From Flammeovirga pectinis (GTDB lineage Bacteria > Bacteroidota > Bacteroidia > Cytophagales > Flammeovirgaceae): DNA of 64,000 nucleotides. The notes below the pieces were generated by a model. It was not told the origin of the DNA. It saw nothing but the letters and a program-made list of their open reading frames with translations, and did not search any database. Both the position numbers and the translations under genes were made by a program. How positions within the stretch are numbered: the stretch's first letter is position 1; each line of letters opens with the position of its first letter. Shown in pieces: positions 1 to 64,000 of the stretch. The DNA is taken from assembly GCF_003970675.1 (NCBI RefSeq), contig NZ_CP034562.1, positions 868,001-932,000 of the forward strand, read 5' to 3'.

Positions 1-3000
1 TCTATACTTAATTGGTTGGCTTCTTCCATACCGGCTTCTTCTAACGCTTGTCGGATAGCGGCAATCTGATTTCTGTAAGGTGCAATTATTCCTAAGGTTT
101 TATCAATATCAAATTCTCCCTTTTGCTCCAAGTACCTGTTTTTTGTTGCAATGGCAACTGCTGCAATTTTGCGTGCTTCTTCCATGTTTATCTTGTCAGA
201 AGTTTCTGTACTCATGGTTTGGGTTGGGAAGAAAAGTAACCTCTTCTCAGATAATAATTTTTCTAAGGCATTATAATGCTCACTAATTTTCCATTTTAAG
301 TTATCGCTTTGCCATGGTAAAGGAACAGTAGTTAAGTTACCTTGATAGAAGTGCTCGTTGGCGAAGTTACCCAATTGTTGGTGCATTCTACCTTGGTTTT
401 TTAGCATATCAAAAGCCCAATTCCAATCATTTTTCTGGCAAAGGCTGTATATTCTTTCAAAGTAAGCGGTTCTTCTGTCCGTAAGGTTTATTTCTTCTAA
501 TCCATTAAAAGAAATTTGAGACAATGCTTTATCCTGTTGTGTAATGGCTGGCAATTGTTTTTGATCACCTATTAAAATAAAGCGATTTACTCTTGTAAGT
601 AAATCCATTAATTGAGGTTCTAAAATTTGAGAGGCTTCATCTATAACAGCCATATCAAAGTCTTTCAGCCTAAATAAAGACGACCTACCAGATATACTCG
701 CTAAAGTGGTTACTACAATTCTATGTTGTTCTATTCCTTTTTTTAATGAGTTTCTATTGTTGGCTTCTTCGGCCATTTTATTCATTAAATTATTTCTCCA
801 TTGTGGTGAGCACGAATGTTCAGAACCAATACGAAGAAACTTTCTTCCATCATCTGTAGGGTGTTCAATTGCTTCATCAAGTGCCTCACAAATTTCATCA
901 ACAGCTCTGTTGGTGTAAGCAATAAACAGAATATTTCTATTGGTATCTGTTTTATAAAGTATATGTGCTAGGTTTTTAAGCATCCTAGATGTTTTCCCTG
1001 TACCAGGAGGACCTACAACAAGGCAATAATCTTCTGTAGATAATGCTTTTGAAAGTGTATTTAATTCAACTGTATTTAAATTTTTATCTTGCGCCAATGC
1101 CAACACCTCTTCGTGTGTAAACATTTTTTCTGGTTTTGTAGGCGGCTTTAACCCTAAAAGAATATCTTTTTTCTCTTTGTTGTGCCAAGTGATAAAGTTG
1201 AAAAGTCCTCTATACATAGCGTTAAAAGACGCTTCCATAAAGTCACCTTCTAAAGCCCATTTTGTATCAGCATCAAAAACTTCAGCATTACGCTGTTTAT
1301 GTCTTAATTGAACATGCACTTTATCTTTAGACATTTGAGTGATAGTCCCTTTATTAATCTGCCCTTTTGTAGCAATAGATTCACTATTATCTCTTGGGTA
1401 GATTGTTACAATATCACCTACTCTAAAATTAACAAAAGCATTTTCAGAATTTGTTCTAGTGAAAATTAATTCAGGTGTATTTTCATTAGTTTGATTTGAA
1501 TAAACTTCTAGATCGAAGAATATTTTAAAGCTATCTTTTTTTGCTCCAAAATCATCTAACCACAAAGAAGCTACTCCTTGATTAAAAATGGTATCTCCCA
1601 CTTTTGCCAATTGATGTTCCTTTGCAATAAAGCTCACAAACGAGAATAGATATGCTCGTTCAAGTTGAGATAAAGCACGTACTCCTGCAATAAATTTATT
1701 GACATCTGTTTTTGTAAAAGGCGCTGCACTCGCAAAAGCCACTTCATTGATCTGACGTAAAACATTACCAACATCTTGAAGCGTGTCTGCTTTAGCAAGT
1801 AGTAGTTCGTTTATTACAATTTGGTTTCTCGATAAGATAATAGCTTGCTCCATTGTATTGGTGTAAGTATCGTATCGGAGAGGAGATTGAATGGCTTTAG
1901 AATAGAATATCATAGGGTAGATATTCTGCTTATCTGTAGTATAGGCATCTGTTAAAATCATTTGGTACATTAATGTTTGTGCCGCATGGTTTTTCCATAA
2001 ACCTGCATTATTAAACCCTGCCTGAGGAGGTTTACCAGATTTTAATTCAACGATTCTAAATTCAGATTGATCTTTGTTTATATGTAATAAATCAAGACGT
2101 CCTTGCAATCCATATTTTGGAGAATAAAAAGAGGGTTCTATGTTGCACCCATCTTTTTCTATATTTTGTTGAGAGAAGTTATCATTAACTGTTTTGATGA
2201 TGTTTTTGAATTGGAACTCCGCATCAACCATAAATTTTTTAAAACCTTCCTTTGTTTGTAGTTCTGGTAAGGTGATGTATTCTAATGGATTGGCTTTAAA
2301 TGTTTTGGTAAATACATCTAAAAAAGAAAGTTCACTTGTACTCTCAGAATGTATGATTTCATCAAGAAAATAATTGGCAACATTCCCTAGCATCATTGGT
2401 GTACTAGAAGGAGCAGATGTAAATTTTTTGAGAAGATGAGTTAACGGAATACTACCGTTCATAGTAAAAGATTCAGCTACTGCCGTAACATCGAGTAGAT
2501 AGTCGGGTTCTACAATAAAATGTAATGGAATGAGTGCGTCATCATCATCTAAACGAGCATTAAGAAGGTGTAATTGTACTCCTTCCCATAAGCTATCCAT
2601 CATTACATCGTACATGTCATTTAAATTATGTACGCCATATTTTACTTGAATTGGGGCTTCATTTTCAGCATCATCATCTTCAATGCAAAATAGTATTTTT
2701 TTACTTTTATCAATCTTTATAACCTCTACTCTTAACTCCTCTACAAAGTTTTCTTTTTGCTTTTTAGACTCTTCAATTGTGGGTAATGGAGGGAGTGCTT
2801 CGTCAAGTTCTTCTGGTATTGGGGTATTATAAATAAGTTTTACAGTTTCGGCAACTCCGCGCATAGCAAAATGCACATCATTGATAGAAATGAATTTTGC
2901 AGATTTTCTAGATAACCGATCATTTATTCGAACTTTCTGTAATCTCCAAATTAAATGTTGGGGTAATTTTAGTTTTTGCCCAATATATGCAATCCTTGCA

Positions 3001-3155
3001 AATAGGCTTGAAAGTAAGATCTTTTCTTCTTTAGTTTGCTCTTTGCATAACCATTCTAGTAAATCTTTAATTCGATGGTGTTTTTGTAAGTTAGAAAAAG
3101 AATCATCAGTTAAAGTTTTTGTGATGTAACTATAGTAATCTTTTGCATTAAGCAT
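1..3155 (-). CDS. PD-(D/E)XK nuclease / UPF1-Dna2-like superfamily 1 helicase, C-terminus outside window
   Basis: An open frame runs from an ATG at 3155 to the window edge, giving about 1051 visible residues. The middle holds a PD-(D/E)XK nuclease signature: Asp355 in GRLDLL, then Glu370 and Lys372 in VELKSGK, as in RecB, Cas4 and Dna2 nucleases. After it come helicase motifs: Walker A GPPGTGKT (715-722), motif Ia-like IAYTNRAVDEI, motif II DEAS (839-842) and a GDQKQLPAI motif III. This layout matches Dna2/UPF1-type helicases fused to a nuclease, which process DNA ends or flaps. The first 300 residues match nothing I recognise. The last helicase motifs lie beyond the left edge. The fused enzyme class is well supported; its exact role (repair, recombination or defence) is not. 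The gene stands alone, divergent from the lipoprotein gene at 3404. Confidence 0.85.
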   Translation of the reverse strand, partial: MLNAKDYYSYITKTLTDDSFSNLQKHHRIKDLLEWLCKEQTKEEKILLSSLFARIAYIGQKLKLPQHLIWRLQKVRINDRLSRKSAKFISINDVHFAMRGVAETVKLIYNTPIPEELDEALPPLPTIEESKKQKENFVEELRVEVIKIDKSKKILFCIEDDDAENEAPIQVKYGVHNLNDMYDVMMDSLWEGVQLHLLNARLDDDDALIPLHFIVEPDYLLDVTAVAESFTMNGSIPLTHLLKKFTSAPSSTPMMLGNVANYFLDEIIHSESTSELSFLDVFTKTFKANPLEYITLPELQTKEGFKKFMVDAEFQFKNIIKTVNDNFSQQNIEKDGCNIEPSFYSPKYGLQGRLDLLHINKDQSEFRIVELKSGKPPQAGFNNAGLWKNHAAQTLMYQMILTDAYTTDKQNIYPMIFYSKAIQSPLRYDTYTNTMEQAIILSRNQIVINELLLAKADTLQDVGNVLRQINEVAFASAAPFTKTDVNKFIAGVRALSQLERAYLFSFVSFIAKEHQLAKVGDTIFNQGVASLWLDDFGAKKDSFKIFFDLEVYSNQTNENTPELIFTRTNSENAFVNFRVGDIVTIYPRDNSESIATKGQINKGTITQMSKDKVHVQLRHKQRNAEVFDADTKWALEGDFMEASFNAMYRGLFNFITWHNKEKKDILLGLKPPTKPEKMFTHEEVLALAQDKNLNTVELNTLSKALSTEDYCLVVGPPGTGKTSRMLKNLAHILYKTDTNRNILFIAYTNRAVDEICEALDEAIEHPTDDGRKFLRIGSEHSCSPQWRNNLMNKMAEEANNRNSLKKGIEQHRIVVTTLASISGRSSLFRLKDFDMAVIDEASQILEPQLMDLLTRVNRFILIGDQKQLPAITQQDKALSQISFNGLEEINLTDRRTAYFERIYSLCQKNDWNWAFDMLKNQGRMHQQLGNFANEHFYQGNLTTVPLPWQSDNLKWKISEHYNALEKLLSEKRLLFFPTQTMSTETSDKINMEEARKIAAVAIATKNRYLEQKGEFDIDKTLGIIAPYRNQIAAIRQALEEAGMEEANQLSI

Positions 3156-3403
3156 TTTCTACGTTGTTGTTTTAGTAAATCTTATTAGATTTGTTTAAAT
3201 CTTATAATACAAGATATAAATATCAATATTAATATTCTTAAAAATAATGTTGTAAGTATTTATTACAAAATTGTAGTATTTTAATAAAAACTAACTCAGC
3301 TTCAAATATTGTCTTAACTTCAATTAACAATAATTTGATTACCCAATTATTGAGATTGAATGTTGAATGTTTTCAGACTGACATAAAAAGTAAACTATTT
3401 ATT

Positions 3404-5101
3404 ATGAATTTCAAGAATCTTTATCCGCGAAAGTACCTTTCTTTTGCGTTGTTGTCTTCAACTCTATTAGCATGTGGACCAAAATTAGATGAGATTATTA
3501 TTCCTCCATTAGAAGATTATGCTGTAGGCATACCAATTTTAAATGGAGACGTGGGGTTTAAACAACTATTATCACAACAAGATGTAGACAATGTAGTTGT
3601 AGAGAACGATACCATCTTTTTTTCTTTTACAGATACAATGGAAGTCGCTTCTACAGATGATATTGTAAAAGCGTTTGGTAGTACAAATACTGATGATTTC
3701 TTTAGTATCGATTTTCCAAACCCAATTACGGGGGTAAGTGTTCCGTTTCCTGCAGGAGGAGTTAGCCTTGGTTTTACAACAGATCCTTCAAATTGTGCAG
3801 GAGCAGATTATTGTATTGAATTGCAAAATGAAATTGCCTCTGTATCTTATTTAAGATTTGAAGAAGGGAATATGATTGTAGAATATTCTGGTAATGCAGG
3901 TGATCAGTTTACCATGTCTTTATCAAATGTTTTAAGAAATGGTACTAGCACAACGCTTACCGAGACAAATACAATCTTAGCAAGTTCTGCAGGCGCTGAC
4001 ATAAGAACAGCTATAGATTTAGCTTCTATTGAATTTGATATGTCGCAAACTCCAACATTAACACTTACATTGGTTGATGGTTCAGGAACAGCATCAGGTT
4101 CTTTATCGAGTATTAGTTTATCTAGATCGAATGCTACAGATAGATTAAAATTATTATTTCCATCAGGTTTAAGTGATGCATCTTTCGATATCCCAAATGA
4201 AACTGTTGATACAGATTATTTGAGTGATATCTTTCCAGCAGGAGCAGACATTGCTTTCGCGAACCCAACTATAAATTTTCAATTTAATAATCCAATTGGA
4301 GCTACTGTTGGCTTGGATTTAGGTTCTGGTTCGACAGGTGGAATGATTGCTATTACAGAAAATTCTACCATTCCTGTTTCGTTTAATTCTAATAAAAATG
4401 ATGCAGACAATGTTGTCGGTTGTTCGCAAGTAATTAATGTATCTCCAGCAGTAGATTTTGATGACCCTACTATTACATCAAAATTTATGTGTGATGCAGG
4501 AGCAATACTAAGTGCAAGACCAACACAAATACAGTTTGGTGGTCAAGCGAGTTACGATGTACCTCCAGGATCGGAGATATTCTTTAGTAATGAAGATCAT
4601 GTACAAGCAGTGTTTTCTACTAGATTACCATTACATATTGGATTTACTGGAATGACGTACAATAGTGGTTCTTCTATGGATTTAGATTTTTCTTCAGAAA
4701 TTCAAGATATTAATGTAGCAACTTTAAGAACTCAAGTAAACAATAGATTACCAATTAGTGGTTCTATGATTCTAACTACTAAAACTTCTGAAAATGGATC
4801 TATTACTGCTGTTATTCCAGTTAATGGAGGTCAATTAGGCAACTCATTAATAGAAGCAGCTACTACAGATGCAAATGGAGAGAATGCACAAGAGACTGAA
4901 AACTATTTAGAAACAAGTCTTACACAAGAACAGGTTCAAGCCATTTTGAATGCAGGTTATATTGATATCGCATTTGGTTTACAAGCCGATGCAGATACAA
5001 CGAACTCTACTCTAGATCCTGTATTAATTTTGGATAGTCAGACCATGACTTTAGAAATGGGATTATTGCTGAATGCAACCATCGACCCTGACTCTGAATA
5101 A
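3404..5101 (+). CDS. large hypothetical lipoprotein
   Basis: The protein has 565 residues if started at the ATG at 3404. That start places a clean lipoprotein signal (MNFKNLYPRK, then a hydrophobic stretch ending LLAC) with the lipid Cys at residue 24. The open frame extends upstream to 3335, but that adds 23 residues with no signal character. The mature part is rich in Ser, Thr, Asp and Asn and looks like beta-sandwich surface protein, with no catalytic motif that I recognise. It lies 32 bases upstream of a DUF5723-type barrel gene in the same direction, so the two are probably co-transcribed and may form a lipoprotein-barrel pair at the outer membrane. Function unknown. Confidence 0.8.
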   Translation: MNFKNLYPRKYLSFALLSSTLLACGPKLDEIIIPPLEDYAVGIPILNGDVGFKQLLSQQDVDNVVVENDTIFFSFTDTMEVASTDDIVKAFGSTNTDDFFSIDFPNPITGVSVPFPAGGVSLGFTTDPSNCAGADYCIELQNEIASVSYLRFEEGNMIVEYSGNAGDQFTMSLSNVLRNGTSTTLTETNTILASSAGADIRTAIDLASIEFDMSQTPTLTLTLVDGSGTASGSLSSISLSRSNATDRLKLLFPSGLSDASFDIPNETVDTDYLSDIFPAGADIAFANPTINFQFNNPIGATVGLDLGSGSTGGMIAITENSTIPVSFNSNKNDADNVVGCSQVINVSPAVDFDDPTITSKFMCDAGAILSARPTQIQFGGQASYDVPPGSEIFFSNEDHVQAVFSTRLPLHIGFTGMTYNSGSSMDLDFSSEIQDINVATLRTQVNNRLPISGSMILTTKTSENGSITAVIPVNGGQLGNSLIEAATTDANGENAQETENYLETSLTQEQVQAILNAGYIDIAFGLQADADTTNSTLDPVLILDSQTMTLEMGLLLNATIDPDSE

Positions 5102-5133
5102 TAACAACCTCTTCAATTTGTAAAGAAACTAAT

Positions 5134-6525
5134 ATGAAATTATTAAAATATATACTCATTAGCACTGCTGTTTTGTTTATAAGCAATACGAGTAGTTTTG
5201 CACAGCAAGTAAATACACTTTACTTCATGAATAGTGTACCACAAGCTATTCAATATAACCCTGCGAAGAAGTCTGAATACAAATGGTCTGTATCGTTTCC
5301 AGTTACTAATATTTCTGCAAATGTGTACAACCAGTTTAATCTAGATGATGTAACTTACCAAGAGAATAACAAAACGTACCTTGATATTGATGGCTTTTTA
5401 AATAAGCTTGATAAAACAAACGAACAGTATTCTTCTGTATCATCAGAACTATTTGGTATTTACTTCCAGAAGGATAGATTTGGGGTAAATCTTACGGCAA
5501 ATGTATCTTCTTATGAGCATTTAACGTACTCTAAAGACTTATTTAAAACAGTATTAAAAGGGCCAGCCCAAGAAGGGACTTTAGGAAATACTCAAGATTT
5601 TAATTCTATAGCCAATATCTACGCATTTTATGATATTTCTTTGGGTGGTAACTATAAAGTAAATGATAAATTTGTAATAGGTGCTAGAATGAAATTAATG
5701 TTTGGTACATACAATATTAAAGCAAAAATTAATGGTTCATTATTACAAGGTGATGGAGCAAATATGCCAATAGATATTTCAGGTAATGTTGATATAGAAG
5801 CAAATGGACTTGGAGATATTGTTGATGCTGACGGACAGATTGATATTGATGATGAGGAACCTTTAAATTCACTATCAGAATTTTCTAATGTTGGTTTCGC
5901 AGTAGATTTAGGTGCTGTTTATCAGTACGATGAGAAATTAACTTTTGAGGCTTCAGTAAGAAACTTAGGGGCTATTTTCTGGCAAGATGATAGAAAATAC
6001 AATTACAATGCTTCTTTAGCAGATCTTTCGTACTCAGGTATGAACCCAACTGATATCTTAAATGGCGAAACAGACGATAGTTTCCCTACGTTCTCCGATT
6101 CATTGGTTTTTAAACCAACTGATGGAACCGATAGCAAAAATACAACTTTGCCAACTACAGTAAACTTAGCGGCTACTTATGAGGTTTGGCAACATTCAAC
6201 AGCAGGTGCTTTGTTCTCTCAAACATTTTATGAAGGAGAATATTATCCATCTTTAACTTTATCTATTGACAAGCAATTTGGTAAGTTCTTCGGTTTAGGA
6301 TTAAGTTATACAATGGATAAAGCAAGTTATGCTAACGTTGGTGCATTAGTATCTTTTGGCTTTCCTGGTTTCCAAATGTATGTTGTTTCAGATAATTTAA
6401 TTACTGCGGGTTTACAATGGGATAAAGCAAAGACTGCAAACTTGCGTTTTGGTGTTAACTTGCCTTTTGGTAAAGTAGAAAATAAAGATGCTATTGATAG
6501 AAAATTAGAGAAGAGATTAAACTAG
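5134..6525 (+). CDS. outer-membrane beta-barrel protein, DUF5723-like
   Basis: The 463-residue protein has a signal peptide ending SSFAQQ near residue 24. An early segment, LYFMNSVPQAIQYNPA, resembles the start of DUF5723/PorQ-like barrels of Bacteroidota. The rest alternates short polar and aromatic strands, and late segments such as FGLGLSYTM and LRFGVNLPFGK are typical of closing barrel strands. An insert around 205-250 is rich in Asp and Gly and may be a surface loop. It probably sits in the outer membrane as partner of the preceding lipoprotein. The family call rests on recognition of the N-terminal pattern; no specific substrate can be named. Confidence 0.7.
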   Translation: MKLLKYILISTAVLFISNTSSFAQQVNTLYFMNSVPQAIQYNPAKKSEYKWSVSFPVTNISANVYNQFNLDDVTYQENNKTYLDIDGFLNKLDKTNEQYSSVSSELFGIYFQKDRFGVNLTANVSSYEHLTYSKDLFKTVLKGPAQEGTLGNTQDFNSIANIYAFYDISLGGNYKVNDKFVIGARMKLMFGTYNIKAKINGSLLQGDGANMPIDISGNVDIEANGLGDIVDADGQIDIDDEEPLNSLSEFSNVGFAVDLGAVYQYDEKLTFEASVRNLGAIFWQDDRKYNYNASLADLSYSGMNPTDILNGETDDSFPTFSDSLVFKPTDGTDSKNTTLPTTVNLAATYEVWQHSTAGALFSQTFYEGEYYPSLTLSIDKQFGKFFGLGLSYTMDKASYANVGALVSFGFPGFQMYVVSDNLITAGLQWDKAKTANLRFGVNLPFGKVENKDAIDRKLEKRLN

Positions 6526-6549
6526 TTTTCAATTAATTATTACATAATT

Positions 6550-6585
6550 AAGGCTATTACGAGAGTTGATTCTTGTAATAGCCTT
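6550..6585. terminator. bidirectional terminator between convergent genes
   Basis: AAGGCTATTAC (6550-6560) pairs with GTAATAGCCTT (6575-6585), and the stem extends inward through a G-T pair. A T-run follows on the + strand at about 6590-6596. It lies between convergent genes and can serve both. Confidence 0.8.
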
Positions 6586-6593
6586 TCGATTTT

Positions 6594-7376
6594 TTATAAG
6601 AGTTGTGGTAATAGAGTTTGAATAACTTTTCTCTCTTTTTTATCTATTCCCCATAAATAGCCGTCAGTATCTAAATAAATACCTTGCCCTCTTATTTCTG
6701 TAGAAATAGTAGCTTCATAAATTAACTCACTTCCCATTTCAGGAAAGGACAAAATGTATAATTCTTTAAAATGATGATGCGTACATAGTAGTCTTCCATC
6801 TTCTAATAATATTCCACCAGAGATACTGTAAGGCGAAACTTTATCAATTAAATCTTTTGGAAGAACCCAACCTGCAACTCTTCTCCATTCTTTATCATAT
6901 TTAATTAATTGAGTCCATGATACATCTCTATTTTTCTGTTTCTTACCCTCATTATTATAGTGGGCAAACATAACATAATAGAAATTATCTTTTTCGACTA
7001 CCCATGTACAAGACCCATTTTCAATGCCAAAACTATGTGTACCAACATGCTCTAATGTATGTGTGTTCCAAATTTCTATAGAGCTATGCATTGGTATTTG
7101 AGGGTAATTAGAATGTGCACAATACAGCAAAGAATCTTTAATAAATCCACTATTTAAATGGTGTAATCTATCATCAGACCAACTTTTAATTTCTAAGCCC
7201 TCTTTTCGGTCTCTTTTAATAATGGTGGCATTGTCAATTACATAAAAGAAACTACTGTCTGCACATACGGCTTGTCTTGCATGTGGGGCATCAAATATTT
7301 TAATTGTTGCTGTAGACTGAGCAAGTAAACTATTAATTACTACAGTAAATAATAGAACTGATAATAAGTATTTCAT
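6594..7376 (-). CDS. exported hypothetical protein, possible beta-propeller
   Basis: The 260-residue protein has a signal peptide (MKYLLSVLLFTVVINSLLAQ). The mature chain has repeating units with the pattern short strand, turn, aromatic strand, for example SSFFYVIDNATI, SLLYCAHSNYP, NFYYVMFAHY, GRLLCTHHHF and GYLWGIDKK. This looks like a small YncE-like propeller, but the assignment is by pattern only. The gene begins 14 bases after the TonB-dependent receptor gene and should share its transcript. That suggests a periplasmic or surface partner in uptake of the same ligand. No catalytic residues are recognisable. Confidence 0.65.
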   Translation of the reverse strand: MKYLLSVLLFTVVINSLLAQSTATIKIFDAPHARQAVCADSSFFYVIDNATIIKRDRKEGLEIKSWSDDRLHHLNSGFIKDSLLYCAHSNYPQIPMHSSIEIWNTHTLEHVGTHSFGIENGSCTWVVEKDNFYYVMFAHYNNEGKKQKNRDVSWTQLIKYDKEWRRVAGWVLPKDLIDKVSPYSISGGILLEDGRLLCTHHHFKELYILSFPEMGSELIYEATISTEIRGQGIYLDTDGYLWGIDKKERKVIQTLLPQLL

Positions 7377-7390
7377 GATTGGATAAGTAA

Positions 7391-10072
7391 TTATAATTCA
7401 AACTTTAAACCTACAGTAACGGTTGGGCCGTATTGCTCCGTTTGGTGTAAAATGGGTTGATCAATTGGGTTGCCGTAAGTTTCTATTTCCATTTGGTTTG
7501 TCAGGTTATTCATCTGTGTAAAGACCGTAAATGAATTGTTGATATGGTAACTTGCAGAAAGGTCTAAATGAAACTGAGAATTAAAATAAACATCTCTATC
7601 TTCTCTGTCAGCAACGCTAATTAATAGCGGTCCTCTGTAATTACCTGCAAGGGCAATCATGAAACCATTTTTAGGATTATCGTAAGTTAAGATTACATTG
7701 GCCATGTCTCTAGGGCTATTTCCCATTACAACAGTTCTACCGTCTTCAAGCTCTTGTTCTGAGAGTGTGAAAGTATAATTAGCCATAATGTTTACCCATT
7801 TAAACATAGGAATGTTTAAGTCTTTTAGGTTTTTATTGTAGGCCACTTCAAAACCATATAAATGAGAACTGCCACCATTTTCTGGCTTAGAAATTTCCCA
7901 TTGTTGGCCATCTCTTTCTTCTATATTTTTAGACGTGTAAATCTGGTTTTCTAAGAATTTTGCAAACATACCAAAGGTAAAATAACCCATATTTGAAGTA
8001 TATCGCTCAAAAATAAAATCAAAATTGGTAGACGTAACAGGCTTAAGGTTTGGGTTACTTAAACTAATCGTATAATTCTCATCGTCTATAACCTCTCTAG
8101 GTATTAAAGATGTAAAAGAAGGTCTACTTAATCCTTGTGCAACAGCTGCTTTTAGAGATGTTCGTTCATCAAATCTATAAACCGCATTTATAGAGGGGAG
8201 TATATTTATATAATCTGAGTTATCAGAAAGTGTACGTATATAATCCCCGTTGTCTTCATTGAATTCATCAAAACTATACCCGTTTTTTGTATGTTCCACT
8301 CTAGCACCAATAAGCGTATTAAACTTTGATGTCCATTGTAGGTCAGCTATCAAATAGGCAGCGTTTATCATCTCATCTGCTTGGTAATTCTGGTTTCTAA
8401 TACTGTACACTTCAGTAGGGGCATCTAAAGGTAGATTTTGATATTCACTATCTGTAAACCTTAAATCTCTTCTGTAGAATGTACCTGTTTGCATATAAAT
8501 AGACTCATTATTTTGTTGCATATACCTTCTTGCCGTATTGGTTTTGTCTTTATGCCAAAGTTTATAACCAGAAGATAAAGTAGATTGCTCTCCTAAAAAC
8601 TTGAAAGGTACGGAAGCGTTTATCACAAATGAGTTGTCTATTTCTTGATTTTCCTTGGTATCTAAACGCACAGGTTTATTCATTTCTAGTAAGTTGTTAG
8701 GGTCAATCTTCATCGTTCCATCTAACCCCCAAGGATCCATTCCTTCAATTTTATCAACACCAACATTTCTAGTAAAGTAGTATTGTGTTCCATCAGGTTC
8801 GTCAACAGTAGTAACAATATGAGTGGCTTTATAATCTAAAGTAATTCCATTTTTAAAAGTATGGTCACCACCAATACCAAACATATCCATTACTGTTCTT
8901 TTTGCACGAGTTTGCGTTTCTCTATCTTCAGAGAATTTAGAAAGAGAAGCGTCAGGACTGTTATCAACATAATCATAGTTAAAATTGGTTCTTCCTCTTC
9001 TTCTATCATCATTAAAAAAGTTAGAATTGTAAGATGCTCTAATAGTATGGTCTTTATTAAATTGATAATCCATGCCAACATTGTAACCGTAACGTATTCT
9101 TCTTACATCATAATCATTCCAACGTTTTCTAGACAATTGATCATCATCGTTTAAAGTGTACTCTTCTAATACAGTACCTCTATTTGTTTGGTAGTAGTTA
9201 CCTGTAGCAAAAATGCCTAGCTTATCATTAAAAAAGCGGTTACCGATATACAAACTATGGTTTTGCTGCCCAAGTCCCCAGCCATCATTAAAAGGGTCTG
9301 CATGAAAGTTTTTACCACCACTTGTAACACCTTTGATAGACAATTCTGAAGGAGCATCTTTTAATGAAAAATTGACAGCACCACCAATTGCACCACCATC
9401 CATATCTGGCGTTAATGTTTTCTTTATTTCTATTGATTCCATGATATCTGCAGACATAAAGTCTAGAGCGGCTCCTCTGCTTTCTTCTCCACCAGGCATT
9501 GGCGTTCCATTCATTTGTACTTGATTGTACTCCGAAGCCATTCCTCTAATCTGAATATTTTGCCCTTCTCCTCGGTTTCTAACAATAGAAATACCAGGTA
9601 TTCTTTGTAATGCTTCAGCTCCGTTTCTATCTGGCATTGTAGAGAACTGTTCAGACGATACAATATTTTTTATTCCAATTGCATTCTTTTGCTCGTTTAA
9701 AGATTTTGCTTGCCCTTTGGTGTATTCACCATAAACGGTAACACCATCCAATTCGGTAATATCAGATTGCATTTTTATCTGCAATTTAAATGTTGCAGAC
9801 TGTAACGAAATAGATACATTCTCTTTATCAAAGCCTAAGTAATAGGCAGAGATAATGTATTCTCCATACGGTACATTTTTAATAGAATAGTTGCCATCTG
9901 CATCTGTTACTACTCCAAAGGCTGTATTTTCTAAAGTGACTTGTGCGTAAGGTAATGCGTCTCCAGAAGGGTCGATAACTTTTCCTTCAATACTGCCATT
10001 ATTTTGAGCGTAGTTCTGAAAGGATATTCCGCAAAAGAATACCGTAAAAATTAGGTAATAAACTGATTTCAT
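7391..10072 (-). CDS. TonB-dependent outer-membrane receptor
   Basis: The 893-residue protein has a signal peptide ending near NYAQ (residue 23). A carboxypeptidase-regulatory-like domain follows (about 26-110, GSIEGKVIDPSGDALPYAQV). Then come a TonB-box-like segment (DGVTVYGEY), a plug domain (about 125-245, with ALQRIPGISIVRNRGEGQ and VQIRG-type motifs) and a 22-strand barrel ending in TVTVGLKFEL with terminal aromatic and Leu. It is not a SusC: it is shorter and no SusD lies beside it. The plug resembles receptors of the TonB-Xanth-Caul type. It imports an unknown ligand using TonB energy. The downstream propeller-like gene is its likely partner. Confidence 0.85.
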   Translation of the reverse strand: MKSVYYLIFTVFFCGISFQNYAQNNGSIEGKVIDPSGDALPYAQVTLENTAFGVVTDADGNYSIKNVPYGEYIISAYYLGFDKENVSISLQSATFKLQIKMQSDITELDGVTVYGEYTKGQAKSLNEQKNAIGIKNIVSSEQFSTMPDRNGAEALQRIPGISIVRNRGEGQNIQIRGMASEYNQVQMNGTPMPGGEESRGAALDFMSADIMESIEIKKTLTPDMDGGAIGGAVNFSLKDAPSELSIKGVTSGGKNFHADPFNDGWGLGQQNHSLYIGNRFFNDKLGIFATGNYYQTNRGTVLEEYTLNDDDQLSRKRWNDYDVRRIRYGYNVGMDYQFNKDHTIRASYNSNFFNDDRRRGRTNFNYDYVDNSPDASLSKFSEDRETQTRAKRTVMDMFGIGGDHTFKNGITLDYKATHIVTTVDEPDGTQYYFTRNVGVDKIEGMDPWGLDGTMKIDPNNLLEMNKPVRLDTKENQEIDNSFVINASVPFKFLGEQSTLSSGYKLWHKDKTNTARRYMQQNNESIYMQTGTFYRRDLRFTDSEYQNLPLDAPTEVYSIRNQNYQADEMINAAYLIADLQWTSKFNTLIGARVEHTKNGYSFDEFNEDNGDYIRTLSDNSDYINILPSINAVYRFDERTSLKAAVAQGLSRPSFTSLIPREVIDDENYTISLSNPNLKPVTSTNFDFIFERYTSNMGYFTFGMFAKFLENQIYTSKNIEERDGQQWEISKPENGGSSHLYGFEVAYNKNLKDLNIPMFKWVNIMANYTFTLSEQELEDGRTVVMGNSPRDMANVILTYDNPKNGFMIALAGNYRGPLLISVADREDRDVYFNSQFHLDLSASYHINNSFTVFTQMNNLTNQMEIETYGNPIDQPILHQTEQYGPTVTVGLKFEL

Positions 10073-10147
10073 AATTGGTTGAAAGTTTTTAAAATTGGTT
10101 TTAATCTTTAGATAAGATCAATGCTTTTGTTTGTTATTTTGATGCTG

Positions 10148-10155
10148 CAAAAGTA
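10148..10155 (-). promoter_or_regulatory. putative -7 box of the TonB-receptor gene
   Basis: Read on the minus strand this is TACTTTTG, a match to the Bacteroidota TAnnTTTG -7 element, 76 bases before the receptor ATG. No good TTG -33 element is seen. Confidence 0.45.
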
Positions 10156-10370
10156 GTTATTGAATGTTACATCAGTTTGAATGAATATTTACTGTATTGT
10201 ATTCTTTTTCTCTTCTTTTCTAAAATAAAGCACTATTTTTTTGTCGAGTTTATGATGTATTATTTTTGATGTTTTCTTAATTAAAAAATAAAATTTGGTG
10301 ATATGTAATTGTTAGTATTGTTGATTTTAAAAAACACGTTAAAGTTGTTTGAGTTAATAATTTGTTCATA

Positions 10371-10403
10371 AAAAAATCCACTACCGAAAGATCGATAGTG
10401 GAT
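10371..10403 (-). terminator. terminator of the aminotransferase gene
   Basis: ATCCACTA (10376-10383) pairs with TAGTGGAT (10396-10403), and an inner CGA/TCG extends the stem. On the minus strand it is followed by a run of T (A-run 10371-10376 on +). Confidence 0.85.
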
Positions 10404-10432
10404 AGTCATTAAAATAAATTTGAGAACTTTTA

Positions 10433-11731
10433 TTATTTACAATATTCAAGCACTGCCTCTCGGATATGCGTAAAAGTTTCTTCTAATAACTCTTCATTTT
10501 CTTCTAATAGCGTTACTCTAAAACCTTGAAGTTCCGAGCAGAAAGAAGAAATAGGAACTACACAAACACCTTTTGCTGCCAATAGATAATACACAAAGCG
10601 TTTATCGAGTGGCATCTTTTCTTCTATCCAAGAAGAAAGCATTTCTGCTACTTTAGGGTTGTTTATTTGTAGTTCTTGACCTTCTTTTAATACCCCTTTC
10701 TTAAAAATGATGGTATTATAAAAGGCTCCGTATGTTTTATTAAATGTAAGCTGAGGTAAATCGCCTAAAAGATTGGCAATAATTTCTGCTCTTCTACCAA
10801 TCGCTTTATTTGCTTCCTCTCTGTAAGGTAGGTAGCGCTTATCGGTCATAATTCTAGGAATAGCCATTTGAGGTAACTTTGTAGAGCACACCTCAATCAT
10901 TTTGGCGTTATCAAGTGTTTGGCAGAGTGCATTAAACTGAATGTCATTATCTCTGTTGTAATACTCCATCCATCCACATCTAGAACCAGGCCATGGAAAT
11001 TCTTTAGAAATTCCTTTAAGAGCAATTCCAGGAACGTCTTCAATGTATTCTGCTAACATATGAGCTTTAGCACCATTGTAAGTTACATTAGAATAGATTT
11101 CATCTGATACTAAAAACAGATTAAATTCTTTTGCTATTGCTACAAAGCGTTCTAAAATTTCTGTAGGGTAAACCATACCTGTAGGATTATCTGGATTGAT
11201 AATTAAGATACCTACAATGTTTGGATTATATTTTATCTGAAGATACAAATCGTCCATATCTGGATACCAATGGTTTTCCGGATCGAGTTTGTATGTTAAA
11301 GGCGTTGTATTGGCGTGGGCGGCTTCTGCAGATGAGTGCGTAGAATAAGCAGGAGAGGGACCAATTATTCTAGATGTTGGTAATAAAAATTGATACAACT
11401 TAGAAATTGCATCACCTAGTCCATTAAAGAAAAGGATATCTTCTGCAGTAATTTGAGTACCTTTTAAAGCATTCGTTTTATCTGCAAGGAATTCTCTTGT
11501 CTCAAGAACACCTTTAGAATGACAATAGCCAAAAGAGCCATTTTCATTTAGAAGACCGGCAATAATATCACGCATCCATTTAGGCATTTCTGCATTTTTT
11601 TGGATCGGATCACCGATATTCTCCCAATAAATTTTCTGACCTAACGTTTTCAGTTTGTCAGCTTTCTTTACAATACCACGGATTTCATAGCTAAGTTCAT
11701 TAGCACCGTCTCTCAGTAATTTTTGTCTCAT
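10433..11731 (-). CDS. pyridoxal-phosphate-dependent aminotransferase, class I/II
   Basis: The 432-residue protein has a fold-type I aminotransferase layout. NPDNPTG (179-185) and SDEIYS (209-214) hold the cofactor-binding Asp and nearby Tyr, and GISKEFPWPGSR holds the Schiff-base Lys243 followed by the Arg of the active site. It is cytoplasmic and has no signal. It is probably an amino-acid aminotransferase (aspartate- or alanine-type); substrate cannot be fixed from sequence. The KEFPWPG context differs from the usual KTYR or KAFGM pattern of AlaA and AspC, so it is a separate subgroup. It is transcribed alone and has its own terminator. Confidence 0.85.
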   Translation of the reverse strand: MRQKLLRDGANELSYEIRGIVKKADKLKTLGQKIYWENIGDPIQKNAEMPKWMRDIIAGLLNENGSFGYCHSKGVLETREFLADKTNALKGTQITAEDILFFNGLGDAISKLYQFLLPTSRIIGPSPAYSTHSSAEAAHANTTPLTYKLDPENHWYPDMDDLYLQIKYNPNIVGILIINPDNPTGMVYPTEILERFVAIAKEFNLFLVSDEIYSNVTYNGAKAHMLAEYIEDVPGIALKGISKEFPWPGSRCGWMEYYNRDNDIQFNALCQTLDNAKMIEVCSTKLPQMAIPRIMTDKRYLPYREEANKAIGRRAEIIANLLGDLPQLTFNKTYGAFYNTIIFKKGVLKEGQELQINNPKVAEMLSSWIEEKMPLDKRFVYYLLAAKGVCVVPISSFCSELQGFRVTLLEENEELLEETFTHIREAVLEYCK

Positions 11732-11859
11732 CGCTCACTAAATAGACCATACAAGTCACGCCAATGCTTGTATAGACAGTTGATAATTAAATATTCTTCA
11801 AAATTGGGTAGGTATTATGAGAATATCAAAAGTATTTCCTTAAAAATGCAAAATTCCCA

Positions 11860-13314
11860 CTAATTAAGTCGAATCTCTTCGCTTCCTATAATTTCTGGAG
11901 TTTGTTCTCTGTTGTTTAATCGCCTAGCCATATAAGTTACATTATCTGTTAGGTAGGCTTTCATTTCTTTTACATCAACAATACCGTCGTTATTTTTATC
12001 TGCAGCACCCTGTATTCCTTTTAAATAATAATAGGTAAATAGAGAGTGGTATTTTTCGTTGTACCAAGAAGAAACTTGTTCTGATGCAGCCGATGTTAAA
12101 ACAACAGCATTTTCGTCTTTTAAAACTTTATTTTCTGTCTTAATAAAAACAGGTGATATACTTTTTAGTAACATTCCACCTTCAGATGCACCACTAAAAC
12201 AAGCATCTATAATTACCGTAAGGTTTTTGTATGGAACAGCCCCTAGGTTTTCATAGAATGTAGCAAGAGAATAACCATTAAATTGTATTAAAGAAGGGTC
12301 TGTGTCTACTGGTACAAAGTAACCTTTATTTGTTTCTGGGTTGGGTGCACCGTGTCCAGAATAAAAAATATAAACATCAGAGACATTTGGTTTCACGTAA
12401 TTGTAGAGTTTGCCTTTTGGATTGCCATTAATACCAAAAATGGCATTAAAATCTGCTTGTGTAGCATCTTCTTTAAAAATGATATTCCCTTCTTTAAATC
12501 CTAAAGTAGAAATAAGGTATTGTTTTACAATAAGCGCATCGTTAATAGCATATTTTACTTCTGGCACATCAGCATTTCTATAGGTTCTGTTGCCAATTAC
12601 AACAGCTACGGCATTTTCGTTTACCCTATTGTTTTTTGGTATATTCTGATCCACATCACTTAGTGGAAACGTTTCTGTTACAACAGTAGCTACCTTTACT
12701 TCTTCTACTTTACTTCCTTTAGGTTGCTTTAAAGGTTTTATTTCTTTTTTTGATGAATTTGGAGGAGCGATAGAAGGTATTAATAAAGTAGACAGATCAG
12801 TTTCTTTGCCATTTGATTTTGCCCAATTACATTCTTTTATAAATGCATTAAAATGTGTTTCAAAAATCTCGTTGGTAAATGATTTAATATCCGAAGAATA
12901 CCGCTTTGAAGACGTTTTCTTAAAAGTGACTAAGGCTTTATGTGTTGCGGCATCTTTATAAAAAAGATACAAATCCATATAATTCCCTTTTGTAGTTTTA
13001 TGGAGTTTATAAGCCACCTCTACATACGTATTTTGCCAACCACCTAACAACATCTGTCTTACCTCGTTATTGGATAAACTACAAACGTTTTTTGCTTTAA
13101 TTTCTTGCATTGGTGCTTTGGTATCAATTACTCTATACGCATTGTATTTATACACTTCTTCTAGCGCAGCAATAGCCATCTTGTTGTTGTAATAAAAATA
13201 ATTATCACACAAAGACTCTTCTTCTGGGGTATATGGAAGAATTAATATAGAATTCTGACCAATACAGACACCTATTTGTAAAATGAAAAATAGAGATAGT
13301 AATATTTTTTTCAT
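11860..13314 (-). CDS. exported caspase-fold (peptidase C14) protein
   Basis: The 484-residue protein has a signal peptide (MKKILLSLFFILQIGVCIGQ). Residues 20-170 form an N-terminal domain of unknown type and 180-230 a Lys/Pro-rich linker. The caspase-like domain (about 232-435) has AVVIGN at its start, catalytic His321 in YSGHG and catalytic Cys372 in IDACFSG. A Ca-binding-like loop, DKNNDGIVDVKE (439-450), follows in the C-terminal helix region. Both catalytic residues are intact, so it is probably an active cysteine peptidase with Arg/Lys or Asp preference. It acts in the periplasm or outside the cell. It is divergent from ppk1 across 162 bases. Confidence 0.85.
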   Translation of the reverse strand: MKKILLSLFFILQIGVCIGQNSILILPYTPEEESLCDNYFYYNNKMAIAALEEVYKYNAYRVIDTKAPMQEIKAKNVCSLSNNEVRQMLLGGWQNTYVEVAYKLHKTTKGNYMDLYLFYKDAATHKALVTFKKTSSKRYSSDIKSFTNEIFETHFNAFIKECNWAKSNGKETDLSTLLIPSIAPPNSSKKEIKPLKQPKGSKVEEVKVATVVTETFPLSDVDQNIPKNNRVNENAVAVVIGNRTYRNADVPEVKYAINDALIVKQYLISTLGFKEGNIIFKEDATQADFNAIFGINGNPKGKLYNYVKPNVSDVYIFYSGHGAPNPETNKGYFVPVDTDPSLIQFNGYSLATFYENLGAVPYKNLTVIIDACFSGASEGGMLLKSISPVFIKTENKVLKDENAVVLTSAASEQVSSWYNEKYHSLFTYYYLKGIQGAADKNNDGIVDVKEMKAYLTDNVTYMARRLNNREQTPEIIGSEEIRLN

Positions 13315-13420
13315 TGCTTGTAGTTTAAATTAGCTCACAAATTACAAATCAAAAGCCTAGTCTGTATAAATAATCTGAAAATTCTTCTGTTTACTCACTA
13401 TTATAAATAAATATAAATCG

Positions 13421-13428
13421 TATTTTTG
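13421..13428 (+). promoter_or_regulatory. putative -7 box of ppk1
   Basis: TATTTTTG matches TAnnTTTG and lies 48 bases before the ppk1 ATG, in the divergent gap with the caspase-like gene. The -33 element is unclear. Confidence 0.45.
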
Positions 13429-13476
13429 AAATAGAAATCACCCATAGTCACTCTTTAAAATACACAACGCTAAAAA

Positions 13477-15597
13477 ATGGTCAATCACGATAAAATATCC
13501 GCATTAATAAATAGTAGTAACTACATAAGTAGAGACCTTAGTTGGCTTCAATTTAATTATAGAGTATTGGCTCAAGCTCAAATGCCTTCGAGAACAGTTT
13601 TCGAACGTTTAAAGTTTTTAGCTATTACAGCATCAAATTTTGATGAGTTTTTCATGATTCGAATTGGCTCATTATATAATTATATTGATTTTGGTAAGCG
13701 AAGGTTAGATTATTCTGGATTACGTGAAGATCAGTTTAAAGAGAAATTATTTTTAGATATTCATGAGTTTACAAAAATGCAGTTTGAGCTTATTCAAAAA
13801 GAATTGGCTCCTCAGTTTGAAGACAATGGATTTAAAATATCTAAAGTAAGTGAGTTAACAGAGGATGAGCAAGATATTGTAGAAAACTACTTTAGCAAAA
13901 TGATCTTCCCGTTGTTAACACCAATGGTTTACGATACTTACCATGCCTTCCCCGTACTAAATAATCTTTTAATGATTTTTGGTGTGATAACACACGATAA
14001 GAGGGAAGAAACAGGAAATAGAAGAAAAATATCGTTTGTTCAGATACCAAAAACGCTTCCAAAATATTACCAGATAGAAAGAGAAGATTATTGGGTATTT
14101 GTACCAATCGAAGAGATTATAGAAGCATATATTACACGTTTATTTAGAAACGTAGATATAGAATCCGTTGATTTATTTAGAATTACTAGAAATGGTGATT
14201 TTACTTTAGACGAAAGTGATGATCTAGATACAGATTTCTTAAACGAGCTGAAATCAAAATTAAGAACAAGAAAAACAGGACGAGTAGTAAGAATGGAGAT
14301 CACTAAAGATCCCAACCCACTACTTCGTGAGATCTTAATGGAACGTTTTGATCTAGATGAGGACAATATCTTCGAGTCTCCAGTTCATCTTGATTTTACT
14401 CGTTTCTGGCAAATTGTTGGGCATAAAGCATTTGCTTACCTGCAACCATCTTCTCCAAATTATTCTACACCAGTAGCTTTACAATCTTTTAAAAGAGGAG
14501 ATAGCGATAATATTTTTGATCGTTTAAAGAAACAAGATATTCTGTTGCACCACCCATACAATAGCCCTGATACAATGTTAGAGTTATTAGAAGCTGCCGC
14601 AGACGACCCGAAAGTAATGGCGATAAAAATGACAATTTATCGTTTAGCTAAAGATTCTAGGGTAACAAAAGCATTACTAAGAGCAGTAGAAAGTGGAAAA
14701 CAAGTATCTGCTTTGTTCGAAGTGAAAGCACGTTTTGATGAAGAGAATAACTTGAATGAAGCCAAGAAATTACAAGTAGCAGGTTGTTTTGTTATTTATG
14801 GTATGTCTGCTGTAAAAACGCATACAAAATTAATGCTTGTAGTAAGAAATGAAGGCGACAAGGTAAGACGTTATGTGCATTTAGGAAGTGGTAATTACAA
14901 TGAGTCTACTGCTAAATTATATACAGATATTGGTCTTGTTACTACTAAAGAGGCATACGGTGAAGATGTTTCTGAGTTCTTTAATGCAATAACAGGACAT
15001 TCTCAGCCTAAGAAATACAATAAATTATTAACGGCCCCTCGCCAAATGCGTAAAGGTTTTATACACCTAATAGAGCAAGAAGCAAAGAATGCAAAAGATG
15101 GCTTAGCCTCTCGTATTGTTATAAAAGTAAATTCTCTGCAAGATGAAAAATTAATGGATTCGTTGTATTTAGCTTCTCAGGCAGGGGTTAAAATTGACTT
15201 AATAATTAGAGGGATTTGCTGTATTAGACCAGGTAGAGAAGGTTTAAGCGAAAATATTTCTGTAAAGTCGATCGTGGGAGATTATTTAGAACATACACGA
15301 TTATTCTATTTCCATAATAATGGAGACCCAATAGTTTACGGTGGTAGTGCTGATGCTATGAGCCGTTCTTTTGATAGAAGAATAGAATCTCAGTTTGAAA
15401 TTGTAGACCCACTTTGTAGAAAAGAAGCAATTAATATTTTAGAATACAATCTAAAAGATAACATGAATAGCTTTGTGATGAACGAAGACGGAACTTATTC
15501 TAAACCAACAAGGGCAGAAGGAGAGAAAGCGTTTGATATCTTTAAAGAGTTCTATAGTGTCTCTCAAAAGTCTGTCAATAAAGCGAAGTTGTTATAA
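13477..15597 (+). CDS. ppk1: polyphosphate kinase 1
   Basis: The 706-residue protein has the full PPK1 length. The N-terminal domain begins with the family-typical RDLSWLQFNYRV. The phosphorylated catalytic histidine is His449 in VKTHTKLMLVVR, followed by HLGSGNYNESTAKLYTDIGL. The second conserved histidine is His606 in EHTRLFYF, and RGICCIRPG is the conserved loop near 578-586. The enzyme polymerises ATP gamma-phosphate into polyphosphate at the membrane periphery. recX follows 14 bases later, so the two are probably one transcript. Confidence 0.95.
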   Translation: MVNHDKISALINSSNYISRDLSWLQFNYRVLAQAQMPSRTVFERLKFLAITASNFDEFFMIRIGSLYNYIDFGKRRLDYSGLREDQFKEKLFLDIHEFTKMQFELIQKELAPQFEDNGFKISKVSELTEDEQDIVENYFSKMIFPLLTPMVYDTYHAFPVLNNLLMIFGVITHDKREETGNRRKISFVQIPKTLPKYYQIEREDYWVFVPIEEIIEAYITRLFRNVDIESVDLFRITRNGDFTLDESDDLDTDFLNELKSKLRTRKTGRVVRMEITKDPNPLLREILMERFDLDEDNIFESPVHLDFTRFWQIVGHKAFAYLQPSSPNYSTPVALQSFKRGDSDNIFDRLKKQDILLHHPYNSPDTMLELLEAAADDPKVMAIKMTIYRLAKDSRVTKALLRAVESGKQVSALFEVKARFDEENNLNEAKKLQVAGCFVIYGMSAVKTHTKLMLVVRNEGDKVRRYVHLGSGNYNESTAKLYTDIGLVTTKEAYGEDVSEFFNAITGHSQPKKYNKLLTAPRQMRKGFIHLIEQEAKNAKDGLASRIVIKVNSLQDEKLMDSLYLASQAGVKIDLIIRGICCIRPGREGLSENISVKSIVGDYLEHTRLFYFHNNGDPIVYGGSADAMSRSFDRRIESQFEIVDPLCRKEAINILEYNLKDNMNSFVMNEDGTYSKPTRAEGEKAFDIFKEFYSVSQKSVNKAKLL

Positions 15598-15611
15598 AAA
15601 GAGATTTTTAA

Positions 15612-16109
15612 GTGGAGTATACTTTTAAACAAGTTTTACCTAAAATAGCTGCATATTGTTCGTATCAGGATAGATGTCGCCAAGAAATACAAAATAGGTT
15701 ACAAAAATGGGAATACTCCTATGAAGATTGGCCTGAAGTATTTGCTTGGTTAAAAGACAATAAATTCTGGGACGAGGAGCGATATGCAGCTTCTTTTGTT
15801 AGAGGGAAATTTAGGGGGAACAAATGGGGTAAACGGAAAATAATGATGGCACTCTATCAAAAGGGTGTTCCCCAAGAAATAGGTAATAAAGCACTTTCTG
15901 AAATAAAAGAAGAAGAGTACCAAGAGGTAGCTTTAAAACTAGCAAGCAAAAAAATTGAACACCTTAGGGAAAAAGGAGAAGAAGCTCATATTGTAAAAGG
16001 AAAGACATTACAATATCTTGCCGGAAAAGGTTTTGAATCTCAAACCTGCTACAATGCCGTAGACGATGCTATTTATAGATTGGATAACGATGTTGAGGAA
16101 GAGTTTTAA
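15612..16109 (+). CDS. recX: RecX family regulatory protein
   Basis: The 165-residue protein starts at a GTG at 15612, 14 bases after ppk1. It is all helical with RecX repeats: RCRQEIQNRLQKW and WLKDNKFWDEERYAASFVRGKFRGNKWG-type motifs (the conserved L-x5-D-x-RYA-x3-V pattern), then three-helix units to the end. RecX binds RecA filaments and modulates their activity. It is not next to recA here, which is common in Bacteroidota. No other start fits as well, because the alpha-helical repeat begins immediately. Confidence 0.85.
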   Translation: MEYTFKQVLPKIAAYCSYQDRCRQEIQNRLQKWEYSYEDWPEVFAWLKDNKFWDEERYAASFVRGKFRGNKWGKRKIMMALYQKGVPQEIGNKALSEIKEEEYQEVALKLASKKIEHLREKGEEAHIVKGKTLQYLAGKGFESQTCYNAVDDAIYRLDNDVEEEF

Positions 16110-16127
16110 ACGAAATTGATTTATAAA

Positions 16128-16348
16128 ATGAATATCCTATTTGTTTAATTCTTATTTTAGTTACCCTTTTATGGTTTACCTTAGGATTTTTTGTAATTAG
16201 AGGTATAGGCAGAATAATTAACTTCCAAAATAAATATTGGAATATCCTTTTTTTATCTTCATTGATATTTGGGATTGGCATTGCAGGAGCAAGTGATGCT
16301 GAACCGAGATTTGCTCTGCCAGCATTTATGAAAAATCATGTTACTTAA
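16128..16348 (+). pseudogene. frameshifted small membrane protein remnant
   Basis: An ATG at 16128 reads MNILF and then hits a stop. In the neighbouring frame an open stretch from 16127 to 16348 continues with a hydrophobic helix (LILILVTLLWFTLGFF) and a second one (ILFLSSLIFGIGIAG), ending MKNHVT. That second frame has no start codon. A single missing base in the T-rich stretch 16139-16144 would join the two into a protein of about 73 residues with two membrane helices. I infer a decayed gene; a sequencing error in the run is the alternative. Confidence 0.45.
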
Positions 16349-16395
16349 ATGAACAAGATTTTTCGTTATTAAATGATGCACCTTTCAATATTTTT

Positions 16396-16752
16396 TTGAG
16401 TAAAAAGAAGTTGTTATCTATTTCAATTTTCTTTGTATTTATTCTATTGTCATATTATTTCATAAATAGAATTGTTTTATCTCAGTATGATTTTTCTTTA
16501 TTTTTCCTTCAAAATATTTTTATCATACCATTCTTTTTACTCTTAATCTTTTTTCCTCTAGTGAAATGTTTTGATAGATCAACTAAAATTATAATTAATG
16601 ATCTAGGGGTGAAATTTGAGAATGAACCATTTATTTATTGGTCTCAGATTAAATATATAAGAGCGAAACGTGCTTTTATGATTGATAAAGGATTTAGCAA
16701 CAAACGAATAAAATATGATATGTTAATTATTGATTTATATACCAATCATTAA
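16396..16752 (+). CDS. small membrane protein, possibly truncated
   Basis: The 118-residue frame starts at a TTG at 16396, which lacks clear support. The same frame is open upstream to 16303 without an ATG. It has two membrane helices (LLSISIFFVFILLSYYFI and FLLLIFFPLV) followed by a short strand-rich region (IIINDLGVKFENEPFIYWSQI). That resembles the start of the PH-like domain of STM3941-type membrane proteins. The chain stops soon after, so it may be a truncated relative. It follows the frameshifted remnant and may belong to the same decaying locus. Confidence 0.4.
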   Translation: MSKKKLLSISIFFVFILLSYYFINRIVLSQYDFSLFFLQNIFIIPFFLLLIFFPLVKCFDRSTKIIINDLGVKFENEPFIYWSQIKYIRAKRAFMIDKGFSNKRIKYDMLIIDLYTNH

Positions 16753-16762
16753 TAATTAAACC

Positions 16763-18811
16763 TTACCAAATCACCACTCTATCATTTTCAGAACGCCACA
16801 TTTTATCTCCTTTTTCTACATTAAAAGCATTGTAAAAAGGAGTGAAGTTAGAAAGCGGACCATTAACTCTAAATTCTCCTGGAGAGTGGGTTTCTGTTAA
16901 CAGTTTTGTTCTCATAACTTCAGCTCTTGTTTTTGAGCGCCATAAAGTTGCCCAAGACAAAAAGAATCTTTGCTGTGCTGTAAAACCATTAATTTTATTT
17001 GATGGGGCTACCTCGTAAGAATATTGTTGCTCAAATGTATTGTATGCAAGAGATAAGCCACTTAAATCAGCAATGTTTTCATTTAAAGTAAGGTTACCGT
17101 TTACATGTACACCCGGAATCGGCTCATATTTATTAAACTGATCTATAAGCCTTTTAGTCCTGTCTTTAAAAGCATAATAATCTTTAGCACTCCACCAATT
17201 TTGGCTCTTGCCATCTGCATTATATTCTCTTCCAATATTATCAAAACCATGTGTAATCTCGTGTGCTATTACAGTACCTATAGCCCCATAATTAATGGCA
17301 ATGTCAGCATCAATATAAAAAAAAGGAGGTTGTAAAATACCTGCAGTAATTACAAATTCATTGTACAAGGTATGGTAATATGCATTTACTGTTTGTGGTG
17401 TGATAATCCATTTTTTAGGACTCCTATCAGTATTCGATTGGTTAATTTTTGATTTAAAATTCCAAGCATTTCCTTTTAATACATTTTTTAAATAATTGTT
17501 AGAGAGTTCCAATGCTTTATAAGAAGGGAATTTATCAGGGTAACCCACTTTTACAGTTAAAGCTTTCACTTTCTTTTTTGCCATTTTTTTGGTTAAAGGA
17601 TCCATCCATTCTACTTTATCAAAATAGTTATAAGCATACTGCTTAATATTCTGGATCATTTCGCCAATAATTACCTTAGAGTCTGGGTTAAAATGTTGTG
17701 CAATGTACATTTCACCTACAGCAAACCCAACACTTTTATTTGTAGCTGCTAAAACAGATTTCCATCTTGGAGGTTGCTTTAATAAACCATCTCTCTTCTT
17801 TCCAAAATACTTAAAATCTTCTTCTACAAAAGCGTACGGAAGGTAAGGTGCAGAAAAATGTATTAATCGCCATTTTAGATAATTCTTTATTTTTGGCAAT
17901 CCATTTTTTAATATGATAGCATCAATACTAGAAAAATAAGTAGTATTTGTAACTACCACAGTATCTGTTTCGGAACCTATATCTTTAAGGTACTCTTTCC
18001 ATATAATTGTTTGGCAAATATCGGTAAGTTCTTTAGTAGATTTAGGGTTGTAGTAGTTTTTATGGTTATGGTTTGTAATAGATAAGTTGTATTGCTCTGC
18101 AATGTTTTCCTCTACCATGTATGCAGTTTTAGCAGTACTTAAAGCCTTTTCACCAGTATAGCCAATTAGTTTAAACATATTACTGATGTGCTTTACATAA
18201 TCTACTCTTAAGTGAATAGAATTAGAATCTTGCAAAGCATAAAAGTCTGTATTATGAATACTAATACCAGACAGTTCGAAATACAAAACAAGACGTTTAT
18301 TGGAGTGTAAATCTTGAAAAACAGTAGGTTTAAAGAATGGGTTTATTTGATGTTGATGTAAAAGAGTAATTACATGCTGAAGATCAAAATAGGTATCTAT
18401 GTCTTCAATTTTTTCTAGAAGGGCCAGCAAGTACTCTTTTCCTTTTTGTTCAACTTGTGCAGAATCCATTCCTATATGAAAGAAATTGATTGCTTTATCT
18501 TGGTTAGAATCTTTAGGATATTCATTAGAATTGTATCCTGTTTCTAAAAGTTCTTTCTGTAATAAGTTATTTCTAAGTCGTAAAGAGGTGTAATTTCCCC
18601 AACTACCTCGGTCTTTAGGAATATCTGCATTTTTTAGCCAACCACCATTGGCATATAAGTAAAAATTATTCTGAGGAGCTACCGTACTGTCTAAATCATA
18701 AAGTTTAATAGGATCTTCAGCAGACACTGTTTTATTGTGTTTGCTATTGCTATCACAACCAACAAATAGACTTAAAACTAGAAACAAAAAATAGAGTATG
18801 TTCTTTTTCAT
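16763..18811 (-). CDS. M13 family metallopeptidase lipoprotein (neprilysin/PepO type)
   Basis: The protein has 682 residues when started at the ATG at 18811. That start gives a lipoprotein signal (MKKNILYFLFLVLSLFVGC, lipid Cys19); the frame is open to 18856 but the extra 15 residues are basic and non-signal. The M13 N-terminal domain starts with DPIKLYDLDSTVAPQNNFYLYANGGW-type features (D-x-N-F-Y-x-Y-x-N-G-x-W). The zinc site is HEITH (His517, Glu518, His521), with NENIADLSG supplying the third ligand. It is a membrane-anchored zinc endopeptidase for small peptides. The final residues end in RVVIW, as in M13 enzymes. Confidence 0.9.
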   Translation of the reverse strand: MKKNILYFLFLVLSLFVGCDSNSKHNKTVSAEDPIKLYDLDSTVAPQNNFYLYANGGWLKNADIPKDRGSWGNYTSLRLRNNLLQKELLETGYNSNEYPKDSNQDKAINFFHIGMDSAQVEQKGKEYLLALLEKIEDIDTYFDLQHVITLLHQHQINPFFKPTVFQDLHSNKRLVLYFELSGISIHNTDFYALQDSNSIHLRVDYVKHISNMFKLIGYTGEKALSTAKTAYMVEENIAEQYNLSITNHNHKNYYNPKSTKELTDICQTIIWKEYLKDIGSETDTVVVTNTTYFSSIDAIILKNGLPKIKNYLKWRLIHFSAPYLPYAFVEEDFKYFGKKRDGLLKQPPRWKSVLAATNKSVGFAVGEMYIAQHFNPDSKVIIGEMIQNIKQYAYNYFDKVEWMDPLTKKMAKKKVKALTVKVGYPDKFPSYKALELSNNYLKNVLKGNAWNFKSKINQSNTDRSPKKWIITPQTVNAYYHTLYNEFVITAGILQPPFFYIDADIAINYGAIGTVIAHEITHGFDNIGREYNADGKSQNWWSAKDYYAFKDRTKRLIDQFNKYEPIPGVHVNGNLTLNENIADLSGLSLAYNTFEQQYSYEVAPSNKINGFTAQQRFFLSWATLWRSKTRAEVMRTKLLTETHSPGEFRVNGPLSNFTPFYNAFNVEKGDKMWRSENDRVVIW

Positions 18812-18885
18812 AGTACGGTTTTTGGAACAAAGGAATTTCCTTGTTCTTTTGATCAATACTATAAAAATACATCAATTAACCTGCC

Positions 18886-20190
18886 TTACAAAACTAGGCT
18901 TAGTGTTTTACGGTAGAACCACTCTCCAATAGCTCTAGCACAATCTCTTGCTGTACCAAAAGAATCAACAGTAATATCCCTTAAATCATTAGAAGCTTGC
19001 ATAGTAAATACCTTCTGATTCACGTAGTAAGAAATGTACATAGTAAGGTGTTTTCCTTCTACAGCCAATTCTATAAAGCCATCTAATTTATTACCGTTAG
19101 AAAACATCTTAGTGAAATCGGTTTGTATACCTTGCTCAAATAAAAGCTCTTCTAATAAATATAAATTTTGTTGTTGGATAATTGCTGAGTTTCTAATCTT
19201 CATCATCCACTTTTGTAAGTTCTCGGTAATTATTTCGGCCTCTTCAGACTCCCCAAGTTCTTGTTGATGATGTTTTAGCAAATAATGATATTTCTCTTCC
19301 TGATGGTCGAACTCATAATTTACAGTAATCTGATGAAACCAAGGAGATTCCCACTCAAGGTAAAGAGGAGAGGGGATAACACTAGAAACATCAAAAGTAT
19401 TGTGCCATATATTATAGAAGAAAGCCTCGTTTTGAATAAGTTCTAATTTGTTCTCACTCAATTTACCGCTTGCCACTACAATATCATTTAATTTTGAGCG
19501 TAAAATGATATTCTGAGATTTTTCTATATCGAACTTCTCCCATTTGTGCCATTTAAAATCATCCCAAGAAAAATAGAAAAGGCTATCTAATCTTTTTTTG
19601 TAATCAAAAACAGAGTCTTCATCAAGAACATACCCTGGGTAGTAAAACTTTTTATTAGACATTTGTGCATACTCAATTTCAAAAAGCATACTTGTAATAC
19701 CTAAACTTTGCTTACTATATTCAGGGTCAAAAAGAGCAAGAATACTACAGATAGATTCTTCTCCAATATCCATAAAAGAAATTGCAGCTAAATGTTCGCC
19801 ATCAAGAATTTGTAGTTCCCAAGTTTCGAACGGAGAATCTTCATTTCCTTCTTCAAGAAAATAATTTTTTAATGATGTAGGAGAATTTGGAGACTGGAAT
19901 CGTCCTTTGTGCTCTGCGTACATCTTTTCTTTCTCTGGAGTAATCTCCAAAGGCTGTATCTTTACTGTAAAATCTTTATTCTTTCGAATTAATTTTCTTT
20001 GATTCTTAGAAAACTTAAAGTTTTTCAATTCGACACGAATGGGCACAATAGAATAGACATGATCTCTAAAATAAATCATCTCGTACCTAGACATCATTGG
20101 TCCATCTCTAAACCAAGCCTCAGATAAGTACTCATCTAATGTGTTTCCTGTACAGTCTACAGGCATAAAATAATCAAAAGTCATCGCCAT
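18886..20190 (-). CDS. arginyl/leucyl-tRNA-protein transferase-like protein (ATE/Bpt relative)
   Basis: The 434-residue protein has two in-frame ATGs at its start (M1, M3). Residues 35-80 follow the ATE/Bpt pattern, with VPIRVELKNFKFSKNQRKLI and RKNKDF where these enzymes have V-P-x-R-V ... F-x-x-S-x-x-Q-R-x-x-R-x-N. Residues 125-215 hold the GNAT-like half, ending YYPGYVLDE. These enzymes add Arg or Leu to protein N-termini as degradation tags. The Cys cluster usual in the N-terminal half is missing (HVYSI replaces H-C-x-x-C). Residues 220-434 are an extra domain I do not recognise. Family level fairly sure, activity uncertain. Confidence 0.65.
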   Translation of the reverse strand: MAMTFDYFMPVDCTGNTLDEYLSEAWFRDGPMMSRYEMIYFRDHVYSIVPIRVELKNFKFSKNQRKLIRKNKDFTVKIQPLEITPEKEKMYAEHKGRFQSPNSPTSLKNYFLEEGNEDSPFETWELQILDGEHLAAISFMDIGEESICSILALFDPEYSKQSLGITSMLFEIEYAQMSNKKFYYPGYVLDEDSVFDYKKRLDSLFYFSWDDFKWHKWEKFDIEKSQNIILRSKLNDIVVASGKLSENKLELIQNEAFFYNIWHNTFDVSSVIPSPLYLEWESPWFHQITVNYEFDHQEEKYHYLLKHHQQELGESEEAEIITENLQKWMMKIRNSAIIQQQNLYLLEELLFEQGIQTDFTKMFSNGNKLDGFIELAVEGKHLTMYISYYVNQKVFTMQASNDLRDITVDSFGTARDCARAIGEWFYRKTLSLVL

Positions 20191-20237
20191 TGTGTCACTT
20201 CACGTTACTTCTACTCCCAAATAATAAATGAAATACG

Positions 20238-20245
20238 TACTTTTG
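20238..20245 (+). promoter_or_regulatory. putative -7 box of the prephenate dehydrogenase gene
   Basis: TACTTTTG matches TAnnTTTG, 83 bases before the GTG start, in the divergent gap 20191-20328. Confidence 0.45.
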
Positions 20246-20328
20246 CACGTTGATTGCAAAAAGTAATGCGTTTGAAACTTCAAATACGGAGTAATTTAAC
20301 GAATATATAAAATCTGAGTGAGATAATT

Positions 20329-21204
20329 GTGGAACTGATCAAGCAAAAAATAGGAGTTGTCGGAGGAAGCCAAGGTTTAGGTAGTTGGGTAGTGAATTAT
20401 TTTCGCGCTCAAGGCATAGAAACACGCTTCTCTTCTACAGACGAAAAAAGTGAATTCGAATCAAATATTCAATTAGCCAATTGGGCTGATATTGTGGTAC
20501 TTGCAGTGCCTATTTCAGCCATGTCTAATGTAATGGAAGAGGTCTTTCCAGCACTAGATGACAAGTACTTGGTAGAGATATGTTCAGTGAAAAAGTTTGT
20601 TGTAGAAAAATATCAATCTTTACGACAAATTTATTCTGATGTGCTACCTAGATATTGTTCTATTCACCCAATGTTTAGCCCACAGATCAAAAGCTTTGAT
20701 GGAAATGTAGTTTTGTTTAATTACAACGATGGAGCCGATGATTTAGAAAAAGCATTAAAAAATCTCTTTGTTCAAGATAAAGGAGTTGTTAAAGATGTTG
20801 AATACATTAAGCACGATAAGCTGATGGGACTCGTTCAGGGGCTAAATCACTTCAATGTTTTTGTATCTGCTAAAACAATGGCACGTTATAATGAAGATTT
20901 TGAAGATATTAAGAGTGTTGCATCACCTCCATATCGTATCTTTATCGTTTTCTACACAAGATATGTAATGCAAAACCCTATGCTTTATGCAGATATTCAG
21001 ATGCGAAATGAATTTGTATTTGAAGTTGTGCGTATTTTTAGGGATGAAATGAATAAGTTATTTGATATCATTCAAACTCGTGATAGAGACTTATTCATGG
21101 ATTATATAACAGAAATGCAAGGGTTCTTTGATCAAAACAGACAAGATATTGAAGTTTCCTCTCATTTAATGCAAAAATTGAGTAAGAAACTTGAAGAATT
21201 GTAG
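20329..21204 (+). CDS. tyrA: prephenate dehydrogenase
   Basis: The 291-residue protein starts at a GTG at 20329. The NAD-binding Rossmann motif GVVGGSQGLG (9-18) opens the chain. ADIVVLAVP and VEICSVKKF mark the rest of the nucleotide domain, and IHPMFSP is the TyrA active-site segment with the conserved His. The helical C-terminal half has GLNHF near 188. It oxidatively decarboxylates prephenate (or arogenate) in tyrosine synthesis. There is no fused chorismate mutase and no ACT domain. No other aromatic-pathway gene is adjacent. Confidence 0.85.
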   Translation: MELIKQKIGVVGGSQGLGSWVVNYFRAQGIETRFSSTDEKSEFESNIQLANWADIVVLAVPISAMSNVMEEVFPALDDKYLVEICSVKKFVVEKYQSLRQIYSDVLPRYCSIHPMFSPQIKSFDGNVVLFNYNDGADDLEKALKNLFVQDKGVVKDVEYIKHDKLMGLVQGLNHFNVFVSAKTMARYNEDFEDIKSVASPPYRIFIVFYTRYVMQNPMLYADIQMRNEFVFEVVRIFRDEMNKLFDIIQTRDRDLFMDYITEMQGFFDQNRQDIEVSSHLMQKLSKKLEEL

Positions 21205-21287
21205 AACAACTGTATTTGTCAAATAGTTAGAACAATAGATTAAGAGATTTAACTCGATGTGTGTGTTATTACACAGAAATAATTATC

Positions 21288-22046
21288 ATGGAAGAGTACA
21301 GTCAGGGATTAGAATTAATAAAATCGGGTGAGTATACAGAAGCCGTTGCTTACTTTAATGCAGTCATTGCTGAAAATAAAAAGAATGTAGGTGCATTCTA
21401 TCATAGATCAGTTGCACGATACAAAATGAAAGCTTTTGATGGAGCATTAGGGGATATCAATAAAGCGATAGACCTTAATCCGTTAAATGCAGATTTCTTC
21501 TCACACCGAGGAATAATTTTGCACATGCAAGGTAATTCTAAACGTGCCTTACTTGATTTCGATAAATCGCAGCAGTTGGAGCCAGATAATCCATTTAGAT
21601 ATTCTAGTAGAGCTTTTGTTAAAGCAAACATGAAGGATGTAGATGGTGCAATTGCAGATTATAGAAAAGCGATAGAATTAGACCCCGAAGATGCAATTGC
21701 GCACAATAATTTAGGTTTAATTCAGGAGCAAAGAGGTGCATGGGATAAAGCACAAGAGCATTATAAAAAATCTAATGATCTTGTAGGTTATGAAGGTATC
21801 AATACTGATAAGCAAGAAGTAACTGAGCTTTTAGACGATTGGAAAAAAGAGAAAGCTGCCCAAGAAGAAAAGCAGCGTCAAATAATACAAGAAAAAGCTG
21901 CTTTGGCTCAGGCAAAAGCAGAAAAACATAATGTAAAAGGAGGATATTGGAGTATTGTAAAAAGTGTTTTTACAGATAAGTCAATGTTTTCTGAGTTCCT
22001 AGCATTTATAAAAAATGGTTTTAAGCTTCCAAAGGAGGAAGATTAA
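21288..22046 (+). CDS. TPR-repeat protein
   Basis: The protein has 252 residues if started at the ATG at 21288; the frame extends upstream to 21261, but TPR helix A begins just after the second Met (MEEYSQGLELIKSGEY). Four tetratricopeptide repeats fill residues 1-145, with typical A-x8-P phasing such as AIDLNPLNADFFSHRG and AIELDPEDAIAHNNLG. A charged Lys/Glu/Gln helix follows (165-210), then a C-terminal tail with two hydrophobic patches. There is no signal peptide, so it is cytoplasmic. It is probably a protein-binding scaffold; partner unknown. Confidence 0.75.
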   Translation: MEEYSQGLELIKSGEYTEAVAYFNAVIAENKKNVGAFYHRSVARYKMKAFDGALGDINKAIDLNPLNADFFSHRGIILHMQGNSKRALLDFDKSQQLEPDNPFRYSSRAFVKANMKDVDGAIADYRKAIELDPEDAIAHNNLGLIQEQRGAWDKAQEHYKKSNDLVGYEGINTDKQEVTELLDDWKKEKAAQEEKQRQIIQEKAALAQAKAEKHNVKGGYWSIVKSVFTDKSMFSEFLAFIKNGFKLPKEED

Positions 22047-22287
22047 ACACATAAAATCATATTAATTTGATAATTCATTGAATTGAAATAAGAATTAATT
22101 CCACTTTTGATTAAAAGTTCATGTGTGTTTTTATTAGTTGATAGGTTTATTCTATATTAGATAGCGTTGTATGTTATGAGAATGTACTAAACGCTGATAA
22201 TAAGATTGAAACTATTGTTAATAGCTAACGGTACTTTACCGGAACCCCTTTTAAACACTATTGAACCACACTTGATGATCAAAAAAG

Positions 22288-23454
22288 ATGAGCGGAACGA
22301 GCAATTTAAACACTAAGAAAGTTAATATTCAAAATACTAATATGATGTCTGGGGAAGAATCCTTACCAAATCAACTTGATAACGAGAAAGATGATAATAG
22401 CTTTGGCTACTATAGACCAGAAGATTTTAATCTAACAGAAGAAGATCTTAGATCTGAAGCTGAATTTGATGAATTAAGAATAGAGGTTGATCCTAAACAG
22501 ACAGCATTACGTATTGATAAATTTTTAGTTGATAGAATACCAAATCTATCAAGAAATAGAATTCAAGACGGTCTAAAACAAGGTCATTTTCTTGTAAACG
22601 GCTTGCCTAGTAAACCAAATTACAAAGTGGCAGCAGGAGATGTGGTGATGGTATTTATGCCAAAACCAAGGTCTACGGAGTTAGAGTCTCAAAACATTCC
22701 ATTGGATATTGTTTTTGAAGATGATGACCTTATGATTATAAATAAGAAGCCGGGCATGGTTGTACATCCTGGTTACAACAATACATCAGGTACTTTAGTA
22801 AATGCGCTAGTGTATCATTTCCAAGACCTGCCTACTTCTTTTAACGGAAGTGATAAACCCGGTTTAGTCCACAGAATTGATAAAGACACTTCTGGTTTAT
22901 TGGTAATTGCCAAAACAGAACATGCTTTAACTCATCTTTCAAAACAATTCTACGATCATACAATAGAAAGAACATACAATGCTATTGTATGGGGTGTTTT
23001 TGATGAAGAGGAAGAAGGTACTGTAAGTACAATGATTGGAAGGTCTGATAGTGATAGAAGAGTTTATACTGTTCTTGAAGATGGCGCCACACGTGGTAAG
23101 CATGCAATTACACATTACAAAGTGCTAAAGAATTTAAGATATGTATCTTTAGTAGAGTGTAAATTGGAAACAGGAAGAACGCACCAAATACGTGTACACA
23201 TGAAACACCTTGGACACCCGTTATTCTCTGATGCTATGTACGGTGGTGATAAGATTCTAAAAGGTGTGAGTACAGGAAAGTACAAAACATTTGTAGAGAA
23301 TAATTTTAAGATTTGCCATAGACAAGCACTACATGCAAGATCACTAGGTTTTGAACACCCTGTGACTAAAAAGTGGATGCAGTTTAATTCTGAAATACCA
23401 CAGGATATGAAAGAACTTTTAAGACGTTGGGAAGATTTCTTGCGTTTTGGATAA
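22288..23454 (+). CDS. rluD: RluD-type 23S rRNA pseudouridine synthase
   Basis: The 388-residue protein has an S4 RNA-binding domain (about 72-130, LRIDKFLVDRIPNLSRNRIQ) and the RluA-family catalytic domain with HRIDKDTSGL; the nucleophile is Asp198. GRTHQIRVH and the YGG motif are also present. It converts uridines to pseudouridine in large-subunit rRNA; rluD is the closest classical member because of the S4 domain. An acidic N-terminal extension of about 65 residues precedes the S4 domain. A later start at 22342 (MMSGEES) would shorten it to 370 residues. Confidence 0.85.
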   Translation: MSGTSNLNTKKVNIQNTNMMSGEESLPNQLDNEKDDNSFGYYRPEDFNLTEEDLRSEAEFDELRIEVDPKQTALRIDKFLVDRIPNLSRNRIQDGLKQGHFLVNGLPSKPNYKVAAGDVVMVFMPKPRSTELESQNIPLDIVFEDDDLMIINKKPGMVVHPGYNNTSGTLVNALVYHFQDLPTSFNGSDKPGLVHRIDKDTSGLLVIAKTEHALTHLSKQFYDHTIERTYNAIVWGVFDEEEEGTVSTMIGRSDSDRRVYTVLEDGATRGKHAITHYKVLKNLRYVSLVECKLETGRTHQIRVHMKHLGHPLFSDAMYGGDKILKGVSTGKYKTFVENNFKICHRQALHARSLGFEHPVTKKWMQFNSEIPQDMKELLRRWEDFLRFG

Positions 23455-23485
23455 AAAGTAGGAAGAATACATTTTCTACAATACA

Positions 23486-23521
23486 GAACAGCCACTCATT
23501 TGTAAAAATGAGTGGCTGTTC
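23486..23521. terminator. bidirectional terminator
   Basis: A 16-base perfect arm (23486-23501) pairs with 23506-23521 around a 4-base loop. It separates the convergent rluD-like and YtfJ-like genes. T-rich tracts are weak on both sides. Confidence 0.8.
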
Positions 23522-23550
23522 TTATATATTCATAGCATACTTTTGATTAC

Positions 23551-24144
23551 TTATAAATCAAATGCTTGCATTTCTTGCTCAGTGTATTTGTGAGATTCTG
23601 ACACATTACTTTTTATTTCATCAATTATAAAAGTAATCTCGTCAGCTTCTAATGCTCCAGCTTTCCAAAAAAGAACTTCTCCATCAGCATCAACCAAAAG
23701 TATGGCAAAACTGTTGTTACAATCTCCAGTATTCCAAGCTTCTTGTATTAAGCTTTTCGGGTCAGTTAAAATTAATGCATCTGCTTCTTGTTTAGAACGC
23801 TTACGTACCATTCTTGTCATAAAACGAATGACAGAATTAGGGTAAGGAGAATCTGCTAAATTAACGATACCATAAGCCATATATTCTTCTTCAGGAAATT
23901 TCCATCTTTTTATTTCATCTACAAAAACATCGTTCTGCGATGGGCTATCTGGATCAGGATAAAATATTAAAGTTACTTTTTCACCAATACCAGGTGTAAC
24001 TGCAGGTTTATTGTGAAGGTCTCTAATATCAACTTTCTCAATTTTATCACCTCTTTGTAAAGTGTGTTTTTCTTGAGCCACAACAGCTGATGAAATAAAC
24101 AATGAAAATAATATGCTTAGAGAAAATTGTATAGCGTTCTTCAT
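23551..24144 (-). CDS. exported YtfJ-like thioredoxin-fold protein
   Basis: The 197-residue protein has a signal peptide ending SSAVVAQE. The chain has the thioredoxin-like order: VTLIFYPDPDSPSQND where the CxxC loop would be, a central IVNLADSPYPNSVIRF segment, and FAILLVDADGEVLFWKAG in the cis-Pro/strand region. The redox Cys pair is absent; the only Cys is in NTGDCNNSF. This fits the YtfJ family, whose function is not established. It is probably periplasmic. Single gene, convergent with rluD. Confidence 0.7.
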   Translation of the reverse strand: MKNAIQFSLSILFSLFISSAVVAQEKHTLQRGDKIEKVDIRDLHNKPAVTPGIGEKVTLIFYPDPDSPSQNDVFVDEIKRWKFPEEEYMAYGIVNLADSPYPNSVIRFMTRMVRKRSKQEADALILTDPKSLIQEAWNTGDCNNSFAILLVDADGEVLFWKAGALEADEITFIIDEIKSNVSESHKYTEQEMQAFDL

Positions 24145-24224
24145 AGAGTTAAATTTTAATGGTATGTTTTAAGTAACGATGATACTTATTATAGAGTTAG
24201 GTTTATTTAAATTTATTTAAATAT

Positions 24225-24256
24225 TAAAAAAGCCTTCATGTAAAGTGAAGGCTTTT
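24225..24256 (-). terminator. terminator of the small ORF at 24278
   Basis: AAAAGCCTTCA (24228-24238) pairs with TGAAGGCTTTT (24246-24256), with a T-run on the minus strand. Confidence 0.85.
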
Positions 24257-24277
24257 ATTAAATATAGTACATAAAGA

Positions 24278-24478
24278 TTATTCTATCTCATCTTCATTTT
24301 TTAATTTCTTATCATACACGTTTCTATTTAAAAACTCATTTAGCTGATCTACGGTGTAGGAGCTTTCAATTTCTCCGGAGCTATTGATTTTAATATCAAA
24401 GCCTTCAAGTTCACTGTTTACCTTAGGCTTTGATTCAGTGCGTTGAAAACCGTAGCGTGCTTTTAATGATCTGGTCAT
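24278..24478 (-). CDS. small conserved-looking hypothetical protein
   Basis: The 66-residue protein is charged and soluble, starting MTRSLKARYGFQR and containing a YTVDQLNEFLNRNVYD helix segment. It has no signal, Cys cluster or membrane helix. A clean terminator just downstream (24225-24256) and sensible codon use support it as a real gene. No function recognised. Confidence 0.6.
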   Translation of the reverse strand: MTRSLKARYGFQRTESKPKVNSELEGFDIKINSSGEIESSYTVDQLNEFLNRNVYDKKLKNEDEIE

Positions 24479-24683
24479 AATAGTAAAAATTAGGTTATTG
24501 TTATTTAAACTCTATTTACTTAGAGTTCTTAGATAGTGATTCTTGACTTAGGTAGATCAAGAACTTAAATTTATAATTGACTAATACAATTTACATAATC
24601 TATTGTAATTGAACTAATTGGTGTATGTAATTAATGTTCTTTGCATAAAAATGTGTCCATTGCCGCATAATGTTTTATATTAG

Positions 24684-25658
24684 ATGCAATATTTTCTTTA
24701 TAAAATAAAAGAAACGGAAAAATTGAATATACTCGAGGTAAAAGGAATAACTAAACGATACGCAAATCATACGGCCCTTAACAATGTATCTCTATCAGTT
24801 CCAGAACAATGCATATATGGTTTATTAGGACCTAATGGAGCAGGTAAAACATCACTTATACGTTCAATAACTCAGATTATCACTCCAGAAGAAGGAGAAA
24901 TTTTCTTTAAAGGAAGACCTCTATCTCCTGAAGATGTATATGCAATGGGATATTTACCAGAGGAACGAGGGTTGTATAAGAAAATGGGTGTAGCAGAGCA
25001 AATATTATATTTAGCTCAGTTAAAAGGCTTATCTTCTAAAGAAGCAAAAGCACGTACTAAATTTTGGCTAGATAGGTTAGAACTTAAACCTTGGTACAAA
25101 AGTAATGTTGAAGACCTTTCTAAAGGGATGCAACAAAAAGTACAGTTTATTTCTACAGTAATACATGAACCCAAATTATTAATTCTTGATGAGCCTTTTT
25201 CTGGTTTTGATCCAGTAAACGCTCAATTAATTAGAGATGAAATTTTTAGGTTAAGAGATTTAGGAGCAACAATTATTCTTTCTACACATAGAATGGAATC
25301 TGTGGAGCAACTATGTGATAGAATTGCATTAATTAATCAATCTCAAAAAGTATTAGAAGGCACTCAATTCGATATTAAAAGTGCGTATAGAACAAATCAA
25401 TTTGATTTAATAACTACAACACCTGTTACAATAACCCAAACACCTCACGAGCTTGTTACGGCATCAGAAAAAGTAATGTATGGTTACAAACAAACTATTC
25501 GTTTACTTTCTGCTAGTCCTAATGATTTATTAAAAGAAGCAACAGAAAAATCTACTGTAATAGGTATGCAAGAAAATATACCCAATATGCATGATATTTT
25601 TATTGAGGCAGTTCAGAATGGAAATGTGAAGACAGTAGAAGAAAAAGTAAATGAATAA
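24684..25658 (+). CDS. natA: ABC transporter ATP-binding protein (NatA type)
   Basis: The 324-residue protein has Walker A GPNGAGKT (49-56), a Q-loop region (LPEERGLYKK), signature LSKGMQQ (145-151), Walker B LLILDEP (165-171) and the H-loop STHRME. A C-terminal extension of about 80 residues is DUF4162-like. The ABC domain really begins at LNILEVKGITKRY, so a TTG at 24723 is an alternative start that would remove 13 residues. It powers the ABC-2 permease encoded immediately downstream; the genes overlap by 8 bases. The NatA/NatB pairing suggests Na+ or small-molecule efflux, but substrate is not shown. Confidence 0.85.
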   Translation: MQYFLYKIKETEKLNILEVKGITKRYANHTALNNVSLSVPEQCIYGLLGPNGAGKTSLIRSITQIITPEEGEIFFKGRPLSPEDVYAMGYLPEERGLYKKMGVAEQILYLAQLKGLSSKEAKARTKFWLDRLELKPWYKSNVEDLSKGMQQKVQFISTVIHEPKLLILDEPFSGFDPVNAQLIRDEIFRLRDLGATIILSTHRMESVEQLCDRIALINQSQKVLEGTQFDIKSAYRTNQFDLITTTPVTITQTPHELVTASEKVMYGYKQTIRLLSASPNDLLKEATEKSTVIGMQENIPNMHDIFIEAVQNGNVKTVEEKVNE

Positions 25659-26964
25659 AATACTACTAATTATAAAAAGAGAATACATTACTAGAGTAAG
25701 GAAAAAGTCCTTTATAGTAATGTCAATTCTAGGGCCTTTGTTAATTATCGGGTTTTACGGAATAATTATCTGGGCAAGTATTTCTGAAGGAGAACATAAA
25801 GAAATTGCTGTTTTAGACGAATCAAATTTATTTGCAGATGCATTTAAGCAAGAAAGCTCTGCGTTCTCGTTTGTGAAAATAGAAGGTGGCTTAGAAGAAG
25901 GGAAAGAGAGTTTAAACAATGGCTACATTGATGGGATATTATATATTCCTGCATCTTTCACAGAAAATAATACAGAAGGGGTACTGTTGTTTGAGTCTAA
26001 AGGACTTGGCGCAAAAGCAGTAAGCGATCTTCAAAGAAATTTGCTTGATAGAGTACGAGATTTACGCTTACCACAACTTGGCGTTACACAGGCTCAGCTT
26101 AATAAATTAGAAGAAAGAATACCTATTAGGACCATTAGCTTAACAGAAACTGGAGAAGAGTCTGATAGTAATGTGGCCATTTCAAGTGTTGTAGGTATAG
26201 TAGGAGGTTTAATCATTTACTTCTTTGTTTTTATGTATTCTACCATGGTAATGAAAGGAGTACTAGAAGAAAAGACAAGTAGAGTAGTAGAGGTGATAGT
26301 TTCTTCTGTAAAGCCATTTCAATTAATGCTTGGTAAAATAATTGGCGTTGGTGCAGTAGGTTTAACGCAGTTATTGTTATGGATTGTTCTTGGAGTAATT
26401 TCTGTAACTATTTTGGCAAACTTTGTTGAAATACCTTACGAACAAATACAAGAAGCAAAAATGGCCCAAATGCAACCTGTAGGTCAACCGCAATTAGAAG
26501 TAGATGGATTGTCAAAAGTGTATTATATGATGCATAATTTTGATTTTATCGGAACAATCCTGGCTTTTATCTACTATTTTATATTTGCCTACTTGATGTA
26601 TTCATCATTATTTGCGGCAATTGGTGCAAGTGTAGATAACGAAACAGATTCACAGCAATTTATGTTGCCAGTAACAATGCCCTTAATTCTGGCAATTGCG
26701 TTATCTGGAGGGATAGTATCAGACCCACAAGGTAGTTTAGCCTTTTGGTTGTCTATAATTCCGCTCACCTCTCCTGTTGTTATGATGATTCGTTTGCCAT
26801 TTATTGGTTTTGGCTACGAAGTTATTTTATCTATGGTATTGTTATTTGTAGGTTTCTTAACAGCACTTTGGGTTGCAGGAAGAATTTACAGAATTGGCTT
26901 ACTTACATACGGTAAAAAACCTACTTATGCAGAAATTTTTAAATGGATGTTTAGAAAAGACTAA
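25651..26964 (+). CDS. natB: ABC-2 type permease (NatB type)
   Basis: The 437-residue protein has one N-terminal membrane helix (FIVMSILGPLLIIGFYGIIIW), a large extracytoplasmic region (about 45-170) and then five further helices from about residue 180 to 425. This is the ABC-2 layout of NatB and other DUF3526/ABC2_membrane_3 proteins. MKGVLEEKTSRVVEVIVSS is the conserved cytoplasmic coupling segment. It overlaps the ATP-binding subunit gene by 8 bases, so the two are translationally coupled. Confidence 0.85.
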   Translation: MNKILLIIKREYITRVRKKSFIVMSILGPLLIIGFYGIIIWASISEGEHKEIAVLDESNLFADAFKQESSAFSFVKIEGGLEEGKESLNNGYIDGILYIPASFTENNTEGVLLFESKGLGAKAVSDLQRNLLDRVRDLRLPQLGVTQAQLNKLEERIPIRTISLTETGEESDSNVAISSVVGIVGGLIIYFFVFMYSTMVMKGVLEEKTSRVVEVIVSSVKPFQLMLGKIIGVGAVGLTQLLLWIVLGVISVTILANFVEIPYEQIQEAKMAQMQPVGQPQLEVDGLSKVYYMMHNFDFIGTILAFIYYFIFAYLMYSSLFAAIGASVDNETDSQQFMLPVTMPLILAIALSGGIVSDPQGSLAFWLSIIPLTSPVVMMIRLPFIGFGYEVILSMVLLFVGFLTALWVAGRIYRIGLLTYGKKPTYAEIFKWMFRKD

Positions 26965-27097
26965 GTGTTGTTTATTGCTTTTATGAAACAAAAAAGCTGA
27001 TTTATGTGTTTATAAACGTAAACAGACAACAGTTTTATATTTAGAAGCATTATAAAAATGATAATACTTGATTTAATACATAAATTTTAAATTATTT

Positions 27098-27134
27098 AAA
27101 GGCATTTTCCTTTTGAAAAGGGAAGATGCCTTTT
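27098..27134 (+). terminator. terminator of the natAB operon
   Basis: AAAGGCATTTTCC (27098-27110) pairs with GGGAAGATGCCTTTT (27120-27134). It overlaps the promoter region of the next gene. Confidence 0.75.
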
Positions 27135-27141
27135 ATATTTG
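27112..27141 (+). promoter_or_regulatory. promoter of nqrF
   Basis: TTTG (27112-27115) and TATATTTG (27134-27141) match the Bacteroidota -33/-7 consensus, with an 18-base gap. The -33 element lies in the loop of the preceding terminator. The nqrF ATG is 50 bases downstream. Confidence 0.7.
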
Positions 27142-27190
27142 CAGTTGATTTTAAAGGAAAAATTTTAAACTTATCTTTCCAAATTTTATT

Positions 27191-28501
27191 ATGGAATTAT
27201 CAGTAGTAGTACCAGCAGCGATTGTGGCCTTTACGGTCTTAATGCTGTTCTTGGTTTTAGTACTCCTATTCGCACAGATGAAGTTAGTGCAAAGTGGTGA
27301 CGTAAAAATCGTTTTAAACGGTGATGAGTCAAACCCAGTTGTTGTGGCAGCGGGTTCTACACTTTTAACTACACTTTCAGCGCAAAAAATATTTTTGCCG
27401 TCTGCTTGTGGTGGTGGTGGTACTTGTGCGATGTGTAAATGTCGCGTAACAGATGGTGGTGGAGATGTTCTCCCTACCGAAGTAGGTCACCTTAGCCGTG
27501 CCGAACAACACGAAAACGTCCGCCTTGCATGTCAAGTTAAAGTAAAACAAGACATGGAAGTAGAAATACCAGAAGAAATCTTCGGAATCAAAAAATGGGA
27601 ATGTGAAGTTATATCTAACTATAACGTTGCAACTTTCATTAAAGAATTCGTAGTTCAACTTCCAGAAGGTGAGATACTTGATTTTGAAGCCGGTGGTTAT
27701 ATTCAAATTGATGTTCCTGAAATAACAGTGAACTTTAAGGATATGGATATTACTGCTCACCCTCGTATGGGTAAAAAGGCAGATGAATTCCAACCTGATT
27801 GGGATAAATTTGGTCTTTGGGATCTTAAGATGGTGAATGACGAAGAAATTTTCCGTGCTTACTCAATGGCTAACCACCCTGCAGAAGGAAATATCGTGAT
27901 GTTGAACATCCGTATTGCTAGTCCACCTTGGGATAGAGCGAAAAACGGTTGGATGGATGTAAATCCAGGTATCTGTTCTTCTTACGTATTCTCTCGTAAA
28001 TTAGGTGATAAAGTTACAATTTCAGGACCTTATGGTGAATTCTTCATCAAAGATACTGGTGCTGAAATGATTTATGTAGGTGGTGGTGCTGGTATGGCTC
28101 CAATGAGATCTCATTTATTCCACTTATTCCATACTTTAAAAACTGATCGTAAAGTTCAGTTCTGGTATGGTGGACGTTCTCGTCGTGAATTATTCTACGA
28201 AGAAGACTTCCAAAAAATTGAGGACGAATTCCCTAACTTCCGTTTTTATAAAGTTCTTTCTGAGCCAATGCCAGAAGATAATTGGACGAATAAAACGAGC
28301 ATGGAAGACAGAGAAGGTGATGGTTTCACTGGATTTGTTCACCAAGCACTTATCGATAATTACTTAGGTAAGCACGAAGAACCAGAGGAAATCGAATTCT
28401 ATTTCTGTGGACCTCCTATGATGAACGCAGCGGTAATTAAGATGACTGATGATTTCGGTGTTCCGAAAGAAAATGTATTATTTGACGACTTCGGTGGTTA
28501 A
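27191..28501 (+). CDS. nqrF: Na+-translocating NADH:quinone reductase subunit F
   Basis: The 436-residue protein begins with a membrane helix ([18 protein letters not shown]), then a plant-type 2Fe-2S ferredoxin domain with Cys73, Cys79, Cys82 and Cys114. The FAD domain has RAYSMAN (R-x-Y-S) and the NADH domain has [14 protein letters not shown] and [12 protein letters not shown]. The chain ends VLFDDFGG, as in NqrF. It accepts electrons from NADH and feeds the sodium-pumping complex in the inner membrane. The usual nqrABCDE genes are not upstream; an ABC exporter is. The gene has its own promoter and terminator. Confidence 0.95.
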
Positions 28502-28527
28502 TCAAATACATTAATATAGATATTAAG

Positions 28528-28559
28528 AGAGGTTATTCTTCGGGATAGCCTCTTTTTTT
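28528..28559 (+). terminator. terminator of nqrF
   Basis: AGAGGTTAT (28528-28536) pairs with ATAGCCTCT (28545-28553) with one G-T pair, followed by seven T. Confidence 0.9.
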
Positions 28560-28613
28560 GTTTTATTGATTTTTAACGGAATTGCTGTCACCAAAACTAG
28601 CATGTAGTTGTTC

Positions 28614-28621
28614 TATATTTG
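28614..28621 (+). promoter_or_regulatory. putative -7 box of the hemolysin-III family gene
   Basis: TATATTTG matches TAnnTTTG and ends 35 bases before the ATG at 28657. A matching -33 TTG is not obvious. Confidence 0.45.
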
Positions 28622-28656
28622 AATGTTTATTCACTTAATTAAATTCTATCAAGAAT

Positions 28657-29277
28657 ATGTATATTATATCTACTAAAGATAGGGAAGAGGTTTGGAATAC
28701 AATTACCCATGGTATTGGAGTAGTGCTAAGTACTATAGGCTTGATTTTACTTTTAATAAAAGCGAATTCAACTTTAGAATATATAGTGTATACCATCTTT
28801 GGCATAAGTATGATAAGTTTATATTTATCCTCAACGATGTATCATTTAATTGCTGATAAGCGAGTAAAGAGTATTCTTCAAAAAATAGATCATAGCGGTA
28901 TTTTCTTTTTAATTGCGGGTACTTATACACCCTTTGCCTTTTTAGCTTTAGAGGATAAAGGGGGCATGTGGTTAGGTATTGTTGTTTGGACAATTGCATT
29001 CTTGGGAATAACCTACAAGTTGTTTTTTAAGATAAAGTACGAGTGGCTATCAAATGTTGCCTATTTAGCAATGGGTTGGGTAGCTGTTTTTAAAATGAGT
29101 GAATTACATACAGAATTGGCGACCGGTTTTTGGTTTTTAATTGCTGGAGGTATAGCCTATTCTTTTGGTGTGATCTTTTTTGTATGGGAGAAACTAAAAT
29201 ATAATCATGCTATATGGCACTTGTTTGTTCTTTTAGGTAGCGTACTCATGTTTTTAAGTATTTACTTATATACTTAA
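28657..29277 (+). CDS. hemolysin III / PAQR family membrane protein
   Basis: The 206-residue protein has seven membrane helices. It carries the family signatures: N-terminal E-x-x-N-x-x-T-H-G-I (EVWNTITHGIG), S-x-x-x-H in SSTMYHL, DHSGIFFLIAGTYTPF in the middle, and a C-terminal HLFVLLGS. The His and Asp residues form the probable zinc site of this hydrolase-like superfamily. It resembles YqfA/TrhA, linked in other bacteria to membrane-fluidity control. The haemolysin name is historical and does not imply toxicity. Confidence 0.85.
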   Translation: MYIISTKDREEVWNTITHGIGVVLSTIGLILLLIKANSTLEYIVYTIFGISMISLYLSSTMYHLIADKRVKSILQKIDHSGIFFLIAGTYTPFAFLALEDKGGMWLGIVVWTIAFLGITYKLFFKIKYEWLSNVAYLAMGWVAVFKMSELHTELATGFWFLIAGGIAYSFGVIFFVWEKLKYNHAIWHLFVLLGSVLMFLSIYLYT

Positions 29278-29375
29278 GCCGTTGATTTGTAGTAATAATA
29301 AAGTGCTATAACGCAACTAAGGCTACTCCATAAAATGAAGCAGCCTTACTGATGTGAATCGATGAAATACTTTTA

Positions 29376-29942
29376 TTAAAGATCAGAAGAAATTAAAGAT
29401 TTTTTAGTCTGTAATTCTTCATCTGTGATTTTGAAATTATCTTCTAAACGAGGTGCTACATGTAAAATAGCATGCCATCTATGTCCTATTTCGTCGTGGT
29501 AAATTCCCAATGAATAAACAGCAATCTCGTTTTTATTCTGAATTTTCTTGTCTAGGGTTTTCGCAAAAAGCCAAACATACTTATCTGTTTTAATTTCTTT
29601 CCAACCACCTATTTTAGAAAATGCCTTTTCTATGTGTTTTAAGCTTACTTTAATAGCTTCTATATCTTCATTTTTAAAGATGATCTGAACTTTTTTTAAT
29701 TGATCATTTTCATATATAGGAAGTAAAAAAGCTTCTTCATTTAAGAATAGTATTTTATAATCGCCATTTACTTCACGTTTGGTTTGTAAAGTAGTTGTAA
29801 GGTAGGTGTTTACCTCAGTACCAGACATTCCAGTATATAGCTCTTTATAAAGTTTTATCTGATCTTTATTGTCATTTTGAGCCAATAAAGTAGACGAAAT
29901 AAATAGGAACAGTAGAAATAGAGAAGAAAAATACTTTTTCAT
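29376..29942 (-). CDS. exported hypothetical protein
   Basis: The 188-residue protein has a clear signal peptide (FSSLFLLFLFISSTLLAQ). The mature part is mixed alpha/beta with many Lys and Glu residues and segments such as LYKELYTGMSGTEVNTYL and GYHD/GHRWHAILHV-like C-terminal strands. No domain, Cys pair or catalytic motif is recognised. It lies 139 bases beyond the start of the hemolysin-III-type gene's convergent partner region and is transcribed alone or as the last gene after the SpoIIE gene. Confidence 0.6.
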   Translation of the reverse strand: MKKYFSSLFLLFLFISSTLLAQNDNKDQIKLYKELYTGMSGTEVNTYLTTTLQTKREVNGDYKILFLNEEAFLLPIYENDQLKKVQIIFKNEDIEAIKVSLKHIEKAFSKIGGWKEIKTDKYVWLFAKTLDKKIQNKNEIAVYSLGIYHDEIGHRWHAILHVAPRLEDNFKITDEELQTKKSLISSDL

Positions 29943-30081
29943 AGTAGTAACTTTATGGTTAACATTATTAATGTAATAAATTAACCCAAGCCCAATAACT
30001 ATAAAAAGGTTTAAAGCACTTGTATAATGTGTTTAAATACTTTATTTATGAAAAACTATTATTAAAAAAGTCTAATTTCTA

Positions 30082-32343
30082 TTAGCATTTAAAACCAATT
30101 AATAATAAATCATCAAGTTGTTTTTGTTCTCCTTTCCATTTTAAGAAAGTAGTTTGCATTACTTCTTTTTGTTCACCCATAGATAAATTAGAAGTCTGAC
30201 AAAGCTTTTCAATAAGTTGCTTTCTCATAAATTTTTTATTCTCTGGGCCTCCAAATTGATCTTGATATCCATCAGAGTAAATATAAAAACGATCACTTGG
30301 TCTAATTTCAATCCTACTTTTGTCAAAGGTGATAGCCGTTTTTTTAGAAGATCTATTTCCTCCAACATGCCTATTTGTTCCCTTGTAAAAAGTGGGCTCT
30401 TGATGATTAATAATAAGTAGTGGATTCTTAGCTCCAGAAAATTCTAAATGAGTTTTACTAGGATTAATGACACAAATAGAAACATCCATACCCTCCCTAG
30501 AGTCTGTATTTTTTCCTTGATGCAAAGCTTTTGATATATAATTATCAATTTTCTGTAAGATAATACTAGGGTCTATTTCGCCTTCTACTTGCACAACCTG
30601 ATGAATGAGAGCATTTCCCATCATAGACATAAAAGCACCAGGAATACCATGTCCTGTACAGTCTAATGCGGCAACAATAATGTGTCCATCTTCTTTTCTT
30701 CCTACCCAATAAAAATCTCCAGATACAATATCTCTAGGTTGATAGTAGACAAAGTAATCAGAAAAAACATCTTCAAATTCAGATGTTGTCGGGAGCATTG
30801 CATTCTGAATTTTCCAACCTGCTTGAATACTCTCCTCGGTCTTTTTATTTTGGTATTGAAGTTTTACAAGCGTTTCATGCAATTGATCTGCTGTAGTTTG
30901 GATTTCAATATTTTGATCAGAAATTTTTAAATTCTGAGCCTGTAAAGTTAAATTAGTTTTTTTCTTCTGCTTGGCAACTCTAAACTGCATAATACCCATA
31001 GAACTTATAAAAACTACTATCAGAATTAGTGCAATACCAATCCAATATTGTTTAGAAATAAGTGTTCTTTGGAGTAAATTCTTTTGTTCTAATAGCTCAA
31101 TTTTTTGTTTGGCAGACTTTTCAGTTTCTTTCAATAAATGACTTAAATAAGAACGATCACTTTCTAAATTATTCAGTTTCTTTTTTTGGTTATCAAGATA
31201 ATTTTTAAGTAAAAAAGCAGCTTCTTCTTCATCAAGAGTGTTTATACTATCTAAGAAAGAATAATGCATTTTAAGTTCAGAAAGTGCATTTCTTAAATGA
31301 TCAAGCTCTTCTTTATCAGGATTACCAAATAATTCAAGTTCTTCTTTTACAGCAGCGTTGTACTGACTTTGTGATAATTCTCCTCTATAATATTTTAATG
31401 AGTTTTTATAAGATATTGCCTCGGCATAAAAATCTCTAAAATTTAGCACATCATCTAAACTCTTATAACTTTCTAGAATATGGTAAGAGTTTTTTAACGG
31501 AGAAAGTATAGCAACTGCTTCTACAAAATAATTATAAGCTCTACTTAAGTTGTTAGAACGTAGATATGTTCTACCTAAATAGATTTTAGCCACTCCTTCG
31601 TAAAACGTTCTTTTTTTCTTTTTAGAAGAAGTAATGGTAGAAATAAAATATTTTTTTGATGCTTTAAAATTAGGTTTCTCTATCGTATAAGAAATTCCTT
31701 TGCCAAGCGTACTTAAAATATAAGAATCCGTAATTTTTTTGTCTTCCGAAAGTTTAATGGCTTCATTGAAATAAGTTAATGCCTCTTTTTGTTCGTTAAT
31801 TGAAATATATAAATAGGCATTGTTAAGTATACAGATACTTTCTCTTTCATAAAGCTGTAAATCGTGAGCTAGTGTTTTTGCTTTATTAAAACAATCTTTT
31901 GCTTTTTGATAATTTAAACTTACTCTATATGTACAGCCTAAATCCATTAAAAGATCTACTTTTTCCGTTTCGTCTAACGATTTTTCTGCAATTTTAATTG
32001 CTTGTAAATGGTAATCAATAGCTTGATCGAAAGTAGAGAATTTTCTAAAAATGATTGCTTTTGTATTTAAAGCATTAGTAAGTGCTGTTTTGTTATTTAT
32101 CCTTTTTGCTACCTTAATAGCATCATTTATTAATTTAAATGGAGGAGTATGCTTAGAAGGGTTTCTTTCTGTCTCAATAATAGCCATTGAGGCTAGTATG
32201 TTTACTTTATCCTCGTTATCGGGCATATTGTATACTTGCTCAACTCTAGAGTTTTCTACCTGATCTGCATGTACGAATGTAGATATGCTCAATATGTTTA
32301 TAAAGAGCATAATTTTGATTAAGAAGGACAAATATGTTTGCAA
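30082..32343 (-). CDS. TPR and SpoIIE (PP2C-like) phosphatase sensor protein
   Basis: The 753-residue protein has a signal peptide (hydrophobic 7-26), periplasmic TPR-like helices (about 50-330), coiled coil (380-430), one membrane helix (434-454), a second coiled coil (460-505) and a cytoplasmic SpoIIE domain (508-753). The metal-binding Asp residues are visible in SGDFYW (541-546) and ALDCTGHGIPGAFMSM, with a late IYSDGYQDQFGG. It should dephosphorylate an anti-sigma antagonist or similar partner in response to an external signal. The target gene is not in the window. It is 38 bases downstream of the glutamine amidotransferase gene. Confidence 0.85.
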   Translation of the reverse strand: MQTYLSFLIKIMLFINILSISTFVHADQVENSRVEQVYNMPDNEDKVNILASMAIIETERNPSKHTPPFKLINDAIKVAKRINNKTALTNALNTKAIIFRKFSTFDQAIDYHLQAIKIAEKSLDETEKVDLLMDLGCTYRVSLNYQKAKDCFNKAKTLAHDLQLYERESICILNNAYLYISINEQKEALTYFNEAIKLSEDKKITDSYILSTLGKGISYTIEKPNFKASKKYFISTITSSKKKKRTFYEGVAKIYLGRTYLRSNNLSRAYNYFVEAVAILSPLKNSYHILESYKSLDDVLNFRDFYAEAISYKNSLKYYRGELSQSQYNAAVKEELELFGNPDKEELDHLRNALSELKMHYSFLDSINTLDEEEAAFLLKNYLDNQKKKLNNLESDRSYLSHLLKETEKSAKQKIELLEQKNLLQRTLISKQYWIGIALILIVVFISSMGIMQFRVAKQKKKTNLTLQAQNLKISDQNIEIQTTADQLHETLVKLQYQNKKTEESIQAGWKIQNAMLPTTSEFEDVFSDYFVYYQPRDIVSGDFYWVGRKEDGHIIVAALDCTGHGIPGAFMSMMGNALIHQVVQVEGEIDPSIILQKIDNYISKALHQGKNTDSREGMDVSICVINPSKTHLEFSGAKNPLLIINHQEPTFYKGTNRHVGGNRSSKKTAITFDKSRIEIRPSDRFYIYSDGYQDQFGGPENKKFMRKQLIEKLCQTSNLSMGEQKEVMQTTFLKWKGEQKQLDDLLLIGFKC

Positions 32344-32381
32344 TATGTAATTGTGTTAGTATAAATAATTTACTAGCACAG

Positions 32382-32945
32382 TTAATAGCAAAGATTTAAC
32401 CAATTTTCAATTAAAAGTTTTCCAACTACATCGGTAACTTCAGGGTGGAATTGAACCCCATACCATAAACGGGTTTTATGTTTCATTACTTCATTGTTGC
32501 AAGAACGAGAATTTGCCAGTAGCTCAAACGTATTGGGTAACGAAACACTTTCGCAATGATCTTCCTCGAACTCACTGTTCTGTGGGATATTAGTAAATAT
32601 CTTGTCGTTTGGTTTAAGCTGATGTATCACCTCTTTTTCACGAGCTTCTGTTGTTAAGGTTACTTTTCCACCTTCTAAAATCCCCAGCATTTGATGTCCA
32701 AAACAAATGCCCAATACAGGGATATTTAAATCAAGTAAAAATGCAAGTTTTTTGATATAGCTAGCATTGTCTACTTTTGAAAGTAAGATTGGGGCACCGC
32801 TAATAATAATCTTATCAATATTCTGATAATCCTTTGCGGTTAGGTTTTTAAGTTCAATAGTTTTATTTGCCAATTGTAAGCTTGTTAATAACTCACTAAT
32901 ATGAACTGTTTTACTACTGCCACAATTAATAATTAAGTGCATCAT
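32382..32945 (-). CDS. class I glutamine amidotransferase
   Basis: The 187-residue protein has a complete class I triad: nucleophile Cys81 in LGICFGHQ, and His167 and Glu169 in QFHPEV. It stands alone without a synthetase domain and resembles the amidotransferase half of GMP synthase (GuaA-like) or a stand-alone relative. It supplies ammonia to an unknown acceptor. It is followed 38 bases later by the SpoIIE gene, and preceded by the msrBA terminator. Confidence 0.8.
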   Translation of the reverse strand: MMHLIINCGSSKTVHISELLTSLQLANKTIELKNLTAKDYQNIDKIIISGAPILLSKVDNASYIKKLAFLLDLNIPVLGICFGHQMLGILEGGKVTLTTEAREKEVIHQLKPNDKIFTNIPQNSEFEEDHCESVSLPNTFELLANSRSCNNEVMKHKTRLWYGVQFHPEVTDVVGKLLIENWLNLCY

Positions 32946-32964
32946 ATCTTTTTTTTAGTGAATA

Positions 32965-33002
32965 TAAAAAAGGTTGCAATAAAATTATTTATTACAACCT
33001 TT
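32965..33002 (-). terminator. terminator of the MsrB-MsrA gene
   Basis: AAAGGTTGCAATAA (32969-32982) pairs with TTATTACAACCTTT (32989-33002) with one G-T pair. On the minus strand a T-run follows. Confidence 0.85.
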
Positions 33003-33025
33003 GTTTTTGCAAATAGGATTCTAAT

Positions 33026-33955
33026 TTATTCGAATCGCTTTGTTTTGATATGACAATATGGGGTTTTGTCTTTTTTGAAGTAATACATTTGGTGATACTC
33101 TTCTGCATCCCAAAAAGTAGAAGCTTCTGTAACTTTAGTAGCTACTTTATATCCATTATCTTCTAATTCAGCAATTAATTTCTCCGCAATTTCCTTTTGA
33201 TTATTGTTGGTATAAAATACTTCAGATCTGTATTGTGTACCAACATCAGGACCTTGTCTATCTACTTGAGTAGGATCGTGAATTTCGAAGAATAATTTTG
33301 CTAATTCTTCGTAAGTTACTTTAGATGGGTCATATGTAACTTGTAATGCTTCTGCATGTCCTGTATCTGTATAACACACTTCTCTGTAAGAAGGGTTGTT
33401 CTTTTTACCACCAGTATATCCAACTTCTGTTTTTGTTACACCCGGTAATTCTGCAAAGTAATATTCTACTCCCCAAAAACAGCCTCCTGCAAAAATGGCA
33501 ACATTTTCTTCTGCAACAATTACAGGTTCAAAGTTTAATGATACAGAGTTTACACAATGTCTTACATTCTTATCCGTAAGATGTTCTCCTTCAAAAACAT
33601 GACCTAAGTGAGCGTCACAGTTGGCACAAAGAATTTCTGTTCTTCTACCATCTTTATCTGTTTTTCTTTTAACTGCACCTTCTATTTCATCGTCAAAGCT
33701 AGGCCACCCACAATGTCCATCAAACTTATCGCCAGAGGTATATAATGGGCTATCGCAACGTTTACATGTATATGTTCCTTCTTCAAAATGTGCATTATAT
33801 ATTCCGGTACCAGGTCTTTCTGTTCCTTTATCTACAATTACATGTTTTTCAAAGTCTGTAAGTTTATTCCAAGAGGGAAGTTGATTTTCCATATTTTGAG
33901 CGTATATAAATTGACAACTAATTGTGACTAATAGTAATGTGAGTAACTTTTTCAT
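33026..33955 (-). CDS. msrBA: exported bifunctional methionine sulfoxide reductase B/A
   Basis: The 309-residue protein has a signal peptide (MKKLLTLLLVTISCQFIYAQ). MsrB comes first (about 25-145), with zinc Cys64/Cys67 and Cys110/Cys113 and catalytic Cys134 in RHCVNSVSL. MsrA follows (about 150-309), with catalytic Cys159 in GGCFWG and the usual GHAEALQV and RSEVFY segments. It reduces both sulfoxide stereoisomers in exported proteins. The order B then A is the less common arrangement of this fusion. Signal peptide implies periplasmic action, so it needs an electron supply across the membrane. Confidence 0.9.
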   Translation of the reverse strand: MKKLLTLLLVTISCQFIYAQNMENQLPSWNKLTDFEKHVIVDKGTERPGTGIYNAHFEEGTYTCKRCDSPLYTSGDKFDGHCGWPSFDDEIEGAVKRKTDKDGRRTEILCANCDAHLGHVFEGEHLTDKNVRHCVNSVSLNFEPVIVAEENVAIFAGGCFWGVEYYFAELPGVTKTEVGYTGGKKNNPSYREVCYTDTGHAEALQVTYDPSKVTYEELAKLFFEIHDPTQVDRQGPDVGTQYRSEVFYTNNNQKEIAEKLIAELEDNGYKVATKVTEASTFWDAEEYHQMYYFKKDKTPYCHIKTKRFE

Positions 33956-34106
33956 AATGTATTATTCTTTCTAGGTTTATGTAGTGTTTCTTTTAATCTA
34001 CTGCAATTTTAAGAAAGTATCTATTCACCAAATGTGAAACGGGTCACATTTGTTTGAATAAACGCTGTATTTAACACTATTTTATATAAAAAAGTACGAA
34101 ACAAAA

Positions 34107-34136
34107 AAAAGCCATTTCAGTTAAGAAATGGCTTTT
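34107..34136 (-). terminator. terminator of the response-regulator operon
   Basis: AAAAGCCATTTC (34107-34118) pairs with GAAATGGCTTTT (34125-34136), with T-run on the minus strand. Confidence 0.9.
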
Positions 34137-34163
34137 TGATAGCTGTTTTACTAAGGATAGAAC

Positions 34164-34871
34164 TTATTCTGTTCCTAGTTCCACTAACTTAAATCCTTGA
34201 CCGTGAACATTTACAATACGTAAATTATCATCAGGTTTTAAGAACTTTCTAAGTTTTGTGATATAAACGTCCATACTTCTTGAGTTGAAGTAGTTATCGT
34301 CTAACCATATTTTCTTTAAGGCTAAAGATCTATCCATAATTTCGTTCTTATGAATAGCTAATAAACGTAATAATGCAGATTCTTTAGACGTTAAACGTTG
34401 TTCCGAACCATCATCATTATAACGTAGCATTTGAGCATTGAAATCAAAAGTAAATTTACCGACTTCGAAAATCGTTTGTTTTTCTTTTGAATCTGTTTTA
34501 CTCTTAGTTCTTCTTAAAATAGATGTAATACGTGCTAAAAGCTCCTCCATAGAGAAAGGCTTAGTAATGTAATCATCTGCTCCAACTTCAAAACCTCTTA
34601 AAGTATCTTCTTTCATAGACTTTGCAGTCAAGAAGAAAATTGGAATATCCACATCAGATTTACGAATTCTTTCAGCTAATGTATACCCATCCATTTTAGG
34701 CATCATTACATCAAAAATACATAAGTCATGATCTCCATCTTGATATGCTCTTAATGCTTCCTCTCCGTCTTGTGCGCGAGTAACATCAAAGTTTTTAACT
34801 TCTAAATACTCTGTAAGTAACATTCCTAAATTAGGATCGTCTTCCGCAAGTAAAATTCTAGTTTTGTCCAT
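34164..34871 (-). CDS. OmpR-family response regulator
   Basis: The protein has 235 residues when started at the ATG at 34871; the frame is open to 34922 but the receiver domain begins at MDKTRILLAEDD. Phosphorylation site Asp54 in CIFDVMMPKMDG, switch Lys104 in ITKPFS. The C-terminal winged helix (about 140-233) ends in LRIVNVHGQGFKLV, the OmpR/PhoB hairpin. It resembles RprY of Bacteroides. The upstream sensor kinase gene overlaps its start by 14 bases, so the pair is translationally coupled. Confidence 0.9.
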   Translation of the reverse strand: MDKTRILLAEDDPNLGMLLTEYLEVKNFDVTRAQDGEEALRAYQDGDHDLCIFDVMMPKMDGYTLAERIRKSDVDIPIFFLTAKSMKEDTLRGFEVGADDYITKPFSMEELLARITSILRRTKSKTDSKEKQTIFEVGKFTFDFNAQMLRYNDDGSEQRLTSKESALLRLLAIHKNEIMDRSLALKKIWLDDNYFNSRSMDVYITKLRKFLKPDDNLRIVNVHGQGFKLVELGTE

Positions 34872-36504
34872 CTTGAGATATTGGTAGTTGTATAATAAAT
34901 TCACTTCCTTTTTCGAGTTCACTCTTACACTTAATAGTGCCGTCGTGAGCCTCTACAATATTTTTAACATAGCTAAGGCCTAAACCAAAACCTTTTACAT
35001 TGTGTACATTTCCTGTAGGCACTCTGTAAAATTTATCAAAAATCTTACTAATATGTTCTTTAGGTATTCCTTGACCTTCATCCTTGATCCTAATTTCTAG
35101 CATATCTTTTTTACAGACTGCTGAAAGATCAATTTTTGGTGTATCTGGAGAATACTTATTTGCATTATCTAACAAGTTAAAAATAATATTAGACAAATGT
35201 AACTCATCTCCTTTAACAATTGTATCACCTGCTGCCCAATTGAAAGAAAGTTTACCTCCACGGTCTTCGATCTTAATCAATGTGTTGTCAAAAGCGTTTT
35301 GCATAATCTTATGCATATTAACTTCAGACTTACGAAGCTTTAGATCACCTCTTTCAATTCTAGCAATTTGTAATACTCTTTCTACCTGACGACTAAGGCG
35401 TTGATTTTCATCTTTTATAATACCTAAATAACGACCCGTTATACTTGGCATTTTCTGAATATCTGGATCCAGTAGTGCCTCCGTAGCTAATGCCACAGTA
35501 GATATAGGGGTTTTTAACTCATGCGTCATATTACTTATGAAGTCATTCGTTATCTCTGAAATACGTTTCTGTTCAATAATTGTTCGGGCAGCAAAGATGA
35601 AAGTAAGAAGTGTTAACAAAATAAATCCTAAAGACGAAAATAAGACAAACCTCATTTTACTGATTAAGAACTTATTTTCTTGTGGAATTTGGAGGTATAA
35701 TGTGTTAGAATTATCAAAAAGATCTTTTGGAAATAGTGTAATATGGTAATTACTCTTAATTATTTCCGCATTTTTTTCGACATTACTACTCATAATAACT
35801 GTCTCTCTATCACCTTCTTTCTGGACAACAGCAAATTCATAATTTGTTTTGATGCCCTTACTTTCCATTTCTTGTATCAATAAGGAATCTAGCATTTCAA
35901 AGTTAACACGATCCTGTAGCATTGTGTTTTCTGCCATAATCATTTCAGAAACCACTTGATTAACAAGGTCGGTTTTTTTCATGATAAGGTCCATAGCAAT
36001 GTCCAAACGCTTTCTAGCAGTAGAGTCGTTCGTAATGTTACTAACTAAAGTTGAACCCGAATTTGTAGAATCATTAATACCATATTTTGATCCTTCTATA
36101 TCTGATAAAACTGTTTTTGTTGCTGTTCCAGACTTTTTGATTTCAGCCTTCTCTTGCACTTTATAGGCAATACCTTGCTTTGCCAATTTATCAGAACTTA
36201 TGGTCTGACTAATATTAATGTTTTGTTTACTAGTCCAATACGCCTGTTGTTTGGCAGAATCGTAGTGAACAGCCACATTACTATTGGTGACAGAAATATC
36301 ATCAAGAAATCTTTTTGTTACTTGGAGTACCTCTTGTTGTTCTAATCGTTTTACAACATTAGTAAGTGTTTCTCCAATTTCTTGCTCAAAATGTCCCTTC
36401 CGTTCTGTTATAGCTTCTTTAATCCAATAGTATTGGAGTGATGCTAAACCAAACATTGCAATACACATAAGTGTAATGATGGTAATGAGTCGTCTTCTTG
36501 TCAT
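34858..36504 (-). CDS. sensor histidine kinase
   Basis: The 548-residue protein has a first membrane helix (5-28), a long periplasmic sensor (about 30-283), a second helix (286-308) and then the HisKA domain with His328 in NMTHELKTP. The ATPase domain follows: N-box FNLLDNANKYSPD, DEGQGIP and GFGLGLSYV. It phosphorylates the response regulator encoded next to it and resembles RprX of Bacteroides. The periplasmic domain is rich in Gln and Asn and matches nothing I can name, so the stimulus is unknown. Confidence 0.9.
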   Translation of the reverse strand: MTRRRLITIITLMCIAMFGLASLQYYWIKEAITERKGHFEQEIGETLTNVVKRLEQQEVLQVTKRFLDDISVTNSNVAVHYDSAKQQAYWTSKQNINISQTISSDKLAKQGIAYKVQEKAEIKKSGTATKTVLSDIEGSKYGINDSTNSGSTLVSNITNDSTARKRLDIAMDLIMKKTDLVNQVVSEMIMAENTMLQDRVNFEMLDSLLIQEMESKGIKTNYEFAVVQKEGDRETVIMSSNVEKNAEIIKSNYHITLFPKDLFDNSNTLYLQIPQENKFLISKMRFVLFSSLGFILLTLLTFIFAARTIIEQKRISEITNDFISNMTHELKTPISTVALATEALLDPDIQKMPSITGRYLGIIKDENQRLSRQVERVLQIARIERGDLKLRKSEVNMHKIMQNAFDNTLIKIEDRGGKLSFNWAAGDTIVKGDELHLSNIIFNLLDNANKYSPDTPKIDLSAVCKKDMLEIRIKDEGQGIPKEHISKIFDKFYRVPTGNVHNVKGFGLGLSYVKNIVEAHDGTIKCKSELEKGSEFIIQLPISQDGQN

Positions 36505-37084
36505 ATTATATTTTTTATATCTATAGATATAGTTGATTTCTTTTCTCGGCTTCTAAATTACAACTAATTCCTCTTGATACAAGATCCTTTATTTTATAAA
36601 AAGGTTGATTTTAAATAAAAATATTTATCTAGATTTTCATAGCAAGAGATAGCCTTTTTTAAGTAAATGATTAACAAATCAACTTGTTGCAAATAAAACG
36701 AATGTTTTACAGTTTATTTAGCTTTTAACATATCTTATTTTAAAAGTAATTATTTTACTCTTACAACATTGATTACTTAAAAAAATATGAAAATTTTTGT
36801 GGAATTTTTTGATAAATTTTCATTCATTCTAAAAAATGACTTAACGCTTTTTATGGTAAATGTTATGAGTTGCGTCTATTTACTATTTATTACAAATATT
36901 AAACATTTTTCACATTCCTTAAAAAAGGTTGTAATACATTGTTTTTTAGGGTTTTGAGTTGTTTTTTTACTCGAATTTAAATTTGTTAGCAATTCATCAA
37001 TTGAAAATACTAGAATTACGAATATGTAGTTTGTATTATTGTAATGACATCAAGGTTATGTAATGATTTAGATGTGTTTTATAA
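36505..37084. other. 580-base intergenic region upstream of tRNA-Gly
   Basis: Very AT-rich, with many T and A runs. It separates the sensor kinase gene (leftward) from the tRNA (rightward), so it should hold both promoters, but I find no clear consensus. No open frame or RNA structure is supported. Confidence 0.5.
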
Positions 37085-37157
37085 GCGAAAATAGCTCAGC
37101 TGGTAGAGCGCAACCTTGCCAAGGTTGAGGTCGCGGGTTCGAACCCCGTTTTTCGCT
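37085..37157 (+). tRNA. tRNA-Gly (anticodon GCC)
   Basis: The 73-base cloverleaf has acceptor GCGAAAA paired with TTTTCGC, D-arm TAGCTCAGCTGGTAGAG, anticodon stem CAACC/GGTTG around loop TTGCCAA and T-arm GCGGG TTCGAAC CCCGT. The discriminator base is T, as in bacterial tRNA-Gly. CCA is not encoded. Confidence 0.95.
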
Positions 37158-37195
37158 CTCATAGTAGAAAGTAGCAATGAGAAATAGCGAAAAAG

Positions 37196-37222
37196 AAGGC
37201 ATGTTTTACGTGCCTTTTTTTT
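37196..37222 (+). terminator. terminator after tRNA-Gly
   Basis: AAGGCATG (37196-37203) pairs with CGTGCCTT (37209-37216) with one G-T pair, followed by eight T. It lies between the tRNA and the convergent SDR gene and may serve both. Confidence 0.8.
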
Positions 37223-37226
37223 ATGT

Positions 37227-37934
37227 CTATAGTTTTCTTACGTCTTGGTAACTTCCAGAAGGCATTAATAGTAATGCAGGGAACAGATCTGCAATATGTT
37301 GAGCCGCTTCTAAAGGCTTAGGCATAGCTGTTGTGTCCCTTGCATCTTTCAACCTACTTATACTCGGAAACTCTGTACTGCTAACATTACAAAGGTAATC
37401 TTGCATGGTAGTATCTATTAAGCCAGGTGCCAATGCAGTAAAGTGCGTTTTAGTTTGTTCTACAGCATACAACTTTACCATCATGTTTAATGCAGCTTTA
37501 GAAATAGAATACCCAGACCAACCTTTGTTGCCATTTATTGATGCTCCAGAAGAGATTGCAATAACTTGGTTTACTTTAATTCCTAACTTGAAAATTGCAT
37601 CAAGTATTAATTTATTAGCCCAAAGGTTTACGTTTAAGACCTTATTCATTTCTGTAATAGAAGCATCTTCCATGCTTTTGATAGTACCAAGTATACCGGC
37701 ATTAAGTACTACTAATTGTATTTCTGTTACTCCCTCAAGAGCAGCAGTTACCTTATTTTCAATTTCTGAAATCTGAGTAAGGTCAACTTCGTTAAAATGA
37801 AATTTATCGAAAGCAGTTAAAACGTCATTAGACGAACGACTAATTCCATAAACATTGTCATTTTTATTTAAAAAGTATTCTGCAAACCCATAGCCAAGCC
37901 CTCTACTTGTACCAGAAATAAATATATTACTCAT
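37227..37934 (-). CDS. short-chain dehydrogenase/reductase
   Basis: The 235-residue protein has the SDR nucleotide motif GTSRGLG (8-14), LNAG (78-80 region), catalytic Ser129 and the YxxxK pair Tyr142/Lys146. It resembles YueD-like benzil or sepiapterin-type reductases in length, but substrate is unknown. It abuts the YpdA-like reductase gene with no gap, so it is the last gene of a three-gene operon. Confidence 0.85.
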   Translation of the reverse strand: MSNIFISGTSRGLGYGFAEYFLNKNDNVYGISRSSNDVLTAFDKFHFNEVDLTQISEIENKVTAALEGVTEIQLVVLNAGILGTIKSMEDASITEMNKVLNVNLWANKLILDAIFKLGIKVNQVIAISSGASINGNKGWSGYSISKAALNMMVKLYAVEQTKTHFTALAPGLIDTTMQDYLCNVSSTEFPSISRLKDARDTTAMPKPLEAAQHIADLFPALLLMPSGSYQDVRKL

Positions 37935-38936
37935 CTAAACTTTCGTTTTATTATTTAATTTTTCTTCGATATTTTGATAAATCATTTCAGCATGAACACG
38001 TGAGTTTTCTATAAACCAAGAGTTTGTTTTCATTCCTCCACATACCACACCAGCCAAGTAAAGGTTTTCTACATTACTCTCGTGTGTATCTTCATTATAA
38101 AATGGCTTTTTAAGCGTATCATCTGATAATTGAATACCAATTTTAGATAAGAAACCAAAGTTGGGTTGATAGCCCGTCATCGCTAAAACAAAATCGTTCG
38201 GTATAACCACCTTATCATCATTTTCAATAGATTTGATAGTGACAGTTTTTGGTGTAATATCCGTAACACAACTTTGGAAATAGCATTTTATACTTCCTTC
38301 TTTAATTCTATTTTCGATATCAGGTTTTACCCAATATTTTACTCTATCATTTATTTCAGCATCTTTGATAACAAGCGTTACGTTTGCGCCTTTTCTGTAG
38401 GTTTCTAATGCAGCATCAATAGCAGAGTTTGCTCCACCAATAACGGTAACATCTGTAAAAGCATAAAGGTGAGGATCGTCGTAATAATGTTTTACTTTTT
38501 GTAGCTCTTCACCAGGAATATCCATTAAGTTAGGAATGTCATAAAAGCCAGTGGCCACTACAATAGTTTTTGCTTGGTAACTTTCTTTAGACGATGTAAC
38601 TGTAAACAGCTCTTGGTTTTTGATGTTTTTTTGAACATTAATAACTTCTTCAAAAAGATGAACATTAAGATTCCAAGTTGTTTGTACTCGTCTATAATAT
38701 TCTAATGCTTCTCTTCTGATAGGTCTATGGTTGTTAGAAACAAAAGGAGCACCCCCAATTTCTAATTTCTCTGACGTGGAGAAAAAAGTCATGTTTACAG
38801 GGTAGTTAAATAGAGAATTTACAAGGCATCCTTTTTCAAGAATAATATGTGATAACCCTTTTTTCTTGGCTTCTATACCACAGGCTAAACCAATAGGTCC
38901 ACCTCCAATAATTAGTGTATCGTAGATTATTGACAT
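37935..38936 (-). CDS. ypdA: YpdA-like FAD/NADPH disulfide-type reductase
   Basis: The 333-residue flavoprotein has an FAD motif IIGGGPIGLACG (9-20), NADPH motif VIGGANSAIDAA (165-176) and the YpdA-typical NYPVNMTFFST segment (44-54). There is no CxxC pair, as in YpdA, which regenerates bacillithiol from its disulfide in Firmicutes. Some Bacteroidota make bacillithiol, so the role may be the same; this is inference from the family. It sits 4 bases after the beta-lactamase-like gene and directly before the SDR gene. Confidence 0.75.
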   Translation of the reverse strand: MSIIYDTLIIGGGPIGLACGIEAKKKGLSHIILEKGCLVNSLFNYPVNMTFFSTSEKLEIGGAPFVSNNHRPIRREALEYYRRVQTTWNLNVHLFEEVINVQKNIKNQELFTVTSSKESYQAKTIVVATGFYDIPNLMDIPGEELQKVKHYYDDPHLYAFTDVTVIGGANSAIDAALETYRKGANVTLVIKDAEINDRVKYWVKPDIENRIKEGSIKCYFQSCVTDITPKTVTIKSIENDDKVVIPNDFVLAMTGYQPNFGFLSKIGIQLSDDTLKKPFYNEDTHESNVENLYLAGVVCGGMKTNSWFIENSRVHAEMIYQNIEEKLNNKTKV

Positions 38937-38940
38937 TTTA

Positions 38941-40050
38941 CTATTGTTTTTTTCCTTTCATACCAATTAAATCGATTTTACGTTTAACCTGTTCCATGTA
39001 CTCTTTGTTTTCGAGCATAGAAAACCCAAAATCATTAATTGACAATGCAAGGTCAATATGTTCTGTCTCAGTAAGGTTCTCGAAAGTTGCAGACATCTGT
39101 ACTCTTCTGCCGTCTTTAAATGTTCCATAGAGGGTAATTGAGACCGAGTTTACAGTAGAATACACTAACCGACCGCAATGTTTATAATGCTCCTGAATTA
39201 TTTTGGAAGTCATTAATGGAGCTTCTACAGTTTTTTCCCATTCAGTAGCCATATCACCTTCAAAAATTGTCCTTTCGTTAATTTTCTGAAGTAATAAATT
39301 ATAATCAGATACTATCCCCATTGGTAGTCTATCTGTTAATAAAGTGGCATATTTCTTATGTTTATCAGAACGAAATTTAAAACTTTCCTTTACCAACCCT
39401 GAGTGATCATTAATTAAAGTATCGTACATAGAAAATGTATGTGCTCTAAATTCATTAAGATTCTCATTATTCACTCTATTTATAAAAGTATTTTCATTTT
39501 CTTGAAAAGGATTATGAGCGTAAATAATAGCAGAAGAAATAGGAAAAAGTGCCGTTGTATTATACATTTTAAATGTTTGAACAGCAGATGTTAAAGAGTC
39601 TACCCCTAAACGAGACATTAAATAATCTCCGTTAGCATCGTTTGTAAATGTGAGTAAACCACTTACAATTTCCCTCATTCTTACCTTATTATTTAATAAT
39701 CTTTTAGTCTGATGTAAATAGTCGGACCAAATTGACATTTTATTACTACTAGCGTCAAACTTTGAAATGTCTTTTAGAGGGACTCTTTCTGTAGGCGAGA
39801 AATTTCCATTCTCAATTTGTCTCACATACTCTAAAGCGTAAAGCCAATAAACCATTCCACCAATCGAGGAAAGCTCATTATCTTGCCATTTGATTAATCT
39901 TCCAAGATTATCATAATAAGTTAAGTGAAATTTCTTTGGGTTCTTCTCCATAAATTCTAAAAAATAAGGAGGGGCGGTAATGTCTTCTTGTGCAAAACAA
40001 GCAGAACCGAGTAATAGGTATGTTATAATACTTAGTAAATATGTTTTCAT
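38941..40050 (-). CDS. exported beta-lactamase-fold protein with degenerate active site
   Basis: The 369-residue protein has a signal peptide (MKTYLLSIITYLLLGSACFA). The pattern of class A beta-lactamase-like serine hydrolases is visible: a helix start at LSSIGGMVYWLYALEYVRQIENG with the family's L-x-E-R-V strand (SPTERVPL) and the helix TFTNDANGDYLMSRLG that takes the place of the SDN loop. The S-x-x-K motif is broken: Ser62 is followed by I, G, G. The SDN becomes TND and no KTG is seen (CGRLVY). It is probably an inactive or repurposed member. First gene of an operon with ypdA and an SDR. Confidence 0.6.
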   Translation of the reverse strand: MKTYLLSIITYLLLGSACFAQEDITAPPYFLEFMEKNPKKFHLTYYDNLGRLIKWQDNELSSIGGMVYWLYALEYVRQIENGNFSPTERVPLKDISKFDASSNKMSIWSDYLHQTKRLLNNKVRMREIVSGLLTFTNDANGDYLMSRLGVDSLTSAVQTFKMYNTTALFPISSAIIYAHNPFQENENTFINRVNNENLNEFRAHTFSMYDTLINDHSGLVKESFKFRSDKHKKYATLLTDRLPMGIVSDYNLLLQKINERTIFEGDMATEWEKTVEAPLMTSKIIQEHYKHCGRLVYSTVNSVSITLYGTFKDGRRVQMSATFENLTETEHIDLALSINDFGFSMLENKEYMEQVKRKIDLIGMKGKKQ

Positions 40051-40094
40051 ATTACAATTGTATGTTATGTCTCTTTTTTAGTGAAGTTACTAAC

Positions 40095-40128
40095 AAAAAG
40101 AGACGTTAAAAATATAACGTCTCTTTTT
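40095..40128 (-). terminator. terminator of the UvrD/PcrA helicase gene
   Basis: AAAAAGAGACGTTA (40095-40108) pairs perfectly with TAACGTCTCTTTTT (40115-40128) around a 6-base loop. On the minus strand a T-run is built into the stem. Confidence 0.9.
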
Positions 40129-40165
40129 ATAAATATTACAATATATATCTTTCGTTTAAAGAGGA

Positions 40166-42406
40166 TTAATCTTCTATGATCATCAACTTTGCAAAAGTTA
40201 ATATTAATGTTTTTTTGCCTACTTCTTCGAACGATATATCAGCTCTTTTATCAAGCCCTTCTTCAGAAATCTTAACTACTTTGCCATCTCCAAATTTCAT
40301 GTGCCTAACAATATGTCCAACAGATAAATCTTCTGCCTTTGAGGGAACAAAAGGTCTGTCATCTTTAGGTTTTACTGCTTTCTTAATAAAATTAGATGGC
40401 GCCTGACGTAAAGAACGGTAATTAGAGAATCCAGGTGTGTTACCCGGGCCAAGATCATCACTAATAGAATTTCGTTTCATGCTGATATATTGAGGAGCAA
40501 TCTCATCAATAAATCTACTTGGTTCGCAAGAAATTTGTTTACCAAATCTATAACGTTGTAAAGCGTACGTTAAAAATACTTTGATTTTAGCACGTGTTAT
40601 GGCAACATAAAATAACCTTCTTTCTTCTTCTAAATCTTCTCTTGTTTCTAACATCATTTGAGAAGGGAATAAATTCTCTTCCATACCAACAATGTAACAG
40701 TAATCAAACTCAAGACCTTTAGACATATGAATAGTCATTAGGGTAATTGCATCGCTCATATCTTCTTTTTCTGAAGATGTAATTAATGAAATTTCTTCTA
40801 AATAGGTTCCTAGTTTTTTATCTTCTTTTGACGGGTCATCAGCAAAACCTTGAATACCATTAAGGAGTTCTTGAAGGTTATCGTACCTATTTTTTCCTTC
40901 AGGTGATTTGTCTTCGTATAATTCTCGGAGAATACCAGAACCCTTCGCAATAAATGAAGCTACTTCAAAGGCATTCTTTTGTTCCGTTTGCATTTGGAAA
41001 ACCTTGATCATGTTGGCAAAGTTTTCTACTTGAGTGGCAATTCTACCACCAAAGAAGCGTCTTATATTAGAGACAACGTCCCAGATTCCAAGTTTGTTTT
41101 CTGCCGCTTTAACAAATAAATTATTGACAGTAGTTGGTCCAATCCCTCGTTTAGGATAGTTGATAACACGTTTAAAGGCCTCTTCATCTTTAGGATTGGT
41201 TACAAACTTTAAGTAAGCAATCATATCCTTAATTTCTTTTCTTTGGTAGAAAGATAGTCCACCAAATATTTGAGCTTTAATAGAAAGCTTAACAAGGGCT
41301 TCTTCTAATGCTCTAGACTGAGAGTTGGTACGGTATAAAATAGCAATATCTTGAGGATTGATACGATCCCTCATTATTGCTGTCTGAATACTTTGTGCAA
41401 CAGCTTTAGCCTCATCTAAATCAGATCCCGAACGTATAACTTCTATTCTGTCCCCAATTCCATTTTGGGTAAAAGTACTTTTTTCGAGTTGGTTTTTATT
41501 GTGTTTAATTACCGAGTTGGCAGCTTCAACAATAGTCTGCGTAGAACGATAATTCTGCTCTAGTTTAATTACTTTTAATTCAGGGTAATCTTTTTCAAAA
41601 TTTAGAATATTCTGAATATTAGCACCACGAAAAGCATATATAGATTGTGCATCATCACCAACAACACAAATATTTCTATTTTTTGCAGCAAGTTTACGCG
41701 TAATATAGTATTGAGAGATGTTGGTATCTTGAAACTCGTCAATCATCACAAATTTAAACTTGTGCTGATATTTATTTAATACATCAAGGTGCTGATGGAA
41801 AAGTACATTTGTATTAAAAAGGAGATCATCAAAATCCATAGCATTAGCTCTAAAACAGCGAATTGCATATTCTTTATAGATTTCAAATATTTTAGGACGC
41901 CCTTGTGCTTCATCTTCAAGACGCATATCGTTATTTGCCTCATAAGAACGCCAAGAGATAAGATTATTTTTTGCTGATGATATTCTACTTAAAACCACAT
42001 TTGGCTTGTATAGTTTATCGTCTAACTTGTAATCTTTAACCACACCTTTGATTACAGATTTAGCATCTTCTGAATCATAAATTGTAAAATTGGATTGGTA
42101 GCCTAATTTATCAGCTTCAAAGCGTAAAATTTTAGCAAAAACAGAGTGAAAAGTACCCATCCAAAGGTTTTTTGCTTCATCACCAACAACATCAACAATA
42201 CGCTCCTTCATTTCTCTAGAAGCCTTATTTGTAAATGTAAGCGACAAAATATTAAACGGTTCGATACCATTTGCTATCAGGTGAGCAATTTTATACGTTA
42301 AAACTCTTGTTTTTCCAGAGCCGGCACCTGCAATAATCATCATAGGGCCTTCCATATTTACTACAGCTTCACGCTGAGGTGGGTTTAATCCTTCTAAATA
42401 ATCCAT
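40166..42406 (-). CDS. pcrA: UvrD/PcrA family ATP-dependent DNA helicase
   Basis: The 746-residue SF1A helicase starts at ATG 42406. It has the Q-motif LNPPQREAV, Walker A AGAGSGKT (26-33), motif Ia TFTNKASREMKERI, motif II VMIDEFQDT, motif III VGDDAQSIYAFRGA, motif IV LEQNYRS, motif V TIHMSKGLEF and motif VI LFYVAITRAK. The C-terminal 80 residues hold the GxVxHxxFGxGxV-type (VGHIVRHMKFGDGKV) Tudor-like tail of PcrA. It unwinds DNA 3' to 5' in nucleotide-excision and replication repair. It is transcribed alone. Confidence 0.9.
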   Translation of the reverse strand: MDYLEGLNPPQREAVVNMEGPMMIIAGAGSGKTRVLTYKIAHLIANGIEPFNILSLTFTNKASREMKERIVDVVGDEAKNLWMGTFHSVFAKILRFEADKLGYQSNFTIYDSEDAKSVIKGVVKDYKLDDKLYKPNVVLSRISSAKNNLISWRSYEANNDMRLEDEAQGRPKIFEIYKEYAIRCFRANAMDFDDLLFNTNVLFHQHLDVLNKYQHKFKFVMIDEFQDTNISQYYITRKLAAKNRNICVVGDDAQSIYAFRGANIQNILNFEKDYPELKVIKLEQNYRSTQTIVEAANSVIKHNKNQLEKSTFTQNGIGDRIEVIRSGSDLDEAKAVAQSIQTAIMRDRINPQDIAILYRTNSQSRALEEALVKLSIKAQIFGGLSFYQRKEIKDMIAYLKFVTNPKDEEAFKRVINYPKRGIGPTTVNNLFVKAAENKLGIWDVVSNIRRFFGGRIATQVENFANMIKVFQMQTEQKNAFEVASFIAKGSGILRELYEDKSPEGKNRYDNLQELLNGIQGFADDPSKEDKKLGTYLEEISLITSSEKEDMSDAITLMTIHMSKGLEFDYCYIVGMEENLFPSQMMLETREDLEEERRLFYVAITRAKIKVFLTYALQRYRFGKQISCEPSRFIDEIAPQYISMKRNSISDDLGPGNTPGFSNYRSLRQAPSNFIKKAVKPKDDRPFVPSKAEDLSVGHIVRHMKFGDGKVVKISEEGLDKRADISFEEVGKKTLILTFAKLMIIED

Positions 42407-42710
42407 CTTCTCTTATATCTCTCCAATTTTTGTGATGCCAATTTACAATCAGTTTGTTACTTTTTTATACAATTTGGCATTTTTCGTTAAAAAGTTACGC
42501 AAACATTTTCCAACAGTAGATAGTTATAACTTCGAAAAATGGCAATTGTTGGTTTTTTGACAGAAAATGATTGCACATTTCTAATTTTCTTTCATTTTTT
42601 TTTGCTTTTCACAATGATATTTTGAAATTAAGGTTATTAAAATTTCTTAAAAGAAAATCAGTTTAATTATTTATCAAAGTAACGATGTTGAGTTAGAAAA
42701 CGATTTTGTT
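42407..42710. other. 304-base divergent intergenic region
   Basis: AT-rich gap between divergent pcrA and yqgE. It must hold both promoters, but I see no clear TAnnTTTG pair, RNA or repeat. Confidence 0.5.
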
Positions 42711-43283
42711 ATGGATTTCAGTATCAATTTTGGACAGCGTCCTATAGAAAGTGGAGATTTATTACTCTCCGAACCATTTTTGAACGATCAACACTTTGGT
42801 CGAGCGGTTATTCTCATGTGTCAACATGATGAAGAAAAGGGCTCCTTTGGTCTAATTATTAATAAGCCATCTATGGTTACGATAGAAGAAGTGGAGAGTC
42901 GACTTTCAATAGATAGTCCAATTTATGTAGGAGGTCCTGTAGAGCAAGATACGCTGCATTATATTCATAAATTTAAAGACATAACGAATACGGTACCATT
43001 AAAAGATGGTTTGTATTGGGGTGGAAATTATGAAGAGATTCAGGCTTTGAATGCACAAGGTAAATTAACCGATACAAATTGTAGGTTTTTTATGGGTTAT
43101 GCAGGTTGGACAGACCAACAATTAAGAGCAGAACTGAAAGAGAATTCTTGGGTAGTATCTAATGCTAGATTGAAAGATATTTTAGAACTACCAGCTGATG
43201 ATTTATGGAAAGAAACCCTCCAAGAGATGGGAGGGAAGTACAAAGTATTTGCTAATGCTGCAAAGAATTTACGTTTGAATTAG
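42711..43283 (+). CDS. YqgE/AlgH family protein
   Basis: The 190-residue cytoplasmic protein shows the family pattern: GDLLLSEPFLNDQHFGRAVILMCQHDEEKGSFGLIINKP-like features (here noted as GDLLLSEP, F-x-R-x-V-I-L and G-x-I-I-N-K-P), YVGGPVEQDTL and FMGYAGWTDQQL. The family's function is not settled. It is a single gene between divergent pcrA and an M3 peptidase gene, with its own terminator. Confidence 0.9.
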   Translation: MDFSINFGQRPIESGDLLLSEPFLNDQHFGRAVILMCQHDEEKGSFGLIINKPSMVTIEEVESRLSIDSPIYVGGPVEQDTLHYIHKFKDITNTVPLKDGLYWGGNYEEIQALNAQGKLTDTNCRFFMGYAGWTDQQLRAELKENSWVVSNARLKDILELPADDLWKETLQEMGGKYKVFANAAKNLRLN

Positions 43284-43311
43284 ATTATTATTATTGATAC
43301 AACGATATTGT

Positions 43312-43347
43312 ATAGCCTTTAGCTCTTGAAGTTAAAGGCTATCTTTT
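43312..43347 (+). terminator. terminator of the YqgE/AlgH gene
   Basis: ATAGCCTTTA (43312-43321) pairs with TAAAGGCTAT (43333-43342), followed by CTTTTT. Confidence 0.85.
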
Positions 43348-43377
43348 TGAGAAAACTAAAAAACAAATACTATAAAG

Positions 43378-45417
43378 ATGAATAATCCATTATTACAGTC
43401 ATTTACAGGGGCTTTTGGGACCGCTCCTTTTAGCGAAATTAAAGAAGAGCATTTTATTCCTGCATTTGATAAGGCAATAGAAAAAGCACATGAAAATATT
43501 AAGAAAATTGAAGAAAGTATTGATTTTCCAACTTTTGAAAATACAATTGTAGCATTAGAGCATTGTTCAGATCTTTTAGGAAAAGTTAGTGGTATATTCT
43601 TCAATTTGAATTCAGCGCAAACAAATGAGAAAATTCAGGAAATAGCGCAGAAAGTTTCTCCAAAATTAAGTGCTTTACATAACGATATTTTATTGAATGA
43701 TAAGATTTTCAGTAAAGTACAATCAGTTTATAAACAAAAAGAAGTTTTAGATTTATCTGTTGAAGACGCACGTTTACTTGAAAAAACATATACAGATTTT
43801 TCTTTGAATGGAGCAGAATTATCAGCAGAAGAAAAAGATAAACTTAGAGAAGTTGATTTAAAACTATCAACATTATCGTTAACGTTTGGAGAGCACGTGT
43901 TGGCAGCAACTAATGCTTTCCAAATGGTTGTTGAAGACGAAAGTGAATTAGCTGGTTTGCCTGATGCAGTAAAAGAAGCAGCAGCAATGACAGCAAAAGA
44001 AGTAGGCGAAGAAGGAAAGTGGGTGTTTACACTCCAATATCCAAGTTATATTCCATTTATGACGTATGCTGAAAATAGAGCATTAAGAGAAAAAATGTTT
44101 AGAGCATTTGGTTCTAGATGTTTTGATGGTGGAGAATATGATAACCAAGAAACAGTAAGAGAAATTGTTCTTTTAAGAAATCATAAAGCTAAAATTTTAG
44201 GATTTGATTCTTATGCAGATTATGTATTAGAAAAAAGAATGGCTCCTTCTCCTGATGCAGTAATTGATTTCTTAAATGATTTACAAGCAAAAGCTCATCC
44301 TGCTGCAGAAAAAGAAGTAGAAGACGTTATTGCCTATGCAAAAGCTCAGGGGGCAGAAGAAGTAGAACGTTGGGATTGGGGATTTTGGTCAGAGAAATTA
44401 AAGAAAGAACGTTTTGCTATAGATGATGAGGCACTAAAACCTTATTTTAAATTAGAAAATGTGCTGCAAGGAGTATTTGATGTCGCACAGAAATTATATG
44501 GTTTATCATTTACTAAGCGTGAAGATATTGAAGTCTACCATGAAGATGTTGTTACCTATGAAGTAACTGATGAAAATGGACGACATATTTCTGTTTTTTA
44601 TGCAGATTTCTTCCCTAGAGCAGAAAAAAGAGGAGGGGCTTGGATGACATCCTTTAGAGGACAATCTTTTATTAATGGAAAGGAACAACGTCCTCACGTT
44701 TCTATTGTTTGTAATTTCACAAAACCAACAGAAACAAAACCATCATTATTAACCTTTAATGAGGTAACAACTTTATTCCATGAATTTGGGCATGCATTAC
44801 ACGGCATGTTGGCAGAAGGACACTACGAGAGTTTAACAGGAACATCTGTTTACTGGGACTTTGTTGAGTTGCCATCTCAGGTATTAGAAAACTGGTGTTT
44901 TGAAAGAGAAACATTAGATATGTTTGCAAAACATTATGAAACAGGAGAGGCTATTCCGCAAGAAATGATTGATAAAATTAAAGCAGCAGCAACTTTCTTA
45001 GAAGGCTATCAAACCTTAAGGCAGGTAAGTTTTGGGTTGTTAGATATGTCATATCATAGACTTGCAGACGGAAAAGTAGCAGATGTGTCTCAGTTTGAAG
45101 AAATGGCGATGTCTTCTACTTCGATAAAATCATTACCAAAAGTAGATGGAGTGAACATGAGTGTAGCTTTTTCTCATATCTTTCAAGGAGGCTATGCAGC
45201 AGGTTATTATTCTTATAAATGGGCTGAAGTTTTAGATGCAGATGCTTTCGAACTTTTTAAAGAAAAAGGCATTTTTGATAAAGAAACAGCAAACAGTTTT
45301 AAAGAAAATGTGTTATCAAGAGGAGGGATAGAAGATCCGATGGAACTTTATAAACGCTTTAGAGGTCAAGCTCCAAAAGTAGATGCTTTGTTAAGAAGAG
45401 CAGGTTTATTGAAGTAG
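43378..45417 (+). CDS. dcp: M3 family peptidyl-dipeptidase / oligopeptidase A
   Basis: The 679-residue protein has the M3 zinc motif FHEFGHALHG with His468, Glu469 and His472. The N-terminal helical domain starts NNPLLQSFTGAFGTAPFSEIKEEHF, and EKRMAPSPDAVIDFL is typical of Dcp/PrlC. It cleaves short peptides; no signal peptide is seen, so it is cytoplasmic. The choice between dcp and prlC is by similarity of pattern only. Confidence 0.85.
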   Translation: MNNPLLQSFTGAFGTAPFSEIKEEHFIPAFDKAIEKAHENIKKIEESIDFPTFENTIVALEHCSDLLGKVSGIFFNLNSAQTNEKIQEIAQKVSPKLSALHNDILLNDKIFSKVQSVYKQKEVLDLSVEDARLLEKTYTDFSLNGAELSAEEKDKLREVDLKLSTLSLTFGEHVLAATNAFQMVVEDESELAGLPDAVKEAAAMTAKEVGEEGKWVFTLQYPSYIPFMTYAENRALREKMFRAFGSRCFDGGEYDNQETVREIVLLRNHKAKILGFDSYADYVLEKRMAPSPDAVIDFLNDLQAKAHPAAEKEVEDVIAYAKAQGAEEVERWDWGFWSEKLKKERFAIDDEALKPYFKLENVLQGVFDVAQKLYGLSFTKREDIEVYHEDVVTYEVTDENGRHISVFYADFFPRAEKRGGAWMTSFRGQSFINGKEQRPHVSIVCNFTKPTETKPSLLTFNEVTTLFHEFGHALHGMLAEGHYESLTGTSVYWDFVELPSQVLENWCFERETLDMFAKHYETGEAIPQEMIDKIKAAATFLEGYQTLRQVSFGLLDMSYHRLADGKVADVSQFEEMAMSSTSIKSLPKVDGVNMSVAFSHIFQGGYAAGYYSYKWAEVLDADAFELFKEKGIFDKETANSFKENVLSRGGIEDPMELYKRFRGQAPKVDALLRRAGLLK

Positions 45418-45434
45418 TTTTGAAAAAAATGTAG

Positions 45435-45442
45435 TATCTTTG
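45435..45442 (+). promoter_or_regulatory. putative -7 box of the IscA/HesB gene
   Basis: TATCTTTG matches TAnnTTTG, 61 bases before the ATG at 45504. A TTG at 45409-45411 is 23 bases upstream, slightly long for the usual -33 spacing. Confidence 0.5.
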
Positions 45443-45503
45443 CAGATATTACAAAAATTGTTTAAACAAATAAAGGTAGTTCTTTATTTTAAAGATATAA
45501 ATT

Positions 45504-45830
45504 ATGATTCAAGTAACAGATGAAGCTGCAAAGCGCATAATTGATTTAAGAGAAGCAGAAGGTCGAAGTGACGATCAAAATGTTCGTGTATCTGTTAAAG
45601 GTGGTGGTTGTTCAGGTTTAATGTACGACTTATCATTTGATGCAGAAACAAAAGATTCTGATGATATATTCGAAGATAAAGGCGTTAAAATATTCGTAGA
45701 CAAAAAGAGTTTACTTTATTTAGCGGGAACAACTTTAGATTTTTCTGATGGTTTGAATGGCAAAGGATTTCAATTCGTGAACCCTAATGCTAACAGAACA
45801 TGTGGATGTGGCGAGAGCTTTTCAATTTAA
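45504..45830 (+). CDS. IscA/HesB-type iron-sulfur assembly protein
   Basis: The 108-residue protein has the three conserved cysteines of A-type carriers: Cys36 in GGGCSG and Cys100/Cys102 in TCGCGESF at the C-terminus. It carries iron or Fe-S clusters to apo-proteins. It stands alone, not in an isc or suf cluster. Either IscA, ErpA or SufA could be the right name. Confidence 0.9.
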   Translation: MIQVTDEAAKRIIDLREAEGRSDDQNVRVSVKGGGCSGLMYDLSFDAETKDSDDIFEDKGVKIFVDKKSLLYLAGTTLDFSDGLNGKGFQFVNPNANRTCGCGESFSI

Positions 45831-45848
45831 ATTAAAAAATTATCAAGA

Positions 45849-45879
45849 AAGCTGTTTCAGAAGTGGAACAGCTTTTTTT
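45849..45879 (+). terminator. terminator of the IscA/HesB gene
   Basis: AAGCTGTTTC (45849-45858) pairs with GGAACAGCTT (45865-45874) with one G-T pair, followed by seven T. Confidence 0.85.
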
Positions 45880-45948
45880 ATCACTAGCGTTTTTGAGGTT
45901 TTAGATCTATTGTGTAGTACTATTTTGTCCCAATCATTTATTTAAATA

Positions 45949-47835
45949 ATGAAACTATCCTTTATAAAACTATCAATAGTATTTATTTGTATGCTTTCTA
46001 GTGCCTTAATGGCAAAGAATACAAATAATATTGTTGAAATACCCATGTTACAGCAGAAGGTGTTTATTCCATCCTCATCAGTATTGGTATTAAAAGATCC
46101 TTCAAACGAAAAAACTTTAAAACAAGTAATTGCAGATTCCTTACAATTTGAATCTCTATCTAAAGACATGATATTTTTATCTGATGAAGCAGAGTTCTTC
46201 TGGGTAAAAGTACAATTAACTGGTAAAGCACTATCAAAAGATAGGTGGTTATTCGAAATCCCTGATAGTCATTTAGGTAGCGTAACTGCATTTATGAGTG
46301 TTGATGGTAGACCTACTGTATATTTAGAAGCAGCAGGTTATGATCATAAATTCTCAAAGCGTAAGTATCAACACAAAAATATAATCTTCCCTATAGATAA
46401 CATTAATGTTAACAATGGAGGAGTTGTAACGATTTACTTGAAATATGAATCAAAATTTAGAAATGTTCTTTTTTATAAACTCAGTAAAGTCAATACTTTT
46501 CTCTCTTATTCAAATACAGAATATTTATTGTTGGGGCTATATTATGGAATTTTAATCTGTCTAATCCTGTCTAGTATTCTCTTATATTTTAGTATTGGAG
46601 AAAAGACATTGATCTATTTAATTGGATTTCTTTTAACAAGTATACTTGTAGGTTTAACAGAAGACAATTTAGGTTCTCAGTACTTATTTGTAAACCAGCC
46701 AGAATTAAATTACCTATTGATGAAGTATGCCTCTACTTTGAGTATGCTTTCTATCGTTCTCTTATCGACCCACTTTTTAAAGATGCGAGAGAAGTATTTT
46801 AATGCATATATATCTATATGGGCGGTTACAATAGTTAATGCACTTTACTTCTTGATATTTAAAGGAATAAATGTATCTATTTGGTCTTTACCTACATTCT
46901 TAATTCCATTCATTATAATATTTATTTATTTACTTAAAGATATCAAGAAGGAAGAAACCAAAATCACTTACTTTCTTATTGGTTACGTTGTAATACTCTC
47001 AGGACTTACCCTTCAAGTATTACGTGTTTATGGAATATTTATTTCTGATAACATCATAGTTGTTTACGCTTTTAATTTAGGGCTCCTTTTAACAGGATTA
47101 TTTATGACACTTTCTCAGTTTGAAAAATTTAAAGTACTAAAAGAGGAAAAAGAGAAGGTACAGCTACAGTTAATTGAAGATTTAAAAGTACGTGAAAAAG
47201 TAATTGAAGATAAAGTAGTAGAACGTACCAATGAGATAGCAAAACAGAAAGAAGTTATTGATGTAAAAAATAAAGAACTTGAATGGGTTAACGACGAATT
47301 AAACAAGCAAAGATTACAGATTCAAAGCCTAAATAAAAAGCTTACCGTAGAAAACGAACAACTTATTGAAGATGTAGGGCATTTAGAAACAGCAAGGGTT
47401 TTAATGCAAGAAGTAACTTTTGAAGAGTTTGAAAAAATGTTTCCTTCTGATGAGATGTGCTACAATTATTTAGAAGAAATTAAATGGAAAGAAGGTTTTA
47501 CTTGTAAAAAATGTGGAGGAACAGACTACGCTAAAGGTACTGGCGTGAATTCTAGAAGGTGTAAAAAATGTAACTATAATGAATCTGTTACTTCTGGTAC
47601 TTTATTTCATAGGTTACACTTCCCAATTCAGAAAGCATTCTATATGGTGTTTATTGTTTTTTCTAAAGATGGAGATATCTCATCTACTAAACTTTCAGAA
47701 ATATTAGAAATGAGACAGAATACTTGTTGGAAGTTTTCTAAAAAGATTAAGGAATCTATAGAACTCAAAAAAGAGGTATTAGGATCTGAAGATTTACTAA
47801 AACAAAAAGGTTGGGAAGAATTGATTTTAAATTAA
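45949..47835 (+). CDS. 7TM-DISM membrane receptor fused to a transposase-derived zinc-ribbon/HTH domain
   Basis: The 628-residue protein has a signal-like N-terminus (to about 22), a periplasmic 7TMR-DISMED2-like domain (25-180), seven membrane helices (190-385), coiled coil (390-485) and a C-terminal domain (487-600). That last part matches the N-terminal half of IS1595/ISXO2-type transposases: a zinc ribbon with Cys519, Cys522, Cys538 and Cys541, then VTSGTLFHRLHFPIQKAFY and a helix-turn-helix (SSTKLSEILEMRQNTCWKF). The transposase catalytic DDE domain is absent; only 28 residues follow. I infer a membrane-bound one-component transcription regulator. It precedes a beta-glucan locus in the same direction by 318 bases. 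No inverted repeats flank it. Confidence 0.85.
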   Translation: MKLSFIKLSIVFICMLSSALMAKNTNNIVEIPMLQQKVFIPSSSVLVLKDPSNEKTLKQVIADSLQFESLSKDMIFLSDEAEFFWVKVQLTGKALSKDRWLFEIPDSHLGSVTAFMSVDGRPTVYLEAAGYDHKFSKRKYQHKNIIFPIDNINVNNGGVVTIYLKYESKFRNVLFYKLSKVNTFLSYSNTEYLLLGLYYGILICLILSSILLYFSIGEKTLIYLIGFLLTSILVGLTEDNLGSQYLFVNQPELNYLLMKYASTLSMLSIVLLSTHFLKMREKYFNAYISIWAVTIVNALYFLIFKGINVSIWSLPTFLIPFIIIFIYLLKDIKKEETKITYFLIGYVVILSGLTLQVLRVYGIFISDNIIVVYAFNLGLLLTGLFMTLSQFEKFKVLKEEKEKVQLQLIEDLKVREKVIEDKVVERTNEIAKQKEVIDVKNKELEWVNDELNKQRLQIQSLNKKLTVENEQLIEDVGHLETARVLMQEVTFEEFEKMFPSDEMCYNYLEEIKWKEGFTCKKCGGTDYAKGTGVNSRRCKKCNYNESVTSGTLFHRLHFPIQKAFYMVFIVFSKDGDISSTKLSEILEMRQNTCWKFSKKIKESIELKKEVLGSEDLLKQKGWEELILN

Positions 47836-47909
47836 AAAGGTTGCGCTTTTTTAGATTTATTAAGCGTTTGAATGTTAAAATTACATTTTTTTAAATGATA
47901 AAGAATCTT

Positions 47910-47926
47910 AGTGTATCTGATACGCT
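47910..47926. repeat. 17-base near-palindrome, candidate operator
   Basis: AGTGTATC and GATACGCT are inverted around one T, with a single mismatch pair. It lies 75 bases after the receptor-regulator gene and 228 bases before susC. It could bind a dimeric regulator; no binding evidence exists. Confidence 0.4.
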
Positions 47927-47927
47927 T

Positions 47928-47956
47928 TATATCTAAGTTGTTGATTTACAGATATA
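47928..47956. repeat. inverted repeat TATATCT/AGATATA
   Basis: Seven-base arms at 47928-47934 and 47950-47956 with a 15-base spacer, next to the near-palindrome. AT-rich arms make chance occurrence possible. Confidence 0.3.
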
Positions 47957-48101
47957 AATGACTATTTTTTTTAAGTGATATTTTTTTTTGGACTAAACAG
48001 TGCTGAATTTGTGATTTCGAAAGAATAAGTTGATGTTTGAATTGTAAAGAATACACGACGTCAAGTATTAACTACAGTTTTATAGTAAAGTAAATAAGAA
48101 A

Positions 48102-48138
48102 TCTATCGCAAAACTTATTTAAAATCTATTCTATCGCA
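48102..48138 (+). repeat. direct repeat TCTATCGCA in the susC leader
   Basis: Two exact 9-base copies start 28 bases apart (48102 and 48130), the second ending 15 bases before the susC ATG. Both are in the probable 5' leader. Confidence 0.4.
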
Positions 48139-48153
48139 TTTTAATTTTTTGAA

Positions 48154-51100
48154 ATGAAATCACTTCTACAATCAAAACAACTAGTAACCTTATTTTTAGG
48201 TGCTTTGTTGTTTATGTCAGCGGGCTTAGTCTCTGCCCAAGAACGTATCGTTTCTGGTACAATTACAGACTCAAAAGACGGAAGCGCTCTACCAGGTGTA
48301 AACGTAAAAATTAAAGGATCAACAACAGGTACAATCACCGATTTTGATGGTCAGTTTAAACTATCTTTAGATCCAGAAGCTTCAGAGATTATTTTCTCTT
48401 TTATTGGATATACTGCAAAAACTGTTTCAATAGGACAGCAAACTACATTTAATATTAAATTGGATGAAGACGTAGAACAGCTAGAAGAAGTAGTTGTTGT
48501 AGGTTACCAAGTTCAAAAGAAATCAGTTGTAACAGGTGCAATTGCATCAGTTAAATCTGAAGACATTACACAAACTCCTGTACAAAACGCAGCACAAGCA
48601 TTACAAGGTAAAACACCAGGTGTTCTTGTAACTCCAGTTTCTGGTCAGCCAGGTGCAGGTATTGACATTCGTGTACGTGGTACAGGTTCTAACGGTTCTA
48701 ACTCTCCGTTATACGTAGTAGATGGAGTACAAATGGATAACATTAACTTCTTAAACCCTAATGATATTGAATCTATTGAAGTATTAAAGGATGCAGCTTC
48801 TGCAGCAATTTATGGTTCACGTGGTGCAAACGGTGTTGTTTTAGTTTCTACTAAGAAAGGTAAAGAAGGAAGAACAATCGTTTCTTACGATGGTTACTAT
48901 GGTGTTCAAGAGCCTTGGAGAAAAACTCCATTGATGAATGCTAATGAGTATATGATGTTCCACAACGAAGGAGCAATCAACGCAGGTAATGCACCAGCAT
49001 TTTCAGCAGATGAAATGGCTAAAAATACTACAGATACTAACTGGCAAGATGAAATGTTCCAATCAGCACCAATTCAAAGCCATAACGTACAAATGGCAGG
49101 TGGTACTGAAACATCTCAATTTATGGCATCAGTTGGTTATTTTGGTCAAAAAGGTATTGTAGCTCCAGAGAAATCAAATTTTGATAGATATACAATTCGT
49201 TTAAATTCTTCTCATAAGATTTCAGACTATTTTAAAGCAGGTTCAAATATCACTTTCTCTAGAGAAGAAAAGGCAGGTATAAATGAGCAAAACCAATTCG
49301 GTGGTGTTTTACAGAATGCTTTATTGCATGACCCACTTACAACAGTATGGGAAGATGATGCAACAAAAATTCAAGAATACGATGCATTACCAGTTAGACC
49401 AGCAAATAAAGATGGCCGTTACTATGGTATATCTGATAGAGGTTTAAGAGAAGTTGTTAACCCAATGGCACGTATTAATAATACATACAGTGAAGATGCA
49501 AGTAACAAATTCTTAGGAAATATTTTTCTTGAAGTAACTCCAGGTGTTAAAGGCTTACGTTTTAGAACAGATTTTGGTGTTGATGTTGGAAACTGGTATA
49601 ACAGAGGTTACAATCCAGAAGCATATTATAATGAAGTAAATCAAGTGGCAACTTCTGGTGTTAACCAACAAGCTGGTAACTACTTTACTTACCAATGGGA
49701 GAATATATTAACATACGATTTAGATCTTGGAGAAGGTCATAAATTAAATTTCTTAGCAGGTACTACATTACGTAATAGCTCAGGAAGAGATCAAGGTTCT
49801 TCAAGAAATAACTTACAAATTCCAGGATGGCAATATGCATGGGTATCTAATGGTGCTGATGATGAGACACAGAAAGGATGGGGTGGTAATTGGGAACACC
49901 GTTTAGTATCTTTCTTTGGAAAAGTTGATTACAACTACAAAGATAAATACCTTTTAAGTGGTACAGCTCGTTACGATGGTTCATCTAACTTTGGACCTAA
50001 CAATAAATTTGGTTTCTTCCCTTCGGTACAAGCTGGATGGATTGCATCTAATGAAGAGTTCTTGAAATCTAGTGATGTTGTTAACTTCTTAAAACTAAGA
50101 GCTTCTTGGGGTAAAGTTGGTAATGAAAATATTGGTTCATTTGGTTACTTAGAATTATTTGGTAGCACACCTTCATATCCAATAGGTACAGCACAAAACA
50201 TGGTACCAGGTTATGGTATTACTAGAATGTCTAACCCAGATTTAAAATGGGAAGCAGCAGCAGAAGTTAACATTGGTATTGATGCTGGTTTCTTAGACGA
50301 CAAAATTACAACTACTTTAGATGTTTACTCTAGAGAGCGTCAAGATTTATTAGGAACACAACCTGTACCTGGTTTCACAGGTGTTGGAGGTCCTTTATAT
50401 AACTTAGGTAGTGTAACAAACAAAGGTATTGAAGCATCTGTTACTTATTCGAAAAGAGACGGTGACTTCCACTTTGATATCACAGCAAACGCTTCTTATA
50501 ACGATAATAACGTTACAAAAATTGCAAACGGTGATGGTAAAATTTACGGTCCTGGTTTATTCCAAACTGAAGGTCAGTTAATGATGGAAGAAGGACATGC
50601 ACTTCCTTACTTCTACGGTTTCAAAACTGCTGGTATCTTCCAAAATCAAGGTGAAATTGATGCTCACGCAAAAGAAGGTAACGCAATTCAGCCAGATGCT
50701 CAACCAGGTGATATCAGATATGTTGATATTAACGGTGACGGTAAAATTGACAACAATGATAGAACAGATATTGGTAACCCAGTTCATGCATGGATGTATG
50801 GTCTTAACGTAAGAATGGATTACAAAGGGTTTGATTTCTCAATGTTCTGGCAAGGTCAAGCTGGTGGTCAGTTAGTAAACGGTACATTACGTAACGATTT
50901 AACTCAAGGTCAAAATTACCCAGTTCGTTATTTAAACCGTTGGACGGGTGAAGGAACAACAAATGAATTCCCTCGCTTTACTTACGCTGATAACAACAAG
51001 AACATGACAAGGTTAAATGATATGGTACATGTTGAAGATGCTTCTTACTTAAGATTAAAGAACCTTCAAATTGGTTACACATTACCTCAGCAACTTTCAC

Positions 51101-51276
51101 AAAAAGCGGGTATGAGTAAATTAAGAGTGTATGTATCAGGTAACAACTTAATCACTATTACAGATTACTCAGGTATGGATCCTGAAGTAGCACATGGTGG
51201 TTCTTGGATCGGATTCGATAATGGATCTTATCCACAAGCTAGAGCTTACCTACTTGGTTTAAATGTTACATTCTAA
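48154..51276 (+). CDS. susC: SusC/RagA TonB-linked outer-membrane transporter
   Basis: The 1040-residue protein has a signal peptide ending AGLVSAQE (near 29), a carboxypeptidase-regulatory-like domain (about 32-110), TonB-box-like LEEVVVVGYQVQKKS (around 115-128), the plug (about 135-235, with IRVRGTGSNGSNSPLYVVDGV features) and a long barrel ending YLLGLNVTF. It imports beta-glucan oligosaccharides with the SusD lid encoded 14 bases downstream. Full length for the family. Substrate is inferred from the GH genes that follow. Confidence 0.95.
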   Translation: MKSLLQSKQLVTLFLGALLFMSAGLVSAQERIVSGTITDSKDGSALPGVNVKIKGSTTGTITDFDGQFKLSLDPEASEIIFSFIGYTAKTVSIGQQTTFNIKLDEDVEQLEEVVVVGYQVQKKSVVTGAIASVKSEDITQTPVQNAAQALQGKTPGVLVTPVSGQPGAGIDIRVRGTGSNGSNSPLYVVDGVQMDNINFLNPNDIESIEVLKDAASAAIYGSRGANGVVLVSTKKGKEGRTIVSYDGYYGVQEPWRKTPLMNANEYMMFHNEGAINAGNAPAFSADEMAKNTTDTNWQDEMFQSAPIQSHNVQMAGGTETSQFMASVGYFGQKGIVAPEKSNFDRYTIRLNSSHKISDYFKAGSNITFSREEKAGINEQNQFGGVLQNALLHDPLTTVWEDDATKIQEYDALPVRPANKDGRYYGISDRGLREVVNPMARINNTYSEDASNKFLGNIFLEVTPGVKGLRFRTDFGVDVGNWYNRGYNPEAYYNEVNQVATSGVNQQAGNYFTYQWENILTYDLDLGEGHKLNFLAGTTLRNSSGRDQGSSRNNLQIPGWQYAWVSNGADDETQKGWGGNWEHRLVSFFGKVDYNYKDKYLLSGTARYDGSSNFGPNNKFGFFPSVQAGWIASNEEFLKSSDVVNFLKLRASWGKVGNENIGSFGYLELFGSTPSYPIGTAQNMVPGYGITRMSNPDLKWEAAAEVNIGIDAGFLDDKITTTLDVYSRERQDLLGTQPVPGFTGVGGPLYNLGSVTNKGIEASVTYSKRDGDFHFDITANASYNDNNVTKIANGDGKIYGPGLFQTEGQLMMEEGHALPYFYGFKTAGIFQNQGEIDAHAKEGNAIQPDAQPGDIRYVDINGDGKIDNNDRTDIGNPVHAWMYGLNVRMDYKGFDFSMFWQGQAGGQLVNGTLRNDLTQGQNYPVRYLNRWTGEGTTNEFPRFTYADNNKNMTRLNDMVHVEDASYLRLKNLQIGYTLPQQLSQKAGMSKLRVYVSGNNLITITDYSGMDPEVAHGGSWIGFDNGSYPQARAYLLGLNVTF

Positions 51277-51290
51277 GAATTGATTCAACA

Positions 51291-52928
51291 ATGAAAATTA
51301 AACATATATTAATCGCAGGTGGTCTTGCATTGGGTTCATTATCAATGACATCTTGTGCTGATTACTTAGAGCTTCAACCAACGAATGCTCAAACTTCAGA
51401 TACTTTTTTCAGATCTTCTACAGAAGCAAGACAAGCATTAGTAGGTATCTACGAGAAATTACGTTCAGATTACAATGGTGCTCCTAACAGTACACCAATG
51501 TTTGATATGGCAATGGGTGATGATGCTTATGTTGGTGGAGATCCATCTGGTACAGATATGATTTACTACCAACAAATGAGTAAGTTCCAAGCGCAAACAA
51601 ATAACGAAGCTGGACAAGCAGCTTGGAATAAATGTTTTGGTGGTATACAGAGAGCAAACACTTTGTTAGCCAACTACGATAAGATTGAGTTTACTACAGC
51701 AGAGACTGAAATTCAATCTCAGTATAAAGGAGAGGCAACTTTCCTAAGAGCACACTACTACTTTGAATTAGCTCGTTTATTCGAGAACATTCCAGTATTT
51801 ACTGTTCCTTTAAGTGGTGATGAGTGGAAAGCAGTAGAGCAATCTACAGTAGATAATACATATGCTACAATTGCTAAAGACATTATGGATGCAATTCCAT
51901 TAATGGCAACAGCAATTCCTGAAGGAGAAGAAGGACGTTTAAATCAGTTTGCAGCAAAAGCAGAATTGGTTAAAATCTTTATGTTCTACACAGGTGTTTA
52001 TGGTAAATCTGAACTACCTGTTTTAGACGGGACTGCAATTTCTAAGGCGGATATTATCACAATTGCAGATGATGTGATCACTAATTCGGGAGCTACTTTA
52101 GCGACTAATTACGAAGATCTATTCAACCAGAGTGGTAACTACAATAAGGAAGTTTTATTTGAAATTCCTTTTGCAAACACAGGTTCAGGTGATTGGGGAG
52201 ACTGGTCTTACGGTAGCATTTTCTGTCAAATGTCTGGACCTAGAGGGTACAATACAGATCTTCTTGCTCAAGGCTGGGGTTTTACTTCTCCTTCAAGAGA
52301 GCTAGAAGCAGCTTATGAAGCGAATGATTCACGTAAAGCAGCAACATTAGTATATGCGAAAGATTTGATTGATTTAAGTGGTTCTGTGTATCAAGCACAG
52401 TATAACTTTACCTCAATGCATTCTAACAAGTATACAACACATGGTTGGAATAAGGCTACGGTTAATGTTGAGTTAAACTGGGCACAAAATTATCATTACA
52501 TTCGTTTAGCTGATATCTTATTATTAGCAGCTGAATTAAATGTGACAACAGATGCAGGTAAGGCATTAGGATATTTTAACCAAGTAAGAACTCGTGCTGG
52601 TTTAGCACCAAAAGGAGCAATTACTATAGTTGATATCCAAAACGAAAGAAGAACTGAGTTAGCATTAGAAGGACATAGATACTTTGATGTTTTACGTAGA
52701 GGCTTAACAGCAGCAGCAGCGGAACTAAATGTAACAGGTTATACATTAACTCCTCCAACTGATACCGATCCATCTTATGTAGATGATAATGGTAATAATT
52801 TAACTGGAGATGTTGGTAAAGCAGATTCTTACAATGTATCATTCGATGCAGCAAAAAGAGGTTTCTTACCTATTCCACAAGTTGAAGTAGATTTACATTC
52901 AATGTTAAAGCAAAACGCTGGTTACTAA
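51291..52928 (+). CDS. susD: SusD/RagB surface glycan-binding lipoprotein
   Basis: The 545-residue lipoprotein has lipid Cys22 (SMTSCADYLEL). The SusD pattern is visible: YLELQPTNAQTSDTFFRSSTEA near the start, KGEATFLRAHYYFELARLFENIPV (the TPR-like helix with R-A-x-Y-Y) and ERRTELALEGHRYFDVLRRG near the end. It forms the lid of the SusC channel at the cell surface and binds the glycan. Gap to susC is 14 bases and to the next gene 25, so one transcript. Confidence 0.95.
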   Translation: MKIKHILIAGGLALGSLSMTSCADYLELQPTNAQTSDTFFRSSTEARQALVGIYEKLRSDYNGAPNSTPMFDMAMGDDAYVGGDPSGTDMIYYQQMSKFQAQTNNEAGQAAWNKCFGGIQRANTLLANYDKIEFTTAETEIQSQYKGEATFLRAHYYFELARLFENIPVFTVPLSGDEWKAVEQSTVDNTYATIAKDIMDAIPLMATAIPEGEEGRLNQFAAKAELVKIFMFYTGVYGKSELPVLDGTAISKADIITIADDVITNSGATLATNYEDLFNQSGNYNKEVLFEIPFANTGSGDWGDWSYGSIFCQMSGPRGYNTDLLAQGWGFTSPSRELEAAYEANDSRKAATLVYAKDLIDLSGSVYQAQYNFTSMHSNKYTTHGWNKATVNVELNWAQNYHYIRLADILLLAAELNVTTDAGKALGYFNQVRTRAGLAPKGAITIVDIQNERRTELALEGHRYFDVLRRGLTAAAAELNVTGYTLTPPTDTDPSYVDDNGNNLTGDVGKADSYNVSFDAAKRGFLPIPQVEVDLHSMLKQNAGY

Positions 52929-52953
52929 TCTCAACTATTTAGATTTTACGACA

Positions 52954-54366
52954 ATGAAAAAATATATATATTCATTCTTAAGTTTAGTTGTTCTTTTAGG
53001 AATGACAGCTTGTACTGAAGATAAACCAGATGTAGGACCAGCGCCTACATCTGATGATGTAACGTTTACTATGCAGCCTACTGCAGATAACCCTAACATC
53101 ATTGAATTTACAAATACCACTTCTGGATCAATTGCTTATTGGTCATTTGGAACTGGTGCGTCAGCTAAAGGAGATCAAGTATCTGCAGAGTATGCTGTTA
53201 AAGGAGATTATGAAGTAAGTCTAATGGTAGTTACTAAGGGTGGTCAAGCGACTTCAACTCAAACTATCACTATAGCAAATACAGACTATGCTTTACTTAA
53301 TAGAGCTGATTATAATTTTCTAACAGGTGGTGCTGATTCATTGAATGGAAAAGGTTGGAAATTTGATAAAATGACTACTGGTCATATGGGTATTGGTGAT
53401 CCAGCTGAATCAACACCAAATTGGTGGGCAGCTAATGCTTTAGATAAAGATGGTAGAGGTGCTTATGATGATTTGATGAGATTTAACTTAAATGGCTTCA
53501 AGTATGATCTAACTAATAATGGTGATACCTATGCTAAGAATTATGAAAGAGACTTCTTTACTTCTAGAGGTGGTACATTAATTTCAGAGGATGATGATGA
53601 TACTTGGGCAATCACTTTTGATGATCAATCTAATTGGAATTGGTCAATATCTGAGCGCGATGGAAAGAGTTACCTTCAGTTTAGCGGAGATGGATTTCCA
53701 TCATGGCAAGTTGGTGGTTCACAAGAATATGAAATTCAAACTTTGAACGAAGATGAATTATATTTACGTACAATTGGTGGAGATGGAAATGCTTGGTATT
53801 TAGGATTTATCCGCGAAGGTTATGAAAGACCAGTGGTTCCTCCAACTCCAAAGCCTTATGAATCAAATGATTTATTTGATACATTCATGGGATCATCATC
53901 AGACGTTTTAAACCTTGTTTCTGATGCAGGTTTAGCATTTACTGATAATTTCGAATTTAACGCTTCTCCTGCAAGTCCATCACAATTTGTAGGTAAATAT
54001 GAAAGAGTATCTGGAGATAATCCATGGCAAAACCTTCAATCTGAATTACCATTTAGAATTGATTTAACATCAAGAGCTGTGTTTAAAATGAAAGCTTATC
54101 TTCCATCTACAAATGATTATTCTGGAGATTTAGCTCAGACAGTAGTAGTTAAGCTACATGATTCATTGCAAGGAGGAAACTCTTGGCAAACACAAGAACA
54201 AGTTGTTCACACAATAACACAAACTGATACTTGGGTAGAGTTAACATTTGATTTCTCTGCAGTATCTTCAAGAACTGATTTTGATAAAATTATTATCCAA
54301 ATTGGAGGAGAAGGACATCAAGTACCTGGTACATTCTATATCTCTGATTTTAGATTAGAACAATAA
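52954..54366 (+). CDS. PKD-domain surface glycan-binding lipoprotein (SusE/SGBP position)
   Basis: The 470-residue lipoprotein has lipid Cys20 (GMTACTEDKP). A PKD domain spans about 35-107 (FTNTTSGSIAYWSFGTG). Residues 115-290 look like a beta-sandwich with many aromatics (WKFDKM, TPNWWAAN, WNWSIS, SWQVGG), and 320-470 like a second carbohydrate-binding module ending TFYISDFRLE. It probably holds beta-glucan at the surface next to SusCD. No catalytic residues are evident. A strong terminator follows. Confidence 0.8.
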   Translation: MKKYIYSFLSLVVLLGMTACTEDKPDVGPAPTSDDVTFTMQPTADNPNIIEFTNTTSGSIAYWSFGTGASAKGDQVSAEYAVKGDYEVSLMVVTKGGQATSTQTITIANTDYALLNRADYNFLTGGADSLNGKGWKFDKMTTGHMGIGDPAESTPNWWAANALDKDGRGAYDDLMRFNLNGFKYDLTNNGDTYAKNYERDFFTSRGGTLISEDDDDTWAITFDDQSNWNWSISERDGKSYLQFSGDGFPSWQVGGSQEYEIQTLNEDELYLRTIGGDGNAWYLGFIREGYERPVVPPTPKPYESNDLFDTFMGSSSDVLNLVSDAGLAFTDNFEFNASPASPSQFVGKYERVSGDNPWQNLQSELPFRIDLTSRAVFKMKAYLPSTNDYSGDLAQTVVVKLHDSLQGGNSWQTQEQVVHTITQTDTWVELTFDFSAVSSRTDFDKIIIQIGGEGHQVPGTFYISDFRLEQ

Positions 54367-54379
54367 AAACTTATTATAT

Positions 54380-54417
54380 AATAGCTAGAAGAGGTAATCT
54401 TCTTCTAGCTATTTTTT
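54380..54417 (+). terminator. terminator inside the glycan locus
   Basis: A perfect 13-base stem (54380-54392 with 54401-54413) and T-run lie between the binding-protein gene and the GH3 gene. Confidence 0.9.
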
Positions 54418-54442
54418 ATTTCCCTTTTTGAATAATCAATCG

Positions 54443-56800
54443 ATGAAAAATATTTTTGTAAAAGGACTTGCAACAGCGGCTCTTTGTTCTGTACTTTATG
54501 GATTTAATTCGCCAGAAGTTCCTCAGAAACAAAAAGAGAATATTGAAATAGTAATGAATAGTAACTTATCAATTGAAGAAAAAGTTGATAAGATATTAAT
54601 GCAGTTAACTTTAGAGGAAAAAGTGGGTCAGATGACTCAGATAACTCTAGATGTTATTACCAAAGGAGAGAATGTATTTGTAAGTGATGAGCCTTTAGAA
54701 CTTGATAAAAAGTTACTTGAAGAGGCTATCAAAAAATATAAAATTGGGTCTGTATTAAATACAGCCAATAACAGAGCTCGTACTCCTGAAAAGTGGAATG
54801 AAATCATTACACAAATTCAGAAGGTAGCTATGAAAGAAATTGGAGTTCCAGTATTGTATGGTGTAGACGCAATTCACGGAACTACGTATACGGCTGGAGC
54901 AACATTTTTTCCACAACAAATTGGTATGGCAGCAACATGGAATCCTGAATTAAATCGTCAGGGTGCTTCTGTAACTGCTTATGAAACTAGAGCTAGTTCA
55001 ATTCCTTGGGATTTTTCACCGGTTTTAGATATGGGGAGAAACCCAGCATGGCCACGTATTTGGGAAACATACGGCGAAGATGTTTATTTAACTTCTCAAA
55101 TGGGTATTGCTGCAATTGATGGTTACGAAGGAAAAGACAATGATTTGTCAGATCCAACAAAAGTAGCTGCTTGTATCAAACACTTTATTGGTTATGGTAG
55201 CGAACGTTCTGGTAAAGATAGAACACCTTCATACTTGCCAGAAATTGAATTAAGAGAGCATTATTTACCTTCTTACAAAGCTGCAATTGATGCAGGAGCT
55301 CATACTATTATGATCAACTCCGGAATTATTAACGGAGTTCCAGTTCATGCTAGTTATGAGATGTTGACTAAACTTTTAAAAGAAGAACTAGGCTTTGAAG
55401 GTTTAGTAGTGACAGATTGGGCAGATATTGAAAACCTACACAATAGAGATAAAGTTGCTGTATCGCATAAAGAAGCAGTAAAACAATCTATTAATGCAGG
55501 GATTGATATGTCGATGGTTCCTTATAACTTCGATTTCGCTCCTTACCTTATTGAGTTAGTGAACGAAGGTGAGGTACCAATGTCAAGAATTGACGATGCG
55601 GTAAAAAGAATATTAAAAGTGAAAATGGAATTAGGCTTATTTGAAAAGCCTGCTCCTAAAAAAGGAGATTATCCTAAATTTGGAAGTAAAGAGCATGAGC
55701 AAGTTGCTTACAATGCTGCTTCTGAATCGATCACTTTATTAAAGAACGATAAGGGGATTTTACCTTTATCAAAAGATTCTAAAATTTTAGTAGCGGGTCC
55801 TAACGCAAACTCAATGCGTACATTGAATGGGGGTTGGACATACTCTTGGCAAGGTGAAAAGACAGAAGAATTTGCTCAAGATTACAATACAATTTTAGAG
55901 TCTGTTCAAAATGAATTTGGAAAAGACAATGTGAAATTTGCTTCTGGAGTAGAATATAAGCACGATGGTTTATATCACGAAGAACAAAATATTGATATTG
56001 ATGCAGCAGTAAAAGCAGCGGAAGGTGTTGATGTAATTTTACTTTGTTTAGGAGAGAATACATATACAGAAACTCCTGGTAACTTACACGATTTGTATAT
56101 TTCACAAAATCAAAGAAAGTTAGCAGAAGCTCTTGCAAAAACAGGAAAGCCTGTAGTGTTGGTATTAAATGAAGGACGTCCTCGTTTAATCTCTCAATTT
56201 GAAGGTGATATGTCTGCAGTTGTTCAGACTTTTTTACCTGGTAATTTTGGTGGAGATGCTTTAGCTGATATTTTATCAGGTGATGTAAACCCAAGTGGTA
56301 AACTACCTTATTCTTACCCTATGTACCCTAACTCATTAGGAACATATGATCATAAGCCGTCAGAAGCTTCTGAAAAAATGGAAGGTATGTATGATTATAA
56401 TTCATCATTGCCATTCCAATACCCATTTGGATTTGGTTTAAGTTATACAACTTACGAATATTCAGATATTAAAATTTCTTCAGAATCTATTCTTCCAAGT
56501 GCAGATTTTACAGTATCTATTACAGTAAAAAACACAGGTAAAGTAGAAGGTAAAGAAGTTGTACAGTTGTATACAAAAGACCTTTATGCTTCTATCACAC
56601 CAGATAATAAAAGGTTAAGAAGATTTGAAAAAATCACACTTAAGCCAGGAGAATCAAAGGTTGTTACTTTTGAATTGAATGGAAAAGATTTAGCTTTTAT
56701 TGGTGCTGATAATAAGAAGCTTGTTGAAGCTGGTGATTTTAAATTAATGATTGGAAATCAATCAAAAGGATTTAAAGTTTCAGAATCAATTTCATTCTAA
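54443..56800 (+). CDS. bglX: GH3 beta-glucosidase, exported
   Basis: The protein has 785 residues from the ATG at 54443; a TTG at 54428 in frame is less likely. A signal-like N-terminus (NIFVKGLATAALCSVLYGF) precedes the GH3 N-terminal barrel, with IHGTTYTAGATFFPQQIGMAAT-type features (YGVDAIHG), KHFIGYG and INSGIINGVPVHAS. The nucleophile is Asp325 in VVTDWADI. The second GH3 domain (about 400-640) and a C-terminal Fn3-like domain (690-785) follow. It cleaves oligosaccharides from laminarin to glucose, probably in the periplasm. BglX-like length. Confidence 0.9.
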   Translation: MKNIFVKGLATAALCSVLYGFNSPEVPQKQKENIEIVMNSNLSIEEKVDKILMQLTLEEKVGQMTQITLDVITKGENVFVSDEPLELDKKLLEEAIKKYKIGSVLNTANNRARTPEKWNEIITQIQKVAMKEIGVPVLYGVDAIHGTTYTAGATFFPQQIGMAATWNPELNRQGASVTAYETRASSIPWDFSPVLDMGRNPAWPRIWETYGEDVYLTSQMGIAAIDGYEGKDNDLSDPTKVAACIKHFIGYGSERSGKDRTPSYLPEIELREHYLPSYKAAIDAGAHTIMINSGIINGVPVHASYEMLTKLLKEELGFEGLVVTDWADIENLHNRDKVAVSHKEAVKQSINAGIDMSMVPYNFDFAPYLIELVNEGEVPMSRIDDAVKRILKVKMELGLFEKPAPKKGDYPKFGSKEHEQVAYNAASESITLLKNDKGILPLSKDSKILVAGPNANSMRTLNGGWTYSWQGEKTEEFAQDYNTILESVQNEFGKDNVKFASGVEYKHDGLYHEEQNIDIDAAVKAAEGVDVILLCLGENTYTETPGNLHDLYISQNQRKLAEALAKTGKPVVLVLNEGRPRLISQFEGDMSAVVQTFLPGNFGGDALADILSGDVNPSGKLPYSYPMYPNSLGTYDHKPSEASEKMEGMYDYNSSLPFQYPFGFGLSYTTYEYSDIKISSESILPSADFTVSITVKNTGKVEGKEVVQLYTKDLYASITPDNKRLRRFEKITLKPGESKVVTFELNGKDLAFIGADNKKLVEAGDFKLMIGNQSKGFKVSESISF

Positions 56801-56833
56801 ATAGAAACACTATTAGAGACAGATGAATAGATT

Positions 56834-56867
56834 AAAAGAGGGGGTCTCGTAATGAACTTCCTCTTTT
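56834..56867 (+). terminator. possible terminator between GH3 and GH16 genes
   Basis: AAAAGAGG (56834-56841) pairs with CCTCTTTT (56860-56867) across an 18-base loop, ending in a T-run. The long loop makes it weaker than its neighbours. Confidence 0.6.
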
Positions 56868-56886
56868 TTGTTTTTAAATTGATACT

Positions 56887-57735
56887 ATGAAAAGAATATT
56901 ACTACTAGCTATTACAGCCTTATTTTTTATTGGTTGTACGTCAAAACAAAAAACTAAAGCAGTAAACAATGTAATACAAGATACATCGGGGAAATACCAA
57001 TTGGTATGGTCTGATGAGTTTGATGTAGAAGGAATGCCTGATACAACAAAATGGAGTTATGATGTGGAAGGAAATAATTGGCAATGGGGTAATAATGAAC
57101 TGCAAGCATATACATCAAGTAGACCGCAAAACGTACAAATACGTGATGGAGTCTTAGAAATTACTGCCATTAAAGAAAAATATAATGATCCAGTTTCAAA
57201 TAAAACATTTGATTATACATCTACTAGATTAGTCTCTCAAAATAAAGGAGATTGGTTGTACGGTAAATTTGTAATTAGAGCAAAATTACCATCAGGTAGA
57301 GGTACTTGGCCTGCAATATGGATGTTACCAACCGATTGGAAATATGGTAAATGGCCTAATAGTGGTGAAATTGATATTATGGAACATGTTGGTTATGAGA
57401 AAGACAGTATTTATGCATCAGCACATACTACTTCTTATCATCATTCGATAGGAACTAATAAAACAAAGTCAATTGCTATTAAAGATGCTGAAAGTGAATA
57501 CCACGAATACATTGTAGAGTGGGGTCCAGAAGAATACAGTGTCTTTGTAGATAATCAGAAATACTTCACTTTTAAAAACGAACACAATACATATAAAGAA
57601 TGGCCTTATGATCAAAGATTCCACATGATTCTTAACCTTGCTGTAGGTGGAATGTGGGGAGGACTTAAAGGTATAGATGAAAAAATCTGGCCTCAGACAC
57701 TTTATATTGATTATGTTAGAGTATATCAGAAATAA
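56887..57735 (+). CDS. GH16 beta-glucanase lipoprotein (laminarinase-like)
   Basis: The 282-residue lipoprotein has lipid Cys17 (FFIGCTSKQ). A single GH16 domain fills about 38-282. The catalytic motif is EIDIME with Glu161, Asp163 and Glu166; the extra Met is the beta-bulge typical of laminarinases. GTWPAIWML and WPYDQRFHMILNLAVGG are the usual flanking segments. It is anchored to a membrane, probably the cell surface, and cuts beta-1,3-glucan inside the chain. Closely similar to the next gene product, 12 bases downstream. Confidence 0.9.
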   Translation: MKRILLLAITALFFIGCTSKQKTKAVNNVIQDTSGKYQLVWSDEFDVEGMPDTTKWSYDVEGNNWQWGNNELQAYTSSRPQNVQIRDGVLEITAIKEKYNDPVSNKTFDYTSTRLVSQNKGDWLYGKFVIRAKLPSGRGTWPAIWMLPTDWKYGKWPNSGEIDIMEHVGYEKDSIYASAHTTSYHHSIGTNKTKSIAIKDAESEYHEYIVEWGPEEYSVFVDNQKYFTFKNEHNTYKEWPYDQRFHMILNLAVGGMWGGLKGIDEKIWPQTLYIDYVRVYQK

Positions 57736-57747
57736 TTAAGCTACGCT

Positions 57748-59571
57748 ATGAAAAACTTACTTTTAACTTTACTTACTTTATTACCATTTACCATTTTTGG
57801 TCAAGATGATTGCTATGAAATGGTATGGTCTGATGAATTTAACTACTCTGGAGCACCTGATGCTGAAAAGTGGGGGTATGATACTGGTGGAGATGGCTGG
57901 GGTAATAACGAAGATCAATATTATACAGATCGTTTAACTAACGCTCAAGTAGCGAGTGGTAAACTAAAAATTACTGCTAGAAAAGAGAATTATAAAGGCA
58001 AATATTATACTTCGGCACGATTGGTTTCTAAAGGTAAAGGAGATTGGTTGTACGGTAAAATTGTGGTAAGAGCAAAATTACCAACAGGGCAGGGTACATG
58101 GCCTGCAATATGGATGTTATCTACAGATTGGGAATATGGTGGATGGCCTGCAAGTGGTGAAATTGATATTATGGAACATGTAGGGTATGATCCTAATGTT
58201 GTGCATGGTACGGTACATACAGAATCTTACCATCACTCTATTAATACGCAAGTAGGTAAACACATAGATGTAAGTGATGCTACTTCTAACTTCCATGATT
58301 ATATTTTAGAATGGGATGAGAATAAAATTAAGTTGTATGTTGATGATACAAACTATTTTACATTCACAAAACACGGAACTTACAAAGAGTGGCCTTTTGA
58401 TAAACAATTTCATTTACTCCTAAATATTGCAATGGGAGGTAATTGGGGTGCTGCTGGCGGTCCTACTGATGATACAGCTCTTCCTGCATCAATGGAAGTA
58501 GATTATGTGAGAGTTTATCAGAATACAACTCCTCAGATGTCTATTAGTGGAGCCTCTTTTGCTGATAAATCTACAACAGAAACTTATTCTGTAGATGGTG
58601 TAAATGGTGTTGTTACTTGGGAAGTGCCCAATGGTGCATCTATTGTAAGCGGACAATCTACTAATACAATTACTGTAGCTTGGTCTGATACTGCAGAGAG
58701 TGGAGATATAAAAGCTGTTGTAGTGGGTAATTGCGATACATATACTTCTACATTTAATGTAAAAGTAATTCAAGGAATGCCTTCTACACCTCAAGTATCT
58801 TTTGAACCAGTAACTGCAAATGGAGATTTACTGTGGAGTGTACCGGAAAATTTTGAAGGTACATTTTCTTTAAATGGAAGTGATACAGTAAGTTGTGTGT
58901 TATTTGATGTGGATGATCCTGCAACAAATCCATATATCTATTATTCTTTTGATGAGATTTTAGATTTAAATGGTCATACTAATTTTACTATTGATTTAAA
59001 ATTCAAAGAGGGGCTGTTCCCTGATCAAATGCGAGTTGATTTATCCAATGAAAGCGGGGATGATATTAGTGGAGATAATTTTAGAATTAGATCTGATGCT
59101 ATGCAGGTTGATTGCAATATTTGGAGATATACTTATTCTTTTGACCCTAATGAACTTAATTTAAGTAGAGTTGGAGGTATTAAGTTGTATATAAATTATG
59201 GCTTTTCTGCTGCAATGAGAGGTGGTATAGAAATATCAGATTTTACATTTAATACAGAGAGCCAAAGCAACGAGCAAATATCTACAGATAATTCATGTGG
59301 TTGCATTGATGATATTCCATTGTCTGCCGACGGTTTTGTAGCAACTAAATATGTTATTGCTCCAAATCCATCAAAATCGAATCAGACATTAACAATATAC
59401 GGTAGTAGTGTGAGCGATGTGTCTTTATTTGATCTACAAGGTAGATTGATTATTGAATACACAGAGGTTAAACAGAATAAAATAGTTTTGCCTCATCTAT
59501 CAAAAGGGATTTATGCTATACGAGTAGTAGGCCAACAAGGTGCTTACACAACTCAGTTGATTATTAATTAG
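57748..59571 (+). CDS. multi-domain GH16 beta-glucanase with type IX secretion signal
   Basis: The 607-residue protein has a signal peptide (to about 19), GH16 domain (22-260) with catalytic Glu138, Asp140 and Glu143 in EIDIME, a PKD/Ig-like domain (262-342), a beta-sandwich that looks like a carbohydrate-binding module (345-505) and a C-terminal type IX sorting domain (about 533-607, YVIAPNPSKSNQTLTIYG ... LPHLSKGIYAIRV). It is exported across the outer membrane to act outside the cell or on its surface. Its GH16 part shares long identical stretches with the preceding gene, pointing to tandem duplication. Confidence 0.9.
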   Translation: MKNLLLTLLTLLPFTIFGQDDCYEMVWSDEFNYSGAPDAEKWGYDTGGDGWGNNEDQYYTDRLTNAQVASGKLKITARKENYKGKYYTSARLVSKGKGDWLYGKIVVRAKLPTGQGTWPAIWMLSTDWEYGGWPASGEIDIMEHVGYDPNVVHGTVHTESYHHSINTQVGKHIDVSDATSNFHDYILEWDENKIKLYVDDTNYFTFTKHGTYKEWPFDKQFHLLLNIAMGGNWGAAGGPTDDTALPASMEVDYVRVYQNTTPQMSISGASFADKSTTETYSVDGVNGVVTWEVPNGASIVSGQSTNTITVAWSDTAESGDIKAVVVGNCDTYTSTFNVKVIQGMPSTPQVSFEPVTANGDLLWSVPENFEGTFSLNGSDTVSCVLFDVDDPATNPYIYYSFDEILDLNGHTNFTIDLKFKEGLFPDQMRVDLSNESGDDISGDNFRIRSDAMQVDCNIWRYTYSFDPNELNLSRVGGIKLYINYGFSAAMRGGIEISDFTFNTESQSNEQISTDNSCGCIDDIPLSADGFVATKYVIAPNPSKSNQTLTIYGSSVSDVSLFDLQGRLIIEYTEVKQNKIVLPHLSKGIYAIRVVGQQGAYTTQLIIN

Positions 59572-59592
59572 CAGTATAGAAAACCTTATTCT

Positions 59593-59625
59593 AAAAGCTA
59601 TCAAATTATTTGGTAGCTTTTTTTA
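59593..59625 (+). terminator. terminator of the glycan locus
   Basis: AAAAGCTATCAAA (59593-59605) pairs with TTTGGTAGCTTTT (59609-59621) with one G-T pair, followed by a T-run. Confidence 0.9.
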
Positions 59626-59978
59626 TGTTCAAATTTTACATTGATGTATAACTTATTAAGCTTTATCATTACTATATCCATAACCCTAGTGAATTCCTAT
59701 AGAACAATTGAAGTACAAAGGATAGTATAAATGATTTATAGATTAAAGTGTCTAAGTACAAAGACAAAATTATATAACAGTAATTCCTATTATTTTTTCT
59801 GATTACAGCCTTTTAAAAACTTTAAATAGAACCACTATTTATACGTTTTTTAGCGTTGTACTCACAAAAAATATTTAAGAATTAATTATGATTTATTTTT
59901 GGCTTAGTACTTATCAAGTAATAATTGATTCATCGTTTGAATATAAAGTTGATGTGCTGTGAAAAAATGAGCACAAAA

Positions 59979-60006
59979 AAAGCCACTATCGTTAAATAGT
60001 GGCTTT
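59979..60006 (-). terminator. terminator of infB
   Basis: AAAGCCACTAT (59979-59989) pairs with ATAGTGGCTTT (59996-60006); a T-run follows on the minus strand. Confidence 0.9.
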
Positions 60007-60027
60007 AGTATATTTTAGAAAGCAATA

Positions 60028-63000
60028 CTAGTTGTTATTGCTTTTTAATTTACGTTTAGTTTCTGTTACTTCGAATGCTTCGATAACGTCACCAACTTTA
60101 ATGTCAGAGTACTTTTCGATACTCAAACCACATTCATAACCGAATTTAACTTCAGCTACATCGTCTTTGAAACGTTTCAGTGCACCAACAGAACCACCGT
60201 CGCTACCGCCGTAAACTACTACGCCGTCGCGGATAATACGGATTTTCGAGCTACGTTTGATGTAACCATCAGTAACGTAACAACCTGCAACCGTACCAAC
60301 TTTAGTGATTTTGAATACATCACGAACTTCAACATTACCAACGATTTTCTCTTCTAAGTCCGGATCTAATAGACCTTCCATAGCGTCTTTAACATCGTCA
60401 ATAGCATTGTAGATTACTGAGTAATGACGTACCTCGATACCTTCTTTCTCAGCAAGTATTCTTGCATTCTTCGTAGGACGAACTTGGAAACCAATGATTA
60501 ATGTAGGGTTTTCCTTATCCGCTGCAGCTAATAGGATATCTGACTCAGTCAAGGCTCCAACTGCTTTATGGATAATTCTAACTTCTACTTCATCGTTAGA
60601 TAATTTCAATAATGAATCAGATAGTGCTTCAACAGAACCATCCACATCACCTTTGATAATTAAGTTCAACTGACGAAGTTCTCCTTGTGCTAAACGCTTG
60701 AATAGATCAAGGTTAGGACGTTGAGAAGCTCTTAAACTTTGCTCTCTAGCTAATTGCTCACGTCTGTTTGCAATTTCTCTAGCTTCACGTTCAGAATCAA
60801 GAACGTTTAACTTATCACCTGCTTGAGGAGCACCACTTAAACCTAACACCTGAACAGGAGTAGAAGGTGGAGCTACTTTCAATCTGTGTCCTCTATGGTC
60901 AAGCATTGCTTTCACTTTACCATAATATCCACCTGCAAGCATTACATCACCAACACGCATAGTACCATTTTGTACTAATACTGTTGCTAAGTAACCACGA
61001 CCTTTATCAAGAGATGCTTCTACAATTGTACCAGCAGCGTTCTTGTTAGGGTTAGCCTTAAGTTCTAATACTTCAGATTCTAAGATTACACCTTCTAATA
61101 AGTCGTCGATACCTTGTCCAGATTTGGCAGAAATTTCAAATACTTGATATTTACCACCCCAATCTTCAACAAGAATATTCATTTGCGATAATTGATTTTT
61201 AATATTATCAACGTTCGCATTTGGTTTATCAACCTTGTTAATTGCAATTACAATCGGCACTTCCGCAGAAAGTGAGTGATTGATTGCTTCTTTTGTTTGC
61301 GGCATCACATTATCGTCTGCTGCAATTACAATAATTACAACATCGGTAACTTTAGCACCACGGGCACGCATTGCTGTAAATGCTTCGTGACCCGGTGTAT
61401 CTAAGAATGCGATACGTTTACCAGATTTAGTAGTCACGTCATATGCACCAATGTGCTGCGTGATACCACCTGCTTCACCATCAGCTACGTTTTCGTTACG
61501 GATATAATCAAGTAATGATGTTTTACCGTGGTCAACGTGACCCATGATTGTTACAATTGGAGCTCTATCTTGTAAATCTTCAGGCTTGTCTTCTTTTTCA
61601 AGAGGAGCATCAATTTCTTCTTCAGCAGAAGTAAATTTAGCCTCAAAGTTAAACTCAGTAGTAATTAACTCAATTGTTTCTTTATCTAAACGTTGGTTTA
61701 TAGAGATAAACATACCGTTATTCATGCAAGTCATAATAATATCACTTACACCAATATCCATCATTGTTGCTAAATCATTTGTAGAAATGAATTCAGTAAC
61801 TGTAATGATGTGTTGTTCTGCTGCCTCTTTTTGTAAACGTGCTTCGTTTTCAGCTTCACGCTTACTACGTTTAGCTTGCTTATGTTTGCCACGAGTAGAT
61901 TTAAAACCTGATTGGTTTAATTGAGAGTTTGCACGTTTCATTCCAGATTGGATATCCTTTTCAGATACCTTCCCTTTCTTAGCTACTCCTCCACCAACTT
62001 TTTTCTTATTGGTACCAGTTCTGCTCGATTGAGCATCTGCGTTACGGAATGTCTTTTCTCCAGAACCTTGTCCTTGACCCTGTCCACCTTGTCCTGGTCC
62101 TCTATTACCTTGACCTGGTCCACGGTTTCCTTGTCCCGGTCCACGATTTCCACCTTGTCCTTGACCTGGTCCACGATTTCCACCTTGTCCTTGTCCTGGT
62201 CCACGGTTTCCACCTTGTCCTTGACCTGGTCCACGATTTCCACCTTGTCCTTGTCCACCTTGTCGGTTTCCGCCTTGACCTTGACCACCTTGACGATTAC
62301 CGCCACCTTGACCTTGTCCTTGACCACCTTGTCGGTTTCCACCTTGACCTTGTTGACCTTGAGGTCCTTTTCCGTCAGAGTTTCCTACAGGAACACGTTT
62401 TCTCTTACGTTTCTTTTGAGCATTTTTATCATCAGAAGAAGCAACCGGTTTTGGTTTTTTCTTACGACGGTTCTCAAAAGATGAAAGATCTACCTTACCA
62501 ACAACAGTAAGTCCTTTCAATTCGTCAGCTTTTGCACTAATAGCTGCTTTGTTTTCACCTGCTGTAGCCTCATTAGTAGGGGCTGGCGCTTTTGCCTCGG
62601 TAGTAGCCTCTTTTGGCTTATTAGCCTTCTCAACCTTCTGAGCAGGCTTTCCTTTGTTTTCTTGTTTCTTCACTTCTTGCTTTGGTTGCTCTGGCTTAGT
62701 TTCCTGAGCTTTTGTTGCTTTCGCAGGAGAAGCTTTAGGTTCTTCTTTTTGAACCGGTTTCTTAGCTTCTACTTTTGGTTTTTCCGCTTTAACAGCAGGT
62801 TTTTCCGCTTCTACCTTAGGGGCAGGAGCTGGTTTATCTTTAACAGGAGCTTTTTTAGCTGCTGGTTTCTTTTCAACTTTTTTAGGAGTTTCAAGATCCA
62901 TTTTACCAACGACTTTTAAACCTGGACGTCCGCTATATGCTTCTGGCTCAGGTTTTGGCTCTGCAGGTTTTTCTTTCTTAGGATTCGAAGAGGCTTTTTC

Positions 63001-63315
63001 AGATGGAGCAGAATTCTTAATGATCAGATGATCGTCCTCTTTGTTCTCTGTTTTTGGACCTTTCTTTTTCTTAGATTCAATCACAGTATTTCCTACTTGA
63101 GAAGAAATTGAGATCTGAGATGCTTCTGCTTTCTCTTGCATAGATTTAGCATTCATCTTCTTAAGCATTTCGAAATGCTCCTGCGTAATCTTAGCATTTG
63201 GAGATGAAGACTCGATATCGATATTCTTCTTCTTCAATTGCTCGACTAGCGTTGAGTGTCCAACGTTTAATTTTTTGGCCGCTTGACCTATTCTGATCAT
63301 TTTTTGATCTGCCAT
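60028..63315 (-). CDS. infB: translation initiation factor IF-2 with extended repeat-rich N-terminus
   Basis: The 1095-residue protein has a short N-terminal IF2_N domain ([22 protein letters not shown]), a Lys/Pro/Ala-rich stretch (about 80-270), a basic patch (KKRKRKRVP), a Gly-Arg-Asn-Gln repeat region (about 315-420), a second IF2_N domain (about 490-560) and the GTPase core. G1 is GHVDHGKT (592-599), with DTPGHEAF and NKVD after it. Domains II-IV end in KRKLKSNNN. It places initiator tRNA on the ribosome. The preceding gene on the same strand is probably nusA, but a terminator-like palindrome lies between. Confidence 0.95.
62064..62370 (-). repeat. tandem repeat encoding Gly-Arg-Asn-Gln-Pro units in IF-2
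   Basis: Near-exact 30-base units encode [10 protein letters not shown] several times, flanked by shorter [10 protein letters not shown] units. The repeat is in frame within infB. Long frames on the opposite strand here are by-products of the repeat. Confidence 0.9.
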
Positions 63316-63433
63316 ATATTCCTTTTCGTAATACTTTGTTCGTAATTATTGCTTCACAGCAATCAAATTATAAGCGAAGTGCTTTAAGGAGCAATTCAAT
63401 GACGAACCCATACACGTGAACACTCCTAGAGTG

Positions 63434-63441
63434 CAAAGATA
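63434..63441 (-). promoter_or_regulatory. putative -7 box of infB
   Basis: On the minus strand this is TATCTTTG, matching TAnnTTTG, about 119 bases before the infB ATG. The -33 TTG is not clear. Confidence 0.5.
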
Positions 63442-63580
63442 TAAGTTTGTTTCATAAAACTTAAATTTAATTGTAATAGATGTCTACCTTTTTGCACTTA
63501 TTATTGTTATTCTTCAAAAATGAGTGCTTAAACGCAAGTTGTTTACAATTATTTTGATTGCTTTTCTTCTTTTTATAACA

Positions 63581-63610
63581 AAAAAGGAGGTCATAAAATT
63601 TATGACCTCC
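63581..63610 (-). terminator. terminator after the nusA-like gene
   Basis: A perfect 25-base palindrome (63586-63610, 12-base arms around one A). On the minus strand it is followed by TTTTTTG, a standard intrinsic terminator. Confidence 0.85.
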
Positions 63611-63678
63611 CAATATTATTACAATTATTTCAATTATAAATCTTCTATTTGGAAGTATTCATAATATAAAAACTGAAC

Positions 63679-64000
63679 TTATTTCTTAATTACCTGAAGA
63701 ACTTCATCAACAGTTTCGTCTTCTAAGTCTGTTTTTTCAATAACTTCTTCTCTTGTAATAGCAAGAACCGATTCTACAGTAGTAAGTCCAACTTGCTTGA
63801 ATTCGTCAATGATCCATTCTTCAATATCAGAAGCAAAGTTGCCAAGGTCTATGCCTTCAACTACAACTGTTGTTTCTGCTTCTGCTGCAGGTTCCGTTGC
63901 TGGAGCTGCTGTAGAAGTAGGAGTTTCAAAATCCTCATCATCCATATCTCCAGAATAATCTACTTCGATTTCTTCATCGTCGTTGTTTTCTTGAGGTTGG
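63679..64000 (-). CDS. nusA: probable NusA C-terminus, start outside window
   Basis: The frame is open from the right edge to a stop at 63679, about 106 residues. It begins in an acidic linker (DDEEIEVDYSGDMDDEDF), then a Pro/Ala/Thr stretch, then a helical domain with WIIDEFKQVGLTTVESVLAI and a final VDEVLQVIKK, which looks like a helix-hairpin-helix repeat. The acidic HhH tail and the position immediately before infB on the same strand both point to NusA. The name rests mainly on that gene order; core RNA-binding domains are not visible. Confidence 0.65.
   Translation of the reverse strand, partial: QPQENNDDEEIEVDYSGDMDDEDFETPTSTAAPATEPAAEAETTVVVEGIDLGNFASDIEEWIIDEFKQVGLTTVESVLAITREEVIEKTDLEDETVDEVLQVIKK

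Follow-up and report, generated by a model that had tools for sequence, protein, structure and literature searches.

SusR is a membrane sensor that ends in a C-terminal DNA-binding part and acts as an activator, and the direct repeats predicted for it lie 67 or 77 bp apart, a spacing explained there by a dimer on one face of the DNA; the average repeat spacing reported for HTCS regulators is 21 bp (PMC3878776). Receptors of the 7TMR-DISM type, such as RetS, NicD, and RgsP, join a DISMED2 domain and a seven-helix membrane bundle to a kinase or a GGDEF/EAL output, and the DISMED2 domain of NicD is linked to carbohydrate binding (PMC8544897). Other 7TMR-DISM proteins, reported from proteobacteria, carry ChiS-family DNA-binding domains (PMC8092284). 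The receptor described here shares DISMED2 and 7TM with RetS, NicD, and RgsP but ends in a zinc ribbon and a helix-turn-helix (HTH), and its predicted DNA-binding end is a domain different from that of the ChiS family. On the best reading, it is a one-component regulator of the SusR-like kind that is tethered to the membrane and obtained its DNA-binding domain from a transposase, with both DNA binding and the ligand being predicted.

The receptor is encoded on the forward strand, as are all window features given below, by a single open frame (45949..47835; ATG start; 628 aa) in the 64,000-nucleotide stretch of Flammeovirga pectinis DNA that was analysed (the window). Pfam revealed a periplasmic 7TMR-DISMED2 domain (residues 44 to 173; 46078..46467; 2.2e-15), a 7TMR-DISM_7TM domain with seven membrane helices (residues 191 to 388; 46519..47112; 6.7e-23), and a Zn_ribbon_IS1595 domain (residues 499 to 543; 47443..47577; 2.7e-9) with CKKC motifs at residues 519 and 538, and all three models scored above their cut-offs. 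The membrane helices were also present in the AF2 model and in the hydropathy profile, which showed one leading hydrophobic segment followed by seven more. In the full-length AF2 model (alignment of 68 rows; mean pLDDT, 86.7), an unbroken helix from residue 374 to 472 carried the last membrane helix into a coiled coil (about residues 395 to 472; 47131..47364), and a poorly modelled linker (residues 468 to 487) led to the C-terminal domain, which reached a pLDDT of 94.0 when modelled alone. The DISM sensor, the seven helices, and the coiled coil in one frame, as noted in a preliminary description of this DNA, were borne out by Pfam, hydropathy, and AF2. By Foldseek, the periplasmic domain resembled that of RetS (3jyb; E, 6.8e-6; TM-score, 0.72 on the target).

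Behind the ribbon, an HTH bundle (residues 560 to 611; 47626..47781) was recognized by model helices at residues 560 to 572, 579 to 586, and 590 to 611 and by a weak match of residues 557 to 605 to the NCBIfam IS1595 transposase model NF033547 (3.5e-4; 20.5 bits against a cut-off of 75). Foldseek and a PDB sequence search returned no solved-structure match to the whole C-terminal domain and matched only sub-parts of it, several of these matches being ribosomal ribbons, and the domain is not strongly basic (23 K+R against 22 D+E). Kinase, receiver, GGDEF, AraC, and DDE domains were all absent from the Pfam listing of the protein, and DDE_Tnp_IS1595 (PF12762) gave no match at E ≤ 1, consistent with the earlier observation that the nuclease part is missing. 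A single weak PADLOC match (E, 0.024) was discounted.

To compare the C-terminal domain with transposases, 60 receptor C-termini, including that of the window, were aligned by hhalign with 21 transposase-type N-termini, and this gave a probability of 100 and an E value of 3.1e-46 over 121 columns, the HTH part being aligned throughout. Together with the Pfam ribbon match, this upheld the resemblance of the four-Cys ribbon and HTH to the front of IS1595 transposases that had been proposed before. The receptor shares the ribbon and HTH with IS1595/ISXO2 transposases, in which they are N-terminal, but lacks their DDE domain and terminal repeats and carries the module fused behind a receptor. An alignment was built of the window protein and 67 frames chosen from the 81 ribbon/HTH frames of named loci, all of them 7TM-positive, omitting near-duplicates, two frames without a 7TM match, and some others. 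Two CxxC pairs were found in all 68 members; 7TMR-DISM_7TM was likewise present in 68/68, partly by choice since members were picked among frames positive for this profile. At E ≤ 0.01, DISMED2 was found in 67/68 and Zn_ribbon_IS1595 in 58/68, and PF12762 was absent among the 17 Pfam families detected in these proteins.

In a tree of 112 such domains, a branch with an SH-aLRT value of 99 split 70 receptors, four propeller proteins, and a 236-aa protein from 27 transposase-labelled rows, nine degenerate soluble relatives, and one truncated protein. A single capture of the transposase domain is the simplest reading of this tree but is not proved by it, the tree being a quick one, midpoint-rooted and built on 136 columns with no bootstrap. 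Beforehand, three rows that were duplicates had been removed, as had domains that were partial or scored low. The preliminary description had proposed that a transposase module was domesticated as the phosphorelay-free output of a membrane-tethered regulator. This proposal is supported by the profile match, the absent DDE domain, the phylogeny, the conserved architecture, the gene context, and the conserved spaced direct repeat described below, with DNA binding itself being a prediction.

The receptor belongs to a large, widespread family and is not a singleton. A survey of genomes for the architecture, as suggested in the preliminary description, showed that it is not a one-off: the own genome holds three full copies including the window gene, the other two being 45% identical. 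A three-sequence profile of the ribbon/HTH domain, which also recovers transposases, matched 102 of the 241 genomes in the order, and a pattern scan across named genomes confirmed 203 relatives, of which 80 were kept. Relatives came from Flammeovirga, Flexithrix, Pedobacter, Mucilaginibacter, Belliella, Echinicola, Roseivirga, and others, genera that we take to belong to the Bacteroidota. In four proteins of about 1000 aa (L077, L252, L253, and L254), the same C-terminus is preceded by Reg_prop and Y_Y_Y domains, so that the module is joined to an HTCS-type propeller sensor; L077 and L252 exceeded the ribbon cut-off, L254 fell below it, and L253 was recognized solely by the custom profile. A further relative in the own genome (L062:8110-8817; 236 aa) consists of one membrane helix, a coiled coil, and the ribbon/HTH, contains no sensor domain, and is divergent from a GH18-GH19 chitinase gene.

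The own genome also encodes a 7TM-DISM receptor that ends in a LuxR-type (GerE) HTH (L163:8095-9672; 23.8 bits against a cut-off of 23.5), another one-chain membrane regulator. The preliminary description named kinase, GGDEF, LytTR, and phosphatase domains as the normal ends of 7TM-DISM proteins; DNA-binding ends have precedent in the ChiS-family domains and in this LuxR-type protein. Elsewhere in the genome (L260:5008-7980, 10579-12621), a Reg_prop/Y_Y_Y protein with a terminal LuxR-type HTH was observed, with a susD-like gene and a GH65 enzyme in the same region; it pairs sensor and output in yet another way.

We then examined the gene neighbourhood. The window receptor directly precedes a beta-glucan utilization locus comprising a susC-like TonB-dependent transporter with Plug and CarbopepD_reg_2 domains (48154..51276), which is the predicted start of the target operon, a susD-like glycan-binding protein (51291..52928; SusD_RagB, 3.4e-30), a PKD-domain protein (52954..54366), a GH3 enzyme (54443..56800), a GH16 enzyme (56887..57735), and a second GH16 enzyme with a Por_Secre_tail domain (57748..59571). 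From family knowledge, we take this gene set to be the one expected for beta-1,3-glucan. In the fetched loci, 97 receptors were followed by a gene (including the propeller protein L077, omitting three short ribbon frames, and with 20 of the regions chosen by hand); a same-strand susC was the next gene in 36 of them and lay within three genes downstream in 46; the other 51 had none in that interval. After clustering, susC was next in 31/85 clusters at 95% identity, 20/40 at 70%, and 6/20 at 50% (single linkage), and in the pattern-scan loci alone it was next in 24/77 and within three genes in 34/77. The background frequency of susC next to other genes in the fetched regions was 19/1305, and in a control of 19 ribbon-less 7TM-DISM frames from 20 regions, susC was next in 0/19 and within three genes in 1/19. 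These data suggested that the receptor probably controls the neighbouring beta-glucan utilization genes.

In the chosen loci without an adjacent susC, the neighbours included GH81, GH16, GH18, GH3, GH9, and GH10 enzymes, and a scan of ten neighbours from eight chosen loci turned up HipA, a lyase, DUF2339, or CinA in four of the loci. One of the two own-genome paralogues faces a divergent GH81 gene, and the other precedes pfkB, with PCMD-domain genes upstream. Four members of the genus (L066, L069, L070, and L071) keep the receptor orthologue with susC not adjacent; a patatin-type gene, identified in L066, takes the place of susC in these four.

Within the genus, the gap between receptor and susC contained TTTTTTAARTGATA twice, exactly 80 bp apart, in 5/5 members with susC at this place, and the DNA between the repeats had diverged while the repeats were kept. 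In the window, the two predicted operator half-sites are TTTTTTAAATGATA (47887..47900) and TTTTTTAAGTGATA (47967..47980), each a match to the 14-bp pattern, and the second ends 173 bp upstream of the susC start codon. A shorter block, TGTTAAAAT, was also conserved in the gap of these five members; a palindrome near 47918 (GTATCtGATAC), attractive by eye, was rejected since it is not kept in other members of the genus. The gap between the own-genome paralogue and pfkB contained TTTTTAAGTGAT twice at 80 bp, and that between the other paralogue and the GH81 gene contained TTTTTAGATGGAT and, at a spacing of 79 bp, TTTTTAAGTGAT; a second genome of the genus (G005) shows both arrangements as well, each at 80 bp.

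A search for pairs spaced 76 to 82 bp in nine genus genomes yielded eight matches, and the reversed-pattern control yielded none. The eight comprised five susC gaps, two pfkB gaps beside the paralogue, and one GH81 promoter in G003, where no receptor was present within the 3-kb locus; since the pattern was defined with the susC gaps and the pfkB gap of the own genome already in view, fully new matches numbered two, one in the pfkB gap of G005 and the other in the GH81 promoter of G003. The four genus members without an adjacent susC had no exact spaced pair. When up to three mismatches were allowed at exactly 80 bp, the own genome gave five matches (control, 0): two were already known, one, with two mismatches, lies ahead of a gene for 1634 aa that matches a GH2 TIM barrel in its N-terminal part, and the remaining two, each with three mismatches, had no evident carbohydrate link.

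To look beyond the genus, we collected 45 receptor-susC gaps, an intervening gene being allowed, of which 38 of at most 900 bp formed 27 clusters; where susC was the next gene, the gap measured 230 to 867 bp (median, 312; 36 cases). The motif fitted to the 27 clusters was ATTGTTTTTTAAGCGTAT, which shares the core TTTTTTAARYG with the Flammeovirga pair. In a leave-one-out analysis, the best site exceeded the 95th percentile of shuffles in 23/27 clusters and the second site in 20/27, a test that is not fully independent because some of the training gaps, those from Pedobacter, are partly orthologous. The spacing of the top two sites was 62 to 82 bp in 14/27 clusters compared with 11.3% in shuffles, and the spacings gathered at 76 to 81 bp (11/27), at 64 to 66 bp (3/27), and near 90 bp (3/27). 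For 17 control susC promoters with no receptor within three genes, the corresponding counts were 0/17 for the best site, 0/17 for the second site, and 1/17 for the spacing, and the top-scoring control, L146, reached 8.7, near the threshold of 9.26.

With a looser spacing test, the receptor gaps and the controls came out less well separated (12.5/27 cases against 7.8/30 controls, some of the controls being near a receptor), and a scan pooled over the 27 clusters peaked at 22 and 67 bp and not at 80 bp. A single preferred spacing from the pooled scan was rejected on this ground, as only the per-sequence best sites gather at 62 to 82 bp. The wider motif scored the window's own pair poorly: when the window was left out, its best matches were other sites (9.9 and 5.5), and the true pair of L065, likewise left out, scored only 4.5 and 3.1. 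The own GH81 gap held a site of 13.3 bits, ATTGTTTTTTAAGTGATA, and 12 of the 46 receptor loci without a susC gap had an adjacent site of at least 11 bits, about 2.9 being expected at the own-genome rate. Among the propeller proteins, L077 had a site in its own susC gap (10.7 when left out), and L252, L253, and L254 had sites of 12.3 to 13.4 in a neighbouring gap, not facing susC. The maximum beside the transposase-type loci L246 to L251 and L256 was 10.5, and among the nine degenerate soluble relatives L243 reached 12.0. When transposon ends were sought for comparison with the operator, the identical stretch shared by the transposase copies L246 and L247 stopped within the gene, so that it revealed no ends of an element, and the motif scored low there.

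Based on these results, we propose that the receptor, as a one-component system in the inner membrane, regulates transcription of a beta-1,3-glucan (laminarin-type) locus, acting by sensing, dimer signalling, repeat binding, and activation, a reading to which we assign a probability of roughly 0.78. The periplasmic DISMED2 domain and the 7TM bundle would sense a glucan breakdown product, and the signal would be transmitted along the unbroken helix and the coiled coil in a dimer, as extrapolated from the monomer model. Two IS1595-derived zinc-ribbon/HTH domains could then bind the direct repeats 80 bp apart before susC, and this binding would switch on transcription of the susC, susD, GH3, and GH16 genes; the paralogues may act likewise on the pfkB operon and the GH81 gene. 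We also consider it rather likely that such receptors represent an additional class of polysaccharide-locus regulators in the Bacteroidota, next to the SusR-like, HTCS, and ECF sigma/anti-sigma systems. This class would have arisen by one ancestral capture of an IS1595 DNA-binding module, radiated by sensor exchange (7TM-DISM, HTCS-type propeller, or bare membrane helix), and kept a recognizable long-spaced direct-repeat operator from which targets are predictable genome-wide by sequence.

The transposase-like C-terminal end might instead reflect a recent chance fusion, an assembly artefact, or the remnant of a transposon insertion, an explanation that we regard as barely credible. In all nine genus genomes, counting the own, the gene follows the same upstream neighbours, and 79 of the 81 ribbon/HTH frames of named loci, an unpicked count, carry the 7TM profile, the two exceptions being frames of 219 aa, located at a contig end, and of 296 aa. 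The own genome had no PF12762 match at E ≤ 0.001, and none of the 11 imperfect inverted pairs found in region 45831 to 48153 flanked the gene with one arm outside either side, in line with the lack of flanking inverted repeats noted earlier. An assembly artefact and a recent transposon insertion were rejected on the genus-wide conservation, the architecture, and the absence of terminal repeats and of PF12762; the receptor gene is no recent insertion.

It is also unlikely that the repeats serve another regulator, with the ribbon/HTH binding, e.g., protein or RNA and the receptor merely travelling with the locus. A zinc ribbon does not by itself imply DNA binding, and several of the sub-part fold matches were ribosomal, but the HTH part aligns with transposase N-termini along its whole length. 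Single exact sites fit such a regulator in that 11 of the 14 in the own genome lie outside the window and the GH81 gap, 7 of these 11 being intragenic, which made single sites uninformative; all eight exact spaced pairs in the genus, however, lie in promoters beside a receptor gene or at GH81. The wider motif was missing from the 17 control susC promoters and occurred near all four propeller-sensor versions, although three of these sites do not face susC. We likewise consider it improbable that the protein represses transcription or serves as a constitutive anchor for a DNA loop: sites 80 bp apart could loop the DNA or block the promoter, the second lying 173 bp before the susC start, but SusR, a membrane sensor with predicted repeats of similarly long spacing, is an activator (PMC3878776).

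The preferred reading, that of a ligand-activated one-component activator, places the receptor close to SusR-like regulators, with which it has in common a periplasmic sensor, a cytoplasmic C-terminal DNA-binding end, a position beside susC, and predicted direct repeats of long spacing. The 67 or 77 bp given for SusR (PMC3878776) compares with 80 bp in the receptor's genus and with 76 to 81 bp (11) or 64 to 66 bp (3) among the 27 gap clusters, and this long spacing common to SusR and the receptor family suggests that membrane-tethered regulators of glycan loci may share a DNA geometry. Two SusR-like proteins inferred from context in loci with GH66 (L276 and L279) and standing in for SusR had DUF6377 and weak TPR matches, no ribbon, and no 7TM-DISM domain, and hhalign found no homology between their C-termini and the receptor domain (probability, 0.2%). 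This comparison with two stand-ins gave no support for assignment to the SusR sequence family; by analogy, the receptor would work like SusR. HTCS regulators, which likewise control polysaccharide loci, share their Reg_prop/Y_Y_Y sensor with the four propeller proteins, but the receptor has no histidine kinase, receiver, or AraC domain by Pfam.

Relative to the preliminary description, a large family, likely polysaccharide-gene targets, and a specific candidate operator are added. Many members of the Cytophagales and Sphingobacteriales degrade algal and plant glycans. If the reading is correct, the receptors beside many glycan loci could be assigned to a class with a predicted operator and a regulon open to testing (the laminarin-type locus and the unlinked GH81 gene), and the family would clearly exemplify, in bacteria, how the DNA-binding end of a transposase became a receptor output, with sensor swapping. 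In the literature searched, a scope that excludes subscription journals and bioRxiv, no paper combining 7TMR-DISM and IS1595 was found, and the matches listed held no description of a ribbon/HTH 7TM-DISM family.

The same ribbon/HTH occurred in another setting in genome G397, which encodes nine soluble proteins of about 300 aa (L237 to L245). The DDE domain exceeded the Pfam cut-off in two of the three scanned, and the first two catalytic-motif patterns failed in all nine. These relatives cluster with L249, a transposase that appears intact, and this suggests that the module was domesticated a second time, in a separate event.
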